From Prevotella sp. (lineage in GTDB: Bacteria > Bacteroidota > Bacteroidia > Bacteroidales > Dysgonomonadaceae), in contig JAITVV010000036.1 of assembly GCA_031285625.1 (NCBI GenBank), positions 22,079 to 86,078 on the forward strand: 64,000 nt of DNA. Reading direction: 5' to 3'. Positions 1-64,000 of this stretch are shown one piece after another; position 1 is the stretch's first letter, and each line of letters opens with the position of its first letter. The translations under genes were made by a program, and so were the position numbers. Under the pieces are notes generated by a model. That model was not told the DNA's origin and searched no databases. It worked only from the letters and a program-made list of their open reading frames with translations.

Positions 1-30
1 GGAGGGAACTTTAATAGAGAATTATCCTAA
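1..30 (+). CDS. 3' end of an upstream gene (partial)
   Basis: The first 30 bases read in frame as nine codons (GGNFNRELS) and a TAA. The stop sits only a few bases before the next gene, so this is probably the tail of a co-transcribed upstream gene. In related Bacteroidales the PstS-like and TPR genes usually follow exbB/exbD/tonB, so an energy-transducing protein is likely, but the visible residues cannot identify it. Confidence 0.25.
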   Translation, partial: GGNFNRELS

Positions 31-42
31 AAAATGTACATT

Positions 43-1023
43 ATGAAAAATCTAAGTCTTATTTTATGCATATCTCTTCTTTTTGTCACATTTTCGTGCG
101 ACAGAAAAAGAGTTACACGAACAGATACACCCACAAGTGGTATTGCTGAGATAGCAGTGGATGAATGCTTTGCTCCCATTATACAAGAGCAAGTCGATGT
201 ATTTAGTGCAATGAATAATGAAGCATTGATTATTCCGATATTTACAAGCGAAAATGAAGCTTTCGATCTATTTATGAAAGATAGCTTACGGGTAATTGTA
301 GCTTCACGGGAATTGACACCAAATGAAAAGCAAATAATAAAAGAACGTGATCAGGTGCCTCGTACTCAAAAGATAGCTATCGATGGAATAGCTCTCATTG
401 TGAATAAAGCGAATATGGATACTCTGATAACGGTATCAGATATAAAAAACATAATGACAGGCAAGATACGGAATTGGAAAGAGATTAATCCTAAATCCAA
501 TCTTGGAGAAATTGCAGTGACTTTTGATAGTCCCAATTCAAGCACTGTCAGATTTATTAGAGATTCAATATGCGGAGGTGCATCCCTGGGTGATCATCTT
601 AAAGCCCGGGCAGCCGACAGTACCAAAACTATAGATTTGGCAGACCGCACACCAAATCAACAGGTGATAGATTATGTTGCCGCTACCCCTAATGCATTAG
701 GCGTAATTGGTGTAAATTGGATCAGTAATCCGTCGGACCCCAAAAACTTAAGTTTTATTAACAGTATAAATGTTATGTCGGTAAGTGCTGCCGAAAAGGC
801 TACAGAAGAGGATAGTTTTAAACCTTTTGCCGCATATCTGGTCTTAAAAAAGTATCCGTTAACAAGAGATATTTTTATAATTATTACAGATGTAAAAGGT
901 GGATTACCTTCAGGTTTTGTTAACTTTGCAGCTGGGGAAAAGGGACAACGAATAATTCTTAAGGCTGGTCTTTATCCTGCAAATGTTCCTACCAGGCTGG
1001 TGAGAGCAAATCCTACTCTCTAG
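43..1023 (+). CDS. PstS-like phosphate-type substrate-binding lipoprotein
   Basis: Probable periplasm-facing solute-binding lipoprotein of the PBP-like phosphate family. It opens with a lipoprotein signal (hydrophobic stretch then FSC-D), giving a lipidated Cys about 19 residues in. The body has the two-lobe PstS layout with IDGIALIVNK, a GKIRNWKEI segment and an NSSTVRF ligand-loop-like motif, which supports the family. I start at the ATG at 43 because the signal peptide begins there; an in-frame ATG at 34 is possible. No pst permease genes are nearby. In Bacteroidales this protein commonly travels with ExbB/ExbD/TonB and a TPR protein, and the TPR gene follows 44 bp later, so a role tied to that envelope energy system is as likely as phosphate uptake. 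Confidence 0.8.
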   Translation: MKNLSLILCISLLFVTFSCDRKRVTRTDTPTSGIAEIAVDECFAPIIQEQVDVFSAMNNEALIIPIFTSENEAFDLFMKDSLRVIVASRELTPNEKQIIKERDQVPRTQKIAIDGIALIVNKANMDTLITVSDIKNIMTGKIRNWKEINPKSNLGEIAVTFDSPNSSTVRFIRDSICGGASLGDHLKARAADSTKTIDLADRTPNQQVIDYVAATPNALGVIGVNWISNPSDPKNLSFINSINVMSVSAAEKATEEDSFKPFAAYLVLKKYPLTRDIFIIITDVKGGLPSGFVNFAAGEKGQRIILKAGLYPANVPTRLVRANPTL

Positions 1024-1067
1024 GAGCAACTATATAAAAAATAATTATTAATGTAAATATAGTAGAA

Positions 1068-2717
1068 ATGAAAATGAAGTATTTTATAGGCGCATTACTG
1101 AGCTTCGCAATCAGCGTATCAGCATTTGCGCAAAATAGTCCGGGGGCTGATTACCTGAGCCTAGGCGAAACAAAACTAGCGAAAGAGTATTTTACAAAAA
1201 ATGTTGGACAATCTCCTGAGGAATCTCATTTTTATTTGGGTGAAATTGCATTTCAGGAAGGCAATATGGCTGAGGCTAAATCTCAGTATGGTCAAAGCGC
1301 ATCTGCTAATCCGGAATTAGGACTTGGCGCAGTAGGTCTGGCTAAGTTAGAATTGAAATCAAATCCGAAAGTGGGTGAAGATCAACTCAAAGAAGTGCAA
1401 AAGAAGAATAAAAAGAATGTAACCGTTCTTTTGGCTATCGCAAAAGCTTATTCTGATAACGGAATGAAAGATAAAGCCTTGAATGTTATCGCTGAGGCTA
1501 AGAAAGCAGATAAAAAGAATCCTTATATTTATATACTCGAAGGAGATATGTTAGCGAAAGAAAATAACCCTGGCGGAGCTGCCGGACAATATGATCAAGC
1601 TATCAATTTCGATCCAAACTGTGTATTAGCGTATATGAAAGGTGCTAAAGTTTACGAATACATAAATCGTAATACAGCTGCTGATATGTTGAAAAAAGCA
1701 ATAGCAATCAAACCTGAGTATAAAATAGCAAATAAAGACCTTGCTGATCTGTATTACAGAGATGGTTTCTATCCGGAAGCTATTGCTGCATACAAAGAGT
1801 TTTTTGCAGGTGGTGACTATACTATCGATGATATTACCCGTTATGCTGCTTCCGAATATTTTACAAAAGGATATGCCGAAGCTAAAAAAGTAATGGCACA
1901 AGGCCTTAGCCGCGAACCAAACAATTTTGTATTGAACCGTTTGTTGATGTATACCGAAAATGATACTAAGAATTATGAAGCAGGATTAGCTGCAGGTGAA
2001 AAGTTCTTCTCTTTACCATTGCCGTCGGATACAGCAAAATATCTGGTTTCGGATTACATGTCATATGCAAATATCTTATCTGAAACAGGTAATAAAGAAA
2101 AAGCTATTGATCAATATAAGAAAGCTATCGAACTAGATCCAAGCAAAGTTAGCCTGTTTAAAGATATGGCTACAACTTATGCCAAAGATGGTCAGTATGT
2201 TGAAGCTGCAGAGATTTATAAAAAATATCTGGAAACTTTAGGCGAAAAAGCTGATGCTACAGATTATTACCAGTTAGGAGGTTATTACCTGTCAGCTGGT
2301 GCTAATGTAGATTCAGATACGACTCTAAGCAAAGAAGAAGTAAAAGCAAAAGCTGCGCCATTCTATAAGGAAGCCGATGCTGCATATGCTATCGTTGCCG
2401 AACGTAAACCTGAAAGCTATCTCGGATATTATCAAAGAGCGCGTACTAACTATCAGTTAGATCCGGATTCGGAGCTTGGCTTAGCTAAACCTTTCTATGA
2501 GCAAACTATTACTGCTCTTTTAGCTGATCCGGAACCTAATAACAAGATTTTGATAGAAGCTTATAGCTATTTAAGCTACTATTATTATCTGCAGTTCGAA
2601 AAGAGTAAAAAAGCAGATGATAAATCCAGTGTGAAACTTTATGCAGAAAAGATTCTTGAACTGGATCCGGAAAATGCAAACGGAAAAGCATTATTTGAAT
2701 TTGCTAGCGGTAAATAA
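1068..2717 (+). CDS. Tetratricopeptide repeat protein, exported
   Basis: 549-residue protein with a Sec signal peptide (cleavage after SAFAQ, about residue 22), so periplasmic or envelope-associated. Most of the length is helical TPR repeats, for example KAIDQYKKAIELDPSK around 345 and AAEIYKKYLETLG around 382. The C-terminus is Lys-rich and ends in another TPR-like LELDPENANGKALFE. TPRs are protein-protein scaffolds; no catalytic motif is visible. It sits in the same operon as the PstS-like lipoprotein and is followed by a strong terminator, so it is the last gene of the unit. Confidence 0.85.
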   Translation: MKMKYFIGALLSFAISVSAFAQNSPGADYLSLGETKLAKEYFTKNVGQSPEESHFYLGEIAFQEGNMAEAKSQYGQSASANPELGLGAVGLAKLELKSNPKVGEDQLKEVQKKNKKNVTVLLAIAKAYSDNGMKDKALNVIAEAKKADKKNPYIYILEGDMLAKENNPGGAAGQYDQAINFDPNCVLAYMKGAKVYEYINRNTAADMLKKAIAIKPEYKIANKDLADLYYRDGFYPEAIAAYKEFFAGGDYTIDDITRYAASEYFTKGYAEAKKVMAQGLSREPNNFVLNRLLMYTENDTKNYEAGLAAGEKFFSLPLPSDTAKYLVSDYMSYANILSETGNKEKAIDQYKKAIELDPSKVSLFKDMATTYAKDGQYVEAAEIYKKYLETLGEKADATDYYQLGGYYLSAGANVDSDTTLSKEEVKAKAAPFYKEADAAYAIVAERKPESYLGYYQRARTNYQLDPDSELGLAKPFYEQTITALLADPEPNNKILIEAYSYLSYYYYLQFEKSKKADDKSSVKLYAEKILELDPENANGKALFEFASGK

Positions 2718-2735
2718 TTGACCTTACATAATGAG

Positions 2736-2771
2736 AATAACCCATATCAAATTGATATGGGTTATTTTTTT
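2736..2771 (+). terminator. Rho-independent terminator after the TPR gene
   Basis: A perfect 15-bp inverted repeat (AATAACCCATATCAA and its complement around one A), followed by a run of T. It closes the operon starting upstream of the window. Confidence 0.85.
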
Positions 2772-2804
2772 GTATATAACGATTTTAAAATGCAGAAAAA
2801 GATG

Positions 2805-2812
2805 TATCTTTG
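2805..2812 (+). promoter_or_regulatory. Bacteroidota -7 box upstream of metK
   Basis: TATCTTTG followed by C matches the Bacteroidota -7 consensus TAnnTTTG. It lies between the preceding terminator and metK and implies a leader of about 115 nt before the metK ATG. No clean TTTG -33 box is seen at the expected spacing. Confidence 0.55.
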
Positions 2813-2933
2813 CATCCAATTAAGTGGATAGATTTGTATTGATTGCAACCACATGAAAAAATGCTAAACCATTTTCTACACTGCTGCATAATACATCTCT
2901 TCCTGTTTGTTTTACAGTAAAAATAATTATATA

Positions 2934-4202
2934 ATGAGTTATTTATTTACATCTGAATCTGTTTCAGAAGGACATCCTGATAAAGTAGCTGACCAGATAT
3001 CAGACTCTTTATTGGATGAATTTTTGGCTTATGATGCCAATTCGAAAGTGGCATGCGAAACATTGGTTACTACTGGTCAGGTAGTACTGGCTGGAGAAGT
3101 AAAATCGAAGGCGTATATCGATATTCCGGAAACAGCACGCAAGGTCATCGAAAATATTGGTTATACCAAGAGTGAATACCAGTTTGAAGCTCAGTCTTGC
3201 GGCGTCTTTTCTGCAATACATGAGCAATCGGATGATATCAACAGGGGAGTTGACGGTAAAATAGATCCGATGGATCAGGGAGCCGGAGATCAGGGTATGA
3301 TGTTTGGATATGCAACTAATGAGACTGATAACTATATGCCTTTAGCATTAGACCTGTCGCATGCATTATTGCAGGAGTTGGCTGCTATTCGTAAGAATGA
3401 ATTGTCTTTAATGCCATATCTTCGCCCAGATGCTAAATCCCAGGTAACTATCGAATACGATGATAATGGTACCCCGTTACGTATTGATACAATTGTTATT
3501 TCTACACAGCACGATGATTTTGCTGATGATGCAACCATGCAATCCCGCATTAAGAAAGATGTGATTGAAATTCTGATTCCCCGCGTGAAGAATAAGTATA
3601 AATTCAGAGAAGATATCACAAAATTGTTTACAAGTGATATCACATATCATGTAAATCCTACAGGACGCTTTGTTATCGGTGGACCTCATGGTGATACTGG
3701 TCTTACAGGCCGTAAGATTATAGTAGATACTTATGGTGGTAAGGGTGCCCATGGGGGAGGTGCTTTCTCTGGAAAAGACCCTTCAAAGGTTGACCGCTCT
3801 GCAGCTTATGCTGCACGTCACATAGCAAAAAACCTAGTAGCAGCAGGTGTTTCACCTGAAATACTGGTACAGGTGTCGTATGCTATCGGAGTTGCCAAAC
3901 CAATGAATATATACGTGAATACATATGGTAAAAGCAATGTAAATATGTCGGATGGAGAAGTAGCCAAAAAAGTTGAAAAGATCTTTGATATGAGACCGAA
4001 GGCTATCGAAGAACGTCTGAAACTAAGAAATCCTATCTATGCAGAAACAGCTGCATACGGACATATGGGACGTAATCCGGAAGTAGTGAAAAAGCATTTC
4101 AAATCACGCTATAATCCTGAAGGAATCACCCGTGAGGTAGAATTGTTTACATGGGAAAAGCTGGATTATGTGGATACTCTTAAAAAAGAATTCAATCTGT
4201 AA
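2934..4202 (+). CDS. metK: S-adenosylmethionine synthetase
   Basis: Methionine adenosyltransferase, making S-adenosylmethionine from methionine and ATP in the cytoplasm. The 422-residue product begins [17 protein letters not shown], the family's N-terminal signature with the ATP/metal-binding His-Pro-Asp. It carries [12 protein letters not shown] near 116 and the GGGAFSGKD phosphate-binding loop near 274. The start is set at the ATG at 2934 because homology begins exactly there; an in-frame extension to 2907 adds residues unlike the family. It is monocistronic, with its own promoter and a hairpin after the stop. metH further along the window supplies methionine for the same cycle. Confidence 0.97.
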
Positions 4203-4213
4203 TATATAATGAT

Positions 4214-4246
4214 ACATATCCGGTGTAATGCCGGATATGTATTTCT
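4214..4246 (+). terminator. Probable terminator after metK
   Basis: Ten-base inverted repeat ACATATCCGG/CCGGATATGT with a 7-nt loop and a short T-rich tail, 11 bp after the metK stop. The T tract is interrupted, so termination may be partial, and the next gene begins only 8 bp later. Confidence 0.6.
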
Positions 4247-4253
4247 CTAAAGA

Positions 4254-5141
4254 ATGGTTATTTTGATTAAAGACTCCATATCATCTGTTAGTATTGTTGT
4301 AAAGGATACTATCCAACAGGATTCTCTACAACAAGCTTTTCCTTTCGATCCAATCGAAGGTGAACTGGTTGATGTGGCACGTCAGCATATGTTGGATACA
4401 TCCACAAGTAAGGATGAATCTGACTTATTGAGATATCAGGGAAACCCCCTTCCATTCAATCTGGAGCAAACTGATGGTATATTTTGTCTGCTTTTGATCT
4501 GTGTGCTCTTCTTTGCCTATATATATAGGGGTGGAATATCATTTCTGAAAGAAAATCTGACATTTTTGTTTTCTCCTCAGAAAGCATCCCGTACATATGG
4601 TTTGGCCACAGTAAAGGAAATGGTATATAGCTATTTTCTTGTTTTCCAATTTGTTGTGTTGGTGTCCGTATGCGTCTATGATGTGATTATAGAATACGAA
4701 ACTCCCGGGTATAGCAATGGCAGGCCTTTGACTACTATTTTGTCTTATATAGTTCTTATAGCACTTTTCTTAGGGGTAAAGGATATGATATATAAAATTA
4801 TTGGCTATATATTCGACTTTCAAAAAACAATCAGCCTGTGGCGTAGAACGTATATGGTATCTGTGGAGATTTTGGGTATCTTGTACTTTATTCCTACACT
4901 ATTGCTTATATACTCAAGTTATTACCATACCCAGATATTAGTATTTATGCTGATATTATTTCTTTTGGTTCAAATAATACTTTTTTACCAAATAATAGTC
5001 TTTTTTATCAATCAAAAATTTAACTTTTTGTATTTGATTGCCTACCTTTGCACCTTTGAAATATTACCATATATATTTTTATCAACAGGATTGATTTATT
5101 TATATAGAACTGACGTTTTTAACATACTATTATGGCCTTGA
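4254..5141 (+). CDS. DUF4271 family membrane protein
   Basis: 295-residue integral membrane protein of unknown function. A soluble N-terminus of about 75 residues is followed by around six hydrophobic segments (roughly 76-95, 122-145, 157-178, 198-222, 224-252, 257-285). The family is known only from Bacteroidota and is typically encoded directly before uroporphyrinogen-III synthase, as here: the two genes overlap by 10 bp, which suggests translational coupling and a link to haem synthesis or its membrane enzymes. The start is the ATG at 4254. No catalytic motif is visible. Confidence 0.75.
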   Translation: MVILIKDSISSVSIVVKDTIQQDSLQQAFPFDPIEGELVDVARQHMLDTSTSKDESDLLRYQGNPLPFNLEQTDGIFCLLLICVLFFAYIYRGGISFLKENLTFLFSPQKASRTYGLATVKEMVYSYFLVFQFVVLVSVCVYDVIIEYETPGYSNGRPLTTILSYIVLIALFLGVKDMIYKIIGYIFDFQKTISLWRRTYMVSVEILGILYFIPTLLLIYSSYYHTQILVFMLILFLLVQIILFYQIIVFFINQKFNFLYLIAYLCTFEILPYIFLSTGLIYLYRTDVFNILLWP

Positions 5142-5890
5142 AAGTAAAAAAGATTTTGATTTCGCAGCCTGCTCCGTCAACGGAGAAATCGCCCTATTTT
5201 GATATTGCAGAAAAATATCATTTGCATATGGATTTTCGTCCTTTTATTAGGGTAGAAGGGCTTGATGCTAAAGAATTCAGACAACAACGGATTAATATAC
5301 AAGACTATACAGCCATTGTATTTACAGCAAAAGTGGCTATCGATCACTTTTTCTCATTATGCGAAGAGCTTAGGATAACAATGCCTGAAACAATGAAATA
5401 TTTCTGTATTTCAGAAGCTGTGGCTTTATATCTTCAAAAATATATTGTATACAGAAAACGTAAAATATTTTTCAGTATCACAGGCAAGATGGATGGACTG
5501 TCTACAGCACTGACTAAACATAATAAAGAAAAATTTATTGTTCCTGTATCTGATGTGCATACAGAAGATCTTACAGCTGTGTTGGACGAGAAAAAAGTAG
5601 ACTATACAAAATCTGTTATGTACAGAACTGTGAGTAATGATATAACCGAGGCTGAGATTTTATCATATGATATGCTTATATTTTTCAGTCCTTCAGGAAT
5701 TGTTTCACTGTTTAAGAACGCACCTAATTTCGAGCAAGGTGACCATGTAATAGGTTGTTTTGGTGCTTCCACAGCTAAAGCTGTTCGTGATGCAGGTCTT
5801 AGACTGGATTGCGAAGCTCCGTTGCCGGGTGTGCCTTCAATGACGGCGGCATTGGAAGCTTTTATAAAAGAGAATCATAAAGCTAAATAA
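5132..5890 (+). CDS. hemD: Uroporphyrinogen-III synthase
   Basis: Converts hydroxymethylbilane to uroporphyrinogen III in tetrapyrrole synthesis, in the cytoplasm. The 252-residue length fits the family, and the bilobed HemD pattern is visible: an N-terminal KILISQPAP strand, YTAIVFTAKVAIDHFF, a hinge, then MLIFFSPSGIVSLF and IGCFGASTAKAVRDAG. The enzyme family is poorly conserved, so the call rests on these segments and the DUF4271 neighbour. It overlaps the 3' end of the DUF4271 gene and ends at a strong hairpin terminator. Confidence 0.85.
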   Translation: MALKVKKILISQPAPSTEKSPYFDIAEKYHLHMDFRPFIRVEGLDAKEFRQQRINIQDYTAIVFTAKVAIDHFFSLCEELRITMPETMKYFCISEAVALYLQKYIVYRKRKIFFSITGKMDGLSTALTKHNKEKFIVPVSDVHTEDLTAVLDEKKVDYTKSVMYRTVSNDITEAEILSYDMLIFFSPSGIVSLFKNAPNFEQGDHVIGCFGASTAKAVRDAGLRLDCEAPLPGVPSMTAALEAFIKENHKAK

Positions 5891-5908
5891 CTACTTAGAT
5901 ATTGATGG

Positions 5909-5940
5909 AAAAGCTTAACATACATGTTAAGCTTTTTTTA
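5909..5940 (+). terminator. Rho-independent terminator after hemD
   Basis: A long inverted repeat with arms AAGCTTAACAT and ATGTTAAGCTT, followed by seven Ts, closes the DUF4271-hemD unit. Confidence 0.85.
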
Positions 5941-5951
5941 TAGGGTAAAAA

Positions 5952-6650
5952 ATGGTAATCAACGATAAAGATCTGGGTGAAATAAGGCTTGTAGAGAATA
6001 AACGGGCCAGGCGTATTATTGTAAGGCGGAAAGATGATCATCTTCAGCTTACATACCCGCCATCAGTTACTATGTCATATATAGAGAAGACTATTGCAGA
6101 AATGAAGCCCAGACTGAAATCTCTTATTGAAAAGAAACCTGGTCGTATTACATTCTCCCCTGAATCTGAATTTTCTACATTTAGTTTCCGGTTACAGATA
6201 ACGACAAGTATATCTGCATCAAATTTCTACATGAATCTGAAAGACGGAAAGTTAAGCATTTCATGTCCTGCCGATACTGTTTTTGGGGATGTGTCTGTTC
6301 AGACATTAATACGTAACTGTATAGAAAAGGCTCTTCGCTACGAAGCCAACCGGATTTTTCCGTCCAAAGTAAAAGATTTTGCTCAAGAATATGGCTTTAA
6401 ATATACAGGAGTAAAAATAAATAAAAGTCGTACCCGTTGGGGTAGTTGCTCTTCAAAGAAGAGTATAAACCTTTCATATTATTGCATGCTCCTCCCGGAG
6501 TATTTAGCGGACTTTGTTATTCTTCACGAATTATGCCACACAGTGGAAATGAATCATGGAGAAAAATTCTGGCAGTTGTTGGATAATATTTCAGGAGGTA
6601 AATCTAAAGAATTAACCAGCGAACTAAAATCATTTAAGACTGTACTATAA
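5952..6650 (+). CDS. YgjP/SprT-like M48 family metal-dependent hydrolase
   Basis: 232-residue cytoplasmic zinc metallopeptidase-like protein. The active-site HExxH reads HELCH near residue 193, followed by NHGEKFW, whose His is the usual third ligand, so the site looks intact. SRTRWGSCSSKKSINLSY just before it is characteristic of the YgjP (DUF45) family. The substrate is unknown. It lies between the hemD terminator and the convergent cdd gene; the two stops abut with no spacer. Confidence 0.85.
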   Translation: MVINDKDLGEIRLVENKRARRIIVRRKDDHLQLTYPPSVTMSYIEKTIAEMKPRLKSLIEKKPGRITFSPESEFSTFSFRLQITTSISASNFYMNLKDGKLSISCPADTVFGDVSVQTLIRNCIEKALRYEANRIFPSKVKDFAQEYGFKYTGVKINKSRTRWGSCSSKKSINLSYYCMLLPEYLADFVILHELCHTVEMNHGEKFWQLLDNISGGKSKELTSELKSFKTVL

Positions 6651-7133
6651 CTAGTCAAACAGAGAGTCTTTACCAAATCCTACAGGTAGTAAAGACTTAG
6701 CACATTCTAATTCGTAAATTTTACTTTCACCATATAATATTACCTTCATTGGTCGGTTATATCTGTTTTCTGCTTCCAGCAACACTTGCCTGCATCCACC
6801 ACATGGGCTGCAAGGGTTTATTGTAAACTCTCCATCATGACAAGCTGCAATGGCTAGAGCCTCTACTGCTACATCCGGATACTGGGCATTTGCGTGAAAA
6901 ACGGTAACCCTTTCGGCACACAATCCGGAGGGATAGGCGGCATTTTCCTGATTGCTTCCTGTTATAATTTCTCCGTTTGCCAGTAATACAGCAGCACCTA
7001 CATAAAAGTTAGAATAAGGGGCATATGCGCTTTGCGTAGCAATTTTAGCCTCATTTATAAGTTTTTTTATGTTTTCTGTAGCCTCTTCAAAAGAGTAAAC
7101 AAGTATCTTTGTTGTTAAATTAAGACTTTCCAT
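6651..7133 (-). CDS. cdd: Cytidine deaminase
   Basis: Deaminates cytidine and deoxycytidine to uridine forms in pyrimidine salvage. The 160-residue product has the zinc motif CAERV near 72 with the catalytic Glu, and PCSPCGGCRQ near 108 with the other two Cys ligands, as in small tetrameric deaminases. The start is the ATG at 7133 (MESLNLTT); the longer reading frame to 7190 would overlap the divergent gene and adds residues unlike the family. Only 37 bp separate it from the divergent glucosaminidase gene, so the two promoters must be very close or overlap the genes. Confidence 0.93.
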   Translation of the reverse strand: MESLNLTTKILVYSFEEATENIKKLINEAKIATQSAYAPYSNFYVGAAVLLANGEIITGSNQENAAYPSGLCAERVTVFHANAQYPDVAVEALAIAACHDGEFTINPCSPCGGCRQVLLEAENRYNRPMKVILYGESKIYELECAKSLLPVGFGKDSLFD

Positions 7134-7170
7134 ATTAATGGCTGTTAATAAATAATTTATTTTTAAATAT

Positions 7171-8106
7171 ATGAAAAAAGGAAATAGCACAGACGTATCT
7201 GCCAGATTAATTATACTTTCTCTCCTGATTTTCTTATCTACTACAGCCTATTCTCAAGCAAAACGCTACAAAGTATATGACGACTATATCGATACTTACA
7301 AAAGTATAGCTATTGATCATATGAAAAAATATAAAATACCGGCAAGTATAACATTAGCTCAGGGATTGTTGGAGTCCGGTGCCGGTAAAAGTGCACTAAC
7401 CAAGAGTTCCAATAATCATTTTGGGATAAAATGTCACAATGATTGGAAAGGGCAGAAGGTTTATCATGCAGATGATAATCCTAACGATTGCTTTAGGAAG
7501 TATAAGAAAGCAGAAGATTCGTATGATGACCATTCCCGTTTTTTAGCAGAAAAACCCAGGTATAAGAACCTGTTTTCCCTCAAAATAACAGACTATAGAG
7601 GTTGGGCCAGAGGTTTGCAACAAGCAGGATATGCTACAGATAAGGCTTACGCAAACAAATTAATCAAGCTAATAGAAGACTATGAACTATATCAGCATGA
7701 TAAAAGAGGCCTGTCAAAAGAGAAGATAAAAGAGGAAGAAATACGCAAAGAAATAATAAGAGAATATCGTCATACCCCATTCAAGACCCATAATTTGGTT
7801 TATGTAATAGCCGAAGATGGTGATACATACGAAAATATTGCAGCCGAGTTTGACTTCAAAGTAAAAAACTTATATAAATTCAATGAAGTTCCAGAAGGAT
7901 TCCCGCTTAAGCAAGGTGATCTGGTATATTTCGAGAAGAAAAAATCTAAAGCAGACAAACCATACTATGAGCATGAGGTTCAGGTAGGTGAGTCTATGTA
8001 TAGCATCTCTCAGCTTTATGGAATCAAAGTAAAGAATTTATATAAAATGAACAAAAAAGACTTTGAATATGTTCCTGTAGAGGGTGATATCTTAAAATTA
8101 AGATAA
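7171..8106 (+). CDS. Exported glucosaminidase with two LysM domains
   Basis: Peptidoglycan hydrolase acting in the periplasm. Order of parts: signal peptide (cleavage near TAYSQA, about 29), a FlgJ-type mannosyl-glycoprotein endo-beta-N-acetylglucosaminidase domain (about 45-175) with the catalytic-Glu motif LAQGLLESGAGKSAL, a charged linker, then two LysM peptidoglycan-binding repeats (about 208-254 and 262-309), both containing KVKNLYK. Length and layout match Bacteroidota family members. It is followed closely by the DUF3078 gene. Confidence 0.9.
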   Translation: MKKGNSTDVSARLIILSLLIFLSTTAYSQAKRYKVYDDYIDTYKSIAIDHMKKYKIPASITLAQGLLESGAGKSALTKSSNNHFGIKCHNDWKGQKVYHADDNPNDCFRKYKKAEDSYDDHSRFLAEKPRYKNLFSLKITDYRGWARGLQQAGYATDKAYANKLIKLIEDYELYQHDKRGLSKEKIKEEEIRKEIIREYRHTPFKTHNLVYVIAEDGDTYENIAAEFDFKVKNLYKFNEVPEGFPLKQGDLVYFEKKKSKADKPYYEHEVQVGESMYSISQLYGIKVKNLYKMNKKDFEYVPVEGDILKLR

Positions 8107-8137
8107 GCCGAAACATAATATACAAAACAAAAAAATA

Positions 8138-9034
8138 ATGATGAAACATTTACTGATTACACTTATCATTGCGAGCTCTTTTTTATCTGTCTTTGCTCAA
8201 GATGATGATAAGGACAAATTGGAAGACGGAAAATGGAATTTAAAAGGCGTTACAGGTTTTAATCTTTCACAAACTTCACTTAGCAACTGGTCGGCCGGAG
8301 GTGAAAGTGCTTTTGCCGGAAATATCTTTTTGAATGGAAGCCTTACCCGGAAGAGTGGAAACTGGCTATGGTCGAATGCGCTGGCTATAGATTACGGACT
8401 AACCAGAACAGAATCGCTTGGTACTCAAAAAGTGAGTGATAAACTTGATTTTACTACCCAATTGGGGTATTCCACCAATAATAAATGGTATTATACCATA
8501 ATGGGAGATTTTAAATCCCAGTTTTATAAAGGATACAATTATCCGGATAAAGAACATTATATTTCAAAGTTTTTTGCTCCGGCTTACTCTAATATCTCAT
8601 TAGGTATGGAATATCGTCCGAATGAGAACTATTCTGTATATTTTTCACCTGTAGCAGGCAAATTGACATTTGTTCAGGATGATTACCTGTCAGAACAGGG
8701 AGCCTTTGGTGTTGATCCGGGAGATAAATTCAGGGCAGAATTAGGTATGTACCTTAAGGCCCGTGCCCAAAGGAAGATTATGGAAAATGTCGAATTTATT
8801 TCTACAGTTGATTTCTTTACTGCATACGATAAGAAATTTGGAAATATCGATGTAAACTGGGATCTGCTTATCAGTATGAAGATCAATAAATTCTTGTCAG
8901 CTTCTATTAATACCACCCTTAAATATGATGATGACATCAAGAATGTAAAGACTGTGGATGATGTAGAAGTGAAAAGCGGTCCGAAAGTACAATTTAAAGA
9001 AATGCTAGGTATTGGAGTTGCATATAACTTCTGA
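8138..9034 (+). CDS. DUF3078 family exported beta-rich protein
   Basis: 298-residue protein with a Sec signal peptide (SVFAQDDD) followed by alternating amphipathic beta strands and a terminal aromatic residue (GVAYNF), as expected of an outer membrane barrel. GVTGFNLSQTSLSNWSAGGE is the DUF3078 N-terminal signature. Function is unknown; the family is Bacteroidota-specific. It begins 31 bp after the glucosaminidase gene and is closed by a terminator, so the two may be co-transcribed. Confidence 0.85.
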   Translation: MMKHLLITLIIASSFLSVFAQDDDKDKLEDGKWNLKGVTGFNLSQTSLSNWSAGGESAFAGNIFLNGSLTRKSGNWLWSNALAIDYGLTRTESLGTQKVSDKLDFTTQLGYSTNNKWYYTIMGDFKSQFYKGYNYPDKEHYISKFFAPAYSNISLGMEYRPNENYSVYFSPVAGKLTFVQDDYLSEQGAFGVDPGDKFRAELGMYLKARAQRKIMENVEFISTVDFFTAYDKKFGNIDVNWDLLISMKINKFLSASINTTLKYDDDIKNVKTVDDVEVKSGPKVQFKEMLGIGVAYNF

Positions 9035-9057
9035 TTAAAATAGTTAATGTATATGAA

Positions 9058-9090
9058 ATGGTATTGATCTTTGATCAGTACCATTTTTTA
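9058..9090 (+). terminator. Terminator after the DUF3078 gene
   Basis: Twelve-base arms ATGGTATTGATC and GATCAGTACCAT (one wobble pair) with a TTT loop and a T run. Confidence 0.8.
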
Positions 9091-9220
9091 TTTGATATAT
9101 GTTATTGTCCGATTCTTAAAATTATACTACTTTTATAGTAGATAAGTAAACGGTAATAATTAATGTCACATTCTAAAATTATAATTACTGATCAGTGTTA
9201 TACATGGATGGACAATAAAT

Positions 9221-9240
9221 AGGTCTGAGACCTTATAATT
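9221..9240 (+). repeat. Palindromic leader element, copy 1 (before the DUF4468 gene)
   Basis: AGGTCTGAGACCTTATAATT ends 9 nt before the start codon. The core AGGTCT-G-AGACCT is an inverted repeat. An identical 20-mer precedes der at 51160, and a variant precedes nuoB at 30117. It lies about 85 nt after a possible -7 box (TACTTTTA at 9128), so it is probably in the transcript. Function unknown. Confidence 0.6.
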
Positions 9241-9249
9241 GAAATACAT

Positions 9250-10362
9250 ATGGAAAAGTATCTCTTATTTACTTTATTTACGCTTGTTTCACTAATAATT
9301 AGTGCACAAGATAACTCGAAATACCTCAAAGGTGCAGTGCCGGAAGTAAATGGTAAAGTGGTTTTCTCAAAATCAATACCAGTAAAAAATTCTATATCTG
9401 ACGAGCAACTTTATTCTTTGATGGCTAAGTGGGCCAAAGATAGATATACAGAAAAAGGTGACTTGAAAAATAGGGTTTTATTAAGTGACCCTGACACCAA
9501 GAGTATAGCTTGTGGGGGAGAGGAATATCTCGAATTTAAGAGGAGCGCCCTGGTACTGGATAGAGCCAAAATGATTTATCAGCTGATTCTTGAAATAAAG
9601 AGTGGGGCATGTGATGTAACTATGAGGGGAATAAGATATGATTATTCTGATAGTAAAAAAATGTTGCCAGCCGAAGAAATGATTACAGATGAATATGCGC
9701 TGAATAAAAAAGGAGATAAGCTTAACCGCTATTATGACAAATTCAGAGAACATACAATCGATAGTGTATATAGTATTTTCAAATCGATAGATGTATACCT
9801 GAATGGTATAAACACGACAGGAGCAGCTACAGTGCAGTCGTTACCGGCAAAACAGCAACAGGAAGAAACAACTACATATGCTATGGAACCTGAAAGTGTT
9901 CCAGAAATTGCTGTAGCAAATTCAATGTCTGGTTTCAAAAAAGTGACAGCTGATAAAATACCGGCCAGCATACTGAATAAAGATGCCCTGATAGTGACAG
10001 GAACCATTGAGAAACCAGTTGCCTTTACTGCATCATGGGGTGGTACAACAACACTCCTTGATAAGCTGATGGGATTGACAACTGCTCAACAATCAGGCCA
10101 AACTATTGCCAATAGTCAGACATATACAATCTCTTTCTATACAGAAATGTATAGTGATGCTATCAAGGAATTGGCTGCAGCCAAAGGTGATGTAAAAGAG
10201 ATGATGAAAAAAGCAGGACTTACTCCTGTCGCTACTCCATCGGGTGCTCCCGTATTGGGTGAGGCATGGATGATAATAGAGTGTAGGAAAGCCGGAGAAA
10301 TGCCGTTATCGGGTGCGACGATAACCGATTTGGGTGAAATTCTTAATGTTTGGGCGAAATAA
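9250..10362 (+). CDS. DUF4468 domain exported protein
   Basis: 370-residue protein with a signal peptide (LIISAQDN, about 20). The N-terminal half (about 35-140) matches the DUF4468 TBP-like fold: GKVVFSKSIPVKN, then a strand-helix pattern ending in MRGIRYDY. The middle is Gln/Glu-rich and the C-terminal 140 residues form a separate domain starting near KVTADKIPASI. Function unknown; typical of Bacteroidota envelope proteins. Its leader carries the palindromic element shared with nuoB and der. Confidence 0.75.
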   Translation: MEKYLLFTLFTLVSLIISAQDNSKYLKGAVPEVNGKVVFSKSIPVKNSISDEQLYSLMAKWAKDRYTEKGDLKNRVLLSDPDTKSIACGGEEYLEFKRSALVLDRAKMIYQLILEIKSGACDVTMRGIRYDYSDSKKMLPAEEMITDEYALNKKGDKLNRYYDKFREHTIDSVYSIFKSIDVYLNGINTTGAATVQSLPAKQQQEETTTYAMEPESVPEIAVANSMSGFKKVTADKIPASILNKDALIVTGTIEKPVAFTASWGGTTTLLDKLMGLTTAQQSGQTIANSQTYTISFYTEMYSDAIKELAAAKGDVKEMMKKAGLTPVATPSGAPVLGEAWMIIECRKAGEMPLSGATITDLGEILNVWAK

Positions 10363-10381
10363 AATTAAAAAGTTATTGAAT

Positions 10382-11146
10382 ATGACGAAAAGAATAGCTT
10401 TAATTACCGGAGCAACTTCTGGCTTGGGGAGGGCAATTGCTCTTCGGCTGGCAAAAGACGGATACAATCTTATTATTACAGGCCGTCGCAAAGACCGTTT
10501 GGAAGAACTGGATAAAGAGATTGGGATAAAATATAATTCGACAGTAATTTCATTGTGTCTTGATGTAAGGAACTATGAAGAAGTTGAAAAAGCAATCAAC
10601 AGCCTTTCCGAAGACTGGAAAAAAATAGATATTCTCGTTAATAATGCAGGCCTGGCTGTAGGTCTCGATCCTATCCATCAGGGAGTGGTAGACGATTGGG
10701 AACGTATGATAGATACTAATGTGAAAGGATTGCTGTATGTGACCCGTGTGGTTTCTCCGGGTATGGTAGACCGTAAATCGGGGCATATTATCAATATAGG
10801 TTCCATTGCAGGTAAAGGAGTATATCCGAACGGAGGTGTATATTGTGCCACCAAACATGCTGTTGACGCATTGAGCCAGGGAATGCGTATGGATTTTTTA
10901 CCTTACAATATAAAGGTGACCCAGATTTGTCCGGGGGCTGTAGAAACGGAGTTTTCTCTGGTTCGCTTCAAGGGAAATCAAGGTCGTGCCGATCAGGTAT
11001 ATGCAGGATATGAAAATCTGGTAGCAGACGATATCGCCGAAGCTGTATATTATGCTGTGTCACAGCCTGCACACGTAGATATTCAGGATATGCTGATAAT
11101 GCCTACAGCACAAGCTACAGGTAATATGTTTCATAAAGAAGAATAG
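10382..11146 (+). CDS. SDR family NAD(P)-dependent oxidoreductase (YdfG-like)
   Basis: Cytoplasmic classical short-chain dehydrogenase, 254 residues. The nucleotide-binding TGATSGLGRA is near 9-18, NNAG near 90, the catalytic Ser near 141 (NIGSIAG), and YCATK supplies the Tyr and Lys near 153 and 157. Overall it resembles YdfG, the NADP-dependent 3-hydroxy acid dehydrogenase (serine/allo-threonine), but substrate is not readable from sequence. The start is the ATG at 10382; an in-frame extension back to 10334 would run into the previous gene. Confidence 0.9.
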   Translation: MTKRIALITGATSGLGRAIALRLAKDGYNLIITGRRKDRLEELDKEIGIKYNSTVISLCLDVRNYEEVEKAINSLSEDWKKIDILVNNAGLAVGLDPIHQGVVDDWERMIDTNVKGLLYVTRVVSPGMVDRKSGHIINIGSIAGKGVYPNGGVYCATKHAVDALSQGMRMDFLPYNIKVTQICPGAVETEFSLVRFKGNQGRADQVYAGYENLVADDIAEAVYYAVSQPAHVDIQDMLIMPTAQATGNMFHKEE

Positions 11147-11183
11147 TTTTTATTGATTAGTTGGTCAGTTGTGATAAAATAAA

Positions 11184-12224
11184 ATGAGATTATTGCTAGT
11201 TCTAATTTTCTGTTTTGTAAGAGTACATTTTATATTCAGTCAAGAATATAGAGTATCAGATAATTTAAAGCTTGTAAAATTAACGGAAAATACTTTTTTG
11301 CATACGGGTCAAAGTAATAATGGCATTGTTTTTTCTAAAAAAGACGAAGCTATTATTGTATCTACTCCCGAATCGGAAGAAGAAACTCAAAATCTGATCG
11401 ATTACGTAAATAAGGAACTTAAACTTAAAATAATAGGATACATTATAGATAGGTGGCATCCTGATGCTATGGGTGGTCTGAAAGCTGTGCATAGTGCAGG
11501 GATAAAAACATATGCGAATGAATTAACGCAGAATATTGCACGAGAAAAGGGCTTACCCGTGCCTCAAGTCGGTTTTAAAACTTTACTAAAGCTTCATGTT
11601 GGAGGTGAAGATATTATTGCGGACTATCTTGAGCCTGCTCATACTGAAGATGGTATTGTCGTGTGGATTCCAAAAGATAGAATCTTATTTGGCGGAAATG
11701 AAGTCAGAAATATGGGTGGATGGTATGGCAATATTGGCGATGCTAATCTCGAAGAATGGTCTGAAACGATCTTCAATGTGAAAGAAAAGTATGGTGATGC
11801 AAAGATTGTAATACCTGGACATGGTCAGTATGGTGGTGCAGACTTACTGGATTATACCCTGAATCTATACAGGAAGAATAAATGGGGAGCGATATTGAAA
11901 AAAGGCAATATAGAGGTAGCACCTGTCTTTAATGATTATGGTGATATTTTCGAAATAGCAAAATCTGATTCTATTGTCGAAAATAAAAGATACCTAAAAG
12001 ATGCCATTGTGTTTGTGAATCATAGCCAGAAGTATTTGAAAATTACATCACCGGAAATAGTTCATGATGTAAATGGAAAAGAAGTATATTCGGATATTGG
12101 AAGACTTCAATTATACAATCATTCGAATGAGTTGATTGATGATTTATATTATAAAAAGCTATGGGTTAATTTAAGGAATGATGAAGTTGAATGGACAATA
12201 ATTATAACAGAAGCCATAAGATAA
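11184..12224 (+). CDS. Metallo-beta-lactamase-fold protein with altered zinc ligands
   Basis: 346-residue exported protein (signal to about 22, FIFSQEY). The first 220 residues follow the subclass B1 metallo-beta-lactamase pattern, but two ligands differ: the HxHxD motif reads R90-W-H92-P-D94, and the usual Cys of the LFGGC motif is Asn172 (ILFGGNEVR). His153 (PAHTEDG) and His213 (PGHGQ) remain. Both zinc sites therefore lose one standard ligand. An extra C-terminal region of about 110 residues, absent from typical B1 enzymes of about 250 residues, ends in a beta-rich segment. It may be a related hydrolase or a non-catalytic relative; carbapenem hydrolysis should not be assumed. Confidence 0.75.
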   Translation: MRLLLVLIFCFVRVHFIFSQEYRVSDNLKLVKLTENTFLHTGQSNNGIVFSKKDEAIIVSTPESEEETQNLIDYVNKELKLKIIGYIIDRWHPDAMGGLKAVHSAGIKTYANELTQNIAREKGLPVPQVGFKTLLKLHVGGEDIIADYLEPAHTEDGIVVWIPKDRILFGGNEVRNMGGWYGNIGDANLEEWSETIFNVKEKYGDAKIVIPGHGQYGGADLLDYTLNLYRKNKWGAILKKGNIEVAPVFNDYGDIFEIAKSDSIVENKRYLKDAIVFVNHSQKYLKITSPEIVHDVNGKEVYSDIGRLQLYNHSNELIDDLYYKKLWVNLRNDEVEWTIIITEAIR

Positions 12225-12312
12225 TGCTTTGTTTTTTATTGATATTTTATCTTATACTATAGTAAAATCATTCTACTTACTGAAAAAGTATATAAGTTAA
12301 ACAAAAATACTT

Positions 12313-12327
12313 GTTACTTTTGTCACC
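12313..12327 (+). promoter_or_regulatory. trmD promoter: -7 box within a shared 15-nt block
   Basis: TACTTTTG (12315-12322) fits the TAnnTTTG -7 consensus 28 nt before the trmD ATG. The surrounding TGTTACTTTTGTCAC-like block (here TTGTTACTTTTGTCACC) recurs at 14990 and 60426. Confidence 0.6.
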
Positions 12328-12350
12328 TTCTTAGTTCTAACTTATAAATT

Positions 12351-13034
12351 ATGCGTATAGATATCATAACCGTTTTGCCGGAAATGTTTACCGGTCTTGT
12401 TGATTGCTCTATTCTTAAAAGAGCACAAAATAAGAACTTAGTAGAGATTGTATTGCATAATTTGCGGGATTATACAACAAACAAACATCGTAATGTCGAT
12501 GACTATCCATTTGGCGGAGAAGCCGGAATGGTATTACAGATAGAACCGATTGACAATGCTATTTCATCGTTGAAGCTTCAACGTGAGTATGATGAGATAA
12601 TTTATACTTCACCCGATGGAGAGGTATTCAATCAGGGAATAGCAAATCAGATGTCCTCCTATCAGAATATCATTATACTTTGTGGGCATTATAAGGGAAT
12701 TGATTATCGTATAAGGGAGCACCTTATCACACGTGAAATTTCCATTGGCGACTATGTGCTTACGGGAGGAGAATTAGCCGCAGCAGTAATGACAGATGCT
12801 ATAGTACGTCTCATTCCCGGTGCTATAGGTGATGAGCAGTCTGCGTTATCTGATTCTTTTCAGGATAATTTGCTTGCTCCACCTGTTTATACACGTCCGG
12901 CAGAATATAAGGGCTGGCGTGTACCCGATATATTATTATCTGGGCATCAGGCCAAGATTGATGACTGGAAATTGCAGCAATCCATGGAACGCACAGAACG
13001 TTTGCGCCCCGATCTGTTAGATAAGAAAGATTAG
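12351..13034 (+). CDS. trmD: tRNA (guanine37-N1)-methyltransferase
   Basis: Methylates G37 next to the anticodon of several tRNAs, preventing frameshifting; cytoplasmic SPOUT-class knotted enzyme. The 227 residues open with [13 protein letters not shown]. Family motifs are present: [12 protein letters not shown] near 58, the SAM-binding knot region [13 protein letters not shown], and [14 protein letters not shown] near 130. The length is normal. Its stop overlaps by 4 bp the stop of the convergent gene on the other strand. It has its own promoter. Confidence 0.96.
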
Positions 13035-13849
13035 AAGATAACTCTTACCGAAGCACGTTCTGTTCCGGGTATCCATTTAGGTCCCGATTGTATCAGGCGG
13101 ATGGCTTCGTTGTCAGAAGTTCCACAAAGACTGTAAACTACTTCAAACAAGTATGGTTGCCCTTTTTCATCTACAGAGAATTCTACAGCTACCTTCCCCT
13201 TCCGGTCTTTACATGAATCATCAGTTGGACGGCGAAGAGAATTCTTTAAGTAAAGATTGTACTTTTCGTATCCACCTACCGGCTCAGGTTTCCCTTTTTT
13301 TATAGCATATGATACATTTGCTTCATCATTGAAGTTTTCAGGAGCATATACTTCCATAATTTCATCCGGTTTGTCTGATAACACATCCAGATCTTCTTCA
13401 ATAAATGTATCTGCCTTAGTATCTACTCTAAATTTACTAATATTTGGTTTGTATGTTTTAGCTACTTCTGTATTATGCTTGGCTATTACTACGATGTTCT
13501 CCACATAATATTCTTCGGGAACATAAACGTTTACAATCGAATTAGCACCCATATCCTGGGCTCGGAGATCGTTTGAATTGTGATATCCAACTACCAGATA
13601 CCCGGTTATAGCCAGTACCACAACAGCACAGGCAGCGATACTCTGCCATATAGGTTGATGTTTTTTGATCGTTTTTGATTTGGCATTTAGTCGTTTCTGT
13701 ATTTCACTTATACGTTCTATATGATTATCGTCTATACTGTCGAAACCTTCAATAGCCTCATACATAAACGGATCTTTCATCGAATCTTTTTCTATCCGAT
13801 GAGCATCAGAGCCTTTACGTTGTCCTTTTATGTAATCTAGAAAATTCAT
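13031..13849 (-). CDS. Single-span membrane protein with TonB-like C-terminal domain (putative anti-sigma factor)
   Basis: 272-residue protein: a charged cytoplasmic N-terminus of about 70 residues, one transmembrane segment ([18 protein letters not shown]), a periplasmic linker, and a C-terminal domain resembling TonB_C ([21 protein letters not shown] then a final beta strand ERASVRVIF). The start is the ATG at 13849, which overlaps the sigma factor's TGA as ATGA, so translation is coupled. That coupling and the topology suggest an anti-sigma or signal-relay role for the adjacent sigma factor. This is inference: no zinc-binding HxxxCxxC anti-sigma motif is seen. Confidence 0.6.
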
Positions 13850-14421
13850 TCCTTTAGGTTTTTTTCGATACAAATTTTTAAATTTCGTTTTCCGTTTTGT
13901 ATATAACTTTTTACACTCTTTAGATGAAATCCTGTTTCATCCACAATTTCTGCATACGATTTGTTATCGTAGAAGAATTTTTCCACCGATACACGCTGAG
14001 GTTCCGGAAGGTTTTCCAGACATTTATTCAGTGCGTTTTCTTTTTCTTCATCATTATTCTCACCTAATAGATCCAAAACAGTGTCAGATTCCATAAGTTG
14101 AGAGTCAAAATTTACAATAATTTCTCTTTTATTTTCTTTTAAAATGTGAAAACAATGATTTTTAACTACACTGTACAGCCAATTCTTGAAAATCTTAATT
14201 TCATAGCCGTGTATTTTCTGAGAAAGATTTTCAAATATATCAATTACAGCATCTTGCGATTCTTCAGGGTTTTGCAGATATTTGAGGCATAACCCATATA
14301 TCAGGGGCATATACCGTTCGTAAAGCTGTTGGAAATGCTCAGCTTCACCTGTCTCTTTATACAATGACAAAAGCTCTTCGTCACTATACTCCTTCTTCTT
14401 ATTTAAACTAAAAAAACGCAA
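13846..14421 (-). CDS. RNA polymerase sigma-70 factor, ECF type
   Basis: Alternative sigma factor. The region 2-like part has LYERYMPLIYGLCLKYLQNPEESQDAVIDIFE and FKNWLYSVVKNHCFHILK. A region 4 helix-turn-helix follows near the C-terminus (PEPQRVSVEKFFYDNKSYAEIVDETG then KSVKSYIQNGKRNLK). No in-frame ATG precedes the conserved region. A TTG at 14469 lies inside the -33 box of a good promoter, so I choose the TTG at 14421, about 12 nt after the predicted transcription start, giving 191 residues. It is coupled by a 4-bp overlap to the TonB_C-like membrane protein. Divergent from the DUF2582 gene. Confidence 0.85.
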   Translation of the reverse strand: MRFFSLNKKKEYSDEELLSLYKETGEAEHFQQLYERYMPLIYGLCLKYLQNPEESQDAVIDIFENLSQKIHGYEIKIFKNWLYSVVKNHCFHILKENKREIIVNFDSQLMESDTVLDLLGENNDEEKENALNKCLENLPEPQRVSVEKFFYDNKSYAEIVDETGFHLKSVKSYIQNGKRNLKICIEKNLKE

Positions 14422-14439
14422 GGTTAGATGAATTTTACA

Positions 14440-14470
14440 CAAATCTACAAGAATTTGATTAAACTCCAAA
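14440..14470 (-). promoter_or_regulatory. Promoter of the sigma factor operon
   Basis: On the minus strand TTTG (14467-14470), a 19-nt spacer and TAGATTTG (14440-14447) match the Bacteroidota -33/-7 consensus. The position rules out a translation start at 14469. Confidence 0.65.
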
Positions 14471-14532
14471 TAAAACCGGAATTTAACCGTTTTGTCATAT
14501 ATCTCTCCATTCGTTAAAAAATGTAATAAAAA

Positions 14533-14564
14533 ATTGTTGGAGTTGGCTATTTTATGTATTTTTG
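14533..14564 (+). promoter_or_regulatory. Promoter of the DUF2582 gene
   Basis: ATTG (14533-14536), a 20-nt spacer and TATTTTTG (14557-14564), with the ATG 46 nt further on. Confidence 0.55.
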
Positions 14565-14610
14565 TAATCGAAATAATAACGAGTTTTTAATTTTTTAATA
14601 AGCACCCATT

Positions 14611-14808
14611 ATGAAAGAAAAAATTGGATCAAACGCAGGTATTATTTGGACTTATCTTGATGCAGATGGTAGTAAATCATTGAAAGAAATCAAGAAAGCA
14701 TGCAAATTAACAGAGAAAGACATGTATGCCGCTCTCGGTTGGTTAGCAAGAGAAGGTAAAATTGCGTTTAATGAATTGAAAGACGATCTACAGGTCGTTT
14801 TGCTGTAA
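14611..14808 (+). CDS. DUF2582 winged helix-turn-helix protein
   Basis: 65-residue cytoplasmic protein of the DUF2582 winged-helix family, common in Bacteroidota. The pattern NAGIIWTYLDADGSKSLKEIKKAC, then TEKDMYAALGWLAREGKIAF (recognition helix), then a beta wing, is clear. It may bind nucleic acid, but the role is unknown. It has its own promoter and terminator, so it is monocistronic. Confidence 0.88.
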   Translation: MKEKIGSNAGIIWTYLDADGSKSLKEIKKACKLTEKDMYAALGWLAREGKIAFNELKDDLQVVLL

Positions 14809-14828
14809 CAAAGCCCAAAATTACAAGA

Positions 14829-14864
14829 GAGAGGTACTTATGTCAGTATAAGTGCCTCTTTTTC
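14829..14864 (+). terminator. Terminator after the DUF2582 gene
   Basis: Stem arms AGAGGTACTTAT and ATAAGTGCCTCT (one wobble pair) followed by a T run. Confidence 0.85.
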
Positions 14865-14989
14865 ATTTTCATTTTCGCCCGGTAAAAATTATCTATGGAA
14901 TTGTCTTATAGTAAGATCTTATGATATCAATAAATGGCAATAAAAAGTTCGGAGAGATTAAAAGGTTACATTTTATGTATTGGAAAGGT

Positions 14990-15006
14990 GTTACTTTTGT
15001 CACCTT
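14990..15006 (+). promoter_or_regulatory. Promoter-like block upstream of the IPT/TIG lipoprotein, distal
   Basis: TACTTTTG (14992-14999) in the shared block TGTTACTTTTGTCACC. Here it is also flanked by a 7-bp inverted repeat, AAAGGTG before and CACCTTT after. The start codon is about 105 nt downstream. Confidence 0.5.
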
Positions 15007-15062
15007 TTGTAGTTGAAAAGTTAAATTCTGGGCAGGGTATTGTGAACGGTGATTTAAATCTA

Positions 15063-15070
15063 TATATTTG
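15063..15070 (+). promoter_or_regulatory. Second -7-like box, proximal to the IPT/TIG lipoprotein
   Basis: TATATTTG followed by C fits the -7 consensus 35 nt before the ATG. With the distal box it may give two transcription starts. Confidence 0.45.
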
Positions 15071-15105
15071 CGGCGTTTAATATTTCTTAACATAATAAAA
15101 ACTAC

Positions 15106-17151
15106 ATGAAACTTGAAAAGATTGGCCTGTTGTTGCTGATAGGCTCTATGTTAACTTTTATCGGATGCGGTGACGATGCGTTCAAAAGCTCTGAAAAACA
15201 GATTACAGAATTTTCTATTGATGGCGTTAATGGTTCTATAGATGAGAATTTTTTGACAATAGATTTGACAATGCCTTCCGGTACAGATATTACAAGCCTG
15301 AAACCATCCGTTAAGGTCTCCAGCAAGGCGACAGTGTCGCCTGCTAGTGGAGCAACTGTTGATTTTACCTCTCCTGTAGCATATGTTGTTACTGCAGAGG
15401 ATGGTTCGAAAGTGGACTATGCAGTGAAGGTTGAGGTCGTTAAAAACACCGAAGCGCAAATACTGACATTTGAACTGGCCGGATTAGATCCGGTAATAAC
15501 AGCCAGCGTAGATGAGGAAAAGAAAGTGATAACAGCTGCGGTACCTTTTGGTACAAATCTGAAAACACTGGTTCCCACTATTACCTTCAAAGGAAAAGAA
15601 ATTAGTCCTGAATCAGGTGGAGCTGTTGATTTTACACATCCTGTGAATTATCGCGTAACAGCAGAAGATGGCAGAATACAAGGATATTATGTCACAATAA
15701 AAGAAACGAGATCATCTGATGCAGAATTGTTGACATTCGAATTTGCCGGACTGGATCCGAAAGTTGTAGCTAAAGTGGACGGATCTACTATAACAGCTGA
15801 GGTTCCATTTGGAACAAATGTAACAAAATTGGTTCCCACTATTACTTATAAAGGGAATAAAGTAGTGCCTGCATCGGGAGTAGCTGCAGACTTTTCCTCA
15901 CCTGTAACATACAAAGTGATTGCACAGGATACAAGAGAAGTTGAGTATGAAGTAGTGGTGAATGTGATAGCCAGCTCAGAAGCCGAACTTACCGAGTTCT
16001 CATTTGATGGTTTAAATCCCCGCTGTGTAGGGGTGTTAAATCCAAATACTAAGATTGTGACGGTGGATGTGCCATTTGGTACAGATGTAACAAAGTTGAA
16101 GCCAACAATTAAATTCAAAGGGCATACTGTTAGCCCGGCATCGGGAGTAGTGCAGGATTTTAGTGTGGCTCAGGTATTTTACAATATTGTAGCACAAGAC
16201 GGGAAAAAATATGGGTTTAGTGTGATGGTAAATGTCAACCCTTTCCAGCCTCAGATAACAAGTGTAAACAGAACTAAGTTTGCAAACGGGGATCAAATAA
16301 CCATACAGGGACATTTTTCGGAGACTGGCAACGAAATCATGTTGAGAAATTCAACAAATGCTCCTGTTTATCCGACCATCACTAAAGAAACAAGTAAGTA
16401 CATTATTGCTACTATTCCAAGTTTGGCAGGAGCAGGTGATTATAATATGACAGTGAGATCTTATGTCGGTACTCCTTCTCAAGGATCAGTGTTGTACGAA
16501 GCCTCAAAAATTACGATTGTAGGTCCAGCATCTCTGACGCCAAAAATTCTTTCAATAACGCCTGCATCGATAATAAAAGGTACGGAAGAGAAAGTGTACT
16601 TCAAGACTCAGAATAAAGTAGATCTGGCCGGGAAACATGCTACGGTACACTATTTGAAAGGCTCTGATGATAAAACTACAAATAGTATGACACGTGATGT
16701 TAACGATTATAATAGTTTCTATATAGAAGTTGGACGTAACTGGGCTTTAGGCACATATACGTTCTATTTGGAGCGTGATGGGTATAAGTCTAACGAGATA
16801 TCATTCGAGTTGAAAGAAAATACATACCCTATTCCTACAATTACATCGGTGAGTACATACGAGCCTGTGGAAGGAGAGACTATTACGATTACAGGAACTA
16901 ATTTCAGTAAAGTATCAAGTTATGATACATATATTAATGTTCGGAAGATCGTAAATTCTATGGGATATAACTACCCTTATAGTAATGTAAAAGCCACAGT
17001 TGTGGACAACAATACAATAACATTCAGCCTGCCATATGTGAAAGCTTCAGGACAAACACCAGGCGAACTGGACGGACATGTTGGTATAGAGGTTGTTGCT
17101 AACGGTCAAATGGCACACCATCATAATGACTTTATGGTGAAGAAAAAGTAA
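15106..17151 (+). CDS. Surface lipoprotein with four tandem Ig-like repeats and IPT/TIG domains
   Basis: 681-residue lipoprotein (signal ending in MLTFIGC, lipid Cys about 21). Residues about 32-385 hold four tandem copies of an 85-90 residue unit with the pattern LTFEFAGLDP, then VPFGTNVTKLVPTI, SPASG, DFSSPVTYKV and a DG or DTRE turn. These resemble the DUF5018-like Ig folds of Bacteroidota glycan-binding lipoproteins. Then come about three IPT/TIG-type domains starting near QPQITSVNRTKF, PKILSITPASII and PIPTITSVSTYEPVEG. No enzyme motif is seen. Cell-surface adhesion or glycan binding is likely, but no SusC/SusD neighbours are present, so the ligand is unknown. Monocistronic, with a terminator after it. 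Confidence 0.8.
   Translation: MKLEKIGLLLLIGSMLTFIGCGDDAFKSSEKQITEFSIDGVNGSIDENFLTIDLTMPSGTDITSLKPSVKVSSKATVSPASGATVDFTSPVAYVVTAEDGSKVDYAVKVEVVKNTEAQILTFELAGLDPVITASVDEEKKVITAAVPFGTNLKTLVPTITFKGKEISPESGGAVDFTHPVNYRVTAEDGRIQGYYVTIKETRSSDAELLTFEFAGLDPKVVAKVDGSTITAEVPFGTNVTKLVPTITYKGNKVVPASGVAADFSSPVTYKVIAQDTREVEYEVVVNVIASSEAELTEFSFDGLNPRCVGVLNPNTKIVTVDVPFGTDVTKLKPTIKFKGHTVSPASGVVQDFSVAQVFYNIVAQDGKKYGFSVMVNVNPFQPQITSVNRTKFANGDQITIQGHFSETGNEIMLRNSTNAPVYPTITKETSKYIIATIPSLAGAGDYNMTVRSYVGTPSQGSVLYEASKITIVGPASLTPKILSITPASIIKGTEEKVYFKTQNKVDLAGKHATVHYLKGSDDKTTNSMTRDVNDYNSFYIEVGRNWALGTYTFYLERDGYKSNEISFELKENTYPIPTITSVSTYEPVEGETITITGTNFSKVSSYDTYINVRKIVNSMGYNYPYSNVKATVVDNNTITFSLPYVKASGQTPGELDGHVGIEVVANGQMAHHHNDFMVKKK
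15200..16235 (+). repeat. Four tandem coding repeats of about 260 bp
   Basis: The four Ig-like units of the surface lipoprotein. Units 2 to 4 are the most alike at protein level (shared PFGTN/D, PTI.FKG/YKG, PASG). Nucleotide identity is only moderate, so this is an old duplication. Confidence 0.7.
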
Positions 17152-17171
17152 GAGAGTATTCTAAATAATTT

Positions 17172-17205
17172 GAAAGGCTTGGATATTATTTTATTCAAGC
17201 CTTTC
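17172..17205 (+). terminator. Terminator after the IPT/TIG lipoprotein
   Basis: Arms AAAGGCTTG and CAAGCCTTT with a 14-nt T-rich loop and a T-rich tail. Confidence 0.75.
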
Positions 17206-17313
17206 TTATCTTACCAGGTCAGATATAGTCTGCTTTTTATGCCATGCTTTAAGTTTCAATAATCATAAATAAGTATAATGATGCCTTTTTAGACAATTAA
17301 GCCTGTCAATAAT

Positions 17314-17344
17314 TTTGTTAATTCGTTGGTATTATTTATTTTTG
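17314..17344 (+). promoter_or_regulatory. Promoter of the ZapB-like/zapA unit
   Basis: TTTG (17314-17317), a 19-nt spacer and TATTTTTG (17337-17344): a close match to the Bacteroidota consensus, 20 nt before the ATG. Confidence 0.7.
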
Positions 17345-17364
17345 TGTAGCATTTTGGCTGTTTT

Positions 17365-17661
17365 ATGACAAAAAATGATGAAAAACTTCTAGCCGAATTC
17401 GAAATACGAATGAGGCAGTTAATGTATCTCTGTGATATACTTAAAGATGAGAATACACAGATGAGGCAACAGCTGGAGCAGAAGGAAGCTACAATAACAG
17501 CTTTATCATCAGAAGTAGAAGAGCTAAAGACCAAATATGACAATTTGAAATTTGTTAAATCATTTTCATCGGAGAATACTGATGAAAGAGAGCAGGCAAG
17601 AAAGCGGTTGTCGAAGTTAGTGCGGGATGTAGATAAATGTATCACCATGCTTAAAGTATAA
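17365..17661 (+). CDS. Small coiled-coil protein, ZapB-like
   Basis: 98-residue cytoplasmic protein, nearly all helical with heptads (RQLMYLCDILKDENTQMRQQLEQKE, then LSSEVEELKTKY). Size, coiled coil and position 12 bp before zapA suggest a ZapB-like partner in Z-ring assembly. That role is inferred from context; the sequence alone only supports a coiled coil. Confidence 0.65.
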   Translation: MTKNDEKLLAEFEIRMRQLMYLCDILKDENTQMRQQLEQKEATITALSSEVEELKTKYDNLKFVKSFSSENTDEREQARKRLSKLVRDVDKCITMLKV

Positions 17662-17673
17662 AGTAGTGTAGTT

Positions 17674-17976
17674 ATGGATGAGCATTTTATTATTAATCTA
17701 CGAGTGGCCGATATGAGATATCCTTTGCGGATAAAACGCGAAGATGAGGAGATGTATCGTAGGGCTGCAGATGAAATAGATTATAAATTAGTACAATATA
17801 AAAATTATTTTACCGGAGATTCTCATCCGTTGCGTAATGATGACTACATGGCTATGACAGCAATACAGGCTGTCTCTGAGAAAGTCGGACATCAGTTGCG
17901 GGCAGAGGAATTTGAATCCAGGATCAGGCAATTAACTGAAGAGCTGGATCATTATTTGAAAGACCAAGTAAAGTAA
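17674..17976 (+). CDS. zapA: Cell division protein ZapA
   Basis: 100-residue FtsZ-associated protein that bundles Z-ring filaments. The N-terminal domain shows the ZapA pattern INLRVADMRYPLRIKREDEEMYRRAADEID, followed by a C-terminal coiled coil (ESRIRQLTEELDHYLKDQ). Length is standard. It follows the coiled-coil gene closely and precedes rny, an arrangement common in Bacteroidota. Confidence 0.88.
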   Translation: MDEHFIINLRVADMRYPLRIKREDEEMYRRAADEIDYKLVQYKNYFTGDSHPLRNDDYMAMTAIQAVSEKVGHQLRAEEFESRIRQLTEELDHYLKDQVK

Positions 17977-17998
17977 AATTGTAATTGAGGAAATATCT

Positions 17999-18053
17999 AA
18001 AGCACTAATTTCAAGTGTGTGAGTATATATCACACCTTGAGTTAGTGCTTTTT
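17999..18053 (+). terminator. Long hairpin between zapA and rny
   Basis: About 22 paired bases with small bulges: AAAGCACTAA and GTGTGA on the left, TCACAC and TTAGTGCTTT on the right, around a GTATATA-like loop, with a T-rich tail. Probably a rho-independent terminator, though it is longer than the others in the window. Confidence 0.75.
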
Positions 18054-18091
18054 AGTTTATTAATATTAGTTTTTATAAAGAAAAATAGAAT

Positions 18092-19621
18092 ATGGATATA
18101 TTATTTTATGTAATAGCCTTTCTTGTCGGGGCGGTCTTGACTTGGGTGGCTTTGAATTTTATGGCAAATTCAAAGTTCAAACGCCAGGTGAAGGAAGCAG
18201 AACTAGAGGCTGAAGTAATCAAGAAAAATAAGTTGCTTGAAGTAAAAGAACAGGCTTTGCAAATGAAGTCTGAATTTGAAAAACAAGCCAATAGCCGCAA
18301 TTCGAAGCTTCAGGCTGCTGAGAGTAAGATCAAACAGCGTGAATTGACTTTGAATCAAAAACAGGAAGAGCTTCAACGCAAGAAAAACGAAGCCGATACG
18401 ATTAAAGCTAATCTGGAAACTCAACTTGAGGTAGTAGAAAAGAAAAAGCAAGATTTGGATAAGTTGCACAAGCAAGAGGTGGAAAGACTTGAAGCCTTAT
18501 CGGGCTTGTCGGCTGATGAAGTTAAAGAAAAATTAGTAGAAGCCTTGAAGGATGAGGCGCAAACACATGCTCAGTCATATATCAATGATATAATGGAAGA
18601 GGCTAAAATGACTGCTAATAAAGAAGCTAAGAAGATCGTTATACAATCTATACAGCGTGTGGCAACAGAAACAGCTATCGAAAATGCAATTACTGTATTC
18701 CATATAGAGTCGGATGAAATAAAAGGACGTATTATTGGTCGTGAAGGCCGTAATATACGTGCTTTGGAGGCTGCTACAGGTATAGAAATTGTAGTTGATG
18801 ATACCCCTGAGGCAATTGTTCTTTCAGGTTTTGATCCTGTAAGACGTGAAATCGCCCGTTTAGCACTGCATCAATTAGTTGCTGATGGACGTATCCATCC
18901 TGCACGTATTGAAGAAGTGGTATCTAAAGTGAAAAAGCAAATAGAAGAAGAGATAATAGAAACAGGAAAGCGTACCACTATCGACCTGGGTATACATGGT
19001 TTGCATCCTGAGCTGATCCGTCTGGTAGGTAAGATGAAATACCGTTCCTCTTATGGGCAAAACTTGCTGCAACATGCGCGTGAAACTGCTAACCTATGTG
19101 CTATAATGGCTGCAGAGTTAGGGTTGAATGTAAAGAAGGCAAAGAGAGCAGGTCTGCTGCATGATATTGGTAAAGTACCTGATGACGAACCGGAATTACC
19201 ACATGCTTTGTTGGGTATGAAATTGGCAGAGAAATACAAAGAAAAACCTGATGTATGTAATGCTATTGGTGCCCACCATGACGAAGTAGAGATGACTAGT
19301 CTTTTAGCTCCTATAGTTCAGGTTTGTGACGCTATTTCAGGAGCCCGTCCGGGTGCCCGTCGCGAGATTGTAGAAGCATATATTAAGCGTTTGAATGACC
19401 TGGAACAATTGGCTCTGTCATATCCTGGTGTATTGAAAACATATGCAATACAAGCAGGTCGTGAGCTGAGGGTTATTGTAGGTGCAGACAAAATTGACGA
19501 TATAGAAACAGAAAAGCTATCGGCAGATATCGCTAAGAAGATTCAGGATGAAATGACATATCCTGGTCAGGTGAAGATTACAGTTATCCGTGAAACACGT
19601 GCTGTAAGTTACGCTAAGTAA
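18092..19621 (+). CDS. rny: Ribonuclease Y
   Basis: Membrane-anchored endoribonuclease that starts mRNA decay. The 509 residues follow the family order: an N-terminal transmembrane helix (about 3-25), a long Lys/Glu-rich coiled coil (about 28-170), a KH domain with [13 protein letters not shown] near 215, and an HD domain with LLHDIGK near 355 giving the metal-binding His-Asp. The C-terminus [22 protein letters not shown] is typical. Full length and apparently intact. Confidence 0.96.
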
Positions 19622-19647
19622 GAAAAAAACTGACATATTATTATAAA

Positions 19648-19674
19648 TAAAGGGGGCTTTCGCAGCTCCCTTTA
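19648..19674 (+). terminator. Terminator after rny
   Basis: Stem with arms AAAGGGGGCT and AGCTCCCTTT (one mismatch), loop TTCGC, then a weak T-rich tail. Confidence 0.6.
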
Positions 19675-19682
19675 TCATTTGT

Positions 19683-19835
19683 ATGAAGTGGTGTGACTCT
19701 GATTACTCATTATTAACAGAGCTTTCAGAGTTTTCGTTAATTATGTTTTTGTGGATAATAATATCCTTTTTGATCTTCCTTTTTATAATTAGTCGCAGCT
19801 TTATCAGAAAAGTCACAGGCATTTGTGAAAAATAA
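19683..19835 (+). CDS. Possible small single-span membrane protein
   Basis: An ATG-started frame of 50 codons in the 325-bp gap between rny and the dehydrogenase gene. The product has an acidic N-terminus (MKWCDSDYSLLTELSEF), a hydrophobic span (about 19-36) and a basic tail (RSFIRKVTG), which is a sensible inside-positive topology. No promoter is evident between the rny terminator and the ATG, and I recognise no family, so it may be a chance frame. The gap otherwise holds the rny terminator, a perfect DnaA-box 9-mer at 19750-19758 and the next promoter. Confidence 0.3.
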   Translation: MKWCDSDYSLLTELSEFSLIMFLWIIISFLIFLFIISRSFIRKVTGICEK

Positions 19836-19875
19836 ATTAAATATGTCATTGTAAAACAAATAGCTTTCTTATAGT

Positions 19876-19907
19876 TTTGAGGATAAAAGTTATTTTAGTT
19901 ACTTTTG
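19876..19907 (+). promoter_or_regulatory. Promoter of the D-2-hydroxyacid dehydrogenase gene
   Basis: TTTG (19876-19879), a 20-nt spacer and TACTTTTG (19900-19907) followed by C, 39 nt before the ATG. Confidence 0.65.
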
Positions 19908-19946
19908 CAATCAGGTAAATAAGAGTTAAAGCTAAAAATTACGGTT

Positions 19947-20954
19947 ATGTCATATAAAATAGCGGTTTTCGATACAAAGCCATATGATCGGGCTACTTTC
20001 GACAAAGTGAATGAAAAATATGGTTATGAGTTGACATATCATAAAGAACATCTGGATATCAATAATGTTTTATTAGCAAGCGGTTCTGATGCAGTATGCA
20101 TTTTTGTAAATGCAGTCGTAGATACAGCTGTTGTTGATAAACTTGCATCATACGGGGTGAAATTGATAGCGCTTCGTTGCGCCGGATTTAACAATGTAGA
20201 TGTAAGAGCTGCTTCGCAGAAGGGTATAAGGGTTGTTCGTGTTCCGGATTACTCACCCCATGCTATTGCAGAACATACTTTAGCTTTAATGCTTTGTCTC
20301 AATCGTAAAGTACATCGTGCATTTCTGCGTACCCGTGACGGAAACTTCTCTTTGGTTGGATTCGAAGGCTTTGATATGTATGGTAAAACTATCGGAGTAA
20401 TAGGAACCGGTAAAATCGGAAAAGTTGCTATCGGGTTGTTTAAAGGATTAGGTATGAATGTACTTGCCTATGATCTGTATCCCGATACAGCATATGCTGA
20501 GGCTATTGGTATGAAGTATGTTACCTTGGATGAGTTATATGCTAACTCTGATATAATTACATTACATTGCCCTTTAACAAAGGAGACAGAATATATTATC
20601 AGTGATAAGTCGATCAGTAAAATGAAAGATGGGGTGATGATAGTAAATACCGGTCGTGGTAAACTTATTCACACCAGGCATTTGATAGATGGCTTACTTA
20701 GCCGGAAGGTTGGATATGCAGGATTGGATGTATACGAAGAAGAGGGTGCCTACTTTTATGAAGATCACTCAGATGCTGTTATGACAGACGATGTTTTGGC
20801 TCGTTTGTTATCTTTCAACAATGTAATTGTAACATCTCATCAGGCTTTCTTTACACAAGAGGCAATGGGAAATATAGCTCACACAACTATGGATAATATC
20901 CTGGACTTCTTTGAAGGTCGTGAACTAAAAAATGAAGTCGTGTATAAGGCTTAA
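19947..20954 (+). CDS. D-2-hydroxyacid dehydrogenase, D-lactate dehydrogenase-like
   Basis: 335-residue cytoplasmic NAD-dependent dehydrogenase, probably reducing pyruvate to D-lactate in fermentation. It has the LdhA-type N-terminus (KIAVFDTKPYDRATF), LRCAGFNNVD, the Rossmann motif GVIGTGKIGKVA near 150, NTGRGKLIHT with the catalytic Arg region, and SHQAFFT with the catalytic His near 300. LdhA is the closest recognisable relative; another 2-keto acid cannot be excluded. Preceded by a good promoter. Confidence 0.88.
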   Translation: MSYKIAVFDTKPYDRATFDKVNEKYGYELTYHKEHLDINNVLLASGSDAVCIFVNAVVDTAVVDKLASYGVKLIALRCAGFNNVDVRAASQKGIRVVRVPDYSPHAIAEHTLALMLCLNRKVHRAFLRTRDGNFSLVGFEGFDMYGKTIGVIGTGKIGKVAIGLFKGLGMNVLAYDLYPDTAYAEAIGMKYVTLDELYANSDIITLHCPLTKETEYIISDKSISKMKDGVMIVNTGRGKLIHTRHLIDGLLSRKVGYAGLDVYEEEGAYFYEDHSDAVMTDDVLARLLSFNNVIVTSHQAFFTQEAMGNIAHTTMDNILDFFEGRELKNEVVYKA

Positions 20955-20977
20955 CTTTATACATTATTAAACTCAGA

Positions 20978-22114
20978 ATGAAAAGAGTCTTTAGTATTAT
21001 TTTACTCTTGCTTTTTATTGTTAGCAACGCCAATGCAGCAGATTCCAAATTTGTTGTGGTGATTGATGCCGGACATGGTGGTAAAGATGCCGGGGCTGTA
21101 AGAGGTTCTTACAAAGAGAAAAATATTAATCTGGGGGTTGCTTTAGCTTTAGGACAATATATTGAGAATAATCATAAGGATGTAAAAGTTGTATATACAC
21201 GCAAAACAGATGTATTTGTAGACTTGGATAAGAGGGCGGATATAGCCAATAAGGCAAAAGCTAATCTCTTTATATCTATCCATACTAATTCAACGGCGGC
21301 AAGAAACACATCCGTGTCTGGTGCTGATACCTATATTCTCGGTTTGGCCCGAAGTGAGGAGAATCTCGAAGTGGCAAAACGGGAGAACTCTGTTATTTTA
21401 CTTGAGGATAATTATCGCACAAAATATGAAGGATTTGATCCTAATTCTCCCGAGTCATATATCATTTTTGAGTTTATGACGAATAAGTTTATGGAGCAGA
21501 GTTTGCAATTTGCATCATTTGTACAGGCAGATTTCAAAAGTGTAGCTAAACGTGCTGATAGAGGGGTTCGTCAGGCAGGTTTCTTAGTTTTAAGAAAAAC
21601 CAGTGCTCCAAGTGTCCTAATTGAACTGGGTTTTATAAACAACCAGTCGGAGGCTAGTTTCCTTGTCACAGAAAGAGGGCAGCAAACGATGGCGTCAGCT
21701 ATATATTCCGGATTTAAAAAATTTAAACGGGATTTTGACAAAAAACAAGGTAAGCTTATCGTAGAGTCTAACGATAAAGATGATCTGCTGGTAATGGGAT
21801 CTAAAGAAATTGCAAGTACAGACTCTTCTACAAAAGTGAGTGTGGCGGAAGTGAAAGATAATATATCAACAAAACAGAATGGCCAAATAGAATACAGGAT
21901 TCAGTTTTATACGTCAACGAAGAAATTACCTGATAACTCTTCTGTTTTTAAAGGTTTATCTCCTGTTTCATTCTATCAAGATGCCAATGGATATAAGTAT
22001 ACATACGGTTCAACTAATAGTCTGAATCAAATTGTCAAAATATTGAAAGAAGTCAGACCTAAATTTAAAGACGCTTTTGTTGTTAAATTTAAAGACGGAG
22101 AACGTATAAATTAA
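20978..22114 (+). CDS. N-acetylmuramoyl-L-alanine amidase
   Basis: Periplasmic zinc amidase that cuts the muramic acid-peptide bond of peptidoglycan. Signal peptide to about 21 (SNANAAD). The Amidase_3 domain (about 25-245) shows VIDAGHGGKDAGA with the first zinc His, the RADIANKAKANLFISIHTN motif with the second, and a C-terminal SVLIELGFINN with the catalytic Glu. A separate C-terminal region (about 295-378) resembles a SPOR-like or accessory fold and is less certain. The MCE-domain gene follows 38 bp later, a common Bacteroidota pair. Confidence 0.93.
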   Translation: MKRVFSIILLLLFIVSNANAADSKFVVVIDAGHGGKDAGAVRGSYKEKNINLGVALALGQYIENNHKDVKVVYTRKTDVFVDLDKRADIANKAKANLFISIHTNSTAARNTSVSGADTYILGLARSEENLEVAKRENSVILLEDNYRTKYEGFDPNSPESYIIFEFMTNKFMEQSLQFASFVQADFKSVAKRADRGVRQAGFLVLRKTSAPSVLIELGFINNQSEASFLVTERGQQTMASAIYSGFKKFKRDFDKKQGKLIVESNDKDDLLVMGSKEIASTDSSTKVSVAEVKDNISTKQNGQIEYRIQFYTSTKKLPDNSSVFKGLSPVSFYQDANGYKYTYGSTNSLNQIVKILKEVRPKFKDAFVVKFKDGERIN

Positions 22115-22152
22115 TACACAGATAAAGATAAAAATTATACAATAGAACTATT

Positions 22153-23040
22153 ATGAATAAAATATCGAAAGAAGTAAAGATCGGTTTAGCCTTTGTTATT
22201 GCAATTTTTATATTGTATTATGGAATCAGCTTCCTTAAAGGAATTAATATATTTAAGCCATCAAACTCGTTTATGGTCGTTTTTGACGATGTTGCCGGTT
22301 TGACACAAGCTACCCCTGTTACATTAAATGGTTTTCAGGTAGGTTTAGTATCTTCTATGGAATTAGATGCAAAACATAATAACAGGGTGATCACTTACCT
22401 GGATATGGATAAAGGTATAAAGATACCGAAAGGGAGTAAAATGATTTTGGATGTATCTGTTTTAGGATCGGCTACAATAATGATGGAAACAAATCCATAT
22501 ACTCAGGAGTATGTATCCAATACTGATACAATTGTAGGAATTCGGAATAAAGGAATGATAGACGCTGCTGGCAATATGTTGCCACAGGTTCAGAATCTTT
22601 TACCGAAGATCGACTCTATTCTTTCCGGTATTAATTTATTGGTCAATAGTCCGGCTTTGACGCAATCATTAGCTGATGTGAATCAGATAACAAATGATTT
22701 GGCAAAAACGACTAAACAGCTGAACTCTATGATGGCAACACTGAATAAAGATGTTCCTACCATCACAGGTAACCTTAGTCAGGTTTCTACAGACTTGACA
22801 GGTGTCTCTAAACAATTTAATCAAATAGATCTGGCGGCTACTTATAAATCTGTAGATGCTACTATGAAGAATATCGAAAGTCTTTCGGTGAAGATGAACT
22901 CCAAAGAGAGTTCTCTTGGTTTGTTATTAAATGACCGTCAGCTTTATGATAGCCTGAATGCCACAATCGGCAATGCATCGTTGTTACTCAAGGATGTTAA
23001 AGAAAATCCATCCCGTTATATTAATGTGAAGGTATTTTAA
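22153..23040 (+). CDS. MlaD/MCE-domain lipid-transport protein
   Basis: 295-residue protein with one N-terminal transmembrane helix (about 9-27, then FLKGINIFKP) and an MCE domain (about 36-115: FDDVAGLTQATPVTLNGFQVG, then SVLGSATIMME). The rest is a long helical, Ser/Thr/Asn-rich region that would form the periplasmic stalk. The family moves phospholipids between membranes. No MlaE/MlaF permease or ATPase genes are adjacent, so those are encoded elsewhere. Confidence 0.88.
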   Translation: MNKISKEVKIGLAFVIAIFILYYGISFLKGINIFKPSNSFMVVFDDVAGLTQATPVTLNGFQVGLVSSMELDAKHNNRVITYLDMDKGIKIPKGSKMILDVSVLGSATIMMETNPYTQEYVSNTDTIVGIRNKGMIDAAGNMLPQVQNLLPKIDSILSGINLLVNSPALTQSLADVNQITNDLAKTTKQLNSMMATLNKDVPTITGNLSQVSTDLTGVSKQFNQIDLAATYKSVDATMKNIESLSVKMNSKESSLGLLLNDRQLYDSLNATIGNASLLLKDVKENPSRYINVKVF

Positions 23041-23363
23041 GGGCGTTATTTAGAATAATTCTAAATAGGTTAAATCGTTCATTTTTTATAAAGTTGTAGC
23101 ACTAATCCTCTTGGGGGTATATTTCGAATTTGTTAAAATGTTGTTACATTTTAGAATCGGCTTATAAGTGTTTGATTCTGTTTGTCTTGCATGTTAATTA
23201 ATGACTGATGATGAAAAAAATACCTAACTGGTTGACTTTAAATCAGATATTTCTTTAATTGGAAATGCAAATTTGCACCGACTTTTTTTTATTGAAATTA
23301 ATTCGGAAATTTACATTCAGAAGCTATTAAGAAATATTCAAAAACATATTTTAGTATAAGTAA
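23041..23363 (+). other. Intergenic region before dnaA
   Basis: 323 bp, AT-rich. It holds a perfect 19-bp palindrome (ATTTAGAAT-A-ATTCTAAAT, 23048-23066) just after the MCE gene stop, and a 12-bp palindrome TGCAAATTTGCA (23266-23277) that could include the dnaA -7 region (AAATTTG). A 15-codon frame at 23211-23258 begins MKKIPNWLTL. I see no TTATCCACA-type DnaA boxes, so there is no sign of oriC here. Confidence 0.5.
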
Positions 23364-24764
23364 ATGGAACAAACATCCACTCGGAAATTATGGACTAATT
23401 GTTTGCGCGTTTTTCAGGACAACGTTACTGAGGCCGCTTTTAAGACCTGGTTTCTGCCTATTGTACCTCTATCTTATGAGAATAAGGTGTTTACAATACA
23501 AGTTCCAAGTCAGTTCTTTTATGAGTATTTAGAAGATAAGTTTGTAGATTTGCTTAAAGCCACATTATACAGGGAGATTGGTAACGATACTATATTACAA
23601 TATCGTGTGCTGATGGAAAACACAACTAATACTGTTGTTGATTATCGTGGCGATGTTAAATCTACATCCGATAAAGTCTTAAGTAAAAACGCGAATAAGA
23701 TACCTAATCCATTTCAAAAAATTGTTGCCGATGATTTTGATTCGCAACTGAATAATAAGTATACATTCGATAATTTTTTTGAAGGTGACAGTAACAAGCT
23801 TGCCCGTACGGCCGGCGAGGCTATAACAAAGAATCCGGGTAAGACTGCATTCAATCCTCTGTTTGTTCATGGTACATCAGGTGTTGGTAAAACGCACTTA
23901 TGCCATGCCGTGGGGAACAGAATAAAGGAATTGTTTCCTGAAAAGCGTGTCTTATATGTATCTGCCCATCTGTTCAAGGTACAATATGCTGAAGCAGGGC
24001 GCTACAATACAACAAATGATTTTATTAATTTTTATCAGGGAATTGATGTCTTGATTATAGATGATATCCATGAACTGGCTGGAATAGAAAAAACTCAAAA
24101 TACTTTATTTCATATATTCAATCACTTACATCAGAATAATAAGCAATTAATTCTGACTTGTGATAAGTCTCCATCAGAATTGCAAGGAGTAGAAGAAAGA
24201 TTATTAACCCGTTTCAGATGGGGATTAACAACTAAAGTTGATAATCCTGATAAAGGCTTAAGGCTTAAGATCCTTCAAAATAAGATTTTGCATGATGGAT
24301 TGTCTATCCCCGAAGATGTAGTGGATTACATTGCCGAGAATGTAACAGATAACGCCCGTGATCTTGAAGGTATCATTGTTTCTATAATGGCACACTCGCT
24401 TGTTTATAACAAAGAGATAGATTTGCCTTTGGCCAGACGTGTTATAGGACAGGCTATAAAGAAAATAGAAGCTAAGAAAATTACAATAAATGCTATTGAA
24501 TCTGTAGTTTGTGATTTTTATAATATTAAATGTGAATTGATACATACTGCTTCAAGAAAGCGACAGATTGTACAAGCCAGGCAGGTTACAATGTACTTGT
24601 CAAAGAATTATACAGAAATGTCTCTCGCACAGATTGGGTCACTAATAGGAAAGAAAAATCATGCAACTGTTCTTCATGCCTGTCGCACCGTAAAGGAGCA
24701 GATGGAAGTTGATAAAGTTTTCAGAGAAGAGATAGCTGAAATAGAAAAGAAATTAAAAGGTTGA
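23364..24764 (+). CDS. dnaA: Chromosomal replication initiator DnaA
   Basis: AAA+ ATPase that binds DnaA boxes and opens oriC. The 466 residues include domain I (about 1-85), a short linker, the AAA+ core with Walker A GTSGVGKTHL near 172 and Walker B VLIIDDIHEL near 235, and domain IV with the DNA-binding signature KKNHATVLHACRTV near 433. The linker is short compared with gammaproteobacterial DnaA, as usual in Bacteroidota. No rpmH or dnaN neighbours are present. Its stop lies inside a bidirectional terminator. Confidence 0.97.
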   Translation: MEQTSTRKLWTNCLRVFQDNVTEAAFKTWFLPIVPLSYENKVFTIQVPSQFFYEYLEDKFVDLLKATLYREIGNDTILQYRVLMENTTNTVVDYRGDVKSTSDKVLSKNANKIPNPFQKIVADDFDSQLNNKYTFDNFFEGDSNKLARTAGEAITKNPGKTAFNPLFVHGTSGVGKTHLCHAVGNRIKELFPEKRVLYVSAHLFKVQYAEAGRYNTTNDFINFYQGIDVLIIDDIHELAGIEKTQNTLFHIFNHLHQNNKQLILTCDKSPSELQGVEERLLTRFRWGLTTKVDNPDKGLRLKILQNKILHDGLSIPEDVVDYIAENVTDNARDLEGIIVSIMAHSLVYNKEIDLPLARRVIGQAIKKIEAKKITINAIESVVCDFYNIKCELIHTASRKRQIVQARQVTMYLSKNYTEMSLAQIGSLIGKKNHATVLHACRTVKEQMEVDKVFREEIAEIEKKLKG

Positions 24765-24785
24765 AATTATTTTCAACCTTTTTTA
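24755..24785. terminator. Bidirectional terminator between dnaA and the DUF3857 gene
   Basis: Perfect 12-bp arms AAAAGGTTGAAA and TTTCAACCTTTT around TTAT, serving the convergent genes on both strands and overlapping the dnaA stop codon. Confidence 0.85.
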
Positions 24786-26648
24786 TTAGAGCTTCTTTAA
24801 TACTAATTTTCGTTTTACCGCTGAATTTATTTCAGTAAAAAAAGTCTTGATTTCTTTATACTGGTTCTTATTATATCTCCCAGAAGAGATATCTATATTT
24901 TGTGTATAAACAACCTTATTCCCATCTACGACAGATTTTGTTGTCAATGTTCCAAATGGTGTTTGTATAGAAAGATCTTTGGGTAATGACTCGGTTGTAT
25001 AGGATTCCGGTATAGTAAAAGTTATTATATCTGTTTCAGAATACCCATCACCTATTTCTATATCCTGTGTTCTAGATGTAGATGTGAATATATTATAGTT
25101 TCCCTTCTTTAAAGGGCATATAGGAGCAAATATGCGTGTACCTGTCTTGTTTGTAAAATCACTGGCTTCAAAATTTGCCGTTAATGTACAAGAAGGAAGT
25201 GCTGACCTATTTTCAGAAACCTGGATTTGTGATATCTGTATTTTAGGCATACTGATATTTGTATTTATATACTCCAATTCTTTTTCCCTGTCTTTAGAGG
25301 TCATTCTATATACATTATCTCCATATTGATGAAGATGTTCTGTCAAAACCATTTTTCCCTTCGTGCCTCCATCTTCTGATATATTGATCTCAAGTATGGA
25401 TTCCTTCTTATTTTGCAAATCTTGATATTCAGGGAGGCGGCACATTTTACCTCCTTCATCTGATATGATGAGAGCATTATGGCCAGCTATATTATCATGA
25501 ATATAGCCAAATGGTAATGTCTGGCTGGTGCATTCGAGCCATATGCTGTCATTTTGGATAGGAACGAGCAATATAACATGGTTAGCCTGATTGAAGTTTG
25601 GAAAGTCTGGCAGAAGATTAGGCTCATCCATACTTATAACACAATAATTGGATGGGATGCCTATTGCTTTTAGCATGGCTTTCATTAAGTTGGTCAGCCC
25701 TTTGCAGTCTCCAAAATTGTTCTTGACTACAGTTGTTGCATCAATAGGCTGGTAACCTCCAATACCTAACTGGATACTTACATATCTATAATTGTTTTGA
25801 AGGTATTTATATAATATTGCGGTTTTCTCTTTATCACTTTTTGCTTCCTTGGTTAGTTCTTCCAACTTGTTTGTGAAATCGATAGGTAGATTATCCTTTC
25901 CTTCCAATAGATTGTATACCCAGTCTCCGTAACTTTTCCAGTCAGCCATATTGCCACAGTGTGAATCATAGCAGAAGTCTGAAGGAGCAATCAATACTCG
26001 TGGACATATTTCTCTGAAAACCGGAGCCAGGGGTTCTCTGTCTATAGCCTTAAGCTTTTCAGTGCTGAATGTATATATATGTTTATTACCAGCTATTTCG
26101 TCTCTGATGCTGCATTCAAAATTGGAGTCATAACGTAACTTCATTTCTGTTGGTAATTCAATTACGTATTTAGCCTTTTCCACCGAGATCATAGAGCCGG
26201 GCATAGGGGCAAAAGCCGGATAGGATAATATTCCGTTTTTCCATTTCTCCTGATAATTATATTCTACTGTGTAAGGATAGTTTGGTTGCTTACATTCATA
26301 ATAAATGGAGTAGTCGTCTGTGCTCTGATGCTCGGATAGTGAGGAGATAGTGAGGTCTTTCTTTCCTATTTTCTTTATCACCGCTCCTGATGCATTTTTA
26401 ATTACTCCTGAAAAATTTTTCAGCTCTCTGAACTTGTCCCCATATGTAGAAAAGTGAGCATAATATTCACCTTGCTTATTTAATATCGTGATAACCTTAG
26501 TGACATTGAATGTACCGTTATTCAGATCTGTTTGTGTAAATACCGCTGAATAGTCTTGTACGATTGCACATGTCTTGTCCGGTCCTTGTTGAGCATAGAG
26601 TGTTGAAATTATAAAAAGAAGTACTCCCAGTAATAAATATTTGTTCAT
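24786..26648 (-). CDS. DUF3857/transglutaminase-like exported protein (catalytic residues present)
   Basis: 620-residue protein with a signal peptide (TLYAQQG, about 20), an N-terminal DUF3857 domain (about 50-240) and a transglutaminase-like domain (about 265-370). The core shows NNFGDCKGLTNLMKAMLKAIGI with the nucleophile Cys, and NQANHVIL with the His, so the papain-like triad appears intact. A beta-rich C-terminal region follows. The physiological substrate is unknown. It is the second of two tandem paralogs, 6 bp after the first, hence one operon. Confidence 0.85.
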   Translation of the reverse strand: MNKYLLLGVLLFIISTLYAQQGPDKTCAIVQDYSAVFTQTDLNNGTFNVTKVITILNKQGEYYAHFSTYGDKFRELKNFSGVIKNASGAVIKKIGKKDLTISSLSEHQSTDDYSIYYECKQPNYPYTVEYNYQEKWKNGILSYPAFAPMPGSMISVEKAKYVIELPTEMKLRYDSNFECSIRDEIAGNKHIYTFSTEKLKAIDREPLAPVFREICPRVLIAPSDFCYDSHCGNMADWKSYGDWVYNLLEGKDNLPIDFTNKLEELTKEAKSDKEKTAILYKYLQNNYRYVSIQLGIGGYQPIDATTVVKNNFGDCKGLTNLMKAMLKAIGIPSNYCVISMDEPNLLPDFPNFNQANHVILLVPIQNDSIWLECTSQTLPFGYIHDNIAGHNALIISDEGGKMCRLPEYQDLQNKKESILEINISEDGGTKGKMVLTEHLHQYGDNVYRMTSKDREKELEYINTNISMPKIQISQIQVSENRSALPSCTLTANFEASDFTNKTGTRIFAPICPLKKGNYNIFTSTSRTQDIEIGDGYSETDIITFTIPESYTTESLPKDLSIQTPFGTLTTKSVVDGNKVVYTQNIDISSGRYNKNQYKEIKTFFTEINSAVKRKLVLKKL

Positions 26649-26654
26649 ATCCTT

Positions 26655-28637
26655 TTATTTATCATCTACCTTTTTTAATACCACTTGTTCGGAATTTTTA
26701 GCTATTACCTTTGCAAAGAAGTTTTTCAGATGTTCATATTCATCCGGAAGGAATGTCAATTTCTTCAATTGATATTGGTAGAATAATTTTATTAAATTCT
26801 CGGTTTGTCCAATACGGTATGTAAGCGTTATGTCACCATCGTTTAAAACCATTTTGGCAGGTTGGGGCATCTCATCCACAACATATCCTGAAGGTATATT
26901 TATATCTACTACTTGCAAATAGTTTAACAAATAATCGAATTGAACAGGGAAAACCCTGTTTTCTTCTTTAAAAGGATTTTCTGTAAAGAGCTTATCTACC
27001 ATTGGATTGATATATAAAAAATCGTCTCCTAAACTAGCATCTGTAGTTTGTGTAAATTCTATTTTTGCTGGAGCTGCAGATTCATCAAAGCCAGATGCAT
27101 TAAAACTGTCGATTTCACAGTTTAATCTTTTAGCTAAAGATTCTATGTAATCTTCTTTACTTTTATGATTATAGTAATAGTTCTTTATATTATATGCCGA
27201 AGAGCCTTTTCTTATATCACTAACTTTTCCTCTGTATTTTGAATCAACAAATGAAAATTGTGCAGTTTTAAGTATGGTTCCATTTGTGGCTAATGACAGG
27301 TTTACCCATCTGCAGCCGTTTTGCTTTATGATACGTGCTTGAGGGACCATGCACTTTTCGGGTAAAAGATTCCAGTCTCCATATTTTGCCGATGCGTCGG
27401 TAAAATACATCAGAGTATCTATTCTCAGGCCTGTGATTACATAGTTGAATGCTGTAACGCTGGGGTGTGATATAGGCAATCTTCCATTGTCTCTTGTACT
27501 AAGGATAACCGGAAATGCGTCAAAACCACCAGCCTGAAGTGCATTGAGAAGCAGGAAGTTCATATCGGCAGTATTTCCAATTCCATTTTTGAGGATATCT
27601 TTGAGGTTTCCCGGACTGGCAGCTCTTTTGTCGTTCCATTTTACTTTTTGCTTAACGATATCTTGTATTTCTTTGGCTCTTTCTAGGGTGGTTTCCCCTT
27701 TTGCAATTACGTCTTTAAATAGATCTGCTTTTTTCATATTTCCTCCAAAAGAGCTGGATAATATATCATTATCTATATTTTCCCACGAATTGGACATGTT
27801 CTTGGTGAGGCTATATGGCATCTGTACAGATTTCAATTCGAAAGAGACTTTCGTGATATAATCATTCACTGTCCATAAGTATGCTTCCTTTTTTAGAGCA
27901 GGTATATCTTTTCCTTCACTCTTTATCATTTCTGCTGTACATCGTACTGTTCCTGTTTGCAAACGTCCGTCATCATCCTTGTACCGTATATGAAATGTTT
28001 CATTTGATGGCTCTCTTTCCGATTTTAAAGAGGCATAACCCTGATAGTTGATATTATATTTAAAATACTCAGGCAGCTTTGCTTCGAAGTATGTATATGC
28101 TACAGGAATGGATTCCTGAAAACTAAAGTCTCTCAGGTCATAATAGAAATCAGAAACCAGAGTGTATTTATATTCAACAACAGAACCTACTTTTGCAGCA
28201 GGCATCGTAAATTTCTTTACTTTTATTTTGTTGTCTATATCTTCGTCTGTAATAAATTCTTTCGAGAGTTTTGCTTTTACAATATTTCCGTTCTCAAGAT
28301 TGTATGTTGTTCCCGAAAGGCCATTTATTTGTTCTTTCATAGAACGGCTCGATTCAGTATATACTATTTGTTGGTTACACCAATCTAATCCTTCCGTTTT
28401 TAGAATCTTTATTTTAACTTGTAATGAATATTCGAATTGAAATCCATAGAGGTCATTATATACAAAGCGTATGTCTCCTTTCTTTAATAATATTACAGCA
28501 GAGGCTGTCGTGTCTTGTGGATAAACTGTCATATTCAGTTCATCAGCAGTTGCATTGCCATATTTAGATTGTGCATAACTTGTTCCGGATACTATGCATA
28601 AACATAGCATAAGGGCTACCGTGATATATTTTTTCAT
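26655..28637 (-). CDS. DUF3857/transglutaminase-like exported protein, probable pseudoenzyme
   Basis: 660-residue paralog of its downstream neighbour, with a signal peptide (GTSYAQSK), a DUF3857 domain and a transglutaminase-fold region. At the position of the catalytic Cys it reads IGNTADMNFLLLNALQAGG, so the Cys is replaced (Thr by my alignment), and at the His position it has TAFNYVIT, giving Tyr. It therefore probably lacks thiol catalysis and may bind or scaffold. The alignment is by eye. Upstream, a gap of 104 bp contains only weak promoter-like boxes (TATCTTTA). Confidence 0.82.
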   Translation of the reverse strand: MKKYITVALMLCLCIVSGTSYAQSKYGNATADELNMTVYPQDTTASAVILLKKGDIRFVYNDLYGFQFEYSLQVKIKILKTEGLDWCNQQIVYTESSRSMKEQINGLSGTTYNLENGNIVKAKLSKEFITDEDIDNKIKVKKFTMPAAKVGSVVEYKYTLVSDFYYDLRDFSFQESIPVAYTYFEAKLPEYFKYNINYQGYASLKSEREPSNETFHIRYKDDDGRLQTGTVRCTAEMIKSEGKDIPALKKEAYLWTVNDYITKVSFELKSVQMPYSLTKNMSNSWENIDNDILSSSFGGNMKKADLFKDVIAKGETTLERAKEIQDIVKQKVKWNDKRAASPGNLKDILKNGIGNTADMNFLLLNALQAGGFDAFPVILSTRDNGRLPISHPSVTAFNYVITGLRIDTLMYFTDASAKYGDWNLLPEKCMVPQARIIKQNGCRWVNLSLATNGTILKTAQFSFVDSKYRGKVSDIRKGSSAYNIKNYYYNHKSKEDYIESLAKRLNCEIDSFNASGFDESAAPAKIEFTQTTDASLGDDFLYINPMVDKLFTENPFKEENRVFPVQFDYLLNYLQVVDINIPSGYVVDEMPQPAKMVLNDGDITLTYRIGQTENLIKLFYQYQLKKLTFLPDEYEHLKNFFAKVIAKNSEQVVLKKVDDK

Positions 28638-28741
28638 ACAGAATTAGATAGATTGTAAATTTATGTAAATGTATGAAAAATAATATTAATAAATATGGGT
28701 AAAGATATGTCTTAGAACATTTATTTCTTTTATGAATAAGG

Positions 28742-29362
28742 TTAGAATCCGCCTCTTTTTGTATTTATTTTTTCATCAATTTTTATTTTCCACTTGTCAT
28801 TCTTATCAATAGTAAAATATACTTTGTGATAATATATACCTGAATAACGCCCCTTTGACGTGATCGGACTGTTCTTAAGTCTGCCATCCAGTATGAATTC
28901 AAAGGCTTGAGTATTGTTATCAGAAGTTCTTATGATAAATTGTTCTATTCCGGCATATTCCAGGCCAAGAGAATCTGTTTTATTTATTGCCTGCTGACAG
29001 ATATCCGGAATTTTTGAAAAATCGTAATCATTTATTGAAGTGGGTTTTTGATAATCACTTTTAGTTTTAATAGTTTCTTCCTTTAATATTTTCCATGTGG
29101 ACAGATCAATAGTGATATTTTTCTGCCCGCTATTTTCTGATGGGCTATAAGTAACGAATGCAGTTCCCATAATATTTAGTGAGCGGTCAGCAGATAGAAG
29201 TACTACTTCATCGATATGATTCTTATCTCCCAATAATTTGATCATCTCCTTATGGAATTTCTTAATATCAGCTTCGTCAGTGATACTTACCCCCAGCCAG
29301 CTATCACAGGATATAAAAATGAAAGTAAGTATAATGAGTCCTGTTTTTTTTAGGTTTTCCAT
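28742..29362 (-). CDS. Hypothetical lipoprotein
   Basis: 206-residue lipoprotein of unknown function. The signal ends in FIFISC, giving a lipid Cys near 19. The mature part has a helical segment (ADIKKFHKEMIKLLGD), then beta strands; the C-terminal third (GRYSGIYYHKVYFTIDKNDKWKIKID) looks like a compact beta sheet. No family recognised. It precedes the DUF3857 pair on the same strand with a 104-bp gap. Confidence 0.6.
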   Translation of the reverse strand: MENLKKTGLIILTFIFISCDSWLGVSITDEADIKKFHKEMIKLLGDKNHIDEVVLLSADRSLNIMGTAFVTYSPSENSGQKNITIDLSTWKILKEETIKTKSDYQKPTSINDYDFSKIPDICQQAINKTDSLGLEYAGIEQFIIRTSDNNTQAFEFILDGRLKNSPITSKGRYSGIYYHKVYFTIDKNDKWKIKIDEKINTKRGGF

Positions 29363-29622
29363 TTTATCATCATTTGAGAAGTATAAAAGAAATAAAAATA
29401 CTTTTCAAAAAGAAATACAGGGAGAACTCTTTTAAGAAATTATTAATTCTCATTTGTTAATTTCTTTTTATTTGCTCAAAATATTGATCTTTTTTTCGTC
29501 AAGTTATCAGAATGTAAACTTCACATGACAAAATGCTGTGTTTTGGCTTCTGATGCGATTTTTTATTAAGTTATTGATAAAATATATGAGTCATTTTGTT
29601 CTTTTTTGAGAAATAAAAAAAG

Positions 29623-29630
29623 TATCTTTG
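29623..29630 (+). promoter_or_regulatory. -7 box of the nuo operon
   Basis: TATCTTTG fits TAnnTTTG. It sits 37 nt before the nuoA ATG at 29667 and shows that a longer in-frame start at 29628 lies inside the promoter. TTTG tetramers upstream are at 14 and 24 nt, not the ideal spacing. Confidence 0.55.
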
Positions 29631-29666
29631 TGGACTGTAAAAACAAAGTATGTTAAAAACGAGGAT

Positions 29667-30035
29667 ATGAATTCAAATCTATATGATTTTATACCTATTC
29701 TGATGCAAATCGCCTTTTCGGTCGTGTTTGTGTTTGCAACGGTATTTGCATCAAAAATGTTGGGCCCGAGCCGGAAAAATGCACGCAAAGATGCTAATTT
29801 CGAATGTGGTCTCGATCCTATAGGCAACGCTCGTTCGCCTTTTTCTATCAAATATTTTTTAGTTGCTATTTTGTTTGTCCTTTTCGATATAGAAATCGTT
29901 TTTATGTACCCCTGGGCTGTAAATTTTAAAGCCATAGGGTGGGAAGGCCTTTTGAAGATGGGCGGTTTCATAGCAATGTTGCTTGTGGGTTATCTCTATA
30001 TTGTAAAGCGCAAAGCTTTGGAATGGGAAAAATAA
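29667..30035 (+). CDS. nuoA: NADH-quinone oxidoreductase subunit A
   Basis: 122-residue membrane subunit of complex I at the junction between arms. Three hydrophobic helices (about 8-30, 60-84, 96-115) with the signatures NFECGLDPIG and LFDIEIVFMYPWA. The start is the ATG at 29667; the promoter position excludes a longer form. First gene of the 14-gene nuo operon; 111 bp separate it from nuoB, the largest gap in the operon. Confidence 0.95.
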   Translation: MNSNLYDFIPILMQIAFSVVFVFATVFASKMLGPSRKNARKDANFECGLDPIGNARSPFSIKYFLVAILFVLFDIEIVFMYPWAVNFKAIGWEGLLKMGGFIAMLLVGYLYIVKRKALEWEK

Positions 30036-30116
30036 AGTTGGCAAGTGTTTATAAGTATTTAACTATATATTGTCAGATATAGCGATTGATAATTGTTATA
30101 CTTATATAATAACTAG

Positions 30117-30136
30117 AAGGTCTGTGACCTTAAATA
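30117..30136 (+). repeat. Palindromic leader element, variant copy (before nuoB)
   Basis: AAGGTC-TGT-GACCTT is a perfect 6-bp hairpin with a 3-nt loop, followed by AAATA, ending about 10 nt before the nuoB ATG. It resembles the AGGTCTGAGACCTTATAATT elements before the DUF4468 gene and der. Confidence 0.55.
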
Positions 30137-30146
30137 TACAAAAGTT

Positions 30147-30695
30147 ATGAGTAAATCAAATATAAATGTAGTGCCGGCTCCTGAAGGATATACAGGGCAT
30201 GGGTTCTTTGCTACAAAATTCGATTATGTCATAGGATTGGCTCGTGCCAATTCCCTATGGCCTTTGCCTTTTGCTACATCATGTTGCGGTATCGAGTTTA
30301 TGGCAACTATGGCAGCAACTTATGATATGGGGCGTTTTGGTGCAGAACGTAACAGTTTCTCGCCGCGTCAGGCTGATATGTTGCTGGTAATGGGTACTAT
30401 TTCTAAAAAAATGGCACCTATCCTGCGTCATGTATATGAGCAGATGGCTGAGCCTAAATGGGTGATCGCCGTAGGTGCATGTGCTTCTTCGGGAGGTATT
30501 TTTGATACTTATTCTGTTTTGCAGGGCATAGACAAAGTTATCCCTGTAGATGTATATGTTCCCGGTTGCCCTCCTCGTCCTGAACAAATATTGGATGGTG
30601 TGATGCAACTACAGGAACTGGTAAAACATGAATCTATTCATCGCAGAGGCTCGGAGAGATATCAGGAGCTTCTTGAATCATATAAATTTGAATAA
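30147..30695 (+). CDS. nuoB: NADH-quinone oxidoreductase subunit B
   Basis: 182-residue peripheral subunit carrying the terminal 4Fe-4S cluster N2 next to the quinone site. All four Cys are visible: the tandem C46-C47 in [10 protein letters not shown]112 in GACASSGG and C141 in CPPRPEQ. Its TAA overlaps the nuoC ATG (TAATG), so translation is coupled. Confidence 0.97.
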
Positions 30696-31228
30696 TGGCT
30701 CTCGAAACCATAGTTATTGAAAATAAGATAAGCGAGAAATTCGGAGCGGAAGTAATGAATTTCAGAATGGAGCGTGATATTTTTACTTTTGAAGCTGCAC
30801 CTAGTGTAATAAAAGAAGTAATCCGTTTCATGAAAGATGATGAAACCTTACGGTTTAATTTCCTGACAGACTTGTGCGGGGTGCATTATCCCGATAATGA
30901 AAAGAAGGCTCAGTTTGCAGTGGTTTATCTACTTCACAACTGGATAGATAATGTGCGTGTCAGGGTGAAAACGTTTTTGGATGGAGGTAAACCTGAGGTT
31001 GATTCTGTTGTGGAGGTTTTTGCTTCAGCTAACTGGATGGAACGTGAGACATATGATTTTTATGGAATAATATTTAAGGGGCATCCAAACCTGAAACGCA
31101 TATTAAATGATGATGGTATGGTTTCCTTTCCTATGCGTAAAGATTATCCGCTGGAAGATCCGGGGCGTACAGATAAAGACGACCGCTTCTTTGGCAGGAC
31201 TCCAAATAATTATGAACCAACAAAATAA
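30695..31228 (+). CDS. nuoC: NADH-quinone oxidoreductase subunit C
   Basis: 177-residue 30-kDa-type peripheral subunit. The C-terminal signature RETYDFYGIIFKGHPNLKRIL followed by FPMRKDYPLE is present. It is separate from nuoD, unlike the fused NuoCD known in Bacteroides. Confidence 0.95.
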   Translation: MALETIVIENKISEKFGAEVMNFRMERDIFTFEAAPSVIKEVIRFMKDDETLRFNFLTDLCGVHYPDNEKKAQFAVVYLLHNWIDNVRVRVKTFLDGGKPEVDSVVEVFASANWMERETYDFYGIIFKGHPNLKRILNDDGMVSFPMRKDYPLEDPGRTDKDDRFFGRTPNNYEPTK

Positions 31229-31243
31229 AAGCAAAGTCAGGAA

Positions 31244-32479
31244 ATGTCAGATCAACTAATAAATCCGGAACATCGCTTTGCGAAAATTGTAAGAGAACAA
31301 ACCTTTGAAGATGGGAGGGAACTGTCCGTTCTTAATTTCGGGCCTACTCATCCTTCTACTCACGGTGTGTTTCAAAATATCCTGCTGATGGATGGTGAAC
31401 GCATCTTAGATGCTGAAACTACTATCGGTTATATTCACCGTGCCTTTGAAAAAATTGCTGAACATAGGACTTTTTATCAGATAACCACTCTGACCGATCG
31501 TATGAACTACTGTTCTGCACCTTTGAATAATATGGCTTGGTGGATGACTGTGGAAAAGTCACTTGGTGTAGAAGTACCTAAGCGTGCACAATATATGCGT
31601 GTCATTGTAATGGAACTTGCACGTATCACCGACCACCTGATCTGTAACTCTATCTTGGGAGTTGACTTAGGTGCTTATACTCCTTTCCTATATGTGATGC
31701 AGTACAGAGAGTTGGCATACGAAATTTATGAAGAGATTTGTGGAGCGCGTATGACTACGAATATGGGACGTATCGGTGGTTTTGAAAGAGATTGGAGTGA
31801 AACTGCATGGCGTAAGCTGGATCAGTTTATCGAAGGCTTCCCTAAGGCATGGGATCAGTTAGAAAGATTGTTCGTTCGCAACCGCATATTTATGGATCGT
31901 ATTGTTGGAGTAGGAGCCATATCTGCCGAAAAAGCTATTAATTATGGTTTTACAGGTCCTAACTTACGGGCTACCGGAGTTGATTATGATGTCCGTGTAG
32001 CTAGTCCATATAGTTCATACGAAGACTTTGATTTTGTTGTACCTGTGGGCTCTGCCGGTGATACATATGATCGCTGGTGTGTACGTGCAGCTGAAATAAA
32101 AGAAAGCTTGAAGATTATTCGTCAGGCCCGGGATAATATGCCTGATGGCAGCTTCCACGCCGATGTCCCCGATTATTACCTCCCTCCTAAAGAAGAGGTT
32201 TATACAAAGATGGAACAATTAATCCAGCATTTTAAGATTGTGATGGGTGAAATTCCTGTTCCGATAGCAGAAGTATATCATTCTGTAGAAGGTGCGAACG
32301 GGGAGTTGGGTATATATCTGATTACAGATGGTTCGCGTGCTCCGTTCAGGGTACACTTTCGCAGGCCATGTTTTATATATTATCAGGCGTTCCCTGAAAT
32401 GATAAAAGGCGGTATGTTTTCGGATGCTGTCGCTACACTATCAAGTATTAATGTTATTGCCGGAGAATTAGATGCTTAA
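31244..32479 (+). CDS. nuoD: NADH-quinone oxidoreductase subunit D
   Basis: 411-residue 49-kDa-type subunit forming the quinone pocket, related to hydrogenase large subunits. Motifs: FGPTHPSTHGVF near 33, with the quinone-headgroup His, TIGYIHRAFEK, GVDLGAYTPFLY and the C-terminal RPCFIYYQAFPEM. Full length. Confidence 0.97.
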   Translation: MSDQLINPEHRFAKIVREQTFEDGRELSVLNFGPTHPSTHGVFQNILLMDGERILDAETTIGYIHRAFEKIAEHRTFYQITTLTDRMNYCSAPLNNMAWWMTVEKSLGVEVPKRAQYMRVIVMELARITDHLICNSILGVDLGAYTPFLYVMQYRELAYEIYEEICGARMTTNMGRIGGFERDWSETAWRKLDQFIEGFPKAWDQLERLFVRNRIFMDRIVGVGAISAEKAINYGFTGPNLRATGVDYDVRVASPYSSYEDFDFVVPVGSAGDTYDRWCVRAAEIKESLKIIRQARDNMPDGSFHADVPDYYLPPKEEVYTKMEQLIQHFKIVMGEIPVPIAEVYHSVEGANGELGIYLITDGSRAPFRVHFRRPCFIYYQAFPEMIKGGMFSDAVATLSSINVIAGELDA

Positions 32480-32481
32480 TC

Positions 32482-33012
32482 ATGTCAATGGAAACTAGAG
32501 AATATAAACAAGTAATAAATATGTCGGAAAGTTTAATGGCCCGCATCAACGAACTGTTAAGCCATTATCCTGCCGATAAAAAGAAGTCTGCTCTTTTACC
32601 TGTCCTTCATGCAGTACAAGATGCTCATGACAATTGGCTGAGCCTTGAACTGATGGATAAGGTAGCCGAAATATTAGAGATAACACCTATCGAGGTTTAT
32701 GAAGTGGTGACATTTTATACAATGTTTAATCAGAAACCGATAGCAAAATATATGTTTGAGTTTTGCCGTACCGCATGCTGTGGCTTGCGTGGAGGTGAAA
32801 ACCTGATGGATTATACCTGTCAGAAACTGGGTGTAAACCCCGGGGAGATAACTTCTGATGGCATGTTCAGCGTTGTAGGTGTAGAGTGTCTGGGAGCTTG
32901 TGGCTATGGGCCGATGCTCCAATTGGGAGATAATTATCATGAGAATCTTACCAAAGAAAAAATAGATACGCTGATTGAAGATTGTAAACAAGGAAAAGTA
33001 AACCTATATTAA
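32482..33012 (+). CDS. nuoE: NADH-quinone oxidoreductase subunit E
   Basis: 176-residue thioredoxin-fold subunit of the NADH module with 2Fe-2S cluster N1a. Cluster Cys are seen in FCRTACCGLRG (first pair) and VECLGACGYGP (second pair). The N-terminal helical bundle has YPADKKKSALLPVLHAVQ. The start could also be the ATG at 32488; the gap to nuoD is 2 bp. Confidence 0.95.
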   Translation: MSMETREYKQVINMSESLMARINELLSHYPADKKKSALLPVLHAVQDAHDNWLSLELMDKVAEILEITPIEVYEVVTFYTMFNQKPIAKYMFEFCRTACCGLRGGENLMDYTCQKLGVNPGEITSDGMFSVVGVECLGACGYGPMLQLGDNYHENLTKEKIDTLIEDCKQGKVNLY

Positions 33013-33017
33013 TTGCG

Positions 33018-34373
33018 ATGGCTAGAAAAGTATTATTTGAGAAATTAGATATTCCGGGAATACAGGAATACGAGGTTTATCGCAAAAATGGCGGCTATTC
33101 ATCTGTGGAGAAAGCACTGAAAAACATGACACCCGATGAGGTAGTGGAAGAAGTGAAAACTTCCGGTATGCGTGGACGCGGGGGAGCTGGTTTCCCTATG
33201 GGGATGAAATGGAGTTTTATTGATAAGAAATCGGGAAAACCCCGCCATCTGGTGGTAAATGCCGATGAGTCGGAGCCGGGTACGTTCAAAGACCGTTTCC
33301 TGATGCATCACATCCCTCATTTACTGATAGAAGGCGCTATTGTATCCAGTTATGCACTGGAAGCTAATTTATCATATATCTATATCCGCGGCGAATATAT
33401 GTGGATATTCAAGATATTGGAGAAAGCAATAAAGGAAGCCTATGCCAACGGTTGGCTGGGTAAAAATATATTGGGTACAGGCTACGACCTCGACTTGTAT
33501 GTGCACTGCGGAGCAGGAGCATATATCTGCGGGGAAGAGACTGCCCTTATCGAATCACTGGAAGGTAAGCGCGGTAATCCGCGTATTAAACCGCCATTTC
33601 CTGCTGTGAGCGGATTATGGGGAGAGCCAACGGTGGTAAATAATGTAGAGTCTATTTCTACTGTATCATGGATTGTAAATAACGGTGGTGCAGAATATGC
33701 TAAAATCGGGGTAGGCAAGTCAACAGGAACTAAGCTGATGTCAGCCTCTGGACATATTAAGAATCCGGGTGTATACGAAATAGAACTGGGGTTAACAGTG
33801 GACGAATTCTTTAATTCGGATGAATACTGCGGTGGTATGATGGATGACCGTCCTCTTAAGGCATGTATTCCGGGTGGATGCTCCGTGCCTATTTTACCTC
33901 CTCAATATATATTTAAAACGGCGAATGGCGAAGACCGTTTGATCACTTATGAATCATTGGCTGATGGAGGTTTTGTTACAGGTTCGTCATTAGGATCAGG
34001 AGGGTTTATCGTATACAATGATACAGCATGTATTGTACGCAATACATGGAACTTCTCACGTTTCTTCCATCACGAAAGTTGCGGACAATGCTCTCCTTGT
34101 CGTGAGGGTACAGGGTGGATGGATAAAATACTCCATCGTATCGAAACGGGTGAGGGCAGAGAAGAAGATATCGACTTGCTGTGGAGTATACAGAGTAAAA
34201 TAGAAGGGAATACGATATGTCCTCTGGGAGATGCGGCATCGTGGCCGGTAGCTGCTGCAATACGCCATTTCCGCGAAGAGTTTGAATATCATGTCCGTTT
34301 CCCTGAAAAGATAAAAGACAGGAATCACTTTGTGAACGAACCAATGGAAAAAGTTCGTCACCTATTAGGATAA
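33018..34373 (+). CDS. nuoF: NADH-quinone oxidoreductase subunit F
   Basis: 451-residue NADH- and FMN-binding subunit where electrons enter. The glycine-rich nucleotide site MRGRGGAGFPMGMKW is near 51-65, ICGEETALIESLEG follows, and the 4Fe-4S cluster N3 motif SCGQCSPCREG is near 355 with its fourth Cys in TICPLGD near 400. With nuoE and nuoG it completes the NADH module. Confidence 0.97.
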   Translation: MARKVLFEKLDIPGIQEYEVYRKNGGYSSVEKALKNMTPDEVVEEVKTSGMRGRGGAGFPMGMKWSFIDKKSGKPRHLVVNADESEPGTFKDRFLMHHIPHLLIEGAIVSSYALEANLSYIYIRGEYMWIFKILEKAIKEAYANGWLGKNILGTGYDLDLYVHCGAGAYICGEETALIESLEGKRGNPRIKPPFPAVSGLWGEPTVVNNVESISTVSWIVNNGGAEYAKIGVGKSTGTKLMSASGHIKNPGVYEIELGLTVDEFFNSDEYCGGMMDDRPLKACIPGGCSVPILPPQYIFKTANGEDRLITYESLADGGFVTGSSLGSGGFIVYNDTACIVRNTWNFSRFFHHESCGQCSPCREGTGWMDKILHRIETGEGREEDIDLLWSIQSKIEGNTICPLGDAASWPVAAAIRHFREEFEYHVRFPEKIKDRNHFVNEPMEKVRHLLG

Positions 34374-34379
34374 AGCAAT

Positions 34380-35426
34380 ATGAAAATTACAATAGATGGA
34401 CATACTATAGAGGTTGACGCTGGAACTACTGTGTTGGAAGCTGCACGTATGATTGGCGGCGCAAGTGTTCCTCCTACTATGTGCTATTACTCAAAACTGA
34501 AGGACTGTGGTGGAAAATGCCGCTGCTGTCTGGTTGAAATAAGCAAAGGTAGCGAAAGAGATCCTCGTCCGATGCCAAAACTTCAACCGTCATGTGTAAC
34601 AGCAGTTCAGGATGGTATGGAAGTAAAAAGCGCTACGTCCGAGAGAGCTTTGGAAGCAAGAAAGGCTGTAACGGAATTTCTGCTTATCAATCACCCGTTG
34701 GACTGTCCTGTGTGTGATCAGGCAGGGGAATGTGATTTGCAAAATCTGGCGTATGGAAATGAAAATTTCAAGTCTCGCTTTATTGAACAAAAAAGAACAT
34801 TCGAACCTGAAGATATAGGACCATACATACAGTTGCATATGAACCGTTGCGTTCTTTGTTACCGTTGTGTGAAACTAGCTGATCAGCTTACTCCCGAACG
34901 TGTACACGGGGTAGTTGGCAGAGGCGATCATGCTCAAATATCTACGTATATCGAACGTGCTATAGATAATGATTTTTCGGGTAATGTAATCGATGTGTGT
35001 CCTGTGGGAGCACTTACTGATAAAACATTCCGTTTCAAATCGCGTGTATGGTTCAACAAACCGTTCAATGCGCACCGTCATTGTACAAAATGTTCTGGCA
35101 AAGTTACATTGTGGATGTTCGGCGACACGGTTCAACGTGTAACTGCACGCAAAGATCAATGGCATGAGGTGGAAGACTTTATCTGTAACGAATGCCGCTT
35201 CGAGCATAAAAATGCTGAAGATTGGGTGATTGAAGGCCCTCGTAAGTTTGAGAAACCGTCGGTTATCAATGTAAATAATTACACTGAGCCTATCCATAAG
35301 GTTAAGATAAATACAGATGATCTGGTACTGGAAGGACGTGAACAAGACCAGAAGAAAATAAGCATGGCAGCATCTCCTTATGATGCTGAAGAGCTTGAAG
35401 CAATTAAGAAAACAAAAGAAGAATAA
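34380..35426 (+). CDS. nuoG: NADH-quinone oxidoreductase subunit G, short form
   Basis: 348-residue subunit of the electron-input arm. It keeps the 2Fe-2S ferredoxin domain (Cys 35, 43, 47 and about 50 or 64), the His/Cys 4Fe-4S motif HPLDCPVCDQAGECD (about 104-118), the CVLCYRC...CPVGA 4Fe-4S site (about 159-210) and a further CxxC pair set (CTKCSG and CNECRFE). It ends soon after, without the molybdopterin-like domain of E. coli NuoG (908 residues). Short forms are familiar in Flavobacteria, so this is a lineage feature and not damage; the operon continues 8 bp later. Confidence 0.93.
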   Translation: MKITIDGHTIEVDAGTTVLEAARMIGGASVPPTMCYYSKLKDCGGKCRCCLVEISKGSERDPRPMPKLQPSCVTAVQDGMEVKSATSERALEARKAVTEFLLINHPLDCPVCDQAGECDLQNLAYGNENFKSRFIEQKRTFEPEDIGPYIQLHMNRCVLCYRCVKLADQLTPERVHGVVGRGDHAQISTYIERAIDNDFSGNVIDVCPVGALTDKTFRFKSRVWFNKPFNAHRHCTKCSGKVTLWMFGDTVQRVTARKDQWHEVEDFICNECRFEHKNAEDWVIEGPRKFEKPSVINVNNYTEPIHKVKINTDDLVLEGREQDQKKISMAASPYDAEELEAIKKTKEE

Positions 35427-35434
35427 ATAAAATA

Positions 35435-36478
35435 ATGGAAGTTGCACTTATTTTAGAGAAATTAATCCTTATTGTTCTTGTATTTGCAGTCACAATGCTT
35501 TTTGCATTATATGCTACATATGCAGAACGTAAAGTAGCCGGTTTTTTGCAAGACCGATTAGGCCCTAACCGTGCAGGTATTTTTGGTTTGTTACAACCTA
35601 TCTGCGATGGAGCAAAGCTTTTTTCTAAAGAGGAATTTATGCCGAATACTCCCAACAAGATTCTGTTTGTGGTAGGGCCGGCTGTAGCTATGATTATCTC
35701 TTTGCTGGGGGTCGCATTGATTCCTTGGGGAGCAAAATTTGAAATTCCGGGCTACGGAGATTTCTTACCTTACATTGGAGATGTAAATGTTGCTATCCTT
35801 TATATAGTGGCAGTTTTATCTACCAGCGTATATGGTATTGTAATCGGAGGATGGGCTTCAAATAATAAATACTCCCTGATGGGTAGTATTCGTGCAGGAG
35901 CTCAGATGATCTCTTATGAAATAGCAATGGGGCTTTCTCTTATAGCATTGGTGATGATGACAGGCTCACTTAGTCTGCTTGATATAACTGAACAACAAAG
36001 TGGCTGGCATGGGATGGAGTGGAATGTGATTTATCAGCCATTGACATTTATTATTTTCCTCGTATGTTCCTTTGCAGAGTGTAACCGTACTCCGTTTGAC
36101 CTTGCAGAATGTGAATCAGAATTGGTTAACGGTCACCATGTAGAATATTCTTCGTTAGGAATGGGATTCTTTATGTTCTCCGAATATGCAAGTATGTTTT
36201 TCTCATCTGCATTTATATCAGTCCTTTTCTTTGGTGGATATAATTATCCGGGAATAGACTGGGTAACAGAAAACTGGGGAATTAATATAGCTAGTGGATT
36301 AGGAGTTTTATCACTTCTTGCTAAAACAACATTCTTTATCTTCTTCTATATGTGGGTGCGCTGGACAATCCCAAGATTCCGCTACGACCAACTGATGAAA
36401 CTAGGCTGGAAGATGTTATTTCCGTTAGCTATAGTAAATATCTTTTTGGTTGGAATTTGTATCCTGATTTTTAAATGA
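35435..36478 (+). CDS. nuoH: NADH-quinone oxidoreductase subunit H
   Basis: 347-residue membrane subunit that forms the entry to the quinone chamber. About eight helices; signatures AERKVAGFLQDRLGPNRAG near 28 and ECNRTPFDLAECESELVNG near 217, both hallmarks of NuoH. Confidence 0.97.
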   Translation: MEVALILEKLILIVLVFAVTMLFALYATYAERKVAGFLQDRLGPNRAGIFGLLQPICDGAKLFSKEEFMPNTPNKILFVVGPAVAMIISLLGVALIPWGAKFEIPGYGDFLPYIGDVNVAILYIVAVLSTSVYGIVIGGWASNNKYSLMGSIRAGAQMISYEIAMGLSLIALVMMTGSLSLLDITEQQSGWHGMEWNVIYQPLTFIIFLVCSFAECNRTPFDLAECESELVNGHHVEYSSLGMGFFMFSEYASMFFSSAFISVLFFGGYNYPGIDWVTENWGINIASGLGVLSLLAKTTFFIFFYMWVRWTIPRFRYDQLMKLGWKMLFPLAIVNIFLVGICILIFK

Positions 36479-36493
36479 AAATAGTGAATTGAG

Positions 36494-37027
36494 ATGTCAA
36501 TAGAAAAAATATCATTATCAGGAAGGAAAACAGAGGTTGTTGATAAAACAATGACATTCTCTGAAAAGATCTACCTGCCTGCTGTGGTGAAAGGGCTTAT
36601 AATTACAATTAAGCACTTTTTTAAAAAGAAGGCTACGATTCAGTATCCTGAACAACAACGCGAATTTAGTCCGGTATACCGGGGACAACATGTGTTGATG
36701 CGTGACGAACATGGTCGTGAACGTTGTACGGCCTGTGGCTTATGTGCTTTGTCTTGCCCTGCTGAAGCCATAACGATGGTAGCAGCCGAACGCAAAAAGG
36801 GCGAAGAAGATCTTTATCGTGAAGAAAAATATGCATCGGTATATGAGATAAATATGCTACGTTGTATATTTTGCGGCTTGTGTGAAGAGGCTTGTCCGAA
36901 GGAGGCTATTTTCCTTACTAAATCGAAGCTTTTGGTAAAACCAAAACTGGAACGCGAAGACTTTATTTATGGTAAAGACAAACTTGTGATTTCGGTAGAA
37001 GATGCCAAAGCCCGTAAATATGATTAA
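36494..37027 (+). CDS. nuoI: NADH-quinone oxidoreductase subunit I
   Basis: 177-residue peripheral subunit with two 4Fe-4S clusters (N6a and N6b), seen as CTACGLCALSCP near 77 and CIFCGLCEEACP near 124. Confidence 0.96.
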   Translation: MSIEKISLSGRKTEVVDKTMTFSEKIYLPAVVKGLIITIKHFFKKKATIQYPEQQREFSPVYRGQHVLMRDEHGRERCTACGLCALSCPAEAITMVAAERKKGEEDLYREEKYASVYEINMLRCIFCGLCEEACPKEAIFLTKSKLLVKPKLEREDFIYGKDKLVISVEDAKARKYD

Positions 37028-37054
37028 AAAGAGATACGAGATAACTAACATAAT

Positions 37055-37558
37055 ATGATTACAATAATTTTTTATATTCTGGCAGCCATTACACTCGGCA
37101 CAGGGATTTTAACGGTACTCTCCAAAAATCCGATCCATAGCGCAGTGTATATGATTATCTGTTTTTTCTCCATATCAGGGCATTTCCTTTTGTTGAATGC
37201 TTTGTTTCTGGCAGTAATAAACATTGTGGTTTATGCCGGGGCTATTATGGTATTGTTGCTGTTCACACTGATGCTTATGAATCTGAGTGAAAAGCATGAG
37301 CCGAAGAAAAAAGTTATAAGCCGTGTTGCAGCTACTTTATCGGGATGCCTGATGGGAATCGTTTTGCTGGCTGCATTACTGAAATCTACTCCTGTGATAG
37401 AAACCTATAAGGCTGAAGGATTGGATTACCAATCGGTAAGTATTATCGGTCAGGTGCTATTGGATGAGTATTTAGTACCGTTTGAATTTGCATCTATCCT
37501 GTTGATAACAGCTATGATTGGTGCAGTACTGATTTCTAAAAGAGAAAAAAAAGCTTAA
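37055..37558 (+). CDS. nuoJ: NADH-quinone oxidoreductase subunit J
   Basis: 167-residue membrane subunit with about five helices. The conserved helix YAGAIMVLLLFTLMLMN near 61 contains the pi-bulge region of NuoJ. Confidence 0.94.
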   Translation: MITIIFYILAAITLGTGILTVLSKNPIHSAVYMIICFFSISGHFLLLNALFLAVINIVVYAGAIMVLLLFTLMLMNLSEKHEPKKKVISRVAATLSGCLMGIVLLAALLKSTPVIETYKAEGLDYQSVSIIGQVLLDEYLVPFEFASILLITAMIGAVLISKREKKA

Positions 37559-37561
37559 GCT

Positions 37562-37885
37562 ATGCTGAATAATATATTAGAACAAGTAGGAATTGACAAT
37601 TACATCTACCTCTGCATACTGTTGTTTTGTGTGGGTGCAATTGGATTATTGTATCGTCGCAGTACGATAGTCATGTTGATGTCGGTAGAACTAATGCTGG
37701 CTGCAGCCAATATGTTGTTGGCAGTTTTCTCTGTGTACCATCAGGATACCAGTGGACAGGTGTTTGTTATTTTTTCGTTGGCGGTAGCTGCTGCTGAGGT
37801 TGCTGTAGGATTAGCCATATTAGTTGCTATATACAGAAATATCGGCACCATAGATATTGATGAATTGAAAAACTTAAAAGGATAA
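37562..37885 (+). CDS. nuoK: NADH-quinone oxidoreductase subunit K
   Basis: 107-residue three-helix membrane subunit. The proton-path Glu residues appear in MSVELMLAAANM near 40 and AAAEVAVGLAILV near 77. The gap to nuoJ is 3 bp. Confidence 0.95.
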   Translation: MLNNILEQVGIDNYIYLCILLFCVGAIGLLYRRSTIVMLMSVELMLAAANMLLAVFSVYHQDTSGQVFVIFSLAVAAAEVAVGLAILVAIYRNIGTIDIDELKNLKG

Positions 37886-37891
37886 TTTTGG

Positions 37892-39766
37892 ATGGAAACA
37901 ATATTGGTATTAATACTTTTGCTTAGTCCGTTTATCGGTTTTTCAATCAACTTGCTGGTTGGTAAAAAATTAACGGGGCGTACACTACCCGGAATTATAG
38001 CTACTACTGCGGTAATAATCAGTTTTGTAATCTCTCTTTACTTTTTCATCCGCATTCTTTCTACAGGAGAGGTTATTCATGTAAGCCTGTTCCAATGGAT
38101 TGCATTGGGCGAGTTTACTACTGACCTTGCTTTCACACTTGATCAATTATCATTGATCTGGCTACTGTTTGTAACAGGGATAGGTGCATTGATCCATATC
38201 TACTCGATGGGATATATGCATGACGATAAAGATATAGATCGTTATTTCTCTTACCTCAATCTGTTTATCTTCTTTATGGCAATATTGGTTGCCGGAAGCA
38301 ATCTTCTGGTTATGTTTATAGGATGGGAGGGTGTTGGACTATGTTCTTATTTGCTGATCGGATTCTGGTCGAGAGATCACAAAAATAACGATGCTGCCAA
38401 GAAAGCTTTTATTATGAATCGTATTGGTGACTTGGGCTTCCTTATCGGTATCTTCACATTAGGCTATTTATTCAAGACTGTTGATTATGCTTCTTTGAAA
38501 GATGTTGTTACCAGTCCTGATCCGTTGTTAGGAGTAGCTACTTTAGCATTGTTTATAGGTGCAACAGGTAAGAGTGCTCAGATACCTTTATATACATGGT
38601 TGCCTGATGCGATGGCAGGGCCAACTCCGGTTTCGGCACTGATACATGCTGCAACGATGGTTACCGCAGGTATATTTATGGTTACCCGTTTGAATTTTGT
38701 ATTCGATCTTACTCCGGATATTCAGACATTGATTGCTATAATAGGAGCTGTTACGGCTCTGTTTGCGGCTACAATTGCTCTGACCCAGACAGATATAAAG
38801 AAAGTTTTGGCATATTCTACTGTATCGCAACTAGGTTTGATGTTTCTTGCATTGGGCTTGGGAGCTTATCATGTAGCGGTATTCCATGTAATTACACATG
38901 CTTTCTTCAAGGCTTGTTTATTCCTTGGTTCGGGTTCGGTTATTCATGCTATGGGTGGCGAACAGGATATGCGCAAGATGGGTGGACTGAAAAGCAAGAT
39001 GCCAGTAACATTCTGGACATTTGTTATTTCAACGGCATCCATTGCAGGTATTCCTCCACTGGCAGGTTTCTTCTCTAAGGATGAAATTATGTTGACTGCC
39101 TTCGAGCATAGTAAAGTATTGTGGATTATAGCAGCTTTAGCATCTTTACTAACAGCATTTTATATGTTCCGTCTGTTATACCTTACATTTTTCAAGGAAT
39201 TCAGGGGAACAGAAGAGCAGAAGCATCATTTGCATGAGTCTCCAAAGAGCATGACATTGCCACTTGTTGTATTGGCTTTCCTTGCAGCTGTGGGTGGTCT
39301 TATCAGTATTCCATTTGGAAACCTTAGTTGGCTCAACGGTTATCTGGAACCAATAATTCAGGGCATTGCAGATCATCATCCTGCTACAGGGCAGATGATA
39401 ACAACGATGGTAATATCTACTGTGATTGCCATAATCGGTATCGTATTCGCTTATTACAAATATATCAAGAAATCGGAAGTACCTGCCGAGGATGATAAAG
39501 TTACAGGATTTACAAAAGTGCTTTACAGTAAATATTATGTTGATGAAATATACAATACATTATTTGTAAAATCACTTTATGCACTGGCTGCATTTTTTGA
39601 AAATGTAGTTGAAAAACTTTTAAAGAATATATTGAGAAGTTTTGGACTTTTGGTGGAAGCTTTATCTGTTCCTGCCAGAAGGATGCAGAACGGAAGTCTC
39701 GGCTTTTACTTATTCTTCTTTGTATTGGGATTCAGTGCACTAATCATCTGTTTATTTCTTGTATAA
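37892..39766 (+). CDS. nuoL: NADH-quinone oxidoreductase subunit L
   Basis: 624-residue antiporter-like proton pump at the distal end of the membrane arm, with a long lateral helix predicted at the C-terminus. Key segments: GWEGVGLCSYLLIGFW near 146, TGKSAQIPLYTWLPDAMAGPTPVSALIHAATMV near 227 and the VITHAFFKACLF motif near 332. Confidence 0.97.
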   Translation: METILVLILLLSPFIGFSINLLVGKKLTGRTLPGIIATTAVIISFVISLYFFIRILSTGEVIHVSLFQWIALGEFTTDLAFTLDQLSLIWLLFVTGIGALIHIYSMGYMHDDKDIDRYFSYLNLFIFFMAILVAGSNLLVMFIGWEGVGLCSYLLIGFWSRDHKNNDAAKKAFIMNRIGDLGFLIGIFTLGYLFKTVDYASLKDVVTSPDPLLGVATLALFIGATGKSAQIPLYTWLPDAMAGPTPVSALIHAATMVTAGIFMVTRLNFVFDLTPDIQTLIAIIGAVTALFAATIALTQTDIKKVLAYSTVSQLGLMFLALGLGAYHVAVFHVITHAFFKACLFLGSGSVIHAMGGEQDMRKMGGLKSKMPVTFWTFVISTASIAGIPPLAGFFSKDEIMLTAFEHSKVLWIIAALASLLTAFYMFRLLYLTFFKEFRGTEEQKHHLHESPKSMTLPLVVLAFLAAVGGLISIPFGNLSWLNGYLEPIIQGIADHHPATGQMITTMVISTVIAIIGIVFAYYKYIKKSEVPAEDDKVTGFTKVLYSKYYVDEIYNTLFVKSLYALAAFFENVVEKLLKNILRSFGLLVEALSVPARRMQNGSLGFYLFFFVLGFSALIICLFLV

Positions 39767-39782
39767 AAATTATTAAAGGAAC

Positions 39783-41216
39783 ATGAATATCGCTATTATA
39801 TTAATCATATTATTAGTAGGTGCAATTCTTACTTATTTTTCAGGAAATAGATTTGCTTCTAAAATTGCCATGCTATTTGGTGTAGCTGCTGCTATCTTCT
39901 CTGTTGCATTATGCCTGAAGTATGGTGCTGCCGGTGCAAGTTACAGTATCGATTGGATTAGTAATCCTAATATATCGTTCTCTTTGAAGGCAGACGGATT
40001 ATCAATGGCAATGATATTGCTGACAACTATCCTCTTACCTATAATCATACTGGGAACACAATCGCGCGAGTTTAAGAATGAGAAACTCTTATATAGCCTG
40101 GTCATGTTTATGACATTTGCTATGACAGGCGCATTCCTGAGTAGTGACGCACTTCTCTACTATGTATTCTGGGAAATGTCGCTTATCCCTATTTACTTTA
40201 TCATTGTACTATGGGGTAACGGCGAAATAGCTAAAAGACGTAAGGCTGCAATGACATTCTTCCTGTTTACATTTGCAGGGTCATTGTTTATGCTGGCTGC
40301 TATTATATATTTATACACAAAGACAGGAAGCTTCCAGCTCGAAGCATTCTATAATGCCGATCTGACTCAGACAGAGCAAATATGGATATTCCTGGCATTT
40401 TTTCTTGCTTATGCTATCAAGATTCCTATTTTCCCGTTCCATACATGGCAGGCGAATGTGTATCAGAAAGCTCCGGCAATCGGTACAATGCTGCTAGCTG
40501 GTATCATGTCCAAGATGGGAGCATATAGCGTTATTCGCTGGCAGTTGCCTGTAACACCATATGCATCGCAGGAATTGAGGACATTTGTTCTTATATTATG
40601 TTCGATTGGGGTAATTTATGGTGCTATTATGGCATTGCGCCAGAACGACCTGAAAAGGCTGTTGGCTTACGCTTCATTATCGCATGTCGGTTTTGTCGCG
40701 GCAGGAGCGTATGCTCTAACTTACGATGGATTGCAGGGTGCGGTTGTACTGATACTTGCTCACGGTTTTGGAATCGTGGCTATGTTCTATTCGGCAGATG
40801 TTATCCAGACACGTACAAAAACATTAACTATAAGTGAACTGGGAGGTATAAAGGAACATGCTCCTAAATTTTCGGTGGCATTCTTCCTGAGTATCCTTTC
40901 TTCAATCGGCATACCGTTGACATTTAACTTTATTGGGGAATTTACAATCATGTACGGATTGTATCAGGTAAGTCTCTGGTACGCACTTGCTGTGGGTACT
41001 TCATTATTCCTCGGGGCATTTTTTATGCTCAGAATGTATCAGCATGTAATGTTAGGAGAACCATCTAAAAAATCATTCCGAGACTTATCAAAAACAGAAG
41101 TTACTGTTTTTGCACTGATAGTAGGGGTATTGATATTCTTCGGAGTTTATGTAAAGCCTGTGACAGACCTGGTATCTACCAGCCTGACAGAAATAGTAAT
41201 GTATATTAACAGATAA
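39783..41216 (+). CDS. nuoM: NADH-quinone oxidoreductase subunit M
   Basis: 477-residue antiporter-like proton pump. It shows YYVFWEMSLIPIYFII near 122 with the key Glu, KIPIFPFHTWQANVYQKAP near 218, and YASLSHVGFVAAG near 298. Slightly shorter than E. coli NuoM (509). Confidence 0.97.
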   Translation: MNIAIILIILLVGAILTYFSGNRFASKIAMLFGVAAAIFSVALCLKYGAAGASYSIDWISNPNISFSLKADGLSMAMILLTTILLPIIILGTQSREFKNEKLLYSLVMFMTFAMTGAFLSSDALLYYVFWEMSLIPIYFIIVLWGNGEIAKRRKAAMTFFLFTFAGSLFMLAAIIYLYTKTGSFQLEAFYNADLTQTEQIWIFLAFFLAYAIKIPIFPFHTWQANVYQKAPAIGTMLLAGIMSKMGAYSVIRWQLPVTPYASQELRTFVLILCSIGVIYGAIMALRQNDLKRLLAYASLSHVGFVAAGAYALTYDGLQGAVVLILAHGFGIVAMFYSADVIQTRTKTLTISELGGIKEHAPKFSVAFFLSILSSIGIPLTFNFIGEFTIMYGLYQVSLWYALAVGTSLFLGAFFMLRMYQHVMLGEPSKKSFRDLSKTEVTVFALIVGVLIFFGVYVKPVTDLVSTSLTEIVMYINR

Positions 41217-41236
41217 CAACTAGTCAAAAATATATA

Positions 41237-42628
41237 ATGAGTACATTGATAGCCATCTCAGCATTAGGTATAATTTGCCTTCTATTAGAGATATTCAATT
41301 TAAGAAAAATCCTTATACCGGTTACGCTTATCGGACTGATAGCCGTGTTGGGATTGACTGTTACGGAGTTTTACTTAGGACAATCTTTCCTTGGCACCGA
41401 TAAATACAATATGGTGGTATCAACAGGATTTTCGCAAGGATTCTCAATTTTGTTTATTATTCTTGCCATCCTCATTATTGCGATGAGCCCTAAGTTTTAT
41501 CAGGAGAATTTTGTTAAGATTGCAGACTATGTTGCTCTTAAAGTATTCTTACTGGCGGGTGCTGTTGCCATGGTATCATTCGGAAACTTTGCAATGTTCT
41601 TTATAGGATTGGAAGTATTGTCCATTGCGGGTTATGTTCTTGCAGCCAGTGAACCTAAAAAACTGAAAAGCAACGAAGCCGGAATGAAGTATTTTATTAT
41701 GGGTGCTTTCGCATCAAGTTTTATTTTGTTTGGTATAGCTTTGATATATGGTGCAATTGGTTCGTTCGATAGTGCAACAATTGCTATCGCTTCGGCTGCT
41801 CAGGCAAGTTCTTTACCCATCTGGTTCAGTCTTGGTTTTGTTATGATCACAGTGGGTATGATGTTTAAGGCATCTATAGTGCCGTTCCATTTCTGGGCAC
41901 CCGATGTATACGAAGGTTCGCCAACTCTTGTTACTGCACTGATGAGTACATTAGTGAAAGTCGCAGCAATAGGAGCATTGTATAAAGTAGTGACAATACT
42001 GGCTGTAGCGGTGACGCCTACATATCAGGTTGTGTTAATCGTATTGTCTATTTTGACAATGACTGTAGGTAATATAACCGCTCTGAAACAAAAGAATATC
42101 AAACGTATGATGGCCTATTCGGGTATATCCCATGCAGGTTTTATGATGATGACATTACTTGCATTAGGATCGTCGGCAAATACAGTATTGTATTATGCCG
42201 CTGCATACAGTTTGGCCGGGGTAGCTGCTTTTGCAATTATTATGGGAGTTTGCAGGGGAAAAGATAATGAAGATATAAACAATTTCTTTGGGCTTGTAAA
42301 ACGTCAGCCTGTTCTTACGGCTATGCTTACTTGTGCATTCCTTTCGTTGAGTGGTATTCCTGTTTTTGCAGGGTTCTTTGCCAAATTCTTTGTATTCGAT
42401 CAGATGTTACAGGCAGGACACTTGGTATTAGTTATATTTGGTATATTAAACTCGGTTGTAGCAGTATTCTACTATTTAGGAGTAGCAAATGTTATGATCA
42501 CTAAAGAGCCTGAAACTACAGAACGCTTGCATGTACCTTTCGAATATAAAGCGGTAGCCTTTATTGCAATAGTATTGAACTTATTATTAGGAATCTTCCC
42601 TTCAGTAATAATGGGATTGAAATTGTAA
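41237..42628 (+). CDS. nuoN: NADH-quinone oxidoreductase subunit N
   Basis: 463-residue antiporter-like proton pump, last gene of the operon. It shows FFIGLEVLSIAGYVLAA near 121, KASIVPFHFWAPDVYEGSP near 213, and MMAYSGISHAGFM near 292. A strong terminator follows. Confidence 0.97.
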   Translation: MSTLIAISALGIICLLLEIFNLRKILIPVTLIGLIAVLGLTVTEFYLGQSFLGTDKYNMVVSTGFSQGFSILFIILAILIIAMSPKFYQENFVKIADYVALKVFLLAGAVAMVSFGNFAMFFIGLEVLSIAGYVLAASEPKKLKSNEAGMKYFIMGAFASSFILFGIALIYGAIGSFDSATIAIASAAQASSLPIWFSLGFVMITVGMMFKASIVPFHFWAPDVYEGSPTLVTALMSTLVKVAAIGALYKVVTILAVAVTPTYQVVLIVLSILTMTVGNITALKQKNIKRMMAYSGISHAGFMMMTLLALGSSANTVLYYAAAYSLAGVAAFAIIMGVCRGKDNEDINNFFGLVKRQPVLTAMLTCAFLSLSGIPVFAGFFAKFFVFDQMLQAGHLVLVIFGILNSVVAVFYYLGVANVMITKEPETTERLHVPFEYKAVAFIAIVLNLLLGIFPSVIMGLKL

Positions 42629-42650
42629 ATAACAAAAGATATATATATAC

Positions 42651-42683
42651 AAAACAGGAGTAACCTTAAGTTACTCCTGTTTT
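42651..42683 (+). terminator. Terminator of the nuo operon
   Basis: Perfect 14-bp arms AAAACAGGAGTAAC and GTTACTCCTGTTTT around CTTAA, then T-rich sequence. It may also serve the convergent LRR gene. Confidence 0.85.
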
Positions 42684-42701
42684 GTTTTTAGGTATATATA
42701 A

Positions 42702-43496
42702 TTAATAACTGATAATACTTCTCAGATTATCTGTAAGCAAATCATCTTTACCATTCTTTTTCAATTCATTTATCAATGGGCGTGAACGTTTGTCACTATA
42801 ATCAAGATTATGTATTTCGTATTTCTTGAGATTTTTCATTTGCATCAGGATATTTGCAAAGGCTTTTCCTGATACTTTGTCGCTACTTACACAAACATGA
42901 AGGTATTCGATAGAAGAATCTATTAGCGATTCTATATCATTAGTTTTATGCAACCCGTACATAAATAGTAACTTTAATTGGGGTAATTGTGAGAAGTCAG
43001 GTAAAGCTGGTAGTGAAAATTCACTCAGTATAAGATATTCTAGATTCGGGGCTTTATGTATAAAATTCAGATCTTCAACTTTTCTTAATTCGGAGAGATT
43101 AAGCGACTTGGTGCTGCCCGATAATAATTCACTAAAATTTTCGTTTGCCAGGCAACTTCTGACAGATAGTTTTTCGATAGGTATACCTTCAGGATGTGAA
43201 AACTCTACATTTTTAAAATCTGCAATAGTAAGCTCTTTCAACTTTTTTAAATTTGAAATAGAAGTCGCTTCTGTGAATTTTTGCAGTAGCCAAAGCTTTT
43301 CAACGTTCGGGAACTTTTTGAGTAAATGCATATCCGTTTTTACATGTGCATATAGAGAAAGATCATTGATATATTCAAATATAGGATATTCCTCAAAGCC
43401 CTGTTTCTTGTCAATAGCTAGTTCCAGTTTGGTAATCGTATTACGTTCCGATAAAGCTTTGATAGCATCGAGTGTATAAGTGCTTGTCTTTTTCAT
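42702..43496 (-). CDS. Leucine-rich repeat-like cytoplasmic protein
   Basis: 264-residue protein without signal peptide or membrane segment. It has irregular leucine-rich repeats of 20-25 residues (NVEKLWLL, KLKELTIADF, NLEYLILSEF, QLKLLFMYGL, SIEYLHVCV), suggesting an LRR solenoid used for protein binding. No enzymatic domain. It is downstream of rnfD on the same strand with a 35-bp gap, so it may be co-transcribed. Function unknown. Confidence 0.65.
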   Translation of the reverse strand: MKKTSTYTLDAIKALSERNTITKLELAIDKKQGFEEYPIFEYINDLSLYAHVKTDMHLLKKFPNVEKLWLLQKFTEATSISNLKKLKELTIADFKNVEFSHPEGIPIEKLSVRSCLANENFSELLSGSTKSLNLSELRKVEDLNFIHKAPNLEYLILSEFSLPALPDFSQLPQLKLLFMYGLHKTNDIESLIDSSIEYLHVCVSSDKVSGKAFANILMQMKNLKKYEIHNLDYSDKRSRPLINELKKNGKDDLLTDNLRSIISY

Positions 43497-43531
43497 ATGT
43501 ATTTTCTGTTGTTATTTAACTGTCAGGTAAA

Positions 43532-44599
43532 CTATTCATTTCCTCTGGCTATAAATCTCACAATGCAATAAGCAATATAAATAAATACAAGATACATCAC
43601 CCATCCGGCATGGTGCAGGTAAATGATGGCGAATGTAGCCAACAGTATACACGCTGTAAGCGATAATCCCTGCCATAAACGGGTAAGTATATCTGGTTTT
43701 TTACCCCAGACCTTCGGACGGAATACCCAGTTGACAGGTATTACAAAAGCATTGAGCAGTAGTATGGAGTATGACATATATTCATACTTTACATCATTGA
43801 TAATGCAAACAATGGCCACAATTCCAATCATTGCCCCATAATACAGTTTTCCGTAATTGGTAGAGGCGCTGGTCGGCATATCCGTAGCCATAAAAATGGT
43901 TCCAAGGAGTAACCCTCCCAAAGAGAACTGTACTTTATAGTCTGTAAGATTAGAGAATATCAACAATAATATGGTGAATGCAACTAATAGGGCAAAAGGT
44001 ATATGCCATGATATTCTGCGCCTGATTATAAGGAATAAACCGCCAAGGATTAAAAAGAAAATAGAATATTCTCCTATTGCTCCGGATGCTTTATAGAATA
44101 ACTGGTTGATAAAGGTATCATTGAATATATTTATTTCACTGATATTAACAGCAGTCTTATCGTACCAAATGGTACGCGAAGCCATTACAGCCGGAAAGAA
44201 AACTGTCATAAACTCGCGCCCAACCAGAGCCGGGTTGAACATATTGCGTCCCAATCCACCCCATAAAAGCTTACCGAACAATACCGCCATACTTCCACCA
44301 AATGCAACCACGTAAAGAGGGGTAAATGGGGCGATAGTGAAAGCGAGCAGAATTCCCGAAATAATAGCCGAACCATCGGAAACAGATTCTGTGTTTCTTG
44401 AAAAGATTACAGAAAAGATAAATTCTGTGACCAATGCACTACCTACCGCTACCAGGATAACCATAACCGGAATAAAGCCGAATGCCAGATATGACATAAC
44501 AATGCAAGGTAGCAGAGCTAATATAACATCAGCCATTACCTGACTGGTACTATTATTCTTTCTTATAAAGGGAGCGAATATCGTTTTATCGGATTGCAT
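43532..44599 (-). CDS. rnfD: RnfD/NqrB-like membrane subunit
   Basis: 355-residue membrane protein with about nine helices, related to RnfD of the Rnf ferredoxin:NAD oxidoreductase. Family motifs: GRNMFNPALVGREFMTVFFP near 115, SGAIGEYSIFFLILGG near 172, and ATDMPTSASTNYGKLYYGAMIG near 237. The flavinylation motif S-G-A-T normally found between the first two was not seen; the segment is shorter (WYDKTAVNISEINIF). The start overlaps the hidden 3' part of rnfC by 14 bp, as expected for the intact operon. No rnfG, rnfE, rnfA or rnfB is nearby. Confidence 0.85.
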   Translation of the reverse strand: MQSDKTIFAPFIRKNNSTSQVMADVILALLPCIVMSYLAFGFIPVMVILVAVGSALVTEFIFSVIFSRNTESVSDGSAIISGILLAFTIAPFTPLYVVAFGGSMAVLFGKLLWGGLGRNMFNPALVGREFMTVFFPAVMASRTIWYDKTAVNISEINIFNDTFINQLFYKASGAIGEYSIFFLILGGLFLIIRRRISWHIPFALLVAFTILLLIFSNLTDYKVQFSLGGLLLGTIFMATDMPTSASTNYGKLYYGAMIGIVAIVCIINDVKYEYMSYSILLLNAFVIPVNWVFRPKVWGKKPDILTRLWQGLSLTACILLATFAIIYLHHAGWVMYLVFIYIAYCIVRFIARGNE

Positions 44600-44714
44600 T
44601 GGCCAGTTCTTTTAATTTTAGTTTCCCTTCTTTTATGCTCTCGATGAGGGGAACATTACTCGGACATATATATTCACAGGCTGCACATTCGATGCAACTG
44701 CTGATACTATATTT
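44586..44714 (-). pseudogene. Orphaned 3' part of rnfC behind an in-frame stop
   Basis: Directly after the rnfC TAA (44715-44717) the same frame continues for 42 codons to a second TAA at 44586-44588. It encodes KYSISSCIECAACEYICP, a perfect CxxCxxCxxxCP 4Fe-4S motif, and then PLIESIKEGKLKLKELANA, the usual RnfC C-terminal pattern. It overlaps the rnfD start, as a full-length gene would. It is either read by stop-codon readthrough, lost through a recent nonsense mutation (GAA to TAA would suffice), or a sequencing error. Confidence 0.85.
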
Positions 44715-45872
44715 TTACAGATTGAAATATTTACCTTTCCTGTAGTTTTCTTCAAATTTCATTGGCATCAGGTGCATAGGACATACATCTACACAGTATC
44801 CGCATGATATACAGTTACTACGTTTTATAGTTTCTTTTTTCAGGAATAGTACTCCGGCAGAACCCTTTGTGATTGGTACAGAAGGATCGTTAATCGCTTT
44901 TCCCATCATAGGGCCTCCCAGTACAACTCTGATATTATTGGAGTCCAGTCCGAGAGTTTTGGTAATATGTTCAATCGGTGTACCTATCTTTACTTCATAG
45001 TTTCCATAATGTGTAGCTTCCTCACCTGATATGGTAATGATACGACTTATCAGCGGTCTTCTGTTTTTGACAGCTTCGTAGATAGCATGTATTGTACCTA
45101 TATTGCTGACGATTATCCCGGCTTCGCGGGGACGCTGAAATCTTTGTAATTCGATACCTGTCACAGATTTGATTAATTGCAATTCTCCCCCTTGTGGGTA
45201 TTGATTAGGAAGAATAGCTATCCGTACGCTGCTGTATTCCAGTTGACTAAGGTAGGGTGCAAAGGCTTTCTGTAATTCTTTATTCTGTTCCTCTATGGAG
45301 ATAATAATATTTTCAGCATTCAGAATCCGGTTCACAAAGCCTATACCTTCAACGAGTTCCTGAGTGCGTTCGGCCATTAGTGCATAGTCAGAAGTTAAAT
45401 AGGGTTCACACTCTGTTCCATTCACAATGAATGTATCAATTTTATGTCCGTCGAGAGTATATTTTACTGCAGTTGGGAACTGAGCACCACCTTCGCCGAC
45501 GATACCGTCCATACGTATGATATTCAAGAGTTGTTCCGGGCTTAATGTATCTGTATTGAAATAAGGCCGTTTCTCTGTTGTTTCCTGAAAGTCATTCTGG
45601 ATAACAATACATGGGGTTGATGTCCCATCTGGAAACTCAACTTCCTTAATTTCCAGTACCTTCCCCGAAACTGGGGAGTGTACATTGGATGAAAGACCTT
45701 TCTCAGAAACTGCAATTTGCTGGTATTTGCAGACGGTATCCCCCGGTTTTACAGTCGGAGCAGGTATTTCACCCAAATATTGTGATATGGGAACGTAAAG
45801 AAAAGGGGCGTCTTCAATTGATTGAATGCTTTTCTTTTTAGTTTTTTCCTTCATGGAAAATATATGCATCAT
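44715..45872 (-). CDS. rnfC: RnfC-like electron transport subunit, interrupted by an in-frame stop
   Basis: 385 residues of an RnfC-like peripheral subunit that normally carries FMN/NADH-type and two 4Fe-4S sites. Visible: a lipoyl-like N-terminal region (VPISQYLGEIPAPTVKPGDTV and VHSPVSGKVLEI), the NuoF-like core GGAQFPTAVKY then IVNGTECEPYLTSDYALM near 155, GGPMMGKAI near 317, and the first 4Fe-4S motif CISCGYCVDVCP near 360. The usual TFxGGIHPP N-terminus is absent. The frame stops at TAA just before the second 4Fe-4S motif, which lies intact and in frame behind the stop; full length would be 428 residues. apbE ends 4 bp upstream. Confidence 0.85.
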   Translation of the reverse strand: MMHIFSMKEKTKKKSIQSIEDAPFLYVPISQYLGEIPAPTVKPGDTVCKYQQIAVSEKGLSSNVHSPVSGKVLEIKEVEFPDGTSTPCIVIQNDFQETTEKRPYFNTDTLSPEQLLNIIRMDGIVGEGGAQFPTAVKYTLDGHKIDTFIVNGTECEPYLTSDYALMAERTQELVEGIGFVNRILNAENIIISIEEQNKELQKAFAPYLSQLEYSSVRIAILPNQYPQGGELQLIKSVTGIELQRFQRPREAGIIVSNIGTIHAIYEAVKNRRPLISRIITISGEEATHYGNYEVKIGTPIEHITKTLGLDSNNIRVVLGGPMMGKAINDPSVPITKGSAGVLFLKKETIKRSNCISCGYCVDVCPMHLMPMKFEENYRKGKYFNL

Positions 45873-45876
45873 AGGC

Positions 45877-46791
45877 TTATTGTTTGATTTTGAAATCCTT
45901 TGTATATGTAATCCTATTTTCGCTATCTATTAAAAATCCTTTTATATTATAATCTTGTGACAACAATTCGACCTTTTCCAAAAATCTTTCAAGAGATTCA
46001 TTAAATAATGCAGTAGATATAATATCACCTGTCATGCAATTATCACTAATTATCCCTACCTGCTTATTTATGGATGGAAATCCTGTAATAGGGTTTAATA
46101 TATGACCGTATTCTTTCCCTTCTATATTTACATACGTTTTGGCTTGCGAAGAAGTGGAATAGGCTTGATTGGCAATATCCAATTTAAATAACAATTCCTC
46201 ATTCCGGGGATGCCTTACCATGACCTGCCACGAAGGGTGTGATTCATTGTTAATTGCTCTGATTGTACTTCCTCCTGCATTGATTATTGCATCTGTTATC
46301 CCTAATTCATTCAACTTATCTACCAGCTTGTCTACAGCATATGCTTTTATAAATGAGCCTGTAATAATTTCCTGTCCTTTTCCTATTTTTACCTGATTTC
46401 CTTTTATCTCAATATTCTTATAGTTGACCAGCTTTCTGGTTTCTTCTATATCCTTATTTGATGGTATTTGTTTTTGCTCATCTTTATAAAAACCCCATAA
46501 CCTGATAAGTGGCATAATGGTGATATCATAAGTTCCATCAAAAAAATCTGACAATCTGATTACTTCATTCAATAGATGGATAGTTTGATCATCAACCTTT
46601 ACAAAGCCTCCGCTTCCTTGATTAATAAGATCGATATAAGATCCGGACTTATATGAGTTGTATTTTTTATCAATGTCTTCGAGCACCGCAAACAGTTCAT
46701 CAAATATATCATCTTCATAGAAGGCTGATAATTTGATCTTTATATGCGCATGAAATAAAAATCTTGTTTGGGCCTTGTATATTAAGTCCAT
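45877..46791 (-). CDS. apbE: ApbE-like FAD:protein FMN transferase
   Basis: 304-residue flavin transferase that attaches FMN to a Thr of proteins such as RnfG, RnfD or NqrB/C. Motifs: YNSYKSGSYIDLIN, TYDITIMPLIRLWGF, a variant ITGSFIKAYAVDKL, NAGGSTIRA, HILNPITGFP near 234, and NCMTGDIISTALF near 250 with the metal-binding Asp. No signal peptide or lipobox is seen at the start chosen, unlike most ApbE proteins, so it may act inside the cell or be anchored through a partner. No obvious flavinylation target is seen in the cluster. Confidence 0.85.
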   Translation of the reverse strand: MDLIYKAQTRFLFHAHIKIKLSAFYEDDIFDELFAVLEDIDKKYNSYKSGSYIDLINQGSGGFVKVDDQTIHLLNEVIRLSDFFDGTYDITIMPLIRLWGFYKDEQKQIPSNKDIEETRKLVNYKNIEIKGNQVKIGKGQEIITGSFIKAYAVDKLVDKLNELGITDAIINAGGSTIRAINNESHPSWQVMVRHPRNEELLFKLDIANQAYSTSSQAKTYVNIEGKEYGHILNPITGFPSINKQVGIISDNCMTGDIISTALFNESLERFLEKVELLSQDYNIKGFLIDSENRITYTKDFKIKQ

Positions 46792-46802
46792 GACAACTAT
46801 TT

Positions 46803-47222
46803 TTATTCGGTTCCTGAAGATTCTTCCGGTGTTGCTTTTTCTATCACGGTTTGTTTTTCTTCTACTTTTACCGGTTCCTCCGCAGGTTTACTTTCTGCTT
46901 TCTTTTCCACTACAGGCACAGGCGTTTTAGATGTCTCTGCCGGAGTTTTTGGTTTAGGCTGAGGTGCAGCCTTTTTGTTATTGGTAGATTTGGGTGGTAC
47001 AACCTCTTTAGGCTCCACTTTTGAAGAATCTGCTTCTGTCGGATTCTCATTTATGGAAGGCGCGTTTACCGGTTGCTGTTCTATTTCTTTATTGTTGTTT
47101 TCTTTTTCTTCTTTGGCTTTTTCTTCAATGTTGGCTGCATTCACCTTATAGCCCCAAATAATTAACAAAATTCCAAATAAAAAAAGACCAACTTTCTTTA
47201 ATACCTGAATAATATTATTCAT
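46803..47222 (-). CDS. Membrane-anchored Pro/Lys/Glu-rich low-complexity protein
   Basis: 139 residues from the ATG at 47222 (MNNIIQVL). One N-terminal hydrophobic helix (VGLFLFGILLIIWGYKVNAA), then a disordered tail rich in Pro, Lys, Glu, Val and Thr up to the stop. It resembles the proline-rich spacer of TonB-like proteins but has no C-terminal domain. It is the first gene of the apbE-rnfC-rnfD unit; the gap to apbE is 11 bp. Function unknown. Confidence 0.6.
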   Translation of the reverse strand: MNNIIQVLKKVGLFLFGILLIIWGYKVNAANIEEKAKEEKENNNKEIEQQPVNAPSINENPTEADSSKVEPKEVVPPKSTNNKKAAPQPKPKTPAETSKTPVPVVEKKAESKPAEEPVKVEEKQTVIEKATPEESSGTE

Positions 47223-47246
47223 ATCTTTAATAGATTGTAACGAATA

Positions 47247-47254
47247 CAAATGTA
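47247..47254 (-). promoter_or_regulatory. -7 box of the Rnf-like cluster
   Basis: On the minus strand TACATTTG fits the -7 consensus 24 nt before the ATG at 47222. No -33 box at the expected spacing. Confidence 0.5.
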
Positions 47255-47299
47255 AAATATAAGTCTGATCTAATAAAAAAGATTAACTATTTATAGCAT

Positions 47300-47320
47300 T
47301 TATCAGATTAGTCCTGATAA
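47300..47320. promoter_or_regulatory. Inverted repeat in the divergent control region
   Basis: TTATCAG-ATTAGTC-CTGATAA lies between the promoters of two divergent units and just upstream of the -7 box of the plus-strand gene. A possible operator; no regulator known. Confidence 0.4.
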
Positions 47321-47334
47321 ATAGAAAAAAATTG

Positions 47335-47342
47335 TACTTTTG
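47335..47342 (+). promoter_or_regulatory. -7 box of the 47362 gene
   Basis: TACTTTTG, 19 nt before the ATG at 47362. It shows that an in-frame start at 47332 is upstream of transcription. Confidence 0.55.
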
Positions 47343-47361
47343 TGACGCAAAAATTACGACT

Positions 47362-47883
47362 ATGAGGAAAATTTTAATTTTAACAATTTTGTGTATTTGT
47401 GGTTTGACAGAGGCTTTTGCTATTTCACAGCCTAAGGATAACCCGAATAAATTGGTATTATCCGGCTTTTTATTGAAAGATACAAAAATCGGACACGTAA
47501 CTTCGGATATAAGCAATTTTATATTTCGAAGAAAAAACGGATATTTATGGCCTGTAACTAAAGTCCTTTTTTCGAAAGATAAAGAAGCTTTAACTTTGGA
47601 TATAACAGCAATAGACAATGAATGGAACAAGCTTCAGGAACCCGGCGAAAAAACATATGGTTATTTCATTATGAGTAATCGTATTTTTATTATTTCATCA
47701 AAAGAAAATGAGCAAATAGATTTTACTGAATATTTTGAACCCGTAGAAGATAGCGAACGTACTTTCGCTAGTTCTGAGTCAAAAAAAGTTATTAAAAACC
47801 CTAAGTGGATATATGTGATTGATGCAGAATGCACTTTCCCTAAGCAGCTAAAATCTACTAATATAGAAGTTCTGGGCCGATGA
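47362..47883 (+). CDS. Hypothetical exported protein
   Basis: 173-residue protein of unknown function. Signal peptide to about 20 (GLTEAFAIS). The mature part is mixed and beta-rich (NFIFRRKNGYLWPVTKVLF, KTYGYFIMSNRIFIISS) with an acidic patch (EYFEPVEDSER) and one Cys near the end. The start is the ATG at 47362, fixed by the promoter position. Monocistronic, with a terminator after it. Confidence 0.65.
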   Translation: MRKILILTILCICGLTEAFAISQPKDNPNKLVLSGFLLKDTKIGHVTSDISNFIFRRKNGYLWPVTKVLFSKDKEALTLDITAIDNEWNKLQEPGEKTYGYFIMSNRIFIISSKENEQIDFTEYFEPVEDSERTFASSESKKVIKNPKWIYVIDAECTFPKQLKSTNIEVLGR

Positions 47884-47905
47884 TACTGTGCCTCTAAACC
47901 ATACT

Positions 47906-47947
47906 TATTCTTCTTCTGTTTAACGAAATGGAAGAAGAATACTTTTT
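47906..47947 (+). terminator. Terminator after the 47362 gene
   Basis: Arms TATTCTTCTTC and GAAGAAGAATA around a 13-nt loop, then CTTTTT. Confidence 0.7.
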
Positions 47948-47967
47948 AACCCAAAATCTTAACCTTT

Positions 47968-49842
47968 ATGTTCATGAAAACCAATTTCAGCTTCCTTTTT
48001 TTATTTTCTTTCCTTTTATTTTATGGATGTGCACAAGTTGATGCTCCGAAACCTTATGGTGTAATACCTTCTACAGATCAGGTAAACTGGCAGCAGATGG
48101 AATATTATATGTTTGTACACTTCGGTCCTAATACATTTACTAATGTGGAATGGGGAGATGGAAAGGAGGATCCGAAAGTATTTAATCCTACAGATGTGGA
48201 TTGCCGTCAGTGGGCAGCTACAGCCAAGGCTGCGGGGATGAAGGGAATCATAATCACAGCAAAGCATCACGATGGTTTTTGTTTGTGGCCGAGCAAATAC
48301 AGTACACATACTGTAAGGGAAAGCTTGTGGAAAGATGGCAAAGGAGATATACTTAAAGAATTGTCAGAAGCCTGTCGTGAATACGGATTGAAGTTTGGGG
48401 TCTATCTTTCCCCATGGGATCAGAACCATCCGCAATATGGAACTCCTGAATATAATCAGGTATTTTCAAATACATTAGATGAGGTACTTTCCGGATACGG
48501 AGAAGTATTTGAACAGTGGTTTGACGGAGCAAACGGAGAAGGTAAAGATGGTAAAAAGCAAGTTTATGATTGGGATTTGTTTCATAATACAGTATACAGG
48601 AATCAACCTCATGCTATAATCTTTAGTGATGTTGGCCCTGGTTGCCGATGGATGGGTAATGAGCGTGGTGTTGCCGGAGAAACAAACTGGTCGACACTAA
48701 ATATAAAAGGTTTTGGCCCGGGACATGATGCCCCTCCGGTTGAGGTTTTAAATGCAGGTGTACAAGGTGGTGAGGCGTGGGTTCCTGCCGAAACGGATGT
48801 TTCTATCCGTCCGGGATGGTTTTACAGTCCTGCTACAGATGATAAAGTAAAGTCAGTGGATAAATTGATGGATATTTATTATACTTCTATTGGACGTAAC
48901 TCAAATTTGTTATTGAATGTACCTCCTGACCGCAGAGGACGGATTCATCCAACTGATTCTACCCGCCTGATGGAATTCCGGAAAGCTGTTGATGAATCTT
49001 TTGCAAATGACCTGATTGATGGTGCAAACATAACTGCAAGCAATATAAGGGGCAATTCAACAAAATTCTCAGAAGCAAATTTACTGGATGATAATTACGA
49101 TACATATTGGACAACAGAAGATAATGATTTAACTCCTTCTCTAGAAATAGATTTGAAACAGAAGCAGAATTTTAACAGATTGCTCTTACAGGAATATATT
49201 CCTCTGGGGCAACGAGTTTCTTCATTTGAAGTGAAATATTGGGATGATACCAAAAATGATTGGGCTGATCTGACAAAAGCAACAACTATAGGTTATAAGC
49301 GTATACTGCGCTTCCCAACAATATCTACACAGAAACTTAAAGTTAGCTTTACAGGATTAGCTTGTCCGGTAATCAGTAAAGTCAGTATTTATAATGCTCC
49401 GGAGCAATTCTCAGGGGTAGAAAGTGCAAATACAGACCTTAAATTCATAAATTCATCTAAGTGGAAACTTATTTCACCAACGGCGGATTTATCAAAGATT
49501 ACAGATAATGATAATACTACATATCTGGAGATAGATAAAAATATACCGTTAGTGGTAGATATGGGAGAAGTGTTTAAGGTGAAAGGTTTTTCGTATGTTC
49601 CTCTTAACAAAGTGCAATCTTCAAACATCTTAAGATATAATATATATGTAAGTGAAAATGGTAAAGACTGGAAACAAGTGAAGAATAATGCAATATTTAA
49701 TAATATCGCCAATAATCCGGTTGTGCAGGATATTACTTTATTTGCGGATAATCCCGAGAGCGTACGTTATTTAAAATTAGAACCGATAGAGATTGCCGAT
49801 TCAGGAAACAAATATTTTGTAGCAGGAATAAAAGTCTTTTAA
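47968..49842 (+). CDS. GH29 alpha-L-fucosidase with discoidin-like domains, lipoprotein
   Basis: 624-residue lipoprotein (lipid Cys about 21, FYGC) that should release L-fucose from host or plant glycans at the periplasm or surface. Catalytic domain about 30-345: YYMFVHFGPNTFTN, KHHDGFCLW, and the nucleophile Asp186 in QWFDGANGEG; a Lys/Asn-rich GRNSNLLLNVPPDRRGRI follows. Then an F5/8 type C-like region (about 350-470, SNIRGNSTKFSEANLLDD) and a second one (about 500-620). The acid/base residue was not located by eye. The start may be 47968 or the ATG at 47974. Confidence 0.9.
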   Translation: MFMKTNFSFLFLFSFLLFYGCAQVDAPKPYGVIPSTDQVNWQQMEYYMFVHFGPNTFTNVEWGDGKEDPKVFNPTDVDCRQWAATAKAAGMKGIIITAKHHDGFCLWPSKYSTHTVRESLWKDGKGDILKELSEACREYGLKFGVYLSPWDQNHPQYGTPEYNQVFSNTLDEVLSGYGEVFEQWFDGANGEGKDGKKQVYDWDLFHNTVYRNQPHAIIFSDVGPGCRWMGNERGVAGETNWSTLNIKGFGPGHDAPPVEVLNAGVQGGEAWVPAETDVSIRPGWFYSPATDDKVKSVDKLMDIYYTSIGRNSNLLLNVPPDRRGRIHPTDSTRLMEFRKAVDESFANDLIDGANITASNIRGNSTKFSEANLLDDNYDTYWTTEDNDLTPSLEIDLKQKQNFNRLLLQEYIPLGQRVSSFEVKYWDDTKNDWADLTKATTIGYKRILRFPTISTQKLKVSFTGLACPVISKVSIYNAPEQFSGVESANTDLKFINSSKWKLISPTADLSKITDNDNTTYLEIDKNIPLVVDMGEVFKVKGFSYVPLNKVQSSNILRYNIYVSENGKDWKQVKNNAIFNNIANNPVVQDITLFADNPESVRYLKLEPIEIADSGNKYFVAGIKVF

Positions 49843-49870
49843 TTATCTTTATAGCCCAAATAATTTAAAA

Positions 49871-50437
49871 ATGAAGAAAATATTTTGTTCCTTACTCTTT
49901 ATTTTATTTTTGGTAAGTTGTAGCAGCGACAGTGACGAGATCGATGATATCTTAACTGTAGTTACTGTAGATTTATCGGATTTTACAGTATATGCCGGCT
50001 CTGCCCATGGTGGAGTAGAGGTGCAGTTTAATGATTTGAAGCGTACAGAATTAGCACAACGTTTTTTTGGAAGCAGATATAATTATAATTTATACGGAGA
50101 AATTGAAATTCAGTTTAATGATAATATGCTGACTTTTGTAGATTCGACTGGAACGAGAAAAATTGTTTCTAATTTTGAGTTTAAGGGTGATTCGCTATTT
50201 ATAAATAAATCTGACGGAACAAAAGTCTTTGTTGCTCTGGGTACTCTTGATAACCTTTACAGGCTGCAAGGATTGTCGCGTTATCGCCTTACTGAGGAAA
50301 AAGATACCATTCGGGTATTTAATGAGGTCCTTAGTCTGGACAAGATGCTTCAGGTAAGAGGACTTACCAGCCTGAAGGATATGACTGATCCTACTGATAC
50401 AATTGTATGGTGTAATGCTACTTATTTATTCAAATAA
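49871..50437 (+). CDS. Hypothetical lipoprotein, paralog A
   Basis: 188-residue lipoprotein (SLLFILFLVSC, Cys about 17). The mature part is beta-rich and shares FTVYAGSAHG, GDSLFIN and TDTIVWCNATYLF with the next gene (FNVYAGSATG, VDSLLYI and DTIMWVTRVSYF), so the two are paralogs. No known family. 28 bp after the fucosidase and 15 bp before its paralog, so it belongs to a three-gene unit and may bind or stabilise glycans or partner proteins. Confidence 0.65.
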   Translation: MKKIFCSLLFILFLVSCSSDSDEIDDILTVVTVDLSDFTVYAGSAHGGVEVQFNDLKRTELAQRFFGSRYNYNLYGEIEIQFNDNMLTFVDSTGTRKIVSNFEFKGDSLFINKSDGTKVFVALGTLDNLYRLQGLSRYRLTEEKDTIRVFNEVLSLDKMLQVRGLTSLKDMTDPTDTIVWCNATYLFK

Positions 50438-50452
50438 TATTTCTGAAATAAG

Positions 50453-50986
50453 ATGAACTGTTTAAAATATATATTCTTTGTTACATTAGCTTTATTTGTA
50501 TCTTGTAGCGATGACAATAAGATAGATAACATCCGGTATTATCAGTCTGAGGTCATCGATTTTAATGTCTATGCAGGATCTGCAACCGGAGCAAATAAGA
50601 TCGTAACAAACAGATTTGATTCTACAACAGTTTTTATAAGCCTCTTTGAACTATATACTACAGATGCAACAATCCTGTTTGATGAGGGTACAGTTTTTAT
50701 AAACCAGGGTATTATAAGAGAGCGTAGTGAATACAGATTTGTGGATAGCTTATTATATATTTCTACCGGAGGGGTAGAGCAATATTATGGACGGGGTAAT
50801 GAGAAAAACCTGAGAGTAAGGCAGCATTATGTGGGCTATAAAAGTACAGGAAATACAATAACTTTATTTCAGGGGCCTGCAAAAGACCTTATTACTCTGG
50901 AAGATGCTATTAAAAGTGCACAAAAGACAAAGGTACCTGTAGGAGATACCATTATGTGGGTGACGAGGGTATCATACTTTCAGTAA
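50453..50986 (+). CDS. Hypothetical lipoprotein, paralog B
   Basis: 177-residue lipoprotein (TLALFVSC, Cys about 18), a paralog of the preceding gene. Same architecture: acidic post-Cys stretch, then beta strands with the shared motifs noted there. No enzyme motif. Followed by a strong terminator that closes the fucosidase unit. Confidence 0.65.
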   Translation: MNCLKYIFFVTLALFVSCSDDNKIDNIRYYQSEVIDFNVYAGSATGANKIVTNRFDSTTVFISLFELYTTDATILFDEGTVFINQGIIRERSEYRFVDSLLYISTGGVEQYYGRGNEKNLRVRQHYVGYKSTGNTITLFQGPAKDLITLEDAIKSAQKTKVPVGDTIMWVTRVSYFQ

Positions 50987-51006
50987 ATTATTAATACAAA
51001 TATTTG

Positions 51007-51030
51007 AGGCTTGCTATATGCAAGCCTTTT
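51007..51030 (+). terminator. Terminator of the fucosidase/lipoprotein unit
   Basis: Perfect 8-bp arms AGGCTTGC and GCAAGCCT around TATAT, then TTT. Confidence 0.8.
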
Positions 51031-51059
51031 CATTTTAAAGTGTTTTCAATAAAAATACG

Positions 51060-51067
51060 TACCTTTG
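51060..51067 (+). promoter_or_regulatory. -7 box of der
   Basis: TACCTTTG followed by C; the der ATG is 116 nt downstream, so the transcript has a long leader containing the palindromic element. Confidence 0.55.
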
Positions 51068-51159
51068 CACAAAATTACAATACAATAAGTGAAAGGAAGT
51101 ATTTAATGATATATTAATCAGAACTACTTGTTGTATTCAATCCTAACAAAGTAACAAAC

Positions 51160-51179
51160 AGGTCTGAGACCTTATAATT
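51160..51179 (+). repeat. Palindromic leader element, copy 2 (before der)
   Basis: AGGTCTGAGACCTTATAATT, identical over 20 nt to the element at 9221, ending 4 nt before the der ATG. It lies in the 5' leader about 93 nt after the -7 box. Confidence 0.65.
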
Positions 51180-51183
51180 AATT

Positions 51184-52497
51184 ATGGGAAATTTAGTAGC
51201 TATAGTAGGACGCCCCAATGTGGGTAAGTCGACCCTGTTTAATCGATTGACTGAGAGTCGTCAGGCTATAGTCGATGAAACCTCGGGAACAACACGTGAC
51301 CGCCAATATGGAAAGGTAGAATGGGGAGGGCAGGAGTTCTCTCTTGTAGATACAGGCGGATGGGTTGTTAATTCTGATGATGTTTTTGAAAGTGAAATAA
51401 ATAAGCAAGTATCGATTGCTATTGAGGAAGCCGATGTTATCCTTTTCATGGTAGACGTGATGAATGGCCTTACCGATCTGGATTCATCCGTGGCAAATAT
51501 GTTGCGCCGTTCGAAGAAACCGATTATCCTGGTTTCGAATAAGGCTGATAACTTCAATCTTCATGCGCAGTCTGCAGAATTTTATGCATTGGGCTTGAGC
51601 GACCCTATCAATATCTCCGCTATCAATGGTTCCGGAACGGGCGATTTGCTAGATCTTATTATATCCAAGTTTACAAAGAAAAGCGAAGATGAAGTATTGG
51701 AGGAGATTCCACGTATTGCTATTGTTGGTAGACCTAACGCCGGTAAATCCTCTATGGTAAACGCATTGATGGATGAGGAACGTAACATTGTAACTAATAT
51801 AGCAGGTACTACCCGTGATTCTATTTACACTCGTTTTGATAAGTTCAATATGGATTTTTATCTGGTTGATACTGCCGGTATACGCAAGAAAGGTAAGGTT
51901 ACTGAAGACTTGGAATATTATTCGGTGATTCGTTCTATAAAAGCTATCGAGAACTCGGATGTTTGTGTATTGATGCTTGATGCTACTCAGGGGATCGAGA
52001 GCCAGGATATGAATATTTTTTCATTGATCCAGAAAAATCGTAAAGGCCTTGTTGTATGCGTTAATAAATGGGATCTGGTAGAGAATAAAGAGCAAATTGT
52101 TATTAAAACATTTGAGAATGCTATTCGTCAGCGTTTAGCCCCATTTACTGATTTTCCGATCATCTTTGCTTCGGCAATGACAAAACAGCGTATTCTGAAA
52201 GTTTTGGAGACTGCTAAGGAAGTTTATGAGCGCAGAAAAACTAAAATACCGACTCATAAACTGAATGAAGTATTACTCCCAATAATAGAACATACTCCGC
52301 CTCCGGCTAATAAGGGAAAATATATTAAAATAAAGTATGTAACGCAGATACCTCATACCCAGGTACCGTCGTTTGTCTTTTTCTGTAACCTTCCTCAATG
52401 GATAAAAGATCCATATAAACGCTTCTTGGAAAATCGTATCCGTGATAACTGGGATTTATCGGGTACACCGATAAATATTATTGTTAGAGAAAAATAA
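51184..52497 (+). CDS. der: Ribosome assembly GTPase Der (EngA)
   Basis: Essential GTPase in 50S subunit maturation. The 437 residues have two tandem G domains with Walker A motifs [10 protein letters not shown] near 8 and [10 protein letters not shown] near 181, and DTGGW, DTAGI, NKAD and NKWD switch/G4 motifs, followed by a KH-like C-terminal domain. Standard length. The leader carries the shared palindromic element. Confidence 0.97.
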
Positions 52498-52515
52498 GCA
52501 GTTTAAAATAACTAA

Positions 52516-52544
52516 AAAAGGATTCCATCTATTGGAATCCTTTT
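52516..52544. terminator. Bidirectional terminator after der
   Basis: Arms AAAAGGATTCC and GGAATCCTTTT with a 7-nt loop, between der and the convergent gene remnant. Confidence 0.8.
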
Positions 52545-52564
52545 GTTTATAGAGTATATTTGAT

Positions 52565-52929
52565 TTAGAATTCGATATCATCAGCAATATTGCCTCCTGA
52601 TCCTTGGCATACTTTTCCGTATACTCCTTCATTTTCTTGTCCAGCAAATTACCCCATTTGGTCATTTCCTCAATGTTGTTTCCATCTTGTTCTGCATAAT
52701 ACATTGCAACTTTACTGATGGCTCCAACATTAATACCATATTTCTCAAGGGCTTGTTGAGCACCATCTATACCATACTCATATGCAGTATTCATTTCCGC
52801 CTGGATATCAATGAAAAACTCCCTGTCAGCTTTCATCTTTTCTATCATCGCATTTGCTTTTTCCGGAAGATCAGCCGGTTGCAGGCTTGCTCCAAGTGTG
52901 TTAGTTTTATAAGTGTATATCTGAAACAA
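52565..52929 (-). pseudogene. Damaged remnant of a helical envelope protein gene
   Basis: A minus-strand frame beginning only with a TTG near 52929 encodes a helical segment (ADLPEKANAMIEKMKADREFF, then AYEYGIDGAQQALEKYGI and KWGNLLDKKMKEYTEKYAKDQ) with no signal peptide or good start. At its C-terminus the open frame runs through the terminator into der to 52456, whereas the neighbouring frame gives GSGGNIADDIEF and a TAA at 52565-52567, before the terminator. This suggests a single-base frameshift near the end plus loss of the 5' end. The parent family was not recognised. Confidence 0.5.
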
Positions 52930-53041
52930 ATATATAAAAATAATGATATTTATGAATGTATAGATATCATATTTTTGTGTTTAAAGAACGTGTTTTTTAG
53001 AATATTGATAACAGTATAATATAATGAACCTAATATTTTAG

Positions 53042-53049
53042 TACTTTTG
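53042..53049 (+). promoter_or_regulatory. -7 box of smpB
   Basis: TACTTTTG, 26 nt before the ATG. Confidence 0.55.
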
Positions 53050-53075
53050 TTGGTTCGAATAAGATATATGTAGTT

Positions 53076-53528
53076 ATGAATCAGTCAAGCATCAATATAA
53101 AAAACAAGCGGGCAAGTTTCGATTACGAGTTTATTGAAACATTTACGGCCGGAATTGTTCTTACCGGAACAGAAATAAAGTCTATTCGCCTAGGCAAAGC
53201 CAGCCTGGTGGATACTTTCTGTATATTCGAGAAGAATGAATTATGGGTACGTAATATGTATATTTCCGAATATTTTTATGGCTCATATAATAATCATGCC
53301 GCACGTCGTGACCGTAAGCTTCTGCTAAATAAGAAAGAACTAAAAAAAATGCAGCGCTTGGTTAAAGAAACTGGTTATACGATTGTTCCTACCCGTATCT
53401 TCTTGAATGAACGTGGATTGGCTAAAGTAAATATAGCTGTAGCACGGGGGAAAAAGCAATATGATAAGCGCCAGTCGCTGCGTGAAAAAGATGACAAACG
53501 TGCTATGGATCGTGCTTTGAAGCAATAA
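53076..53528 (+). CDS. smpB: SsrA-binding protein SmpB
   Basis: 150-residue protein that delivers tmRNA to stalled ribosomes. Family motifs: [36 protein letters not shown] near 33, [13 protein letters not shown], and a basic C-terminal tail ([21 protein letters not shown]). Full length. The DUF6056 membrane protein gene starts 11 bp after the stop. Confidence 0.96.
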
Positions 53529-53539
53529 TTTATTTTAGG

Positions 53540-54910
53540 ATGTCGCAAATCAAAGAATTTATTTCACAGCAGAAATATATTATTCTGATCTCTATATTCC
53601 TATTTCTAGGTATATATGGACTGAATCATTATTTCCCCATTACCTTGGACGACTGGAGATACAGTACGCTGGCTGATGGTTCGAGGGTAAGTAATCTGTG
53701 GGAGATATTTGAATATCAGTACGATCATTATTTTACATGGGGAGGCCGTTCTATTGTACATGCCATTGCACAGATAATGCTGGCTGCGGGCATCTTTTGG
53801 GGAGATGTTATGAACAGTATCGGATATATAGCGCTGGTAGTTACCATTTATTATATTGCGAATAAAGGGAATAGTCGCAATATTCCTCTTTTTATAGGAA
53901 TCAATCTTTTAATATGGTTTCTGATTCCTGCATTGATAGAAAATCTATTCTGGATCACAGGGAGTGCCAACTATATGTGGGGTACTTTACTTATTTTACT
54001 TTTCATCTCCTTCTATTGTTCTGCTTTCATATCAGGTCAGTCTAAAGACGGAGGAGTGAAAAGAGCAGGAGTGTTTTTACTTGGTATAATTGCCGGTTGG
54101 ACGAATGAAAATATGGCTGTAGCTATGATATTCTTTGTAATATGCCTCATATTACTTATGAAGAAAGAAAAGCAAAAGCTTCCTCAATGGATGATTTTCG
54201 GACTGGTAGGGGCTATTATCGGCTGTGCTATTATGTTACTGGCTCCGGGAAATTATATACGCAACCAAAGCGAAATGGTGAACATGGCTGCTGAGGGAGC
54301 CGAACCTGTTTATATGTTCTACTTTTATCGATTTACCAGTATACTGAAGGTGGCATCGTGGTATGCACTTATTCCAACAGTTCTATATATTGTTTTTCTA
54401 TTATTATATTTGAAGTTTAGAAAGAAGGGAAATAATAAAATCTTGTATCTGTCGCTTTTATTTGCAGTTACAGGCGGAGTGGCCACATTGATTATGGTTG
54501 CCGCACCTATTTTCCCTGAACGGGTATGGTTTGCCATACTTATATTTCTTTTTATAGGTATAGGGTTATTGTATGCCAATCTCGATTTCTCAGTTATTTA
54601 TATAAAAATTGCTTTTTATGCTGTTATTGGGTTTGCAACATTAGTTTTCTTATATTCCTATTGGCTTAGTCTGAACGATTTTATGCGGATACATACTATC
54701 TGGGCTGAAAGAGACCGTATTGTGAATATGGAAAAACAAAAAGGAGTTAGAGATGTTGTTATGTATGGCCGTTTCAAAGCAGCAGACTCCTGGTTTGTGA
54801 GACCTAAAACAGGAGATATTCCTTTAGACTCTATGGCGTGGATGCAAAATGCCTACGGACATTATATGGGAATAAACTCAGTTAAGATTTTTGATTCGGA
54901 AGATAAATAA
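53540..54910 (+). CDS. DUF6056 family polytopic membrane protein, paralog A
   Basis: 456-residue protein with about ten hydrophobic segments. The N-terminal loop after the first helix reads PITLDDWRYSTL and is followed by YDHYFTWGGRSIVHAI, then WITGSANYMWGTLL, IAGWTNENM and LAPGNYIRNQ. The acidic loop after helix 1 resembles GT-C membrane glycosyltransferases, so a lipid-linked sugar transfer role is plausible but not shown. Function unknown. It lies between smpB (11 bp) and metH (27 bp), and a paralog sits on the other side of metH. Confidence 0.75.
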   Translation: MSQIKEFISQQKYIILISIFLFLGIYGLNHYFPITLDDWRYSTLADGSRVSNLWEIFEYQYDHYFTWGGRSIVHAIAQIMLAAGIFWGDVMNSIGYIALVVTIYYIANKGNSRNIPLFIGINLLIWFLIPALIENLFWITGSANYMWGTLLILLFISFYCSAFISGQSKDGGVKRAGVFLLGIIAGWTNENMAVAMIFFVICLILLMKKEKQKLPQWMIFGLVGAIIGCAIMLLAPGNYIRNQSEMVNMAAEGAEPVYMFYFYRFTSILKVASWYALIPTVLYIVFLLLYLKFRKKGNNKILYLSLLFAVTGGVATLIMVAAPIFPERVWFAILIFLFIGIGLLYANLDFSVIYIKIAFYAVIGFATLVFLYSYWLSLNDFMRIHTIWAERDRIVNMEKQKGVRDVVMYGRFKAADSWFVRPKTGDIPLDSMAWMQNAYGHYMGINSVKIFDSEDK

Positions 54911-54937
54911 GGTTATTATAATAGTTATTTTAGATAG

Positions 54938-57900
54938 ATGCAAAAGATACAAGATATATTAAAAGGGAGAATTCTTGTCCTGGATGGGGCAATGGGTAGT
55001 CTTATACAGCAATACAAACTGACCGAAGAGGGTTTCCGTGGTGAGCGGTTCCGCGATGTAACTATTTTACAGAAAGGGAATAATGAGATACTTAACCTTA
55101 CGCGTCCGGATATTATAGAAGAAATTCATCGTAAATATCTGGATGCAGGTGCGGACATTATAGAAACAAATACCTTTAATGGCACAGCTATATCATTGGA
55201 AGATTATGATATGGCCGGTCTGGTGAAGGAAATAAACCGTGAGGCAGCCCGTATAGCAAAAAAGGCGGCAGAGGAATATACAAAGCAAAATCCTGATAAA
55301 CCCCGTTTTGTTGCAGGCTCTATAGGACCGACAAATAAAACGGCATCGATGAGCCCCAAGGTAGAAAACCCGATCTATCGTGCTGTCACTTTTGATGATT
55401 TACATGCTGCCTATAAAGAGCAGATAGAAGGGCTTGTGGATGGAGGTGTTGACTTATTGCTGATTGAAACAATATTTGATACGCTGAACGCCAAAGCAGC
55501 CTTATTTGCTGCGGAGGAAGTCCGTAAGGAACGTAATATAGAATTGCCGATAATGATATCGGTAACCTTGTCGGATAAAGCCGGACGTACATTGTCAGGG
55601 CAAACGATTGGCGGTTTTCTGGCATCAGTAAACCATATCGATTATCTATCGGTAGGGCTTAATTGTTCTTTTGGCGCGTCGGATATGAAACCATTTTTGA
55701 AAGAGATTGCAAAAACGGCACCTGGCTTTATTTCAGCCCATCCGAATGCAGGTTTGCCTAATCAGTTTGGTGAATATGACCAGACACCTGAAATAATGGC
55801 AACACAAATAAAAGAATTTATTGATGAAGGACTGGTAAATATAGTTGGAGGATGCTGTGGTACAACTCCTGCTCATATTGCCAAATATGCAGATCTGGTA
55901 AAAGGAGCTACACCTCATAAACCGACAGGTAAACCTAAATATATGTGGCTCTCGGGATTGGAGTTATTGGAGGCCAAGCCGGAAATTAATTTTATCAATA
56001 TAGGTGAACGGCTGAATGTTGCCGGTTCACGTAAGTTCCTTAGGCTGATTAAGGAAGAAAAGTATGAAGAAGCTCTTACTATTGCACATAAGCAGGTAGA
56101 AGACGGTGCGCAGGTATTGGATGTAAACATGGACGAGGGGCTACTGGATGGTGTCAAAGAAATGACTACTTTCCTTAACCTTATGGCCTCCGATCCTGAT
56201 GTATCGCGTGTCCCTGTTATGATTGACTCATCCAAGTGGGAAGTACTCGAAGCCGGATTGAAGTGTGTACAAGGTAAACCTATTTTAAATTCGATTTCAC
56301 TCAAAGGCGGAGAAGAAGAATTTCTGCGTCAGGCACGGCTTATACGTCAATATGGTGCTGCTGTCATCGTGATGGCTTTTGATGAAACGGGTCAGGCCGA
56401 CACATTTAAGCGCAGAATAGAAATATGTGAAAGGGCTTATAAAATACTTGTAAATGACGGATTTAATCCTCTTGATATAATTTTCGATCCCAATGTGTTG
56501 GCTATTGCCACAGGTATCGAAGAACACCGTAATTATGCAGTCGACTTTCTGGAAACTATTTCCTGGATAAAAGAGAACCTTCCACACGCCAAAATCAGCG
56601 GGGGAATTAGTAATTTATCTTTTTCGTTTCGGGGTAATGATTATGTACGTGAAGCTATGCACGCCGTATTCCTGTATTATGCTATTCAGCGTGGTATGGA
56701 TATGGGAATCGTAAATCCTGGACAGTCGGTAGTTTACGATGATATTCCTCTCGAATTGAGAAATCTGGTGGAAGATGTAATTTTTAACCGGAGGGCAGAG
56801 GCTACGGACGAACTGATAGAGTATGCCGAAAAAGTAAAGAATGAGAATTCAGGTCAAACAGAACAAAAGGTAGAAGAATGGCGTTCATTTCCACTTGATG
56901 AGCGGATACAATATGCTTTGATAAAAGGGATTAGCGACTATCTGGAGGTAGATCTGGAAGAGGCACTGAAAGTGTATCCCAAAGCTGTAGATATTATTGA
57001 CAAACCATTGATGGATGGTATGAACAAGGTAGGCGACTTATTCGGTTCGGGTAAGATGTTCCTTCCTCAGGTAGTAAAGACCGCCCGTACTATGAAGCGT
57101 GCTGTAGCTATACTTCAACCAACACTGGAAGCTCAGAAAGCTTCATCTGCGGGAAGTAACAAAGCAGGTAAACTCGTAATAGCAACAGTAAAAGGTGACG
57201 TGCATGATATAGGTAAAAATATCGTGTCTATCATTCTTGCGTGTAATAACTACGAAGTTATAGACCTGGGAGTGATGACTCCGCCTGAAGTTATAATCCA
57301 GAAAGTAAAAGAAGAGCAACCTGATATACTCTGTCTGAGCGGATTGATTACTCCTTCATTGGAAGAAATGAGTATTGTAGCCCATGAAATGGAAAAAGCA
57401 GGTTTTTCTATTCCTTTGATGATTGGTGGTGCTACTACTTCTAAATTGCATACAGCTATTAAGATAGACCCCAAATACAATAATGGTTCGGTAGTGTATG
57501 TTAAAGATGCTTCGCAGGCTCCTGCAGCGGTAGGTAAGCTTATCAATCCTGCCACAAAAGATAACTATATAGAAGAGATCCGTAGCGAATATGCTTCGTT
57601 GCGTGATACTGTCGGAGATAAAAAATCCGATCTGTTGCCATTATCCGAAGTATTGGGTAAAGGAATGAAAATAGACTGGGCAGAATATAAAGCTCCTGAA
57701 CCAAAGACTAAGGGGCGCCAGACTTTAAAGCATATCCCTGTTGAGGAGATAGTGCCTTATGTGGACTGGAAATTCTTTTTCCATTCGTGGAATTTATCAG
57801 CCAGATATGCATCTGTTCAGCATATAGACGACTGTTCGTCATGCCGTGCTACTTGGTTAAATTCATTTTCTGAGTCTGAACGGGAAAAGGCTTCGGAAGG

Positions 57901-58630
57901 TATGCAGTTGTACAGGGATGCAAAGGAACTATTAGATCAATTGATATTTGATAAAGCAGACTATATTAATGCTGTGTTTGGTGTTTTTGATGCCTATAGT
58001 GATAATGAATGTCTGTATATTAATGATATAAGCTTTCCAATGCTTCGTCAGCAGAAGAAAAATGATAAGGGGGAGTATCTGTCTCTTTGTGATTTCGTTG
58101 CTCCAAAATCTTCCGGAAAGAAGGATTATGTAGGAGGGTTTACGGTTACGGCAGGAGTAGGAGCTAATGAATTAATGAGTGAGTATGAACGTCAGGGTGA
58201 TGAATACAAAGTCTTATTGCTTAAGTCTGTATTAGATCGCCTGGCAGAAGCTACAACAGAATGGCTGCATGCTAAGATTAGGAAAGAATACTGGGGTTTT
58301 GCTGCAGATGAGAATATATCTGTAAATGATATGTTTACCCTAAAATATCAGGGTATTCGTCCAGCTGTGGGTTATCCTTCTATTCCGGATCAGTCTATCA
58401 ATTTCCTGTTGAATCACGATTTACTTCAATCTGAAGAAATCGGGGTAGAATTGACAGAAAACGGGGTTATGCTACCAAATGCTTCAGTGAGTGGCATTAT
58501 TATTTCTCATCCTAAATCAAAATATTTCAATATAGGAAATATTCTGGATGACCAACTGGATTCATATATTGATAGACGGGGCGAGAATGCAGAATTGATA
58601 CGTAAATTTTTGGGAGCTAATTTGGTTTGA
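54938..58630 (+). CDS. metH: Cobalamin-dependent methionine synthase
   Basis: 1230-residue enzyme making methionine from homocysteine and methyl-tetrahydrofolate with a cobalamin cofactor. Modules in order: homocysteine-binding (about 1-325; VGLNCSFGA and the zinc ligands in VGGCCGTTPAHI), pterin-binding (about 345-610; INIGERLNVAGSRKF), cobalamin cap and binding (about 640-890; GDVHDIGKNIV with the axial His), and C-terminal SAM-dependent reactivation (about 905-1225; YWGFAADENI and GIRPAVGYPSIPDQS). Full length, no truncation. No cobalamin riboswitch seen upstream. It feeds metK at the start of the window. Confidence 0.97.
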   Translation: MQKIQDILKGRILVLDGAMGSLIQQYKLTEEGFRGERFRDVTILQKGNNEILNLTRPDIIEEIHRKYLDAGADIIETNTFNGTAISLEDYDMAGLVKEINREAARIAKKAAEEYTKQNPDKPRFVAGSIGPTNKTASMSPKVENPIYRAVTFDDLHAAYKEQIEGLVDGGVDLLLIETIFDTLNAKAALFAAEEVRKERNIELPIMISVTLSDKAGRTLSGQTIGGFLASVNHIDYLSVGLNCSFGASDMKPFLKEIAKTAPGFISAHPNAGLPNQFGEYDQTPEIMATQIKEFIDEGLVNIVGGCCGTTPAHIAKYADLVKGATPHKPTGKPKYMWLSGLELLEAKPEINFINIGERLNVAGSRKFLRLIKEEKYEEALTIAHKQVEDGAQVLDVNMDEGLLDGVKEMTTFLNLMASDPDVSRVPVMIDSSKWEVLEAGLKCVQGKPILNSISLKGGEEEFLRQARLIRQYGAAVIVMAFDETGQADTFKRRIEICERAYKILVNDGFNPLDIIFDPNVLAIATGIEEHRNYAVDFLETISWIKENLPHAKISGGISNLSFSFRGNDYVREAMHAVFLYYAIQRGMDMGIVNPGQSVVYDDIPLELRNLVEDVIFNRRAEATDELIEYAEKVKNENSGQTEQKVEEWRSFPLDERIQYALIKGISDYLEVDLEEALKVYPKAVDIIDKPLMDGMNKVGDLFGSGKMFLPQVVKTARTMKRAVAILQPTLEAQKASSAGSNKAGKLVIATVKGDVHDIGKNIVSIILACNNYEVIDLGVMTPPEVIIQKVKEEQPDILCLSGLITPSLEEMSIVAHEMEKAGFSIPLMIGGATTSKLHTAIKIDPKYNNGSVVYVKDASQAPAAVGKLINPATKDNYIEEIRSEYASLRDTVGDKKSDLLPLSEVLGKGMKIDWAEYKAPEPKTKGRQTLKHIPVEEIVPYVDWKFFFHSWNLSARYASVQHIDDCSSCRATWLNSFSESEREKASEGMQLYRDAKELLDQLIFDKADYINAVFGVFDAYSDNECLYINDISFPMLRQQKKNDKGEYLSLCDFVAPKSSGKKDYVGGFTVTAGVGANELMSEYERQGDEYKVLLLKSVLDRLAEATTEWLHAKIRKEYWGFAADENISVNDMFTLKYQGIRPAVGYPSIPDQSINFLLNHDLLQSEEIGVELTENGVMLPNASVSGIIISHPKSKYFNIGNILDDQLDSYIDRRGENAELIRKFLGANLV

Positions 58631-58950
58631 TAGTCATATATGATATAGAATATATTTTCAGTTCACCAGTTTTACTTATTTTTGTATAAAATAAGGTTTG
58701 CTTCAAATGTAGAGAGATTAAAAGACAGAATGTCCAATTTGGACAACGCAACATAAGGAAAACGATTATCGATGCTTCTTTGATAATCAGATATAATGAA
58801 CGGAAATTAATCCGGCATGCTATGTCATAAAATTACTGGCATAGTTTGTTGTTGATTTAAAATTGATGCTCTAAAGGTAAGGTTGGAGTTATTAGAAAAA
58901 CGTTATTTCGAAGTAGAAGTAATGTTATAGCAGCGCAGAATATATATAAA
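58631..58950 (+). promoter_or_regulatory. Long leader region before DUF6056 paralog B
   Basis: 320 bp without a gene. A -7 box TATTTTTG at 58677-58684 would give a leader of about 260 nt. It contains two inverted repeats: TGTCCAA-T-TTGGACA (58731-58745) and GATTATC/GATAATC with an 11-nt loop (58764-58788). No known riboswitch is recognised and no terminator precedes the start codon. Confidence 0.45.
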
Positions 58951-60348
58951 ATGCCATTTTTTAGCATGCATGAATTGATGCAAGGTTTTCTCAGATCTAT
59001 ATTAAACAGAAGATCTATATTGATGATATTTATAGTTTCTCTTGTTTTTTGTATGATTTATATATTGAATGATATTTATCCTCTGTTTCTGGATGATTGG
59101 AACTATAGTTTTGTTGTCTCCGAAAACAGGAGGGTTGAATCCCTATCCGATGTATTTATCTCGCAATACCATCATTATTTCGAATGGGGCGGGCGGGCTG
59201 TAGTTCATATTATTTGTCAGGCATTGTTAATGCTCGATTTCTTTTGGCTCTGTGTATTAAACGCCGTTGCATATGTAACACTTTTATTTGTAATGTATTC
59301 AATCGCTAATAAGAACAATAAGGTGAACCCTTTTGTGTTCTTATTGTGTCATATATGTGTGTGGTTCCTTCAGCTGGCTTTTTGTCAAACTGTTTTATGG
59401 AAGACCGGAAGTGCCAATTACTTGTGGGGAATGCTCATAGTCTTACTATTTATCTATCCTTATTATCTGTATTTCCGTAATAGAGAATATTCTGATAGTA
59501 TATTTAAAGCGATCTTATTTTTTATGATTGGTATTATTGCCGGTTGGACAAATGAAAATATTGGTATTGCACTAATCTTTTATATTCTGGCTTCTCTCTT
59601 CTTATATCGAAGAGAAAAAATGAGGTTGCCCAAATGGGCTATCTTTGGATTGGTTGGAGCTACCATGGGATGTGGCGCGATGCTTCTGGCTCCTGGCAAT
59701 TACATCAGATTAACCTCAGTAGAACAGATGGTTGCCGAGCAGGGAAAAACAATGTCGGAAGAGTATTTTCTTAACCTGAAAAATTTATTGATATACTCTG
59801 TGCAAACCGTTTTACCTCTGATTGCAGCATATATAGCAGGAATTATTATTTATATTCGTCAGAAGGAAAAGAGTATTGAGAGAGACACTGTTTTAAAATC
59901 CTCATTACTTTTTATTATTACCGGATTCGTTGCACTTTTTGCACTAATGGCGTCTCCTACTTCCGAAAAGCGGGCTATGTTTGGAATCATCATATTATTT
60001 ATTATTCCAGCTATTATGATATATGCGAATTTAGATCTCACAATAAAACCTCTGAATGTATTAAACATTGTGATGCTGATCGGCTTATTTTCATTATATG
60101 TTGTAGACTATACATGGAAATATCAGACAATAAGTATTGCATCTACAGCATGGAAAGAAAGGGAGCCCCTTATTGAAGAATATAAAGCGAAAGGAATAGA
60201 CACTATAACATTTACAAATAGGTTTCATATTCATACAAAATATGGACTCCAGGATCTCAGCGATGATAAGGATCATTTAGTTAATCAGGTATGTGCACGA
60301 TATTATGATTTTAAATGGATGAAAGCTGTTGATAAAGAAAGTAATTGA
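58951..60348 (+). CDS. DUF6056 family polytopic membrane protein, paralog B
   Basis: 465 residues, the same fold and motifs as the gene before metH: FLDDWNYSFV, QYHHYFEWGGRAVVHII, WKTGSANYLWGMLIV, IAGWTNENIG, and LAPGNYIRLT. About ten hydrophobic segments; the C-terminal soluble tail differs. The pair probably arose by duplication, with metH between. Function unknown, GT-C-like membrane glycosyltransferase possible. Confidence 0.75.
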   Translation: MPFFSMHELMQGFLRSILNRRSILMIFIVSLVFCMIYILNDIYPLFLDDWNYSFVVSENRRVESLSDVFISQYHHYFEWGGRAVVHIICQALLMLDFFWLCVLNAVAYVTLLFVMYSIANKNNKVNPFVFLLCHICVWFLQLAFCQTVLWKTGSANYLWGMLIVLLFIYPYYLYFRNREYSDSIFKAILFFMIGIIAGWTNENIGIALIFYILASLFLYRREKMRLPKWAIFGLVGATMGCGAMLLAPGNYIRLTSVEQMVAEQGKTMSEEYFLNLKNLLIYSVQTVLPLIAAYIAGIIIYIRQKEKSIERDTVLKSSLLFIITGFVALFALMASPTSEKRAMFGIIILFIIPAIMIYANLDLTIKPLNVLNIVMLIGLFSLYVVDYTWKYQTISIASTAWKEREPLIEEYKAKGIDTITFTNRFHIHTKYGLQDLSDDKDHLVNQVCARYYDFKWMKAVDKESN

Positions 60349-60382
60349 TAAAAAATTATCTATATTAGAGTCTTTATTTTTG

Positions 60383-60440
60383 AAAAGGTAACAGATTTTA
60401 TATAATTAAAATTAGTTCGAAAACTGTTACTTTTGTCACT
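60383..60440 (+). promoter_or_regulatory. Promoter with near-inverted repeat before the 60458 gene
   Basis: The -7 box TACTTTTG (60428-60435) lies in the shared block CTGTTACTTTTGTCAC, 22 nt before the ATG. Upstream AAAAGGTAACAG (60383-60394) is nearly the reverse complement of CTGTTACTTTT, giving a split inverted repeat that could be an operator. Confidence 0.5.
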
Positions 60441-60457
60441 TTTTTAATTAATCGGAT

Positions 60458-61507
60458 ATGAAAGATATTTTAATTTCACCATTCAGAACTGTAAATATAT
60501 CACACAGAGTCTATTATTTTAGAGCGAAAGGTGATGATTTATTTGGTTGCTGTTCCAGAACAGGGATTGTAACATTATTGGATGCAGATTTTAATATAAA
60601 AAAAGTATATGATTGTTCGGAAGTAATAAAGAAGGAAAAAGGATCTGTAGAAGTTTTCAATCTTCATTATTTCGAAGATGCATTTTGTATAGGGAGTGAT
60701 GATGAATTTCGGATATATGATCTGTCCGGTAAGATATTATGTTCGGTCAGTGAAAAAGTCGAAGGAGCATATTCTTCCCCTTATGGCAACGTGACATGGG
60801 TTGTGAAATATGTAGATAATGAACATAAAAAGATATGTCTCATTATAGACAATGTAGAGGTGGATACCATAATCCTTGAAGACGAACTATTTAAAAGTGC
60901 AGTTGAATTCTCCTCTTTACCAGAACCAAATAAAGTATGTATGATGTTTCTTGCCGGACAGGATGGCATGATGACATATTTTCTTACAAATGATAATGGC
61001 AAAATCATTTGTGAACAAAAGGATAATCTGGAAGATATAGCAGGGATTTCTTTCTCTGACGATAATTCAAAATTCCTTTCGGTATCTGCTTATGACCTGG
61101 ATAGGATTATTCGCTATTCATATCCTGATATGGAAATATTGAATGAATATGAATTGGATGAGGAGCAAATGGAAGAGGAAGAATGCCAGCTAGGTTATGG
61201 CAGTTTCTTTATAGATAATAAATATGCTGTTGCAGAGATAGGTGAGAATCTTTACTATATACTCAACACTGACAATATGGAAATAGAAGGACGTCTTATA
61301 GTAGAAGGACATGAACCTAAGCCAATCCCTTATTACTGGCCAACCTTGAAAGACGATGAGGGGAATACTACCGATTTATCCTATTTCCACAAAACGAAGA
61401 ACTACCTTATATCACCCTTCAAGGCCGCTCCTACAGATAAAGAGGATAACTCTTTAGTGGTATTAAGAATAAGTGATATAAAGGAACAAATAAAGAAGAT
61501 ATTGTAA
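60458..61507 (+). CDS. Cytoplasmic beta-propeller-like hypothetical protein
   Basis: 349-residue protein without signal or membrane segment. Repeated short beta-strand units with aspartate-rich turns (GIVTLLDADFNIKKVYD, DEFRIYDLSGKILCSV, FSDDNSKFLSVSAYDLDRI, NLYYILNTDNMEIEG) suggest a WD40-like propeller. An acidic insert (EYELDEEQMEEEE) lies near 230. No known family. Its stop is 1 nt before the metal permease start, so the two are probably co-translated. Confidence 0.6.
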   Translation: MKDILISPFRTVNISHRVYYFRAKGDDLFGCCSRTGIVTLLDADFNIKKVYDCSEVIKKEKGSVEVFNLHYFEDAFCIGSDDEFRIYDLSGKILCSVSEKVEGAYSSPYGNVTWVVKYVDNEHKKICLIIDNVEVDTIILEDELFKSAVEFSSLPEPNKVCMMFLAGQDGMMTYFLTNDNGKIICEQKDNLEDIAGISFSDDNSKFLSVSAYDLDRIIRYSYPDMEILNEYELDEEQMEEEECQLGYGSFFIDNKYAVAEIGENLYYILNTDNMEIEGRLIVEGHEPKPIPYYWPTLKDDEGNTTDLSYFHKTKNYLISPFKAAPTDKEDNSLVVLRISDIKEQIKKIL

Positions 61508-61508
61508 T

Positions 61509-62348
61509 ATGGAGTTTTTTGATCTCTTATCCTATACTTTTTTTCAAAATGCATTATTAGGTAGCTTATTTGCGAGTATCGCATGTGGAATAATAGGCTC
61601 ATATGTGGTTATTCGCCGGTTAGTATTTATCAGTGGGGGAATTACCCATGCTTCGTTAGGTGGGATTGGAATGGGTTTTTATTTCGGCTGGAATCCTATC
61701 CTTGCTGCAATGGTATTTTCCATCCTTTCGGCATTTGGCATCGAATGGCTTTCATCACGTCAGGGTGTAAGGGAAGATTCGGCTATCGGTTCATTCTGGT
61801 CGTTGGGTATGGCTGTAGGTATTATCTTTATTTATCTCAAACCGGGTTTTGCCCCTAATCTGTCTGATTATCTGTTTGGTAATATATTAACGATAACTAA
61901 ACCGGATATCACCTATCTGGCTGTTTTATCATTAATCCTTATTATTGTTTTCCTTTTATATGGGCGTCAGATCCTTTTCGCAGCTTTCGATCCGGACTTT
62001 GCTAAGACACGGAACTTACCCGTCAACCTGATTAAGTATGCTATGATGATGGGAATAGCGATTACTATTGTGTTATCTATTCGTTTAGTAGGCATTGTAT
62101 TGCTGATGTCTATCCTAACTGTTCCTCAAATGACTGCTAATCTGTTTACATCCAATTTTGTAAAAATGATCTTACTGTCCATCCTGATCGGATTCTTTGG
62201 GTGTATTGTAGGGCTATTCTTGTCTGCGGTATTGGATGTACCTTCAGGTGTATTCATTATATTCACACAAATAATAGTATTCCTTGTTGCTAGGGGAATA
62301 GTAAAAATGGGTCAGAAAAGGAAGCAGAGGTTAGGCTATGAGTTATAA
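61509..62348 (+). CDS. Metal ABC transporter permease (ZnuB/MntB-like)
   Basis: 279-residue inner-membrane permease with about eight helices, of the ABC-3 family that imports Zn, Mn or Fe. Signatures: ALLGSLFASIACGIIGSYVVIRR near 15, GGITHASLGGIGMGF near 42, and TVPQMTANLFTSNF near 204. Metal specificity cannot be read. No ATPase or binding protein gene is adjacent, so it depends on partners elsewhere. Its start is 1 nt after the propeller gene stop. Confidence 0.88.
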   Translation: MEFFDLLSYTFFQNALLGSLFASIACGIIGSYVVIRRLVFISGGITHASLGGIGMGFYFGWNPILAAMVFSILSAFGIEWLSSRQGVREDSAIGSFWSLGMAVGIIFIYLKPGFAPNLSDYLFGNILTITKPDITYLAVLSLILIIVFLLYGRQILFAAFDPDFAKTRNLPVNLIKYAMMMGIAITIVLSIRLVGIVLLMSILTVPQMTANLFTSNFVKMILLSILIGFFGCIVGLFLSAVLDVPSGVFIIFTQIIVFLVARGIVKMGQKRKQRLGYEL

Positions 62349-62367
62349 GTCCTTTGTTGGCTGATTA

Positions 62368-62877
62368 TCATCCTTTTCCTATAATATCCTTAAATGATAT
62401 ATTCTTTACACTCGATTTGCGGAAAAGTAAAGCGCTTATACATATCCCAATAGCTAATGTAAATAGAAGTGACATTGTCAACATCAGGTTGTGTGACATC
62501 TCTATTAATATATGTGGATTTTGTTCTACCGTAGGCAGGTCGGTTACCTTTATTCCTGCAAGCATGGTTTTGTAGGCGAACATACCTGGAATCATAGTGA
62601 TACAAGCAGGCATTGTAAATACTACGGGTGGACTATCTACCTTGTGTGCTGCAAAGATACCAACTAGGCCTATCAGTACGGAGCCGGCTAATGTAGCAGT
62701 GATTAATCCGAAATCCAGTTGAACAAGGATAAAGCGAATGCAGTGTCCCATTCCACCGAGAAGCCCGGCAACCCATAACAGGCGTTTTGGTGAGCCAAAT
62801 AGTATGGCCCAACAAAATCCGACAATAAAGGCAATCCCAAAATCTCGGAGTATATTTAATAGTGTAAGTTCTTCCAT
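62368..62877 (-). CDS. Threonine/serine exporter family protein, ThrE_2 half
   Basis: 169-residue membrane protein with about five helices (DUF3815/ThrE_2). Motifs GFCWAILFGSPKRLLWVAGLLGGMGHCIRF and ACITMIPGMFAYKTM are typical. It pairs with the N-terminal ThrE half encoded 4 bp upstream, so a split two-gene transporter. Substrate inferred from family. Confidence 0.85.
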   Translation of the reverse strand: MEELTLLNILRDFGIAFIVGFCWAILFGSPKRLLWVAGLLGGMGHCIRFILVQLDFGLITATLAGSVLIGLVGIFAAHKVDSPPVVFTMPACITMIPGMFAYKTMLAGIKVTDLPTVEQNPHILIEMSHNLMLTMSLLFTLAIGICISALLFRKSSVKNISFKDIIGKG

Positions 62878-62881
62878 TTGC

Positions 62882-63679
62882 TTAGAAATTATTAATACCC
62901 ATTAGTGTAATACATAAGGTCATTCCTGCTGCAATACATAGCAGTATAAACCCTCCGAATAGGGCACGGTTGATAGCTGAGGATAAATAACCCTCAATAA
63001 GATCGATAACGCAGTTTATAAGTGGAACACCCGGAATAAGGTAAAGCACGGCGGTAGCCATAGCCGCTTCGGGGTGTGATCCGATACCATACAGCCGCCC
63101 TAAACCTGTAATAAGCGTAGTTATAAAAGCAGCTATAGAAATACATATCATCGGATTAAATTTCTTCTTGGCAAACCCGACACGTACCATATAGCCGATA
63201 AAAGCAGCAAAGAAGGTGACAATTGCATTCATTGTATCTCCAAAAGAGAAAAGGCAAAGACCTGCACATGAGAATCCAACTGCAATAGCGACAAATATAT
63301 CTTTGTAATTGGGCTTTGCTTTTATCAGGGCAAACTCCTTTTCCACTTCGGTTATCGACAGACGCTCTTCCTGTACTTTCCATGATAGATGGGATACTTC
63401 GGTTAGTACAGCCAGATGTACCTCATGTGGCGGGGAGGTTTTGAATCGTGTTATTGAATTATTAGGGTCGTTAAGATCTTTTACTGTAACTAATAAGCCC
63501 TTAAATGTAGGGCTCAAATTTACATCGAACTCCCACGTTGAGGCTAGCCGTCCCAGATTACTGTTCAGCCTCCCGCAATGTGCTCCGGACGCCAGCAGAT
63601 ATGTACCGATATCCAGAATAAGATCAGCAAAACGTTGTGCGGGTATTTTTATTTTTTCTGTATCTTTATACTCTTGCAT
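62882..63679 (-). CDS. Threonine/serine exporter family protein, ThrE half
   Basis: 265-residue protein (DUF1212/ThrE). A soluble N-terminal hydrolase-like domain (ILDIGTYLLASGAHCGRLNSNLGRLA near 20) is followed by five membrane helices with IPGVPLINCVIDLIEGYLSSA near 215. The ATG at 63679 is chosen: a longer frame to 63721 begins with TTG upstream of the predicted transcription start. Forms an exporter with the downstream ThrE_2 gene. Confidence 0.87.
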   Translation of the reverse strand: MQEYKDTEKIKIPAQRFADLILDIGTYLLASGAHCGRLNSNLGRLASTWEFDVNLSPTFKGLLVTVKDLNDPNNSITRFKTSPPHEVHLAVLTEVSHLSWKVQEERLSITEVEKEFALIKAKPNYKDIFVAIAVGFSCAGLCLFSFGDTMNAIVTFFAAFIGYMVRVGFAKKKFNPMICISIAAFITTLITGLGRLYGIGSHPEAAMATAVLYLIPGVPLINCVIDLIEGYLSSAINRALFGGFILLCIAAGMTLCITLMGINNF

Positions 63680-63697
63680 TTTACTTGAATTCTGTGA

Positions 63698-63705
63698 CAA
63701 AGATA
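63698..63705 (-). promoter_or_regulatory. -7 box of the ThrE pair
   Basis: On the minus strand TATCTTTG, 18 nt before the ATG at 63679. Confidence 0.55.
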
Positions 63706-63818
63706 TTAAAAGAATATTCAATGTAATAAAATACGGGATTGTGATTATAAATGTAATCCTGATTTGTAATTAAAGTATATGCCCTTTTAATTAATAATTT
63801 AAACTTAAATAGAAAACC

Positions 63819-64000
63819 ATGATTAGGAAATTTTGTTCAATCTTACTGGTATTATCGTTTGTTTTTTCATTGAATATGTCTGCCCAACAGGACCATACCT
63901 TCGAAATAAAAGGCGGGGATTTTGTCTATGACGGCAAACCTGTAAGAATTATTTCAGGAGAGATGCACTATCCCCGTATACCTCACCAGTACTGGCGACA
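63819..64000 (+). CDS. GH35 beta-galactosidase, 5' part only
   Basis: 60 codons before the window ends. A signal peptide (SLNMSAQQ, about 24) is followed by the GH35 N-terminal pattern FEIKGGDFVYDGKPVRIISGEMHYPRIPHQYW, which is a strong signature. The enzyme should be exported to act on beta-galactosides. Everything past Arg60 lies outside the window. Confidence 0.85.
   Translation, partial: MIRKFCSILLVLSFVFSLNMSAQQDHTFEIKGGDFVYDGKPVRIISGEMHYPRIPHQYWR

Follow-up and report, generated by a model that had tools for sequence, protein, structure and literature searches.

Introduction

In solved structures of the Rnf complex (RnfABCDGE), the C-terminal domain of RnfC holds two [4Fe-4S] clusters on the path from the RnfC FMN to the RnfD riboflavin, according to the excerpts of the structural papers cited here (PMC9588780, PMC12174285). 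For surveying this complex and its reduced relatives across genomes, the method text cited from Meheust et al. 2021 (PMC8238504) required RnfB before an RNF cluster was called, and a fused NqrB/NqrF-like protein before an Nqr/Rnf-like cluster was called. For the flavin transferase ApbE, the target is given as D-x-x-[ST]-G-A-[ST] in the part of the ApbE review cited here, which also describes cytosolic ApbEs (PMC12052999). According to the excerpt cited from a 2014 paper, NQR goes back to an rnf operon that was duplicated and lost rnfB, which provides a precedent for losing Rnf parts (PMC4014512).

Here we describe an rnfC gene and its surroundings in a draft Dysgonomonas genome, within a window of 64,000 nucleotides (the whole stretch of DNA analysed). 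From the sequence evidence, we consider it likely that a nonsense substitution of one nucleotide recently cut short the only strong RnfC match that this genome has. The gene belongs to a four-gene unit that carries RnfC and RnfD without the other Rnf subunits, which goes beyond what the preliminary description of this DNA had described. Among the literature matches listed, no title or abstract opening names such a unit or an rnf nonsense mutation.

An interrupted rnfC frame

The unit occupies positions 43532-47249 of the window and encodes a small linker protein, ApbE, RnfC and RnfD. Its features, in order of transcription, are as follows.

46803..47249, minus strand: small linker protein, encoded first in the unit; hydrophobic segment at the N-terminus, variable linker rich in Pro, Lys and Glu, conserved C-terminus EESSGTE
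45877..46791, minus strand: apbE-like flavin transferase gene; no signal peptide evident by eye
44715..45872, minus strand: truncated rnfC; RnfC_N, NuoF-like FMN domain, and the first of the two 4Fe-4S motifs (CISCGYCVDVCP), ending at the premature TAA
44715..44717, minus strand: premature in-frame TAA, codon 386 of rnfC; Glu there in 15 of 17 aligned relatives
44586..44714, minus strand: rnfC remainder behind the stop; 42 sense codons, which encode the second 4Fe-4S motif CIECAACEYICP, and the original stop
43532..44599, minus strand: rnfD (PF03116); its start codon lies within the rnfC tail; no [S/T]-x-A-T flavinylation site, unlike ordinary RnfD

The preliminary description had reported an rnfC frame that ends in TAA at 44715, yet runs on for 42 codons with a second 4Fe-4S motif and a typical RnfC C-terminus until it overlaps the start of rnfD, and all of this holds. 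The coding part, from 45872 to 44718, gives a product of 385 residues that scores 389 bits against TIGR01945 (curated cut-off 246; profile positions 9-393 of 435), and the Pfam domains found in it include RnfC_N and the NuoF-like FMN domain. Behind the TAA the frame translates as KYSISSCIECAACEYICPSNVPLIESIKEGKLKLKELANAIR, which includes CIECAACEYICPSNVPLIESIK, and closes at the original TAA at 44586-44588. Unbroken, the frame overlaps rnfD (ATG at 44599) by 14 nt; the stop now in use lies 115 nt from the rnfD start. With the premature stop written as X, phmmer aligns the frame to residues 16-430 of 435 of the solved RnfC 7zc6, tail included, and the tail is identical in 41 of 42 residues to that of Dysgonomonas sp. 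521, a same-genus neighbour at 88% identity. To judge from these alignments, the tail is the homologous C-terminus of the relatives' RnfC and not a chance open frame.

Of the two CxxCxxCxxxCP motifs that mark the C-terminal ferredoxin domain of RnfC, the first stands before the stop and the second behind it, and the truncated product retains 4 of the domain's 8 cysteines. Separate translation of the tail is ruled out, as the tail holds no in-frame ATG, GTG or TTG. We also rejected an intact second rnfC elsewhere, as the search of the draft genome returned a single RnfC match at E<=0.001.

Relatives at the stop position and the age of the stop

Comparisons of rnfC took in genomes of the genus, the family and the order. 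When RnfC was aligned across close relatives, as the preliminary description had proposed, the 15 sequences with Glu (codon GAA or GAG) also had an open tail, and none of the 17 ended naturally at this residue. The remaining two are L053, a more distant RnfC with Ala at the position, and L052 (D. capnocytophagoides DSM 22835), in which rnfC is frameshifted upstream and Glu stands at the position in the shifted frame. The frameshift in the latter gene (L052 10001-11265) lies near residue 297 and is independent of the window's stop; L052, L115 and G065 seem to be one record, and in the family search G065, seemingly D. capnocytophagoides, gives its RnfC match in two pieces. Across that search RnfC was matched at E<=1e-40 in 76 of 101 genomes, and a stop falls inside the match only in the genome studied here. 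An in-frame stop absent from orthologues, followed by a homologous remainder that is still in frame, is what characterises a nonsense pseudogene, and both were found.

Nucleotide changes separating this genome from sp. 521 were polarised with five close relatives. Within the 42 codons of the tail, 11 synonymous and no amino-acid changes fall on the lineage studied here, and 9 synonymous changes and 1 amino-acid change on that of sp. 521, with 1 change unresolved, bearing out the earlier suggestion that the tail was under selection until recently. On its own side, the rnfC body carries 76 synonymous and 36 amino-acid changes; the counts for sp. 521 are 68 and 36, and 30 changes could not be assigned. 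The stop can be dated only roughly, because synonymous sites are saturated: the NG86 dS of the body is 2.15, and that of the tail is not computable. If half of this dS is taken, the time without constraint is bounded at 2.7% (about 3%) of the branch, a figure that a smaller dS would lift to several per cent. As a rough limit, the tail has been unconstrained for no more than a few per cent of the branch that leads from the sp. 521 split, and freedom from constraint beyond about 3% of its own branch is unlikely.

Explanations for the interrupted frame

On the best explanation, rnfC has only just become a pseudogene or is present as a null allele that still segregates, and the mutation was probably very recent, lineage-specific and inactivating. 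A recent nonsense mutation was the first option named in the preliminary description, and it fits best: the relatives' frames read on through the position, and 39 other orthologues on the same contig are uninterrupted. Against it stands the fact that the stop comes from one assembly of one strain, in which a single consensus error would look alike. Both rnfD and apbE are open and look constrained, which speaks against a pseudogene, although it carries little weight for so recent an event.

Such an error of sequencing or assembly, with a sense codon really present at 44715-44717 and RnfC made at full length, is the main rival. The near-perfect tail is exactly what it predicts, neither the tail nor the rest of the unit shows any sign of decay, and the genome is a draft of 96 contigs (94.25% complete, 3.85% contaminated). 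However, the difference from the relatives is a substitution and not an indel, and rnfC is the only one of 40 testable orthologues on the 86-kb contig that is interrupted here when compared with its counterpart contig in sp. 521 (this counts ORFs of 100 codons or more with identity of 60% or more and coverage of 70% or more, so that large deletions would escape). The 39 uninterrupted genes indicate that the contig is not error-ridden; the reverse comparison found 2 of 40 orthologues interrupted in sp. 521. We regard an error as improbable, if still a contender to be taken seriously.

Two further alternatives are unlikely. Programmed or leaky readthrough of the stop, another option of the preliminary description, would yield some full-length RnfC, in keeping with the open and conserved tail, but it has gained no positive support and we hold it to be very improbable. 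The family search shows a stop inside the RnfC match in this genome alone, so no readthrough signal kept by selection is seen, and among ORFs of 150 codons or more in the window (not curated) TAA terminates 41 of 56, so a general ochre suppressor would be costly. Scarcely credible, too, is a functional short RnfC shifted toward an NqrA-like subunit without clusters: NqrA, a relative of RnfC, is described as free of cofactors in the excerpt cited (PMC12174285), so the fold can serve without clusters, but the first four-cysteine motif is untouched, the tail that a long-lived short form would have let drift shows no decay, and amino-acid changes in the body are equal on both sides (36 here, 36 in sp. 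521).

Under the nonsense substitution that we prefer, a single base change would cut the second 4Fe-4S motif off RnfC, and the 385-residue protein, with four of the eight ferredoxin-domain cysteines missing, would be unable to build the two-cluster wire from the RnfC FMN to the RnfD riboflavin. Ferredoxin folds with two clusters usually have the fourth cysteine of each cluster supplied by the opposite motif, so both RnfC clusters are probably lost. Translation of rnfD would be reduced through lost coupling with rnfC, and RnfD is probably made in smaller amounts, because ribosomes would stop short of its start codon instead of overlapping it. As no other RnfC turned up in the draft genome, this strain would amount to a naturally occurring loss mutant for the unit.

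A four-gene unit around rnfC

By tblastn, all four genes are present at 19 of 19 relatives' loci with unit-type rnfC, of which 18 come from the family and one from Parabacteroides sp. Marseille-P3160, the small-gene matches being weak in several (E of 0.001 in L042, about 1e-5 in L112 and L113). Unit loci in relatives are L034, L035, L038, L040-L052 and L109-L115. Tests of 7 ordinary rnf loci found no small gene and no unit-type apbE. The small linker protein has no Pfam match; its C-terminus, E-x-[AS]-[STA]-[GA]-[TS]-x, is conserved in 20 of 20 sequences (in L045 behind a frameshift) and only loosely resembles D-x-x-[ST]-G-A-[ST]. Unit-type RnfD lacks [S/T]-x-A-T in the aligned stretch in 20 of 20 cases (this genome and the 19 others); at this site the 7 ordinary RnfD proteins have SSAT (4), TSAT (1), TGAT (1) and SGPT (1). 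Profile libraries give the unit genes the names rnfC and rnfD, the latter just below its cut-off, so metabolic models could wrongly credit these genomes with Rnf.

At the other end of the unit, a gene at 42702-43496 with a weak leucine-rich-repeat match lies between rnfD and the next gene, which we take to be nuoN-like; in D. mossii (L044) rnfD and the nuoN-like gene directly adjoin.

Unit-type rnfC, set apart by at least 47% identity from the other 57 family matches (34-41%), occurs in 19 of 101 family genomes, and its presence is patchy within the genus (10 of 25 genomes). An unrooted RnfC tree of 49 sequences (50 less one duplicate), for which the program warned of long branches and in which L097 is only the first piece of a frameshifted gene, has the 20 unit-type sequences as one whole side of a branch with support 100/99. 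Unit-type RnfD was found at E<=1e-55 in five genomes of an order-wide sample of 393, this one included. G221, from another family of the order, has a unit-type rnfC-rnfD pair (L132 4026-6390) with no small gene or apbE beside it, and carries RnfB elsewhere in its genome.

Searches of the genome studied here returned no RnfA/E-type (PF02508), RnfG-type or RnfB-type match. PF02508 was likewise not matched in 16 of the 19 family genomes with unit-type rnfC. Matches are present in G064, G067 and G068; NCBIfam profiles, applied to G064 alone among these three, identify its matches as NqrD and NqrE within an NQR operon, and the genes in G067 agree with that operon in order and length. A search for RnfB (PF04060) that covered 16 of the 19 genomes with unit-type rnfC found it in none of them, against 2 of 2 searched family genomes of ordinary type, and a search for FMN_bind (RnfG, PF04205) that covered 12 of the 19, with G064, G067 and G068 outside this set, found it in none of the 12, against 4 of 4 searched ordinary-type genomes. 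Several unit-type genomes are incomplete drafts (G009 at 55%, G068 at 62%), so little can be read from any one absence in them; the G003 and G029 genomes each consist of one contig.

Repeated breakage as a sign of relaxed selection across the unit was also considered. Without a gene-by-gene survey, 3 breaks were noticed among about 80 genes of 20 units, namely the rnfC stop described here, the L052 rnfC frameshift and a frameshift in the small linker gene of L045 (8639-9039; Dysgonomonas sp. UBA7710 MAG), where both frames are recognisable, including the conserved C-terminus. Background breakage is 0 of 39 for the other genes on the contig studied here and 2 of 40 in sp. 521, so broken genes in the unit do not clearly exceed this background and its general decay is unsupported. 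An alpha-L-fucosidase gene that is intact in the window (47968-49842) is interrupted in sp. 521 (L043 6199-7860).

Discussion

With RnfA, RnfB, RnfE and RnfG absent and the flavin site of RnfD lost, the unit would hardly be an ordinary Rnf pump. A more specific proposal, which we offer as speculation and think improbable as a whole, is that it is a reduced, non-pumping relative of Rnf with the small protein as a flavinylated arm. RnfC would take electrons from NADH and RnfD would carry them across the membrane; the small anchored protein would replace RnfG as a flexible arm, and its conserved C-terminal Thr/Ser would be the site at which the neighbouring ApbE attaches FMN. The genome studied here would then have lost the conduit very recently, as a natural knockout. 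Several points speak against this proposal: the motif of the small protein is not the canonical ApbE target, the unit ApbE shows no signal peptide by eye, and in G221, which has RnfB, the small gene and apbE are missing beside the rnfC-rnfD pair.

A stop codon is in itself an everyday event, and its explanation here is ordinary. The unit is more unusual than the stop and the better lead, and it merits study in its own right, as a test case for how electrons from NADH might cross a membrane with a minimal set of parts.

The truncated rnfC shares with ordinary recent nonsense pseudogenes a single in-frame stop, an intact remainder and intact copies in relatives, and no qualitative difference from them was seen. 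Compared with RnfC of RnfABCDGE (TIGR01945; 7zc6, 8ahx, 9eri), it has the same domain order and near-whole-length homology, and its relatives have the same two C-terminal 4Fe-4S motifs; it differs in that its own second motif lies behind the stop and that its genome lacks RnfA/E-, RnfG- and RnfB-type matches. The two-subunit Nqr/Rnf-like systems, as portrayed in the excerpts cited (PMC8238504; mSystems 2024, PMC11334425), are likewise reduced: the flavinylation Thr is missing from their RnfD/NqrB-like membrane protein too, they include an NADH-side part, and apbE is encoded close by. In those systems, on the same excerpts, the membrane protein carries its NADH domain as a C-terminal NqrF-like fusion and is paired with an NqrC/RnfG-like protein, whereas the unit described here has a separate RnfC and a small linker protein, with no FMN_bind in the 12 genomes searched. 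Under the calling rules cited from Meheust et al. (PMC8238504), the unit would therefore fall outside both cluster classes.
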